Shown here: piece by piece, positions 1-23,378 of the stretch
Layout of the letters: every line of letters starts with the position of its first letter
Numbering within the stretch: position 1 is the stretch's first letter
From: a virus
Virus record (IMG/VR): IMGVR_UViG_3300017739_000120
Span: 1 to 23,378 of that record
DNA length: 23,378 nucleotides
Direction: 5' to 3' (one strand)
The notes under the pieces: generated by a model
What the model saw: only the letters and a program-made list of their open reading frames with translations
What the model was told of the DNA's origin: nothing
Databases searched by the model: none
Position numbers and translations under genes: made by a program

Positions 1-12
1 AACACACGGCAC

Positions 13-216
13 ATGGTGATGCAGGTGCTGGCATGGATGTGGTGTATCATCTTCAGCATGTCGATGGGCAGCATCGTGGTGTTTGGTATCAGTGCGCTTG
101 CTCATGCCCTGCTGATTGCTGGCATCTTCATCACGGCAGGTGTGTTTGAAACAGCCAAGCGTAGGCCGCAATATTTCGGTGGTCTTGGCAGAGGTAATGG
201 AGGTGAGCATGATTAA
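13..216 (+). CDS. Small two-helix membrane protein, possibly 5'-incomplete
   Basis: A 67-residue product of unknown function. Two hydrophobic stretches, about residues 3-24 and 26-45, are typical of membrane helices. The tail is basic then glycine-rich (AKRRPQYFGGLGRGNGG), which would lie on the cytoplasmic side if the positive-inside rule holds. The reading frame stays open to base 1 and only 12 bases precede the first ATG, so the true start may lie outside the window; ATG at 13 or 19 are the internal options and no ribosome site can be judged. It overlaps the next small membrane gene by 8 bases. A two-helix protein upstream of a cell-wall hydrolase could be a holin, but five genes separate them and nothing in the sequence proves it. 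Confidence 0.5.
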   Translation: MVMQVLAWMWCIIFSMSMGSIVVFGISALAHALLIAGIFITAGVFETAKRRPQYFGGLGRGNGGEHD

Positions 217-358
217 GACAATTCTCACATGCTGGATGGAGACAGACCCAGCCAAAGACCCATTCATGGACAACGTGGTGCGCCTTGCCTGTATGGCTTG
301 CTTTGCGTGGATGTTGTACCATGCCTTCAACGGAATCATGGAAAGGATATACTGCTGA
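209..358 (+). CDS. 49-residue single-span membrane protein
   Basis: Product of unknown function. The start is chosen because ATG at 209 follows an AGGAGG-like site (ATGGAGGTGAGC, GGAGG at 199-203), whereas an in-frame ATG at 116 lies deep inside the previous gene with no ribosome site. Residues 1-23 are polar with an acidic patch (METDPAKDPFMD), followed by one hydrophobic segment at about residues 24-41 (VVRLACMACFAWMLYHAF) and a short end with a final cysteine. It overlaps the gene before it by 8 bases and its TGA stop overlaps the next ATG (TGATG), so translation of the three is probably coupled. Confidence 0.55.
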   Translation: MIKTILTCWMETDPAKDPFMDNVVRLACMACFAWMLYHAFNGIMERIYC

Positions 359-897
359 TGAACAGGTTTCTGATTGAGCATGACCCCGACAACATCGCTA
401 GGTCGCTATGTGACCAGCACATTGTCAAGATGCCACTGGAAGAAGCACAGATGCTATGCACTAGCCTGTGGCACCATGCCCCTGAGTATGCAGAGGAGTG
501 CGGCCTGTACAAAGCTGTGCATCAGAAGCATCCATGTACCCTGTGGGCAATGGAGACACGGGCCAACTACCACTATGCACTTGTGTTATACAAGCGTATG
601 CTTGACGAATATACACAACGCTATGGCAAATATCATGGTGCTGGCAAGCATCTGTCTGCCCTTGAGTATGGCATGAAGTTTATACCCTATGGCACTGGCA
701 GGTTGACACCACACCCACAATGCTTCAGTGGAAATGATGACCTGAAAACAAATGAGATATGGCCCGTTGAGGCGTACCGTGCATTCTACATAGTAGACAA
801 GATGCGGTTCGCCAGATACAATAAGGGACGTAAGATGCCACAATGGATGCAAGCACACAAAGACGTACTGGAAAGGATATTCAATGCGAACACTTAA
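358..897 (+). CDS. Conserved phage protein with LCDQHIVKM motif, function unknown
   Basis: A 179-residue soluble protein. I choose ATG 358 rather than the upstream in-frame ATG at 229, because the family pattern starts right at MNRFLIEHDPD and GAAAGGA lies upstream (340-345). The N-terminal block (residues 17-33, key residues C18, D19, H21, K24, E28, E29) matches a pattern I know from many uncharacterised phage and bacterial proteins: D-x-D-P..A..lCDkHvvKM.lE.aQlL. Further conserved-looking blocks are CTLWAMETRANY (60-71) and EYTQRYGKYHG (84-94). Histidines and acidic residues on helices could form an active site, but I know no assigned reaction. It overlaps the neighbouring genes by 1 and 14 bases. 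Confidence 0.7.
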   Translation: MNRFLIEHDPDNIARSLCDQHIVKMPLEEAQMLCTSLWHHAPEYAEECGLYKAVHQKHPCTLWAMETRANYHYALVLYKRMLDEYTQRYGKYHGAGKHLSALEYGMKFIPYGTGRLTPHPQCFSGNDDLKTNEIWPVEAYRAFYIVDKMRFARYNKGRKMPQWMQAHKDVLERIFNANT

Positions 898-1066
898 AGT
901 AGAACTGACAGCAGATGAGATGGATACCCTCGCACGTAAGGTGGAGCATTACTGGACGATGTTTCATCCGATTGGGTATGACACACGGCTTGACAAACCA
1001 GCCTACTATGATAAAGATAGGAAGCTATGGGTGGCCGTAATCACCCGCCTAGAATCTTGCGATTGA
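884..1066 (+). CDS. 60-residue hypothetical protein
   Basis: Small soluble protein, not recognised. ATG 884 is preceded by GAAAGGATAT (871-880), the same ribosome-site context as the gene at 358. The sequence begins MRTLKVELTADEMDTL, a beta strand then helix pattern, and ends with an aromatic-rich part (YWTMFHPIGYD, then YYDKDRKLWVAV). No membrane segment and no cysteine pair. It overlaps the previous gene by 14 bases and is followed after 13 bases by the next gene. It probably belongs to the same early accessory set. Confidence 0.5.
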   Translation: MRTLKVELTADEMDTLARKVEHYWTMFHPIGYDTRLDKPAYYDKDRKLWVAVITRLESCD

Positions 1067-1079
1067 AAGGAGATATGAC

Positions 1080-1331
1080 ATGACAAAAAAGACAATTACA
1101 TTTGAACTGAATGGCTACGAGGTGGACCGTATGCGTAAGGCTATCAATGCCATTAAGGATTTCAACCGCACCACAGACGAGAAGGCAGACATCAGCTACG
1201 ATGTCATCCAGAACCTTGATTGCGTTGACCTGTTCCTTGGCCGTCTTATCGGCCTTGACCAGCCTGATTGTGAGCATGGTCACAGGAATGCGTGGGCAGA
1301 CTATCAGTGGATTGAGGAGGACGCCGACTGA
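1080..1331 (+). CDS. 83-residue hypothetical protein
   Basis: Small acidic protein, function unknown. A good ribosome site (AAAGGAG at 1066-1072) precedes ATG 1080. The opening KKTITFELNGYEVDRMRKAI resembles the preceding 60-residue protein in layout (a beta strand followed by a helix that starts at an E/D-rich turn), so the two may be distant paralogues; this is a weak impression. The rest is helical with three cysteines or histidines in CEHGH near the end but no regular metal site. The TGA stop overlaps the next start (TGATG), giving translational coupling to the cell-wall hydrolase gene. Confidence 0.5.
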   Translation: MTKKTITFELNGYEVDRMRKAINAIKDFNRTTDEKADISYDVIQNLDCVDLFLGRLIGLDQPDCEHGHRNAWADYQWIEEDAD

Positions 1332-1750
1332 TGTTTGCAGAAGCACTCGTATGCTTGGCACTCAACGTGTACCATGAGGCCCGTGACCAGCCCTTTATTG
1401 GGCAGGTTGCGGTTGCCCAAGTGGTGATGAACAGAGTGTATGATGATAGGTATCCTGATGATGTATGTGAGGTGGTCACACAAGGTCCGACGTACTCATG
1501 GAAGCAGGACTTCCCTGTACGCCATCGCTGTCAGTTTAGCTGGTACTGCGACGGCAAGTCAGACAAGACACCTGACCAGACGGCATGGCAGCAAGCTATG
1601 TTGATTGCACAGGGTGTACACACAGGCAACCTTGATGACTTCGTTGAGGGTGCAACACACTACCATGCAACCTATGTCCTGCCCGAATGGGCAGAGAGCA
1701 AGACACCTGTTGTACAAATAGGCGACCATATTTTCTACCGCTGGGAATGA
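1331..1750 (+). CDS. SleB-type cell wall hydrolase (endolysin candidate)
   Basis: A 139-residue protein of the Hydrolase_2/SleB family (lytic transglycosylase-like enzymes that cut peptidoglycan glycan strands). Family blocks are visible in order: CLALNVYHEARDQP (catalytic Glu at residue 16), GQVAVAQVVMNRV (24-36), CQFSWYCDGKSD (near the middle), GATHYHA and IGDHIFYRWE at the C-terminus. The length equals a single bare domain; no signal peptide or wall-binding domain is present. A hydrophobic N-terminal stretch belongs to the domain. The start overlaps the previous stop (TGATG) and GAGGAGG lies at 1314-1320. It should act in the periplasm, so it needs a holin or another export route, or is a virion-independent lysin. 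Family assignment is strong; the role in lysis is inference. Confidence 0.85.
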   Translation: MFAEALVCLALNVYHEARDQPFIGQVAVAQVVMNRVYDDRYPDDVCEVVTQGPTYSWKQDFPVRHRCQFSWYCDGKSDKTPDQTAWQQAMLIAQGVHTGNLDDFVEGATHYHATYVLPEWAESKTPVVQIGDHIFYRWE

Positions 1751-1759
1751 GGAGGATAC

Positions 1760-1816
1760 ATGGACATTATGATTGGACTAGTCATTTTTGTTGTCCTAGC
1801 ATACTTGACTTTATGA
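1760..1816 (+). CDS. 18-residue hydrophobic micropeptide after the endolysin
   Basis: The reading frame MDIMIGLVIFVVLAYLTL starts 9 bases after the hydrolase stop, and an excellent ribosome site (GGAGG at 1751-1755) sits 4 bases before its ATG. The whole peptide after residue 2 is hydrophobic, enough for one membrane span with no charged tail. Its last codons overlap the -35 box of promoter P1. The position directly behind a peptidoglycan hydrolase suggests a lysis helper (minimal holin or regulator), but at 18 residues it is shorter than known holins, so this is inference. The alternative is a leader peptide or a chance frame; the ribosome site argues for translation. Confidence 0.4.
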   Translation: MDIMIGLVIFVVLAYLTL

Positions 1817-1833
1817 TTTGCTAGTGATATAAC
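1805..1833 (+). promoter_or_regulatory. Promoter P1 (sigma-70 type, extended -10)
   Basis: TTGACT at 1805-1810, a 17-base spacer, then TATAAC at 1828-1833 with TG one base upstream (TGATATAAC). This is a near-consensus host sigma-70 promoter with an extended -10. The start point would be near 1840, giving a leader of about 30 bases that contains AAAGGAG before the DUF932 gene at 1869. The ten bases GTGATATAAC..., read here as GTGATATAAC, recur exactly in P2 near 7983. Confidence 0.75.
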
Positions 1834-1868
1834 ACACCATCAGTTAACGAACACAAAGGAGAACTACC

Positions 1869-2702
1869 ATGCCACTTGATTTTATCCCTGAAAACATTGA
1901 CTTCGACGTGCGCTTTGAACCTACCAAGATGGAGGACAAGAAGTATGTCATCAACGCCAACACTGACGAGTACATTGGTATCGTCGGCAAAGGCTTCACC
2001 TGTGCGTCACACGGCGACTTCTTCCGTGACGTAATCAACACTACCACCGACAAGCTGTCGGAGTATCACATGCAGGGTGCTGAGATTAGCTGGCGGGATG
2101 CACACCAGAATGGCTGGGCCATGATGGACATGCGTCTGCCCAACGTGAACGCTAAGATCGTCACTGACAAGCACGAGACTACGGTAGCCCAGCGTATCAT
2201 TGCCCTGCACGGCGTGAATGGCACTTGCTCCAACGTCACCATCTTCGGTGCCATCGACTTCTTCTGCCTCAATGGCCAGATTCGTGGGCGGCATGACAAG
2301 GTGATGCGTAAGAACACCAGCAACTTCAGTCTCGACACGTTCATCACTGAACTGGAGAAGTCACAGCAAGACTTCACTGCACAGACTGAGCAGATGCAGC
2401 GGTGGGCTAACACCAGCCTCGTCACTGTCGATGTCAAGGCTATGCTTGAGAAGATCATGCAGTCTGACCGCAAGGCAGAGAAGATGTTTAGCTTGTACAA
2501 CCAAGAAGTCAGCACACGTGGCCGCAACCTGTGGTCGCTGTATTCTGCGTTCACTAATTATGCAACTTATGCGGATGAACGTAATGGTTTCAAGCAACGC
2601 AACACTGGCAACGACACACAAGACAAGTCGATGTTCATGCGGGAACTTGAGGTGGCGCAGTGGGTCGATACGCCGCAGTTCAAGCAGTTGGTGGCGGCAT
2701 AA
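1869..2702 (+). CDS. DUF932 family phage/plasmid-like protein
   Basis: A 277-residue soluble protein recognised as the DUF932 (phage/plasmid-like protein) type from its layout: an N-terminal segment ending in YIGIVGKGFTCASHGDFFRD (residues 36-55, the family's 'nY.vig..y..v.h.e.~' region), a central block ALHGVNGTCSNVTIFGAIDFFCLNG (here split as GVNGTCSNVTIFG and DFFCLNGQIRG), and a helical C-terminal half. The family's biochemical role is not settled. The gene is the first in the transcript from P1, with AAAGGAG before ATG 1869, and so is probably made early and in quantity. Its stop overlaps the integrase start (TAATG). Expression at the head of the replication operon suggests a DNA-metabolism role, but that is inference. 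Confidence 0.75.
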   Translation: MPLDFIPENIDFDVRFEPTKMEDKKYVINANTDEYIGIVGKGFTCASHGDFFRDVINTTTDKLSEYHMQGAEISWRDAHQNGWAMMDMRLPNVNAKIVTDKHETTVAQRIIALHGVNGTCSNVTIFGAIDFFCLNGQIRGRHDKVMRKNTSNFSLDTFITELEKSQQDFTAQTEQMQRWANTSLVTVDVKAMLEKIMQSDRKAEKMFSLYNQEVSTRGRNLWSLYSAFTNYATYADERNGFKQRNTGNDTQDKSMFMRELEVAQWVDTPQFKQLVAA

Positions 2703-3622
2703 TGTCACAGCTTACTGAACTCGTAGTTGACTACTACAAGTCCTATGATTACAGGAACTTACGTGATGAAACTAAGAAGCAGTATGAATACTTCATCAAC
2801 GTAATGCTCAACACTGAGGTGGACGGACAGGCTCTGTCCACTCTCGACTACACGACAATGAAGACACGTGTCGCAAAGGTTGCGTACAACGAATGGTGCG
2901 AGAAAGGTATTCACATGGCTAATCACATCATGTCATCTGCCAGTATCGTATTCAACCACGGGTTGCGTATGGAACTGTGTACACTCAATCCTTTCGCTAA
3001 CGTGCGTAGGAGGACCGCTGAGAGGCGTAAGACTGTTTGGGGTAGGGAGGATGTACAAAGGTTCTTGGACACCGCCTACGGTGATTTTAGCACCCGTAAC
3101 ATTGGTCTGATCGCACACATGGCATACGAATGGTGTCAGCGTCTTGGTGACATGCGTCTGCTCACGTGGGATGCCGTTGACTTCGATGTCAAAACATTGA
3201 CGTTGGAGCAATCAAAGCGTAAAGCGGATGTACATCTGCCCATTTCAAGTGATCTATGTGACATGTTGACGCAACAGCATGATGATTTCGGCTTTCAAAA
3301 GTACGTGGCACCTCGTCCGTATCCCATCAAGGGTGAGTACAGGCCGTATTCACTACAGAAACTGCCGCTTCATGCACGTAAAGTGATGGATGATGCTGGT
3401 CTGCCCAGTGAATTGCGTCTCAGTGACCTGCGTCGTACTGGTACAACTGAAATGGTCGAGGCCGGTGTCGGTATGGCACAAATTATGTCGGTTACAGGAC
3501 ATGCTAACCCTGCTTCGGTGAAGCCATACATGAAAAATACTCTCAAAAGTGCAAATCACGCATTGACGGAGAGAAAAATACATGTTACAAGCATTACAAG
3601 TGCCGCAAAGGAAAGTGTATAA
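2702..3622 (+). CDS. int: Tyrosine recombinase / phage integrase
   Basis: A 306-residue site-specific recombinase. The start at 2702 overlaps the DUF932 stop (TAATG); an in-frame ATG at 2660 lies inside that gene. Residues 1-100 look like the SAM-like core-binding domain and 112-290 the catalytic domain. Catalytic positions that can be seen: R147 in CQRLGDMRLLTWDAVDFD, a lysine in the beta-hairpin (K172 or K174), R244 in SDLRRTGTT, H267 in VTGHANP and nucleophile Y276 in KPYMKNT. The usual HxxR histidine is a serine (S241), a substitution seen in some family members. It would cut and rejoin attP/attB-like sites. It is unusual that the gene is embedded in a replication operon without its own promoter; no attP could be recognised. 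Family certain, integration in vivo not shown. Confidence 0.9.
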   Translation: MSQLTELVVDYYKSYDYRNLRDETKKQYEYFINVMLNTEVDGQALSTLDYTTMKTRVAKVAYNEWCEKGIHMANHIMSSASIVFNHGLRMELCTLNPFANVRRRTAERRKTVWGREDVQRFLDTAYGDFSTRNIGLIAHMAYEWCQRLGDMRLLTWDAVDFDVKTLTLEQSKRKADVHLPISSDLCDMLTQQHDDFGFQKYVAPRPYPIKGEYRPYSLQKLPLHARKVMDDAGLPSELRLSDLRRTGTTEMVEAGVGMAQIMSVTGHANPASVKPYMKNTLKSANHALTERKIHVTSITSAAKESV

Positions 3623-3623
3623 C

Positions 3624-4412
3624 ATGTATAAATATAATAACACTAATGTGTATAAATATGTCAGTGATCTTGATATTCCCAATGGGTCTACAAAGAGAAT
3701 GGCATGTCCTAATTGTGGGGAACGTACCTTCACTGTGACCAATAACATGGGTTCCCTCCTGTGGAACTGCTTTCGTGTTACGTGTGGAGTCAAGGGTGGT
3801 GAGAGAGTGCATCTCTCTGTAGATGACATCCGTGCTGGTTTTATTGGTGCGGAGAAATTCGCAGAAGATTCATTTGAACTGCCCGAATACATCATCCCCC
3901 GTACAGACAACCCGTATCTACGCCGTTGGTGTAGTCGGTGGGACATTGACCCAGATGAGTTGGGCTTGCTGTACGATGTGAAGGATGACAGGGTGGTATT
4001 CCCCATACGACATGAGGGTGCCATCGTAGATGCTACAGGCCGGTCTCTGACCAAGCGTTTGCCAAAATGGCGCAAGTATGGAAAAAGTGGCTTGCCATAC
4101 ACGTGTGGTTCTGGTACTGTAGCAATCGTTGTTGAGGACTGCGTGAGTGCTGCCGTTGTTGGTTTCGGTTCAACATCCTTTGTCGGGGTTGCGCTTCTTG
4201 GAACGTCTCTACAGGAATCGCATAAAGGATTTCTCACGCAGTTCTCGACAGCAGTCATAGCGTTGGACCCCGATGCGCTAAAGAAAAGTTTTATCATGGC
4301 CAAGGAACTACGTGGCTATGTTGACAACGTAAAGATACTCAAACTGACCAATGACTTGAAGTATCGTAACCCCGAAGATATGGAGAAGCTATATGGAATT
4401 ATCACTGATTAG
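3624..4412 (+). CDS. DNA primase, zinc ribbon plus TOPRIM (T7 gp4 N-half-like)
   Basis: A 262-residue protein that should make RNA primers for the replication fork. A zinc ribbon is formed by C28, C31, C49 and C54 (ACPNCGERTF and WNCFRVTC). The TOPRIM motifs are E171 in AIVVEDCVSAAVVG and D215/D217 in VIALDPDALKK, the metal-binding acidic residues. In T7 this module is fused to the helicase; here it ends separately and overlaps the helicase gene by 20 bases. I choose ATG 3624 with AAAGGAA at 3607-3613; an upstream in-frame ATG at 3582, inside the integrase gene, with GGAG at 3568-3571 would add 14 residues and cannot be ruled out. Family clear, start moderate. Confidence 0.88.
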   Translation: MYKYNNTNVYKYVSDLDIPNGSTKRMACPNCGERTFTVTNNMGSLLWNCFRVTCGVKGGERVHLSVDDIRAGFIGAEKFAEDSFELPEYIIPRTDNPYLRRWCSRWDIDPDELGLLYDVKDDRVVFPIRHEGAIVDATGRSLTKRLPKWRKYGKSGLPYTCGSGTVAIVVEDCVSAAVVGFGSTSFVGVALLGTSLQESHKGFLTQFSTAVIALDPDALKKSFIMAKELRGYVDNVKILKLTNDLKYRNPEDMEKLYGIITD

Positions 4413-5616
4413 AAGCCTGATGAACAAGGAGTTCTACGATGACCATCGTGGGGCCAAGTGTCCGAACCGCCTGTTCAGCAAAGATGTACGTGAGATCAAG
4501 AGTACGATTGACACGGCAATGGATCGGTATGAACGCACCCTGACACCCGATGAGGTGGAGGCACTGTTCATGTCAGACAATCCAACAATGACCACCGCCC
4601 GGAAGGAAGCCTTCTCTGCTCTGTTCTACAAGATCAAGAAGGAAATACCGATGGGTGGCGACGTGGCACAGGAAGTGCTGTCGAAGCTGTTCCAGCAGGT
4701 TGTGGGCGAGGACATCGCCAATCTTGGTGTAGACTACGTGACTGGAGATCAGTCTAGCCTTGAGCCACTGCGTAACCTACTTGAGCAGTACGGTGATGAC
4801 TTCACCCCAAATCTCAGCGTTGAGTGGGATGACATCGACATTGAAACCCTGCTTGACCGCAATGACCTTGAGGCACGGTGGACGTTCAACATCCCTAGCC
4901 TCACACGTAAGGTTGAGGGCGTGAATGCTGGACACCTCATTGAGATTGGCGCAAGGCCCAACACTGGCAAGACATCTTTCCACGCCAGCTTGATTGCCAG
5001 CCCCGGTGGCTTCGCCCACCAAGGTGCCAACTGCATTATCTTGTGTAACGAGGAAGGCTACCACCGTGTTGGCGCACGGTACCTGACTGCCGCCACTGGC
5101 ATGACTATGAAGCAGATCAAGGAGAACCCAGCCAAGGCACGTGACCTGTACGCACCAGTGAAGGAACGCATCAAGATCAAGGATGCTACAGGCCGTGACA
5201 TGGCGTGGGTGGAGAGCATCTGCAAATCATACAAGCCAGATATCGTCCTGCTCGATATGGGTGACAAGTTCGCTAAGACCGGCGGCTTTGCTCGTACCGA
5301 CGAGGCATTGAAGGCCAACGCAGTTCATGCACGTATGATTGCCAAGCAGCATGAATGTGCCGTGTTCTACATGTCCCAGCTTTCCGCTGATGCGGAAGGA
5401 AAGGTCTTGCTGAACCAGAGCATGATGGAGGGTAGTCGTACCGGTAAGGCAGCGGAAGCTGACCTCATGGTGCTGATTGCCAAGAATCCTGTTGTGGACG
5501 GCCAAGAAGAAGAGGACACGCAGCGTCACCTGAATGTTGTAAAAAACAAGTTGTCAGGCTGGCACGGTGTGGTACACTGCGAGTTGGAATATCAGACAGC
5601 GAGGTACACGGTATGA
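4393..5616 (+). CDS. DnaB-like replicative helicase (RecA fold)
   Basis: A 407-residue hexameric-type helicase that would unwind DNA ahead of the polymerase and recruit the separate primase. The N-terminal about 150 residues are helical like the DnaB N-domain. The RecA-fold core follows: Walker A GARPNTGKTS (residues 186-195, K193), a glutamate in ILCNEEGYHRV, Walker B DIVLLD (283-288), then VFYMSQLSADAEG and GSRTGKAAEADLMVLI near the end, matching motifs H3 and H4 of this family. ATG 4393 has GGAG 7 bases upstream and overlaps the primase by 20 bases, so expression of the two is coupled. It corresponds to the C-terminal half of T7 gp4. The stop overlaps the next start (ATGA). Confidence 0.9.
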   Translation: MELSLIRSLMNKEFYDDHRGAKCPNRLFSKDVREIKSTIDTAMDRYERTLTPDEVEALFMSDNPTMTTARKEAFSALFYKIKKEIPMGGDVAQEVLSKLFQQVVGEDIANLGVDYVTGDQSSLEPLRNLLEQYGDDFTPNLSVEWDDIDIETLLDRNDLEARWTFNIPSLTRKVEGVNAGHLIEIGARPNTGKTSFHASLIASPGGFAHQGANCIILCNEEGYHRVGARYLTAATGMTMKQIKENPAKARDLYAPVKERIKIKDATGRDMAWVESICKSYKPDIVLLDMGDKFAKTGGFARTDEALKANAVHARMIAKQHECAVFYMSQLSADAEGKVLLNQSMMEGSRTGKAAEADLMVLIAKNPVVDGQEEEDTQRHLNVVKNKLSGWHGVVHCELEYQTARYTV

Positions 5617-5960
5617 CATATGTACTAACTGACTTGCCGTTTTTGACGGAGGAAATGGAACTGGCAAAAGAACGTGCAGCCCAGACCGCCAGAGACAATT
5701 ATCACAAGGACAGGTACAGTAACAGGCATCAGAGGGAGGTAGAACGACTGGATAAGCTGATAGGCTTAATACAGCAACCGGTTACTGTTGAGCCTTATAG
5801 TAATGGATGCGTGTTGTTGAACAAAGAATATGTTGTCAGCTTGTCCAACAATAATTGGAGAGTTCGCGGTAAAAATAAATGGTACAAGCATAAAAACGAC
5901 TTGTCTCATTTTGTAAACAAATACGTGCTAAAGGATGAAAAAAATGAAACTAACACTTGA
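5613..5960 (+). CDS. 115-residue hypothetical protein
   Basis: Not recognised. The start overlaps the helicase stop (ATGA). Residues 12-53 are highly charged and helical (ELAKERAAQTARDN, then REVERLDKLIGLI), probably a coiled coil. The second half is beta-rich with many Asn, Lys and Trp (NNNWRVRGKNKWYKHKND) and looks like a small nucleic-acid-binding or protein-interaction domain; that is inference from composition only. The last 17 bases overlap the chosen polymerase start. Position between helicase and polymerase suggests a replication accessory factor. Confidence 0.55.
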   Translation: MTYVLTDLPFLTEEMELAKERAAQTARDNYHKDRYSNRHQREVERLDKLIGLIQQPVTVEPYSNGCVLLNKEYVVSLSNNNWRVRGKNKWYKHKNDLSHFVNKYVLKDEKNETNT

Positions 5961-7986
5961 TGTAGAGAACACAGTCACCAAGCGTGACGGCAAGATGCAC
6001 CTTGACCCATTTGAGCCAGAGAACTCACTGACTATGGTGGGTATGCTCAGTGACAGAGGCGAGGAATGGATAGTCACCTTTGACCATTCAGAGGAACACG
6101 CTACTCCAATGGGCCACGAGGGCGTACAAGAATGGCTTGACCAGACTACTATCCTTGTCTGCCACAACGCTGCCTACGACTTGCTGTGGCTCTGGGAGTC
6201 CGGCTTCAAGTATGACGGACCTGTCTTTGACACGATGCTGGCAGAGTATGTCATGCAACGTGGTCAGAAAGAGCCGCTGTCACTTGAGGCTTGTGCTGAA
6301 CGCTATCAGTTGGACACGAAAAAGCAGGACACCCTGAAAGAATACTTCAACAAGGGCTACAGCACTCGTGACATCCCACATGCAGAGTTGTCGGAGTACC
6401 TGTCTGCTGACCTTCATGCTACACAGCAACTGTCTGACCGACTGGTGTATCGGCTGAATACTGCACAAGATGCAGGACTGCGTAGCACTGTTGACTTGAG
6501 TAATCAGGTAGCAGTACGCCTTGCTCGTATCTACCAGAGAGGCTTCGCCGTTGATGTGTCCAAGCTGGATGAGGTGCAGACGGAGTTCGAGCAGGAGAAA
6601 AAAGACCTGATCGTTGCTCTTGAAGGGCATGTCCGCCGTGTTATGGGTGACACCCCCATCAACTTGAACAGCCCAGAGCAACTTTCGTGGGTCATCTATG
6701 GCCGCAAGGTCTTGGACAAGCAGGAGTGGGCCAGCGTCATTGACCCATACATGTCTGATGATGATTTCCGATATGCTATCAACAGTCGTACAGAAAAGCT
6801 GTACCGCACGAAAGCATCCCAATGTAAAGACTGCAATGGCACAGGCTACGTCCGCAAGATCAAAAAGAATGGGGAGCCATTTGCCAAGCCTAACAAGTGT
6901 GGCACATGCGGCAGTGAGGGCTTTCTGTTCATACCAACAGAGACTGCGGCTGGCTTCAAGTTCAGACCACCGTCGGCCAAGTGGGCAAGTGCCAATGGTT
7001 TCAGTACAAGCAAGCTGAACCTAGAGACGCTTGAGGGTGCGGCACGTGCCAAAGGAATGACAGAAGCTGTAGACTTCCTGTCAAAAGTTCGACGCCTGTC
7101 CGCTGTGGATACATACCTGTCATCATTTGTTGACGGTATCCGTACACATGTGAAGACGGATGGAAAGCTACATGTTCGTCTGCTGCAGCATCGAACCTCT
7201 ACGGGTCGTCTGTCTGGTGCAGACCCTAACATGCAGAACATGCCACGTGGTGGAACCTTCCCTGTCAAGAAGGTGTTTGTTTCTCGCTGGGAAGGCGGTA
7301 AAGTTCTTGAGGCGGATATGGCACAGCTTGAGTTTCGTGCCGCCGCATTCTTATCACAAGATGGAGTTGCTATTGAAGAAGTATCTACTGGGTTTGATGT
7401 ACACGCATACACCGCTAAAGTTATTACCGATGCTGGTCAGCCTACGAGCCGACAGGATGCGAAGGCGCATACATTCGCGCCGTTATATGGCGCATCAGGA
7501 TATGGTCGCACAAAAGCAGAAGCAGCGTACTACGAACACTTCACAGACAAGTATCAAGGAGTGGCCGATTGGCATTCTGCCTTGGCGAAGGAAGCGTTGA
7601 CCACCGGCAAGATCACAACGCCATCTGGTCGTGAGTTTGCATTCCCTGACGTGGTTCGTAAGTCAAGTGGTCGCGTGTCACACTTTACACAGATCAAGAA
7701 TTACCCGGTTCAGTCATTTGCTACTGCGGACATTGTGCCTATTGCACTTATCCACATAGATGACTTGCTTTCGGGTATGCAGTCATGTATAGTGAATAGC
7801 GTACATGACAGTATCGTTATCGACGTTCATCCAGATGAAGAGGAGAAAGTAATCAATATCATAAATCAAACAAATGAAGTTCTGAGTGAACTCATCACGC
7901 TACGCTGGGGTATCAAGTTCAATGTGCCGCTGCTTTTAGAATCAAAAATTGGGCCAAATTGGCTTGACACTAAAGATGTGGCGTGA
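5944..7986 (+). CDS. DNA polymerase, family A, with exonuclease and DnaJ-like zinc segment
   Basis: A 680-residue replicative polymerase of the Pol I/T7 type. Exonuclease domain: D6 and E8 in LTLDVENT, D in PVFDTMLAEY, and Y152/D156 in EYLSAD, so proofreading residues are present. Between exonuclease and polymerase lies a cysteine segment: CKDCNGTG (294-301) and CGTCGSEG (319-326), the CxxCxGxG repeat of the DnaJ zinc-finger domain. Polymerase motifs: A EADMAQLE (D458, E463), B RQDAKAHTFAPLYG (R503, K507, F511, Y515; F511 aligns with E. coli Phe762) and C VHDS (D622). Start 5944 is chosen because AAAGG ends 9 bases upstream; ATG 5935 is too close. The zinc segment recalls the HMO-2011 polymerase (memory). 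Confidence 0.93.
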   Translation: MKLTLDVENTVTKRDGKMHLDPFEPENSLTMVGMLSDRGEEWIVTFDHSEEHATPMGHEGVQEWLDQTTILVCHNAAYDLLWLWESGFKYDGPVFDTMLAEYVMQRGQKEPLSLEACAERYQLDTKKQDTLKEYFNKGYSTRDIPHAELSEYLSADLHATQQLSDRLVYRLNTAQDAGLRSTVDLSNQVAVRLARIYQRGFAVDVSKLDEVQTEFEQEKKDLIVALEGHVRRVMGDTPINLNSPEQLSWVIYGRKVLDKQEWASVIDPYMSDDDFRYAINSRTEKLYRTKASQCKDCNGTGYVRKIKKNGEPFAKPNKCGTCGSEGFLFIPTETAAGFKFRPPSAKWASANGFSTSKLNLETLEGAARAKGMTEAVDFLSKVRRLSAVDTYLSSFVDGIRTHVKTDGKLHVRLLQHRTSTGRLSGADPNMQNMPRGGTFPVKKVFVSRWEGGKVLEADMAQLEFRAAAFLSQDGVAIEEVSTGFDVHAYTAKVITDAGQPTSRQDAKAHTFAPLYGASGYGRTKAEAAYYEHFTDKYQGVADWHSALAKEALTTGKITTPSGREFAFPDVVRKSSGRVSHFTQIKNYPVQSFATADIVPIALIHIDDLLSGMQSCIVNSVHDSIVIDVHPDEEEKVINIINQTNEVLSELITLRWGIKFNVPLLLESKIGPNWLDTKDVA

Positions 7987-7992
7987 TATAAC
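7964..7992 (+). promoter_or_regulatory. Promoter P2 (sigma-70 type, extended -10)
   Basis: TTGACA at 7964-7969, a 17-base spacer and TATAAC at 7987-7992, preceded by TGA so that the extended -10 reads TGATATAAC. The TG of the extended -10 is part of the polymerase stop codon (TGA 7984-7986). Start point near 7999; leader of about 30 bases with AAGGAG before the gene at 8029. Same spacer length, -10 and extension as P1, which supports both. Confidence 0.78.
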
Positions 7993-8028
7993 TATGCACT
8001 ATTCGCTAAACCAGAAGGAGCAAAATGT

Positions 8029-8925
8029 ATGACACAACTTACAACAATCGACACTAACAACTATGCCGCCATGGCGAAGGCAATGGGTATTGCAAACGAG
8101 GCCAAGACATCTTCAAAGTCTAGTTCTCTTGCTCGTATGCGTATCCATCACAGCCCTATCATGGGTACGGCAGAGGTGAAAGGGAAGAACGTGAACGTGG
8201 AGGTCATTGAAGGTGGAGCCTATAAGCTGGAGATTCCAGATGGCCCTACCTACTACGCCTCTAGCGTAAAGGTTCGCCCATTCATGCAACGCTTTATGTA
8301 CAAGCGTTACGTGCAAGGCGGAGGGAACTCACCCAATCGCTTTGTCAAAAGTATCATGGCTGATACGCTGAACATTGATCTGAAAGACAATGACGGTGGC
8401 TTCAACTGTGGTAAGCCTGCTGGCTACATCAAAGACTTCAAGGCACTGCCGCAGAACCTGCAAGACCTGATAAAACAGATCAAGCGTGTTCGTGTGGTGC
8501 TTGGCACAGTCGAGATGGTCAATCCTACGGACGACAAGGGCAACCCTGTCGAGGTGGATGTAACACCTTTCATCTGGGAGATTGACAACCGTGACGCATT
8601 CAAAGAGATTGGCGGTAGCTTTGAAACTCTCGCCAAGATGCAGCGGTTACCTATCCAGCACATCATTACGGCCAATACTGCAGAACGTAAGATTCCTACG
8701 GGTGCCTCGTTCTACGTGCCGGTAGCCTCTCTTGATGTTACAAATACGATTGAGTTAACAGACGCGGATCAGGTTCTGTTTGGTGACTTCATCGCGTGGA
8801 TCGACAATTACAACAATTACATTGTTAACGCATGGGCAGAGAAAGCAAACTCCAAGATGCAAGATGATGATGTCGATGTTGTTGACGATCTTGTTGACAT
8901 TGAAATCGAAGATGAGGTAGCGTAA
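8029..8925 (+). CDS. Probable single-stranded DNA-binding protein with acidic tail
   Basis: A 298-residue protein. No motif settles the family, but the features fit a phage ssDNA-binding protein of the T7 gp2.5 sort: a beta-rich middle (VKGKNVNVEVIEGGAYKLEI, ATSSVKVRPF-like strands with many aromatics in MQRFMYKRYV), and a strongly acidic C-terminal tail (DDDVDVVDDLVDIEIEDEV), which in such proteins contacts polymerase and helicase. It is longer than gp2.5 (232 residues). It has its own strong promoter P2 and a good ribosome site (AAGGAG, 8 bases before ATG 8029), as expected for a protein needed in stoichiometric amounts. The next genes are nucleases. An alternative is a single-strand annealing protein paired with the downstream nuclease. 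Function is inference. Confidence 0.55.
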   Translation: MTQLTTIDTNNYAAMAKAMGIANEAKTSSKSSSLARMRIHHSPIMGTAEVKGKNVNVEVIEGGAYKLEIPDGPTYYASSVKVRPFMQRFMYKRYVQGGGNSPNRFVKSIMADTLNIDLKDNDGGFNCGKPAGYIKDFKALPQNLQDLIKQIKRVRVVLGTVEMVNPTDDKGNPVEVDVTPFIWEIDNRDAFKEIGGSFETLAKMQRLPIQHIITANTAERKIPTGASFYVPVASLDVTNTIELTDADQVLFGDFIAWIDNYNNYIVNAWAEKANSKMQDDDVDVVDDLVDIEIEDEVA

Positions 8926-9818
8926 TGAAACACCCTGCTGAACTGGCGTTGCATCAATACATGGAGAATGCTGCTAATGGTAAATCCACTATGTCAGTGG
9001 AGACCATTCAGCAAGTAGGTCTTGATGTCATGGGTGCGCTTGGACGCCAGTTTGGTGGGGGCAACAAGCGAGACAAGTTTGGTCTGCGTATGTCAAACGT
9101 GGGTAGGCCAACTTGTCAGCTTTGGTTTGAGAAGAACAAGCCAGAGGAAGCATTGCCCCTGCCAACAACATTCGTAATGAACATGATGCTTGGTGATATC
9201 GTTGAAGCTGTGTTCAAGGGTCTACTGAAAGAAGCAGGAGTGCAGTATGAAGATGATGCGAAAGTTACACTCGACCTTGACGACGATACATCCGTCACTG
9301 GCACCTATGATATTGTTATTGATGGTGCTGTTGATGATATCAAGTCAGCATCTAATTGGTCGTATACTAACAAGTTTGAGTCTTTCGACACACTGAAGAA
9401 AGGAGACGCCTTCGGGTATGTAGCACAGCTTGCTGGCTACGCTAAAGCATCAGGCAAACGTGCTGGGGGCTGGTGGGTTGTGAACAAGGCAAATGGCCAG
9501 TTCAAGTACGTACCAGCCACAGGCATTGACGTTGAGGAAGAAGTCGGCAAGATTAAAGAAACCTCTGATGCGGTTGAGGCAAATGAGTTCAAGCGTTGCT
9601 TCGATGCTGTACCGGAAACATTCCGTAGTAAGCCTACAGGTAATACTGTGCTTGGCACTGAGTGTGGTTTCTGCCGGTACAGGTTCTCTTGCTGGCCGGG
9701 ACTGCAGGAACGTCCTGCTGTGGCGTCACAGGCGAAGCAGCCAAAGACGGTGGCGTATGTCTCTCTTGCAGATGAGTATAAGACAGACAAGGACTTCTTT
9801 GAAGGCAGGGCTATGTAA
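8925..9818 (+). CDS. Cas4/RecB-like PD-(D/E)XK nuclease with probable Fe-S cysteines
   Basis: A 297-residue nuclease of the PD-(D/E)XK superfamily (PDDEXK_1, RecB/AddB/Cas4 group). Visible motifs: GTYDIVIDGAVDDIKSAS with D129, D138 and K140 as the metal-binding core, Q168 in VAQLAGYA as motif QxxxY-like, and four cysteines, C64 in RPTCQLWFEKN and C247, C250, C256 in CGFCRYRFSC. The one-plus-three spacing is that of the iron-sulfur cluster of Cas4 and AddB. Such enzymes resect or degrade DNA ends. Start overlaps the preceding stop (TAATG) with GAGG at 8913-8916; the end overlaps the endonuclease I start in the same way. Likely role: recombination or host DNA breakdown. Cluster binding is inferred. 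Confidence 0.85.
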   Translation: MKHPAELALHQYMENAANGKSTMSVETIQQVGLDVMGALGRQFGGGNKRDKFGLRMSNVGRPTCQLWFEKNKPEEALPLPTTFVMNMMLGDIVEAVFKGLLKEAGVQYEDDAKVTLDLDDDTSVTGTYDIVIDGAVDDIKSASNWSYTNKFESFDTLKKGDAFGYVAQLAGYAKASGKRAGGWWVVNKANGQFKYVPATGIDVEEEVGKIKETSDAVEANEFKRCFDAVPETFRSKPTGNTVLGTECGFCRYRFSCWPGLQERPAVASQAKQPKTVAYVSLADEYKTDKDFFEGRAM

Positions 9819-10273
9819 TGCCCAACGCAAAACAATTTCGTGCAGCACGGAAATATGGGTATAGGAGTGGTCTGGAACACAAGGTATCTATTTATCTTGA
9901 CGAACTGAAGATCAAATATGAGTATGAACAGTACAAGATTGAATGGGAAGACCTTGCCTACCGCACCTATACTCCAGACTTCGTGCTGGACAACGGCATC
10001 ATCATTGAGACGAAGGGCATGTTCACTGCCGCTGACAGGCGCAAGCATCTTGCAATCAAGAGGCAGCATCCTGCACTTGACATTCGCTTTGTTTTCGAGA
10101 ATAGTAGACGAAAGCTACGTAAGGGGGCGAAGTCAACCTACGGAGAGTGGTGCATCAAGTACGGATTCCTGTACTATGACCGCATCATTCCCGAAGACTG
10201 GCTGAAAGAGAAGGGTAAAAATAAACACCCCAAGTTTATTAAATTCAACGGAACAAAAGTGAAAAGGAGGTAG
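9818..10273 (+). CDS. Endonuclease I, Holliday junction resolvase (T7 gp3-like)
   Basis: A 151-residue protein that aligns by eye along its whole length with T7 endonuclease I (149 residues): RSGLE near the N-terminus, YTPDF, NGIIIETKG, DRRKHL, HPALDIRFVF and YGEWC all have direct counterparts. Catalytic residues E20, D54, E64 and K66 correspond to T7 E20, D55, E65, K67. The enzyme cuts branched DNA such as Holliday junctions and helps break down host DNA for nucleotide recycling and resolve concatemers. The gene starts at a TAATG overlap with the nuclease before it. The stop TAG is directly behind an AAGGAGG site that serves the next gene. Confidence 0.95.
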   Translation: MPNAKQFRAARKYGYRSGLEHKVSIYLDELKIKYEYEQYKIEWEDLAYRTYTPDFVLDNGIIIETKGMFTAADRRKHLAIKRQHPALDIRFVFENSRRKLRKGAKSTYGEWCIKYGFLYYDRIIPEDWLKEKGKNKHPKFIKFNGTKVKRR

Positions 10274-10277
10274 CACC

Positions 10278-10637
10278 ATGGACACAACAATGGAAAAAAT
10301 CGAAGCTGAGGACTTTGTAATTCGTGTACGCCCTACAGTGGACGAGGGTGAGTGGACAGGAGAAGTGGATATCTCTATCATTGCAGGTGCCGATAATCCA
10401 CTTGATGACGAGGGATATGGGCAGCTTATGCACTTCTGCAAGATGATCTGTTCAACCGTGCCAATCATGGAAGCCGATGAGACTATTCGCAATCTTGTGC
10501 ATACATATGTTACAGAAGTTTTTGACAATGAAACTGGTTTTGATGTAGAACTTGAGGAGGAATTGGGCGTCGAAAAAGAGTATGATGGCAATGTCGTCCA
10601 TCTCACATTCAACAGCAAGACAGGAGGTTCAGCATGA
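10278..10637 (+). CDS. 119-residue acidic hypothetical protein
   Basis: Not recognised. It has the best ribosome site in the window (AAGGAGG at 10264-10270, 7 bases before ATG 10278), so translation is certain in practice. The protein is rich in Asp and Glu throughout (pI clearly acidic), with a probable alpha/beta fold: strands in DFVIRVRPTV and TGEVDISIIAG, then helices (GYGQLMHFCKMI, DETIRNLVHTYVTEVF), and a final strand NVVHLTFNS. An acidic small protein with this composition could be a DNA mimic or an adaptor, but there is no direct evidence. It overlaps the next gene by 4 bases (ATGA). Confidence 0.65.
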   Translation: MDTTMEKIEAEDFVIRVRPTVDEGEWTGEVDISIIAGADNPLDDEGYGQLMHFCKMICSTVPIMEADETIRNLVHTYVTEVFDNETGFDVELEEELGVEKEYDGNVVHLTFNSKTGGSA

Positions 10638-10933
10638 GACACGAAGATTACATGAAAGAGAGAATGAGAGAAGAGATCACGAACACTGCTGATCGAATTG
10701 CAGCCAAACTAGATATGGTGAACAGCCCACCTCACTACAACAAGGCTGGCATCGAATGTATTGATGCTATTGCCGCTGCCACGGGTGACGGCTACGAACA
10801 TTACCTACAAGGCAACATTATGAAATACCTCTGGCGTTACCGCTACAAGAATGGCACAGAAGACCTCAAGAAAGCGCAGTGGTACCTGACCAAGTTGATT
10901 GAGGAGGTAGAAGGCTACTACGATGAGAGTTAA
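10634..10933 (+). CDS. DUF3310 protein (T7 gp1.7-like)
   Basis: A 99-residue protein with the DUF3310 pattern: VNSPPHYNKAGIECID (residues 29-44), then GNIMKYLWRYRYKNG (60-74) and DLKKAQWYLTKLIE (77-90). T7 gp1.7, which carries this domain, has been described as a nucleotide kinase able to phosphorylate thymidine and guanosine monophosphate; many short DUF3310 proteins consist of little else than this domain, as here, and their activity is less certain. AGGAGG at 10621-10626 precedes ATG 10634. It belongs to the nucleotide-metabolism part of the operon together with the downstream reductase. Confidence 0.88.
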   Translation: MRHEDYMKERMREEITNTADRIAAKLDMVNSPPHYNKAGIECIDAIAAATGDGYEHYLQGNIMKYLWRYRYKNGTEDLKKAQWYLTKLIEEVEGYYDES

Positions 10934-11081
10934 AATTTACATCACAGTGGACGTTGATCCTGAAGAATACCCTGTACCTGCAGACGAAGACGTGGGTACA
11001 GAACTGGAAGACGGCATACGAGAATATTTCTACGATATAGACGGGGCCGAAATCCGAAACATGAAAACATTAACGGAGTGA
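10923..11081 (+). CDS. 52-residue acidic hypothetical protein
   Basis: A short frame MRVKIYITVDVDPEEYPVP... that overlaps the DUF3310 gene by 11 bases and ends just before the reductase start (TGA 11079-11081). The product is strongly acidic with a beta strand start (VKIYITVDVD) and a helix that continues DVGTELEDGIREYFYDIDGAEI. This strand-helix-strand layout recurs in small phage proteins encoded beside replication genes, but I cannot name the family. A ribosome site is GAGGAGG-like in GATTGAGGAGGTAGAAG (10898-10910), a little far from the ATG. Considered real from its packing between genes and its normal amino acid composition. Confidence 0.5.
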   Translation: MRVKIYITVDVDPEEYPVPADEDVGTELEDGIREYFYDIDGAEIRNMKTLTE

Positions 11082-11086
11082 GAACT

Positions 11087-13027
11087 ATGAACAATTATCT
11101 ACCAACAGACTACCAAAACTTTATCGCCCTTTCCCGGTACGCCCGGTGGAAAGAGGATGAACAGCGTCGTGAGACATGGGGTGAGACAGTCGCACGATAC
11201 TTTGATTACATGGCAAAGCATCTCAAGTCCAAGCACAAGTATGTCCTAGCGGACGAACTTCGCAATGAACTTGAAGAGGCTGTGCTTAACCAAGACATCA
11301 TGCCAAGCATGAGAGCATTGATGACCTCCGGTCCCGCACTCGACAGATGTCATGTCGGCGGTTACAACTGCTCCTATGTACCTGTGGATAACCCTCGTGC
11401 CTTTGACGAGACTATGTATATCCTCATGTGTGGCACTGGTGTAGGCTTCTCTGTGGAACGCCATCACATTGAGAAGCTGCCCGTCGTCAACGAAGACATG
11501 CACCCTAGCGATACGGTCATCAAGGTTGGCGACTCTCGTCCGGGCTGGGCCAAGTCCCTGCGTGAACTAATCTCTCTCCTCTACGCAGGACAGATACCCC
11601 AATGGGATACGTCAGAGGTTCGTCCTGCTGGCGCACGTCTCAAGACCTTTGGTGGTAGAGCAAGTGGCCCAGCCCCACTGGAGGAACTGTTTGAGTTCCT
11701 CGTGGAGAAGTTCAAGGGTGCAGCAGGTCGTCGCCTGTTCCCCATTGAGTGTCACGACATCATGTGTAAGATTGGTGAGGTTGTAGTCGTAGGCGGTGTG
11801 CGTCGTAGCGCACTCATCAGCCTGTCCAACTTGAATGATGACCAGATGGCACATGCCAAGTCAGGTATGTGGTGGGAGAATGAAGGCCAACGTGCGCTTG
11901 CTAACAACAGTGTTGCCTACAAGGGCAAGCCTGAGATGGGTACATTCATGCGTGAGTGGGTGTCCCTGTACGAGAGCAAGTCAGGTGAACGTGGTGTGTT
12001 CAACCGGCAGGCAGCACAGAAGCAAGCAGCACTGAATGGTAGGCGTGATGCAGAACAAGATTTCGGATGCAACCCTTGCAGTGAAATTATCTTGCGTCCA
12101 TACCAGTTCTGCAATCTGTCTGAGGTTGTTGTCCGTGCATCTGACACGCAGCAGACACTTACGGACAAGGTTCGCCTTGCCACCATCCTTGGTACATTCC
12201 AGTCTACTCTGACTGACTTCAAGTATCTGCGTAACATATGGAAGAAGAACACGGAGGAAGAACGTCTGCTTGGTGTGTCACTCACCGGTATCATGGACAA
12301 TGCCATGATGTCTGGTAAGTCAGCACACCTTGGCACGAACATTGGTGCTACGCTGAATGCACTCAAGGAACAGGCTATCGTGACTAACGAATCATTGTCA
12401 CAGCAGCTTGATATCCCGCAGTCAGCAGCCATCACCTGTGTGAAGCCCAGTGGTACAGTGTCACAGCTTGTGGATAGTGCGTCAGGCATCCATGCTCGTC
12501 ACAATCCATACTACATTCGGACAGTACGTGGCGACAACAAAGACCCAATCACGCAGTTCCTTGTGTCGGAAGGTATTCCAGCAGAGCCGGATGTGATGAA
12601 GCCTGACAGCACTACAGTGTTCAGCTTTCCGATGAAGTCGCCATCGAGTGCTGTCACACGCTTTGACATGACAGCCATTGAGCAGCTTGAACTGTGGCTG
12701 ATGTATCAGCGTCACTGGTGTGAGCATAAGCCGTCTGTCACTATCTCTGTCAAAGAGAATGAGTGGATGGCTGTAGGCTCGTGGGTGTACGAACACTTTG
12801 ATGAGGTGTCAGGCATCAGCTTCCTGCCATTCAGTGAGCATACATACAAGCAAGCACCTTATCAGGATATTGATGAGGATACGTACAGAGAACTCTTGAC
12901 ACAGATGCCTAAGAGTGTTAATTGGAATATGCTACAAGAGTTTGAGAAGGAAGACACTACATCCGGTGGACGTGAGTTGGCCTGTACTGCTGGTGTCTGT
13001 GAGGTAGTGGACTTGAACGCAGCATGA
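11087..13027 (+). CDS. nrdJ: Ribonucleotide reductase, class II (cobalamin-dependent, monomeric RTPR type)
   Basis: A 646-residue enzyme that would reduce ribonucleotides to deoxyribonucleotides for phage DNA synthesis using adenosylcobalamin. Key residues: N329, C331 and E333 in NPCSEI (radical site), the redox cysteine pair C95 (NCSYVP) and C342 (FCNLSE), and C633/C638 in ACTAGVC at the tail, the CxxxxC shuttle as in Lactobacillus leichmannii RTPR. There is no partner small subunit in the window, as expected for this class. GGAG at 11075-11078 is 8 bases before ATG 11087; the GTG at 11078 is rejected. It relies on the host for B12. Assignment to the monomeric class II form is strong; substrate level (triphosphate) is inferred. 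Confidence 0.93.
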   Translation: MNNYLPTDYQNFIALSRYARWKEDEQRRETWGETVARYFDYMAKHLKSKHKYVLADELRNELEEAVLNQDIMPSMRALMTSGPALDRCHVGGYNCSYVPVDNPRAFDETMYILMCGTGVGFSVERHHIEKLPVVNEDMHPSDTVIKVGDSRPGWAKSLRELISLLYAGQIPQWDTSEVRPAGARLKTFGGRASGPAPLEELFEFLVEKFKGAAGRRLFPIECHDIMCKIGEVVVVGGVRRSALISLSNLNDDQMAHAKSGMWWENEGQRALANNSVAYKGKPEMGTFMREWVSLYESKSGERGVFNRQAAQKQAALNGRRDAEQDFGCNPCSEIILRPYQFCNLSEVVVRASDTQQTLTDKVRLATILGTFQSTLTDFKYLRNIWKKNTEEERLLGVSLTGIMDNAMMSGKSAHLGTNIGATLNALKEQAIVTNESLSQQLDIPQSAAITCVKPSGTVSQLVDSASGIHARHNPYYIRTVRGDNKDPITQFLVSEGIPAEPDVMKPDSTTVFSFPMKSPSSAVTRFDMTAIEQLELWLMYQRHWCEHKPSVTISVKENEWMAVGSWVYEHFDEVSGISFLPFSEHTYKQAPYQDIDEDTYRELLTQMPKSVNWNMLQEFEKEDTTSGGRELACTAGVCEVVDLNAA

Positions 13028-13041
13028 TTGAAGGAGCAGAC

Positions 13042-13146
13042 ATGCCTAACTGGTGGCAGTGGTGGTTGTTATTTGCCATCACTGTCAACACCACAATCAA
13101 TATTGTTGTATTCTTCAAGCACAGGTTTAGAGGGCGTAAACAATGA
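13042..13146 (+). CDS. 34-residue membrane peptide
   Basis: The frame reads MPNWWQWWLLFAITVNTTIN then IVVFFKHRFRGRKQ. AAGGAG at 13031-13036 lies 5 bases before ATG 13042; an in-frame ATG at 13024 overlaps the reductase stop but would put this ribosome site inside the gene. The peptide has a tryptophan cluster at the membrane edge, one hydrophobic span at about residues 8-24 and a basic end (KHRFRGRK), a typical single-pass arrangement. Its stop overlaps the next start (ATGA). Function unknown. Confidence 0.5.
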   Translation: MPNWWQWWLLFAITVNTTINIVVFFKHRFRGRKQ

Positions 13147-13274
13147 AAGACATAGAGAGTCTGCTGTACAAAATATTTGGTAGGTTCTTTAAAGAAAAGA
13201 AGACACCACAATATTTAACAGGCAAAAGAAGGGAGTTGACAGATGAGAGAACAGATGATAGAGGTACTACGTAA
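13143..13274 (+). CDS. 43-residue basic hypothetical protein
   Basis: Begins at an ATGA overlap with the membrane peptide and reads MKDIESLLYKIFGRFFKEKK, followed by a polar, charged end. The first 20 residues form a possible amphipathic helix with basic charges. It overlaps the following gene by 32 bases, which is more than usual, so reality is uncertain; coupling through ATGA is the only support, since no separate ribosome site is seen. Confidence 0.35.
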   Translation: MKDIESLLYKIFGRFFKEKKTPQYLTGKRRELTDERTDDRGTT

Positions 13275-13446
13275 ACATGCACAAGCAAACGTGGCACTGC
13301 ATGTTGCCAACATTGAATGTTATCTACGTAATCCAGCAGGGATAGGAGAACATTCCGACATTATGGAAGCTATGCAGGGGGAGTTGGACAAGATTGCAGC
13401 ACACGAAGATAGGCTTGACATCTTGAACAATTACTTCAATGAGTAA
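13243..13446 (+). CDS. 67-residue conserved phage hypothetical protein
   Basis: All-helical small protein beginning MREQMIEVLRKHAQANVALH and containing NIECYLRNPAGIGEHSDI. I recall close look-alikes among uncharacterised proteins of T4-like marine phages, with a conserved helix of this form and the NPAGIGEH turn; the function is unknown. GGGAG (13231-13235) precedes ATG 13243 at 7 bases. It overlaps the previous frame by 32 bases and the next by 8. No cysteine pair, membrane segment or enzyme motif. Confidence 0.65.
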   Translation: MREQMIEVLRKHAQANVALHVANIECYLRNPAGIGEHSDIMEAMQGELDKIAAHEDRLDILNNYFNE

Positions 13447-13573
13447 GAAGGAAGAGAAGTCAGCATGGAAACGTGGTGAGGGATGGGTGCAATACAACCC
13501 TCCCCGCTATCACCCATGTTACAGTGAATGGATTAAACTGAAACAGCAGAAGGAGAAAGACGATGCCGGATGA
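13439..13573 (+). CDS. 44-residue hypothetical protein
   Basis: Starts inside the last codons of the gene before it (8-base overlap) and reads MSKKEEKSAWKRGEGWVQYN, then PPRYHPCYSEWIKLKQQKEK. It is basic and rich in Trp, Tyr and Lys, and could bind nucleic acid, but this is composition only. It ends 11 bases inside the next frame. No strong ribosome site; AATGAG context suggests coupled re-initiation. Confidence 0.4.
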   Translation: MSKKEEKSAWKRGEGWVQYNPPRYHPCYSEWIKLKQQKEKDDAG

Positions 13574-13673
13574 CGTAATAGTATTAGTCGCAGTTTGGGT
13601 AGTCGTGATGGGTTTATGGCTAGAACTGCGCGGACTTCGCAAATGGATGGAAAAACAAACAGAGGAGAAGTAA
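13563..13673 (+). CDS. 36-residue single-span membrane peptide
   Basis: Reads MPDDVIVLVAVWVVVMGLWL followed by a charged end with GLRKWMEKQTEEK. One hydrophobic span (residues 5-20) after an acidic N-terminus and before a basic patch fits a membrane peptide with N-terminus out. AAGGAG at 13549-13554 sits 8 bases before ATG 13563. Overlaps the preceding gene by 11 bases. Together with the peptide at 13042 it is one of two mini membrane genes in the 630 bases after the reductase. Confidence 0.5.
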   Translation: MPDDVIVLVAVWVVVMGLWLELRGLRKWMEKQTEEK

Positions 13674-13674
13674 C

Positions 13675-14217
13675 ATGGATGCACAAACTTACACTAGACA
13701 AGAACCAAAGTTTGAGGACGGCGAATGGTGGTACATTCGTCCCAACGGCAAACGAGAACGTGTTGAATCACATGCGAAGAAGAACATCACACGCATGTTT
13801 GTTAACGGAAAGTACGTTCCAAAGAGCCACCCTCTGCACAAGCCGGGGAACTTCAAGTCGCTTGATGACGCGTGGTCACACGAAAAAATCGAAAGCACAA
13901 AGATGGGTGATGTCTACATCATCACAAATGATGCTTGGCCTGACTGGGTAAAGGTGGGTAAGGCAAGTATGGCAGAAGACAGATTGAATGGATACCAAAC
14001 GTCTTCTCCGTTTCGTGACTACGAAATCATTGCTACCTTGGCTACGCACAACCGACACACTAAGGAACGCGAGATGCACAGAGCATTCGATCATTTTTCA
14101 GAGGAACGTCGAGGTGAGTGGTTCAAGATTGATAGGGTGAAGGCAATCAACATCTTCAACGTACACGCAATGAATGAACTGAGTAAGGAGTTGGAAAATG
14201 AACAAGAGTCTAGCTGA
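13675..14217 (+). CDS. T5orf172 (GIY-YIG-like) domain protein
   Basis: A 180-residue protein. Residues 78-155 match the T5orf172/MUG113 type of the GIY-YIG superfamily: GDVYIITN (the 'GIY' strand), WVKVGKA (the 'YIG' strand), R103 in EDRLNGYQTSSP, E131 and H135 in KEREMHRAF and RGEWFKID at the end. These positions fit the catalytic Tyr, Arg and Glu of DNA nicking enzymes, but activity is unproven for most members. Residues 1-75 are basic with Trp and Tyr and may bind DNA. GAGGAG is 7 bases before ATG 13675. It could act on host or phage DNA, or be a homing-type nuclease. It overlaps the next gene by 20 bases. Confidence 0.75.
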   Translation: MDAQTYTRQEPKFEDGEWWYIRPNGKRERVESHAKKNITRMFVNGKYVPKSHPLHKPGNFKSLDDAWSHEKIESTKMGDVYIITNDAWPDWVKVGKASMAEDRLNGYQTSSPFRDYEIIATLATHNRHTKEREMHRAFDHFSEERRGEWFKIDRVKAINIFNVHAMNELSKELENEQESS

Positions 14218-14410
14218 TAACTTTAACTCCGGCTACAAAGCCTTCTCTCATGTTGATAAGCGTGATACCGTCAAGTATGGTATGCGCTGGCATCAAGTAG
14301 CAAACCCCTTGAAAAAAGGAACCACTCCTTACCGGGAGTGGCAACGCGGATGGGAGGCCGCTTACTTTAAGAATTTGGAGAAACAGAATGGACCTAGAAA
14401 ACGAAGCTAA
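14198..14410 (+). CDS. 70-residue protein, Rmf-like motif
   Basis: Small basic protein with a pattern reminiscent of ribosome modulation factor: GYKAF (12-16) followed by NPLKKGTTPYREWQRGWEAA (36-55). In Rmf the corresponding parts are a G-Y-x-A helix and a CPY....R..WL.GW.EA helix, and Rmf silences ribosomes by pairing them into dimers. The similarity is of the W/G/R pattern only and the length is a little larger. It could equally be a DNA-binding or unknown small protein. ATG 14198 has AAGGAG (14187-14192) upstream. It overlaps the GIY-YIG-like gene by 20 bases and MazG by 23 bases. Confidence 0.5.
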   Translation: MNKSLADNFNSGYKAFSHVDKRDTVKYGMRWHQVANPLKKGTTPYREWQRGWEAAYFKNLEKQNGPRKRS

Positions 14411-14771
14411 ACAGTGGATGAAGGAGAAGCGTGTGAGTGACATTTCAGCAACATTGTATCAAGAGAAGGCATGTGAGACTGCCATCTTCCCCAAGAACAA
14501 GGCTATGGAGTATCTTACTCTTGGCCTTACGGGTGAGGCTGGTGAGATTGCTAACAAGGTAAAGAAGTTCATTCGTGATGGCGCAGCACAGGATGAATAC
14601 CTTGCCAAGCGTATTGAAATCGGTTACGAGATAGGGGATGTGCTATGGTACTGCGCCGTACTAGCTAAAGAAATGGAGATGGACCTTGGTCACATCATGG
14701 AGAAGAACTTACAGAAACTGGCTGACCGCAAGAAACGTGGTACGCTATCTGGCAGCGGGGATAATCGCTAG
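14388..14771 (+). CDS. mazG: MazG-like nucleotide pyrophosphohydrolase
   Basis: A 127-residue single-domain MazG type enzyme that hydrolyses nucleoside triphosphates to monophosphate and pyrophosphate. The family signature is complete: E50 and E53 in LTGEAGEIANKVKK and, 27 residues later, E81 and D84 in EIGDVLWYCAVLA, which hold the magnesium ions. It is the last gene of the + arm and ends 11 bases before the terminator hairpin. Phage MazG proteins have been proposed to shift host nucleotide or alarmone pools; substrates here are unknown. GGAG at 14376-14379 precedes ATG 14388. Confidence 0.9.
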   Translation: MDLENEAKQWMKEKRVSDISATLYQEKACETAIFPKNKAMEYLTLGLTGEAGEIANKVKKFIRDGAAQDEYLAKRIEIGYEIGDVLWYCAVLAKEMEMDLGHIMEKNLQKLADRKKRGTLSGSGDNR

Positions 14772-14781
14772 TAAGTGACAC

Positions 14782-14813
14782 AAAAAGAGAGGGGGCTTTG
14801 CGGCCCCTTTTTT
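14782..14813. terminator. Bidirectional Rho-independent terminator between convergent arms
   Basis: A stem GGGGC (14792-14796) with GCCCC (14803-14807) and loop TTTGCG, extended by A-T and G-T pairs outwards. Six T's follow on the + strand (14808-14813) and five A's (14782-14786) precede it, which is a T run for the - strand. It lies between the MazG stop (14771) and the stop of the leftward gene (14815-14817), so it can end transcription from both arms. Confidence 0.8.
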
Positions 14814-14814
14814 G

Positions 14815-17800
14815 TTATCTGACTCCTATTTTTTCCCATCCCTTTGCCATATCAGTCAATATAGAATAGTTGTAGTGTTCACCTTCTTCGGGTTTTCCAT
14901 ATACCTTATGATATTCCTCATATGCCTTATTCTGATACGTGGATTTAATTTTATTAAACTCGCTTTTGCCCATCGCATCAAAGCCGTATTTTTCTACGCC
15001 AGCATATCTAGAACGATGTCTAGCAAGTTTCATAATTTGAGATTTATAGTCATCAATTAGATCAATCACAAATTCAGCTTGCCTAACTCCGTCGAGACTT
15101 TTGTACTCTTCGCTATTCTGCAAGATAGGCACTATGTACTCCACAGCATATTCACCTATAAGATTACCGATAAGTGTATCTGCCTCTGGTACACCAGTTT
15201 TTGATACAAGTCTTCTAGGCGATATTTTTAACCTAGCCATCTCGTTTTCAAGAAAATTACGCCTATCCCGCAAGAGAATACCAGCTACTTGACGTGTTAT
15301 AGGAATTTGCCTACGAATAGGTGCGTCTCTTGTACCCGGTTGGTACGCTTCCGGGGCAGTGTACTGAGGAAGCCACGAACTTTGACTGGTAAACTCCTGA
15401 ATGTTTTTTTGTAGCGCGTAGTTCATAGGAATACGTGCAGTGGACTTGGTTACAATCAAGTCAAACAAATTGGATGAGTCAGTTTGACGTGCAATCACCT
15501 CATCGTCAGGAGATAGCCATGTGTTTGCAATATCCTGTCCGGCAGTCAGTGGGATTGTATATGTACTAAACAGATTAGAAATATAATTTCCTGTAATTTT
15601 ACCCGCTTTTTGAAAAGCATCTTGATCGTCCCGCAACAAGTCACGAATAGCACCGTCAATGGCATAAGCACCAAAACCTGCCCTCATCTGTGTACCTGTT
15701 AGTGCTTGGATTGCATCAGCAATAAATCGTCTATCGCCAATGACAGGATCACCATTCTTGGCTTTTACGTACAGGTCTGCGAAGAATAGGTATGGTGCAG
15801 CGGGAAAGAAAGGACGCATGTCGAATGTACGTCCATCATCCATTTTGTACTCGTACCAATTCTCTCCTGCGTTTTCACTGCCTCTAAACGCGACAGCACC
15901 AGCAAGTATACCTGTACCTATAAGGGACTTTGCAATCTCTTCATAGTTGTCTGCATCTTTTGCAAAAGAACGTGCAGCACCTTGAAAAATGTATGCAGGT
16001 GAATACTCATACGTAAAACGCAATGCGTTCATAATAAAGCGGGGGAAAGGCACTAGGGAAGTAGTCAAGAAGGGAGCAGAGTGAATGGCACTCACAAAGG
16101 CTTTACCTGCTGTAGTGTTTGGCGTTGCCTGATATGTGAAGTACAGCGAATCTTTAATCGCTTTATCCAGCATCTCTTGACCGCGCTTGTCACCAAACAC
16201 AGTCTGAAACTTACCATCTTCAATGATGTTCAGAAGATTGAAGTCTTTTGCTGTTACGTCTTTACCTTCAGATAATCTCTTCTGAAACTGCTCATTAAGC
16301 TGCCGTTTGAGAGAGCCAGAAAATGCTGCTTGCTTAAAAAAGTTATCTGTAAGCTGGTTGAGGGCATTGAGTTCCATTGCTATTGCTCTGGACGTATTCA
16401 TACCCTTTTTCTTTCCGGTTTTACCGTCGATATCCCGAAGCTGACGATATAGTGCTTCGGCCTTTTGATCGAAGCCCATCTGAAATATTTCTTTGATAGC
16501 ACTTGATTCCTTGGTATTCATCATGCCGTAGATTATTGACATGGAATCTGAGTTAGGATCATCAAAGTTAAAACCTTTTTTGCCTTTACCAAAGCCTACA
16601 GTTTTGAGACCCGACGCAATACCACGATCAACCAGCTTTGTTACACCATCAATACCGGCACGTCCAAATCCACCGACGCCGTTACGGATTGTTGTTGCTG
16701 TCTGTGAGGTCATAGCAGCCAGACGAACTGTATCCAGTTTTCTGAACAGACCATCTACTTCTGCTTTATTGTCAACGGCGTCTGATTTAGTTAGTGCAAG
16801 GCGGACATCACCGTCATTTACAGCCTCTTCAAGTTCCTTTATTTTCTTCAGTGCTTCTTCGTCAAGGCCAAATATCTTATTGGCAGCGGCATTATTCAAC
16901 CGCACTTGCAGTCGCTTGGCCTGTGCCATTGCTGCGCCACGTCTACCCCAATCAGATGCATCCGCCATTACAAACGCACCGAAGTCTCCATGCGTCAGCT
17001 TGTACTTCTCCAAAATACTGCCATACAGCTTCTCTGCTTTTTCAGGGTCTTTCTTGGCTACCTCTTCAAAGGCACGTGCTACAAACTCTGTAATGCGTTC
17101 CTCTGGTGCCTTTTCCAGACCCGCCTCTGCAGCAAGTTCTACCATGCCAGCATAGACACGCAGTGTTTTTTCCGGTGTCATGGACATATTGAAGTCTGGC
17201 TCTAAGTCCTTACCCTCTTGCATGGTATCGCGTACAATCTTGCCTTTAGCCACTTCGTTCTCGTCAAGCGCACGAAGGCTAGGCAAGCTGTCTTTCACCT
17301 GCTTTGCAAGTTTTTTGTTTTTCTTATTTTTTGTTAGCGTCTTTGCAGCTTCAATGGTAGCTTCTTCTTCTTGCTCAAGAACTTTAGCCACGAGATCAGG
17401 TGTATCCTTTTCGATATACTTTTTAACGCCGCCTTTACCAGCATAAACTACACCAGCAGCAGGAAGAGCCGCACTCAGTCCGAAGGCCAAGGCGGTTTCA
17501 CCGGGGTTATAGTCATCGCGCAGGTCTGCAGTAATCTCTGTATTTTGCGCTGCAACATTTTGTAATGACCCACCAATGCCTTCAGCAATGACGGTAGTTT
17601 TCACAGGATTTGCGGCGGCTTTTGTAGCCAGTGTAGTGATTGGGGTTTTGAGGGATTGCATCAGTGTGCGATTTACAGCAACCTTCGCACCTGTCTGTGC
17701 GGCGATTCCACCCGCCTTACCCGCACCGGGTAGCAGAAGACCAATGTATGTTGACGGGGCTGTGAGAATACCCTCTGCATAGTCTGCTGTAGCAGTAAGA

Positions 17801-18294
17801 AAACCATCAGCAAACGCTGGCATCTCATTAAATGTCTGATACAGAAGACGGTAGTCACTAAGACGCTGTGCAGCTTTCTCACGAGTTTCTTGTGTTAGTT
17901 CTGGTGTTTCTGTTGCATCTGCTGCTGCAGCGGACACATACCGATAGTCACCACCTGCGGTAATCTCGTTGACGTTGAAAGAACGGAAGTGTTCAATGTA
18001 CTCTTCCATAGCCACATCTGGGTCTGTGATGTTGGTCATCCCCAAACGGTCTTGTACAAAACGTACTGCGGCCTCACGTACAGCAGAATTATCTTCGATA
18101 TTTTTCTGTGCAGTGATAGCTGCGGCTTCGTTAATCTCTTCCGGCTCTTCTTCCTGTTCTTCTTGGGCTGTAACAAGCTGGTCAAGAACACTCATAGATT
18201 TTGGCGGTACTGCTGATATAGCTTCAGGTGCCGGTATAGCAGATACGGTTTTTTCATCCTCGTCATCTGCAACAAGTTGATCTAGTACACCCAT
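14815..18294 (-). CDS. Large virion protein, probable internal/ejection protein
   Basis: The largest gene: 1159 residues, predicted particle component. No enzyme motif is recognised. Features: an acidic N-terminus with the block VLDQLV repeated at residues 3-8 and 36-41, several hydrophobic Ala/Gly stretches (about 175-201 with YIGLLLPGAGKAGGIAAQ, 268-290, and 788-802 with LIGTGILAGAVAF), a hydrophobic-aromatic region at about 728-755, and long helical parts. This mix resembles large internal core proteins that are ejected with phage DNA (T7 gp16-like role), but there is no sequence evidence of homology. Ribosome site AAGGAA lies before ATG 18294 and comes from the end of the previous gene. 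The stop lies at the terminator. Confidence 0.55.
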   Translation of the reverse strand: MGVLDQLVADDEDEKTVSAIPAPEAISAVPPKSMSVLDQLVTAQEEQEEEPEEINEAAAITAQKNIEDNSAVREAAVRFVQDRLGMTNITDPDVAMEEYIEHFRSFNVNEITAGGDYRYVSAAAADATETPELTQETREKAAQRLSDYRLLYQTFNEMPAFADGFLTATADYAEGILTAPSTYIGLLLPGAGKAGGIAAQTGAKVAVNRTLMQSLKTPITTLATKAAANPVKTTVIAEGIGGSLQNVAAQNTEITADLRDDYNPGETALAFGLSAALPAAGVVYAGKGGVKKYIEKDTPDLVAKVLEQEEEATIEAAKTLTKNKKNKKLAKQVKDSLPSLRALDENEVAKGKIVRDTMQEGKDLEPDFNMSMTPEKTLRVYAGMVELAAEAGLEKAPEERITEFVARAFEEVAKKDPEKAEKLYGSILEKYKLTHGDFGAFVMADASDWGRRGAAMAQAKRLQVRLNNAAANKIFGLDEEALKKIKELEEAVNDGDVRLALTKSDAVDNKAEVDGLFRKLDTVRLAAMTSQTATTIRNGVGGFGRAGIDGVTKLVDRGIASGLKTVGFGKGKKGFNFDDPNSDSMSIIYGMMNTKESSAIKEIFQMGFDQKAEALYRQLRDIDGKTGKKKGMNTSRAIAMELNALNQLTDNFFKQAAFSGSLKRQLNEQFQKRLSEGKDVTAKDFNLLNIIEDGKFQTVFGDKRGQEMLDKAIKDSLYFTYQATPNTTAGKAFVSAIHSAPFLTTSLVPFPRFIMNALRFTYEYSPAYIFQGAARSFAKDADNYEEIAKSLIGTGILAGAVAFRGSENAGENWYEYKMDDGRTFDMRPFFPAAPYLFFADLYVKAKNGDPVIGDRRFIADAIQALTGTQMRAGFGAYAIDGAIRDLLRDDQDAFQKAGKITGNYISNLFSTYTIPLTAGQDIANTWLSPDDEVIARQTDSSNLFDLIVTKSTARIPMNYALQKNIQEFTSQSSWLPQYTAPEAYQPGTRDAPIRRQIPITRQVAGILLRDRRNFLENEMARLKISPRRLVSKTGVPEADTLIGNLIGEYAVEYIVPILQNSEEYKSLDGVRQAEFVIDLIDDYKSQIMKLARHRSRYAGVEKYGFDAMGKSEFNKIKSTYQNKAYEEYHKVYGKPEEGEHYNYSILTDMAKGWEKIGVR

Positions 18295-18296
18295 AG

Positions 18297-20507
18297 TTAT
18301 TTCCTTGACATCAAGCCGCCAGTAGCCTTACTATTATCCGTTACCCTCTTGTGTAAACGTCGTGCAGCATCCATAGGAATATTAAGCTGTTTAGCTATCT
18401 CTCTTGTTTCTCTATAGGCCGTACCCATAACAGAATCTACAATATCTTTAGCTATCTTAATTTCATCCTGCGGAGAGTAAGCAACAGTGTCTAAACTTTC
18501 GATAAGAGTTTTGGCTTCGTCTTCGGAAATATCAAGTTTTGAACTTACCTCACGAATTTTTAATCTCTGCGAACCCTTTTGCAAAATCGGCATATTTCTA
18601 ATAGCTTCAAGTGCAGCCACCTGTTGAGTATTAGCGTATGTAGTTTGGCGATCTGGTTCACCTTCTATGGCAGTATCTTCAATAGCCATTTTTGCTACGG
18701 CAGAATCCGTGCCTAATTCAGCTTCAAGTACAGAGATAAATTCAGGATTTTTATATCCTTTTGCTTTTGCGTCATCTAGCGCAGCCTGAATAGAAATTCC
18801 GTTCCGAAGTAAATCATTAACCATTTTAGTTGCACCAGCTGCATCGTCTGAATATGCAGCACGAACCTGTGATGTTCTGTCTGCTGTAGTATCCGCCTCT
18901 GCTGCAGCAGGTGTCTCACCACCCAATGCAGCAGCAGTCTGTGCAGAAGCAGCAGGGGCAGGGCTGTCTGTGGAGGCAACGGGGGCGACACCGAATGGCA
19001 CAGCAGCCAAAAATGCTTCAACATCCAACGCAGGATCAAGAACAGAAAGTTGATCTTCTACTACCTTTTTCGATACGTTTCTTTTTGCTGCTTCAATGCG
19101 GTCATATATAGCCATCGCATCAGCTTCTTCTTCTGAACTACGAAGTCGGGCTTCTTGTCCTGCACCACCGCCTTTGATTAGGTCAGAAATACGGGCATGG
19201 GCGTCTCTTTCTGTTTGGTCGAACCCCTGCAAGACATTTTTTTCTTCTGTTTCTATGGCTCGTACAAAAATACTAGACCAAGAGTTCATCTTTGCTGCTG
19301 AGGTAGCACCTTTAGGTTTGTTCTTTTCTATAATTGCTGCTCTTTGATTAAGAATAGCTACCTTTGCAGCAAACTGTTCCGGTGTAATAAGTTTCCTGTC
19401 TACTTGACGATTTAATTCTTCCCTCTCTTCAGCAATTTCTTCTCCGACTGTTTTACCCGGCTTACCTGTCAATTCTAGCTTACGTTTTTCTAGTTTATCT
19501 ACTTCTGTTCTATCAATAGTTCCAGTTTTCTCATACGCATCCATCATATCGTTGAGGGCAAACTCTATTTCTAGGTCGATACCAGCAAAAGCATCATCAG
19601 AGGTTTCTGCAGCTTTTATTTTTATACTACGATTTACAGCTTTTAGTTGAGTTTGTATATCTTTAGCTTTATCTGAACCGGCAGGAAACCGTTTAAGCTG
19701 CTCTTCTAACACAGCTTTCATGTCTTCTTCATCTTTAGTATTCAATACCGCCTGTTCTTGCTCATCACGCATTTTAGTGTACTTTTCTAAGAGAACCGGG
19801 TCTCCCTGTACATTTGCCAAAGCAAGTTTTTTAGTTGCGTAATCCAATCGTTCTGAAGGAGATTTATCGCGGAGAGAAAACTCTTCAGCCTTGAATGTAA
19901 TTGTCGGAAGCTGGGCAAGCGTAGTTACATCAGCACCATACAATGCACGAATTTCTTCACCTGCCTCTTGCATGGCGCGACCGGTAATGTCAATGTCTTT
20001 ACCAAGTATTGTGCCAACAAGTGTGCGGCCTGTACCTGTGTCCATTCCTTCGGGAATACGATAGTCCGTAGCAAATGTTTGTGGCGCACCAGCAGCGGCA
20101 ATAGCATAGTCATCCAGCGTACCTGCAGGAGCATCGAAACTAGCCCGATCAAAGTACGTCATGATATCAAAGCCGTTATCTTTGGCAGTCTGTAGTTCGT
20201 CAATTCGTTGATTAAACGCTTCTACGCTACCACGTTCTTTGAGTAGACCACCTGCATAGGCAATGGCTCTTTCTGCGTTGGCGTCACCACCCAATACGGC
20301 ATACGCACGTTCCAGTGCTTCTCTGTTTTCTTCAATTTCAGCACGACGCTTATCTTGATCTTTGATTGCGCGTTGTACCTGAAAGTCTTTCAGCTTATCC
20401 ACGCGAGTGTTGATGCGGTTGATGCTATCTTTCAGAGCCTTGTTAGCCTCTGTAGCAAAACCGGTTACAAAACCTTCACCAAATGATCCTAGATTGAGAA
20501 ACGACAT
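18297..20507 (-). CDS. 736-residue coiled-coil virion protein, probable internal protein
   Basis: Predicted structural protein. The N-terminus is hydrophobic then helical (FLNLGSFGEGFVTGFATEAN). Residues 25-70 and much of 215-400 are charged helical segments with coiled-coil character (DKRRAEIEENREALER; EEIAEEREELNRQ). Residues 505-545 form an Ala/Pro linker (PAPAASAQTAAALGGE), after which a compact helical C-terminal part ends in TGGLMSRK. The end GGLMSR is shared with the protein encoded next upstream (20509-21021). ATG 20507 is 1 base after that gene's stop and uses AGAGG from its last codons as ribosome site. Likely an internal or ejected protein that works with the 1159-residue product; inference from length, composition and order. 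Confidence 0.55.
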   Translation of the reverse strand: MSFLNLGSFGEGFVTGFATEANKALKDSINRINTRVDKLKDFQVQRAIKDQDKRRAEIEENREALERAYAVLGGDANAERAIAYAGGLLKERGSVEAFNQRIDELQTAKDNGFDIMTYFDRASFDAPAGTLDDYAIAAAGAPQTFATDYRIPEGMDTGTGRTLVGTILGKDIDITGRAMQEAGEEIRALYGADVTTLAQLPTITFKAEEFSLRDKSPSERLDYATKKLALANVQGDPVLLEKYTKMRDEQEQAVLNTKDEEDMKAVLEEQLKRFPAGSDKAKDIQTQLKAVNRSIKIKAAETSDDAFAGIDLEIEFALNDMMDAYEKTGTIDRTEVDKLEKRKLELTGKPGKTVGEEIAEEREELNRQVDRKLITPEQFAAKVAILNQRAAIIEKNKPKGATSAAKMNSWSSIFVRAIETEEKNVLQGFDQTERDAHARISDLIKGGGAGQEARLRSSEEEADAMAIYDRIEAAKRNVSKKVVEDQLSVLDPALDVEAFLAAVPFGVAPVASTDSPAPAASAQTAAALGGETPAAAEADTTADRTSQVRAAYSDDAAGATKMVNDLLRNGISIQAALDDAKAKGYKNPEFISVLEAELGTDSAVAKMAIEDTAIEGEPDRQTTYANTQQVAALEAIRNMPILQKGSQRLKIREVSSKLDISEDEAKTLIESLDTVAYSPQDEIKIAKDIVDSVMGTAYRETREIAKQLNIPMDAARRLHKRVTDNSKATGGLMSRK

Positions 20508-20508
20508 G

Positions 20509-21021
20509 TTAAGAACCTCTGGACATCAGACCGCCGACACGTTCTTCAGCAGCTTTTTTCATGCTATCAATAACGGGTTGGGCTTTAGAAGGATCAGAAA
20601 CTTCTTCCTCTGCATCCTTTTCTTTGAATTTTTCTACAGCAAGATCAACAAGGGAACTGCGCGTCACTTTGTCTTTTTCAAGGCCAGTAGTATATTTGAT
20701 ACCGGCAGTATCTCCGATCATCATAATTAGTTCGACAAGAACAGGCAGGATAAGCATACCCACATCAACGCTGTGCTTGCCTTCCATCACACTGCCAAGC
20801 TGCATTGTGTTTGCAATGGTAGTGACAGGAATACCCATCTCCATAACATCCAGAAGCTGTGCAGATACTTCTTCTGACTGCAGACGAGGCAGGTAGTAGT
20901 CCAGTGCTTCTTCTACAGTAGTATACTGCGCTGGTTGCTGCCACGGGCGAGAGCCTAGTTCAGCCGTAAGTGACTGACCGGGAATAGCGGCATCGAATGG
21001 TACAGCATCAAGTTCAGCCAT
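20509..21021 (-). CDS. 170-residue virion-module protein with C-terminal GGLMSR
   Basis: Unknown protein. N-terminal half contains a Pro/Gln part (SRPWQQPAQY) and helices, then one hydrophobic stretch at about residues 87-101 (VGMLILPVLVELIMM) that could span or touch a membrane, then a charged helical end (AVEKFKEKDAEEEV) and the tail VGGLMSRGS. GAGGAAG is about 8 bases before ATG 21021. It overlaps the upstream 72-residue gene by 8 bases. It may be a small internal virion protein or an assembly factor; nothing identifies it further. Confidence 0.55.
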   Translation of the reverse strand: MAELDAVPFDAAIPGQSLTAELGSRPWQQPAQYTTVEEALDYYLPRLQSEEVSAQLLDVMEMGIPVTTIANTMQLGSVMEGKHSVDVGMLILPVLVELIMMIGDTAGIKYTTGLEKDKVTRSSLVDLAVEKFKEKDAEEEVSDPSKAQPVIDSMKKAAEERVGGLMSRGS

Positions 21022-21232
21022 TCTTCACTTCCTCACGTTTTTGTTGGATTGTTTTCATGTACATGGCCACACGTTTTGTAGGACTAAGCATATCATTGTC
21101 GTCTTGCTTTTGTGTCATTGGCTTTTTAGGGCCAAGCAGACCACCCTTTTCTTCCACAGGTTTTTCGTCAACTAGCTTTTCCATAGCCCGTCGAATATTT
21201 TGATGTATCATTGGTGTGGGATTAGTAAGCAT
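21014..21232 (-). CDS. 72-residue hypothetical protein of the virion module
   Basis: Small charged protein, MLTNPTPMIHQNIRRAMEKL then a Lys/Glu-rich middle with KGGLLGPKKP (about residues 29-38) and a helical end (RVAMYMKTIQQKREEVK). GGLLGPKK resembles in form the GGLMSR tails of its neighbours, but sits in the middle. Only 6 bases separate it from the stop of the 704-residue gene; AAGAGA is a weak ribosome site, so it is probably translated by coupling. Function unknown. Confidence 0.5.
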   Translation of the reverse strand: MLTNPTPMIHQNIRRAMEKLVDEKPVEEKGGLLGPKKPMTQKQDDNDMLSPTKRVAMYMKTIQQKREEVKNG

Positions 21233-21238
21233 TATCTC

Positions 21239-23353
21239 TTATCCAAACTCGATGAAAGCACTACCAAGGGTGCCAAGCAGACCGCCAAGGGCAGAACCAG
21301 CAGCAGAACTGCTTGCCATCTTCTGTGCCTCTTTAGTTGCATCAGCACTAAGCTGGGCTACAGCCAGATTGTTCAATCGGTCAAGTTCACTGTCAGCAGC
21401 TTCCCAAGCATGTTCCATGCTATCAGCATAGTATTGCCACAAATTGTTGTAAGCGGTGTTACTAATGTCTAGCACTGCAGCCGCATTCAATTCATTTGCA
21501 CGGTTGACTGCCGCAGTATCCGCTGTAGCAATCTGCCTACGCCACTGTGCATTCGACTGTGCAATAACAACTTGGTTCTGTGCGTTAAACTGGTCACGCT
21601 GATTGTTCATTTCAGCATTGAAGCGTTCAATTGTATTTGCCTGACCGGCATTGAACTGCGCCTGTGCATTAGATTGTGCAGCATTAAACTGTGATGTCTG
21701 TGATGCAAGATTGGCAAAGAATTGGTCAACCTGATTTTGACTGGTAGCATTAAACTGGCTTGCTGCATTGGTAGCAGCTTGATCTGTAAACAACGACTGT
21801 ATAGTCTGCTGTGACTTAAACAACTCTGTCTGCTGTTGATTAGACAGGTTAGCCATGTCCATCTGCAAAAATGACTGTGCATTTTGTACAGCAGACTGCT
21901 GCCGGTTATTAAGATTAGCAGCATCCATCTGTGCAAGTGCAGATGCTTCTGCCATGACCATAGCTTGACGGTTAGACAAGTTGTTCAGGTTCATCGTGTT
22001 AGCAGCACGGCTGTTCTCAAGCTGTACTTGCTGCTCTGCAGTAAAGTTCATATTGGCAATATCACCAATACGAGCAGAGTTTTGTACACGTGCTTGGAAT
22101 GACTGGTCAAACTCTTGGCCAATAAACTGCGCACGTTGCTGTGCAGCAAGCATGGCACGTTGCTGGCGATTGGAAAGGTTCTGCGCCTCAAACTGTGCTG
22201 TTACAGCAGCATCTGCTTGTGCGATAGGAAGTGCAGCTTCAATAGTGGCCTGTACAATTGCCTGACCAGCAATGCTACTGGCACCAAGACCCCGTGCTGC
22301 CATTTGTTGTGTTGCATTACGAAGTGCGCCAGCAGCCCATGCAGGTGGGTTTGTAGCATCGAAGTTAGCAGTAAGCTGTGCAAGCTGACCCTGTACAGTA
22401 GCCTGTGCAGATGGTGTAGCTTCTGCTGCCTGTACCTGCTCTGTAAAAGTAGCAGCAGTCTGCGCATCAGCAGAACCAGTGATAAGTTCACCATCTTGGA
22501 TGTTTCGCTGTACAGGATTATCTATTAGTGTAGCATTTCCTTGCGCTTCTGTCAAGTTACCTACACTGGATGCTGTTTGCTGGGCCGCTGTGACCTGCGC
22601 ACGGGGGTCTACAGTACCTTGTGCTGCTTGGGTAGCCTGAAGTGCAGCATCAACCGCTGGTGCGGCTTGTGCGGCTTGCATCTGAGCAGCCTGTTGTTCC
22701 TGCACAGGTGCTGCTGTAGTGGTTGTAGCCATAGCTGTAGGCACAGAAACTGCACCTGTAACCATACCAGCACGAGGATCAACATACTGACCAGCTTCTG
22801 ATGGAGTTGTCGCAGCTACAGTTACACCACCTGTAGGTACACCCGGCTGAAACATACGTTGAATAGTAGCTTGTTGTACACTATCAGGCTGTGCTTGTGC
22901 AGCAGGTGTTTGTGTTTGCATCATAGCACGTTCAGCATCTGCTGCAGCTTTTGACCGCCTTTGATATTCAGGAGAATTTTGTATACGTTGTTGTTCTGCA
23001 TATTCAGGTGTACCGGGTAAGGGAAATGCCCCCGGCCCTGCACCAAATAAGTCAGGTCTTGGGCCAACCGAACCCGGCCCACGATACATGCCATCTTGCA
23101 CTGGCCCCATCAATGGCCCACCAGTGGCACCGGGTTCACCGGGACTAGACCTACCTATTGTACCACCCGTCTGCATCTTCACTACACCACCCTTTGCCAT
23201 CTGCACAGCAGCATTTTTAAACTGCTCCATACGTGCCTGACGTGCAGGGTCTTGTTCAATGTAGTTCTGGAACTCGCCCATGTTGCCTGTATAGCCCATG
23301 CTCTTGGCGATTTTGTTCATCGCTTCTGGTTTGAATGCCTTGAATACAGCCAT
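21239..23353 (-). CDS. 704-residue Gln/Asn/Ala-rich virion protein with 11-residue repeats
   Basis: Predicted structural protein of the virion arm. Residues 1-50 are a helical start. Residues 54-120 are Gly/Pro rich with GGVVKMQTGG. Residues 130-390 are an Ala/Gln/Thr-rich low-complexity stretch. Residues 392-633 show a strict 11-residue period: units such as NLSNRQQRAML, NLNNRQQSAVQ, NAAQSNAQAQF and NAGQANTIERF, with Asn at position 1 in 15 of 22 units and no insertions. The end (681-704) is Gly/Ala rich (GSALGGLLGTLGSAF). Such hendecads form straight helical rods or amphipathic surface helices. I recall proteins with QFNA-type repeats in marine phage genomes, unnamed. It may be an ejection or tail component. 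The start is at an ATG near the window edge, with GGGAA upstream. Confidence 0.7.
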   Translation of the reverse strand: MAVFKAFKPEAMNKIAKSMGYTGNMGEFQNYIEQDPARQARMEQFKNAAVQMAKGGVVKMQTGGTIGRSSPGEPGATGGPLMGPVQDGMYRGPGSVGPRPDLFGAGPGAFPLPGTPEYAEQQRIQNSPEYQRRSKAAADAERAMMQTQTPAAQAQPDSVQQATIQRMFQPGVPTGGVTVAATTPSEAGQYVDPRAGMVTGAVSVPTAMATTTTAAPVQEQQAAQMQAAQAAPAVDAALQATQAAQGTVDPRAQVTAAQQTASSVGNLTEAQGNATLIDNPVQRNIQDGELITGSADAQTAATFTEQVQAAEATPSAQATVQGQLAQLTANFDATNPPAWAAGALRNATQQMAARGLGASSIAGQAIVQATIEAALPIAQADAAVTAQFEAQNLSNRQQRAMLAAQQRAQFIGQEFDQSFQARVQNSARIGDIANMNFTAEQQVQLENSRAANTMNLNNLSNRQAMVMAEASALAQMDAANLNNRQQSAVQNAQSFLQMDMANLSNQQQTELFKSQQTIQSLFTDQAATNAASQFNATSQNQVDQFFANLASQTSQFNAAQSNAQAQFNAGQANTIERFNAEMNNQRDQFNAQNQVVIAQSNAQWRRQIATADTAAVNRANELNAAAVLDISNTAYNNLWQYYADSMEHAWEAADSELDRLNNLAVAQLSADATKEAQKMASSSAAGSALGGLLGTLGSAFIEFG

Positions 23354-23378
23354 ACTAATTCATTCCCATAAATACTGT

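Follow-up and report, generated by a model that had tools for sequence, protein, structure and literature searches.

A family of gapless 11-residue repeat proteins in phages related to HMO-2011, encoded at the head of an ejection-like gene cassette and with a possible part in DNA entry

The stretch of viral DNA analyzed here (the window, 23,378 nucleotides, IMG/VR record IMGVR_UViG_3300017739_000120) encodes a 704-residue protein of an undescribed family that obeys a remarkably strict repeat rule and occurs in a dominant group of marine viruses. Across hundreds of relatives, its repeat array has been gained or lost only as whole 11-residue units. We give roughly even odds (about 0.5) to the reading that this is an ejection-cassette protein of HMO-2011-type podoviruses that forms long hendecad helices within a multi-helix assembly; the protein would then be present in the virion, oligomerize, be ejected, and contact DNA. 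A role in getting DNA into the cell is plausible. The gene, its parts, and its neighbors in the window are as follows.

21239 to 23353, minus strand: open reading frame (ORF) of the 704-residue repeat protein, a relative of HMO-2011 phage1322_25
23177 to 23353, minus strand: N-terminal region (residues 1 to 59), common to many close relatives, with the pattern NMGEFQNY
22484 to 23176, minus strand: low-complexity linker rich in A, P, T, and Q (residues 60 to 290), whose length varies freely in relatives
22181 to 22402, minus strand: conserved pre-array domain (residues 318 to 391), with the motifs PAWA, RGLGASS, and ALPIAQADA
21785 to 22180, minus strand: array module 1 (residues 392 to 523), 12 units with a 22-residue super-period (NLxNxQQ...)
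21455 to 21784, minus strand: array module 2 (residues 524 to 633), 10 units of 11 residues (NA....Q..QF type)
21242 to 21322, minus strand: Gly/Ala-rich hydrophobic C-terminal tail (residues 678 to 704)
21014 to 21232, minus strand: 72-residue ORF separating the repeat and 170-residue genes
20509 to 21021, minus strand: 170-residue helical partner protein, with relatives in 26 of the 27 phage records that hold the repeat protein
18297 to 20507, minus strand: 736-residue cassette protein, resembling gp15 only in size and place
14815 to 18294, minus strand: 1159-residue cassette protein, resembling gp16 only in size and place

An earlier note on this DNA had claimed 22 gapless units of 11 residues, and the periodicity turned out even stronger than claimed. 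Residues 392 to 633, corresponding exactly to window positions 21455 to 22180, divide into 22 gapless 11-mers, in which identities at lags 11, 22, 33, and 44 numbered 51, 53, 44, and 40, against 24.9, 23.5, 22.4, and 21.3 expected from 1,000 composition-preserving shuffles (z-scores of 5.9, 6.4, 5.0, and 4.4, respectively). With lags 1 to 60 scanned, the values at lags 11, 22, and 33 were matched at any lag by 0 of 1,000 shuffles and that at lag 44 by 3 of 1,000, so that the 11-residue peak the note had expected over sequences of the same composition is present. Period scoring of the array gave z values of 14.1, 10.9, and 8.1 for periods of 11, 22, and 33, and no other period was prominent. 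Position 1 was Asn in 15 units out of 22, as the note had counted (P of ca. 2e-7, corrected for 11 columns). The note had also distinguished two halves, a distinction that is confirmed both here and by the separate behavior of the two modules in relatives: in the first half the z-score was 5.2 at lag 22 versus 2.7 at lag 11, showing that the 22-residue super-period is real, and the second half follows a plain 11-residue period (z, 6.0). Tandem Repeats Finder (TRF) found no tandem repeat in the DNA of the array, where nucleotide identity at lag 33 was only 0.355; at the DNA level, the repeat is therefore old and no recently formed tandem array.

A tblastn search located the repeat protein in 27 of 50,697 phage records: HMO-2011, Roseobacter CRP phages, Pelagibacter HTVC phages, Vibrio CHOED, Aeromonas MQM1 and 1233, Pseudoalteromonas Slicky01, Rhizobium and Sinorhizobium phages, and one uncultured podovirus. 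In IMG/VR, relatives are encoded at more than 580 places, and the assembled family comprised 191 distinct proteins. Those in phages are nearly all annotated “hypothetical protein,” and Pfam and PHROGs searches gave no named family for the window protein. Its nearest named relative, from HMO-2011, is 80% identical across 69% of the window protein and keeps the 11-residue register. This protein (phage1322_25) and the relatives from CRP, HTVC, CHOED, MQM1, phiM6, and RHph_N3 have the same pre-array domain, register, and cassette, and the HMO-2011-type homologues differ from the window protein in the number of units. Elsewhere in the window, positions 5935 to 7986 match DNA_pol_A and DnaJ_CXXCXGXG, the DnaJ match falling below its Pfam cutoff; a family A DNA polymerase with a partial DnaJ domain is a trait of HMO-2011-type phages (PMC9038755). 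These phages are short-tailed (PMC9038755, PMC6918029), the tail of MQM1 measures 9.2 nm (PMC10410586), and all phages with the repeat protein whose morphology could be checked are podoviruses (PMC6918029, PMC9038755, PMC10410586). Judged by these sequence matches, the window comes from an HMO-2011-type podovirus, in agreement with the podovirus-like context that the earlier note had suggested.

In 78 of 82 close relatives, the array was exactly as long as in the window. Across the family, array length was measured between two conserved anchors, PIAQ before the array and NxxWR after it, and the isolates had arrays of 149, 160, 171, 182, 215, 226, and 314 residues from anchor to anchor, all of them 6 modulo 11. 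The 147 full-length members showed nine array lengths, again all 6 modulo 11, together with 96 distinct pre-array (Met-to-array) and 36 distinct post-array lengths that were spread over all residues modulo 11. Eight relatives from bacterial contigs that have both anchors, fetched later, served as an independent test of the rule, and all eight fit (226, 226, 248, 314, 534, 424, 160, and 160 residues), three of these lengths being new. Overall, 13 array lengths between 138 and 534 residues fall in one residue class modulo 11, an agreement with a chance probability of ca. 3e-13 if lengths were free, although related lineages are not fully independent and the figure is a guide only. Homologues, to which the earlier note had pointed for comparison, thus keep the register in every anchored case. 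Apparent exceptions under the first choices of anchor were discarded as mis-anchored motifs or a pattern offset. The arrays of 534 and 424 residues, both in register, belong to proteins of 1258 (L239:674-4447) and 1181 (L240:58-3600) residues, and the former array has no proline. As whole-unit insertions and deletions are usual in tandem-repeat proteins, they indicate a constraint on the unit and not a function. The family amounts to a natural collection of hendecad arrays, from 12 to nearly 50 units.

A conserved boundary, D/N....N...QF, divides the array into two modules. The lengths of the first (40, 62, 84, 106, 150, and 216 residues) were all 18 modulo 22, the one of 139 in CRP-207 being the sole exception, and the second had lengths of 65, 76, 98, 109, 120, and 197 residues, all 10 modulo 11; the 205/21 split of CRP-13 was disregarded as a misplaced boundary. 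The two halves are therefore real modules that change length separately, in steps of 22 and 11 residues. Units resemble their orthologues in other relatives much more closely than their neighbors in the array, many columns are 95 to 100% conserved, and dN/dS values of 0.03 to 0.07 indicate strong purifying selection.

An AlphaFold model of residues 291 to 704, based on a 53-row alignment, was nearly all helix, in five long pieces (360 to 410, 417 to 456, 460 to 500, 505 to 569, and 575 to 703), with low confidence (pLDDT of 60 and pTM of 0.28). Proline is absent from residues 377 to 704. The helical nature proposed in the earlier note thus stands as a prediction, but a single straight amphipathic helix of ca. 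36 nm found no support: the helices of the low-confidence model are broken, and at 98.18 degrees per residue the whole-array hydrophobic moment was 0.016, under the shuffle mean of 0.055. On an 11/3 helical wheel, module 1 has its hydrophobic face at 129 degrees (positions 2, 10, and 8) and module 2 at 304 degrees (positions 11 and 8), a rotation of about 170 degrees between the halves, with Asn 1 unchanged in position throughout. Since the two faces are nearly opposite, helices with more than one contact face (multi-seam packing), or a folded-back arrangement, are likelier than a single amphipathic rod. The likeness of the array model to Vipp1 and ESCRT-III in the PDB was rejected as chance, these being generic long-helix proteins (best Z of 7.5 at 8.2 Å rmsd).

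The composition of the array (18.6% Ala, 17.8% Gln, 14.5% Asn, and 12.8% charged residues, with one Lys) bears on the membrane-lining helices of the apolipoprotein or alpha-synuclein type that the note had also offered. Apolipoprotein A and alpha-synuclein repeats do share the unit length of 11 or 22 residues; however, the array is low in charge, has a weak moment, and possesses neither a continuous nonpolar face nor proline punctuation, and no segment of transmembrane grade was detected in the repeat protein (Kyte-Doolittle maximum of 1.29). We consider amphipathic membrane-lining helices very unlikely.

Array length also speaks to the idea that one rigid helix acts as a ruler of the cell envelope, for which 242 residues would give 36 nm, close to the envelope width. 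However, phages of a single host strain, FZCC0040, have arrays of 160, 160, and 215 residues, Pelagibacter phages have arrays of 160 and 314, and the array of 534 residues would measure 80 nm if straight. Given this independence from the host, the 80-nm extreme, and the flip of the hydrophobic face in the middle of the array, a ruler is extremely unlikely, and the rod length suited to the envelope that the note had envisaged found no support over the range of 138 to 534 residues. Nor did array length correlate significantly with the length of any of the three partners.

At the end of the late operon, the repeat gene opens a cassette in which it is followed usually by an ORF of 62 to 74 residues and then by genes for proteins of 160 to 200, 350 to 1050, and 800 to 1890 residues, an order shared by almost all isolates for which this stretch is annotated; the small ORF is annotated at this spot in phiM6, RHph_N3_19, CRP-345, CRP-738, CRP-3, CRP-212, and ctYwJ313. 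The ejection operon of the T7/P22/SP6 type encodes gp14-like (181 to 240 residues), gp15-like (431 to 982), and gp16-like (609 to 1337) proteins, in that order (PMC8954989). The same small-medium-large order occurs in the window (170, 736, and 1159 residues), in the isolates, and in most of 137 loci, so the three downstream genes match gp14-gp15-gp16 of T7 and gp7-gp20-gp16 of P22 in place and size order, and the position of the repeat gene before them, in an ejection-like cassette, agrees to that extent with the interpretation in the earlier note. Compared with these operons, the cassette has the repeat protein as an additional member upstream, and it lacks the four to five membrane helices predicted for gp14-like proteins (PMC8954989), with none predicted in the repeat protein and one in the 170-residue protein. 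Searches of Pfam, PHROGs, and the PDB were empty or weak and revealed no relationship in sequence or fold to gp14, gp15, or gp16, and profile searches of the PDB with the cassette alignments gave nothing credible.

The 170-residue partner follows the repeat protein closely, being found in no others of the 50,697 phage records searched. Its AlphaFold model is helical (pLDDT of 82, ca. 97 in the core); it had no match in the PDB and one strong match in BFVD, to a 183-residue protein of the same length as the phiM6 homologue. The gap between the two genes holds variable extras (L099:10318-11259, L088:10495-10944, and L087:10042-11007), annotated as cell wall hydrolase, as lysine-acyltransferase, or as of unknown function, and cell wall hydrolase genes lie near or within the cassette in several phages.

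The place of the gene would also suit a part of the internal head, core, or scaffold that forms no conduit and remains inside the capsid, where it might, for instance, organize DNA above the portal. Podovirus internal core proteins are encoded at this place (PMC8954989), and helices rich in Asn and Gln and low in charge would fit such a part, but the operon carries its portal and coat genes at another place, and we regard this alternative as unlikely.

Tail-fiber genes lie upstream in the same operon, which favors a trimeric stalk of a tail fiber or appendage, namely, a hendecad coiled coil whose Asn layers are buried and which, in some relatives, would end in a Peptidase_S74 cap. This trimeric, endosialidase-type chaperone domain forms the C terminus of CRP-738, CRP-3, CRP-212, and L185, where it replaces or follows the Gly/Ala-rich hydrophobic tail (loci L092, L093, L094, and L185). 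“Undecad” trimeric coiled coils exist in NadA3 (PMC6191539); its 11-residue repeats are alike, and the S74-bearing relatives make a trimer possible, but the window family shows no adhesin features. Moreover, the S74 domain occurs in only 4 of the 191 members and was not detected by Pfam in the window protein, and the best PHROG matches of the S74 tails were to virion structural (head) and DNA ejection proteins, ahead of tail fibers. The high conservation of the array is unlike that of host-range fibers, and the Gly/Ala-rich hydrophobic tail is not a receptor-binding tip. A fiber stalk therefore has a low probability in our estimation. The PHROG “DNA ejection protein” match was not used as evidence on the array, since it vanishes once the S74 tail is removed.

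We thus return to the ejection-cassette reading, in which the DNA-ejection (internal virion) cassette would include the repeat protein as a long, all-alpha fourth component. It is favored by the cassette order and sizes, the co-occurrence with the 170-residue partner, the podovirus morphology, the helical prediction, the PHROG matches of the S74 tails, and the structural genes beside distant relatives in bacterial contigs; the want of a link to gp14, gp15, or gp16, the missing membrane helices, the loss of the ejection match with the S74 tail, and the poor array model speak against it. Eleven residues equal three helical turns, and hendecad helices could lie packed alongside one another, or alongside those of further copies of the protein, in a multi-helix sleeve or core. 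Leaving the head together with the other cassette proteins or before them, this sleeve or core might help to carry DNA across an envelope too wide for the short tail. Whole units would be added or lost, we propose, because only a three-turn step keeps the side chains on their face of the bundle. In the open literature, we found no virion proteomics for any relative and no source that places a member in virions.

A more specific version draws on the DNA pilot protein H of phiX174, a hendecad/heptad protein used in DNA entry, whose hendecad helices, with inward-facing Asn, Gln, and Arg, form a decameric DNA tube of solved structure (PMC7354561). Both proteins have hendecad repeats rich in Gln, Asn, and Arg, the helix of the window protein being predicted, and position 1 is N, Q, or R in 68% of cases across the family. 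However, protein H has only three hendecads and a charged outer face (K, E), and it belongs to a single-stranded DNA microvirus; no sequence relation between the two was found. For a single inward Asn/Gln/Arg face of that kind, the position-1 Asn is constant in the window protein, whereas the hydrophobic face flips between halves. We hold it to be decidedly unlikely that the array forms an extendable helical tube, with its lumen lined by an Asn/Gln/Arg face and its length tuned in three-turn steps, which would amount to an independent invention, in double-stranded DNA podoviruses, of a conduit of the phiX174 H type. The wider interest lies in a conserved, unannotated family with a clear structural rule (three-turn steps and two modules) and a conserved partner, through which the machinery that a dominant group of marine viruses uses for entry becomes open to direct test.

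Beyond these phages, five distant relatives on bacterial contigs (L244 to L248) combine the pre-array domain with shorter arrays, and four of the five show a clear lag-11 period. The genes at L244:8434-9411, L246:8836-9912, L247:4376-5248, and L248:8758-9717 encode proteins of 290 to 360 residues with the PIAQ pre-array domain, in bacterial contigs from Luteibacter, Magnetococcales, Paraglaciecola, and Burkholderiales bins. The L244 and L248 proteins had no match when searched against the phage records. In the three contigs checked (L244, L245, and L248), the repeat-type gene adjoins tail-protein genes, and in L244 also portal/adaptor and head genes; the head and tail genes next to the L244 and L248 genes are podovirus-like. 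In the window itself, a protein with a T5orf172/MUG113 (GIY-YIG-like) domain is encoded at positions 13675 to 14217, between the RNR and MazG genes.
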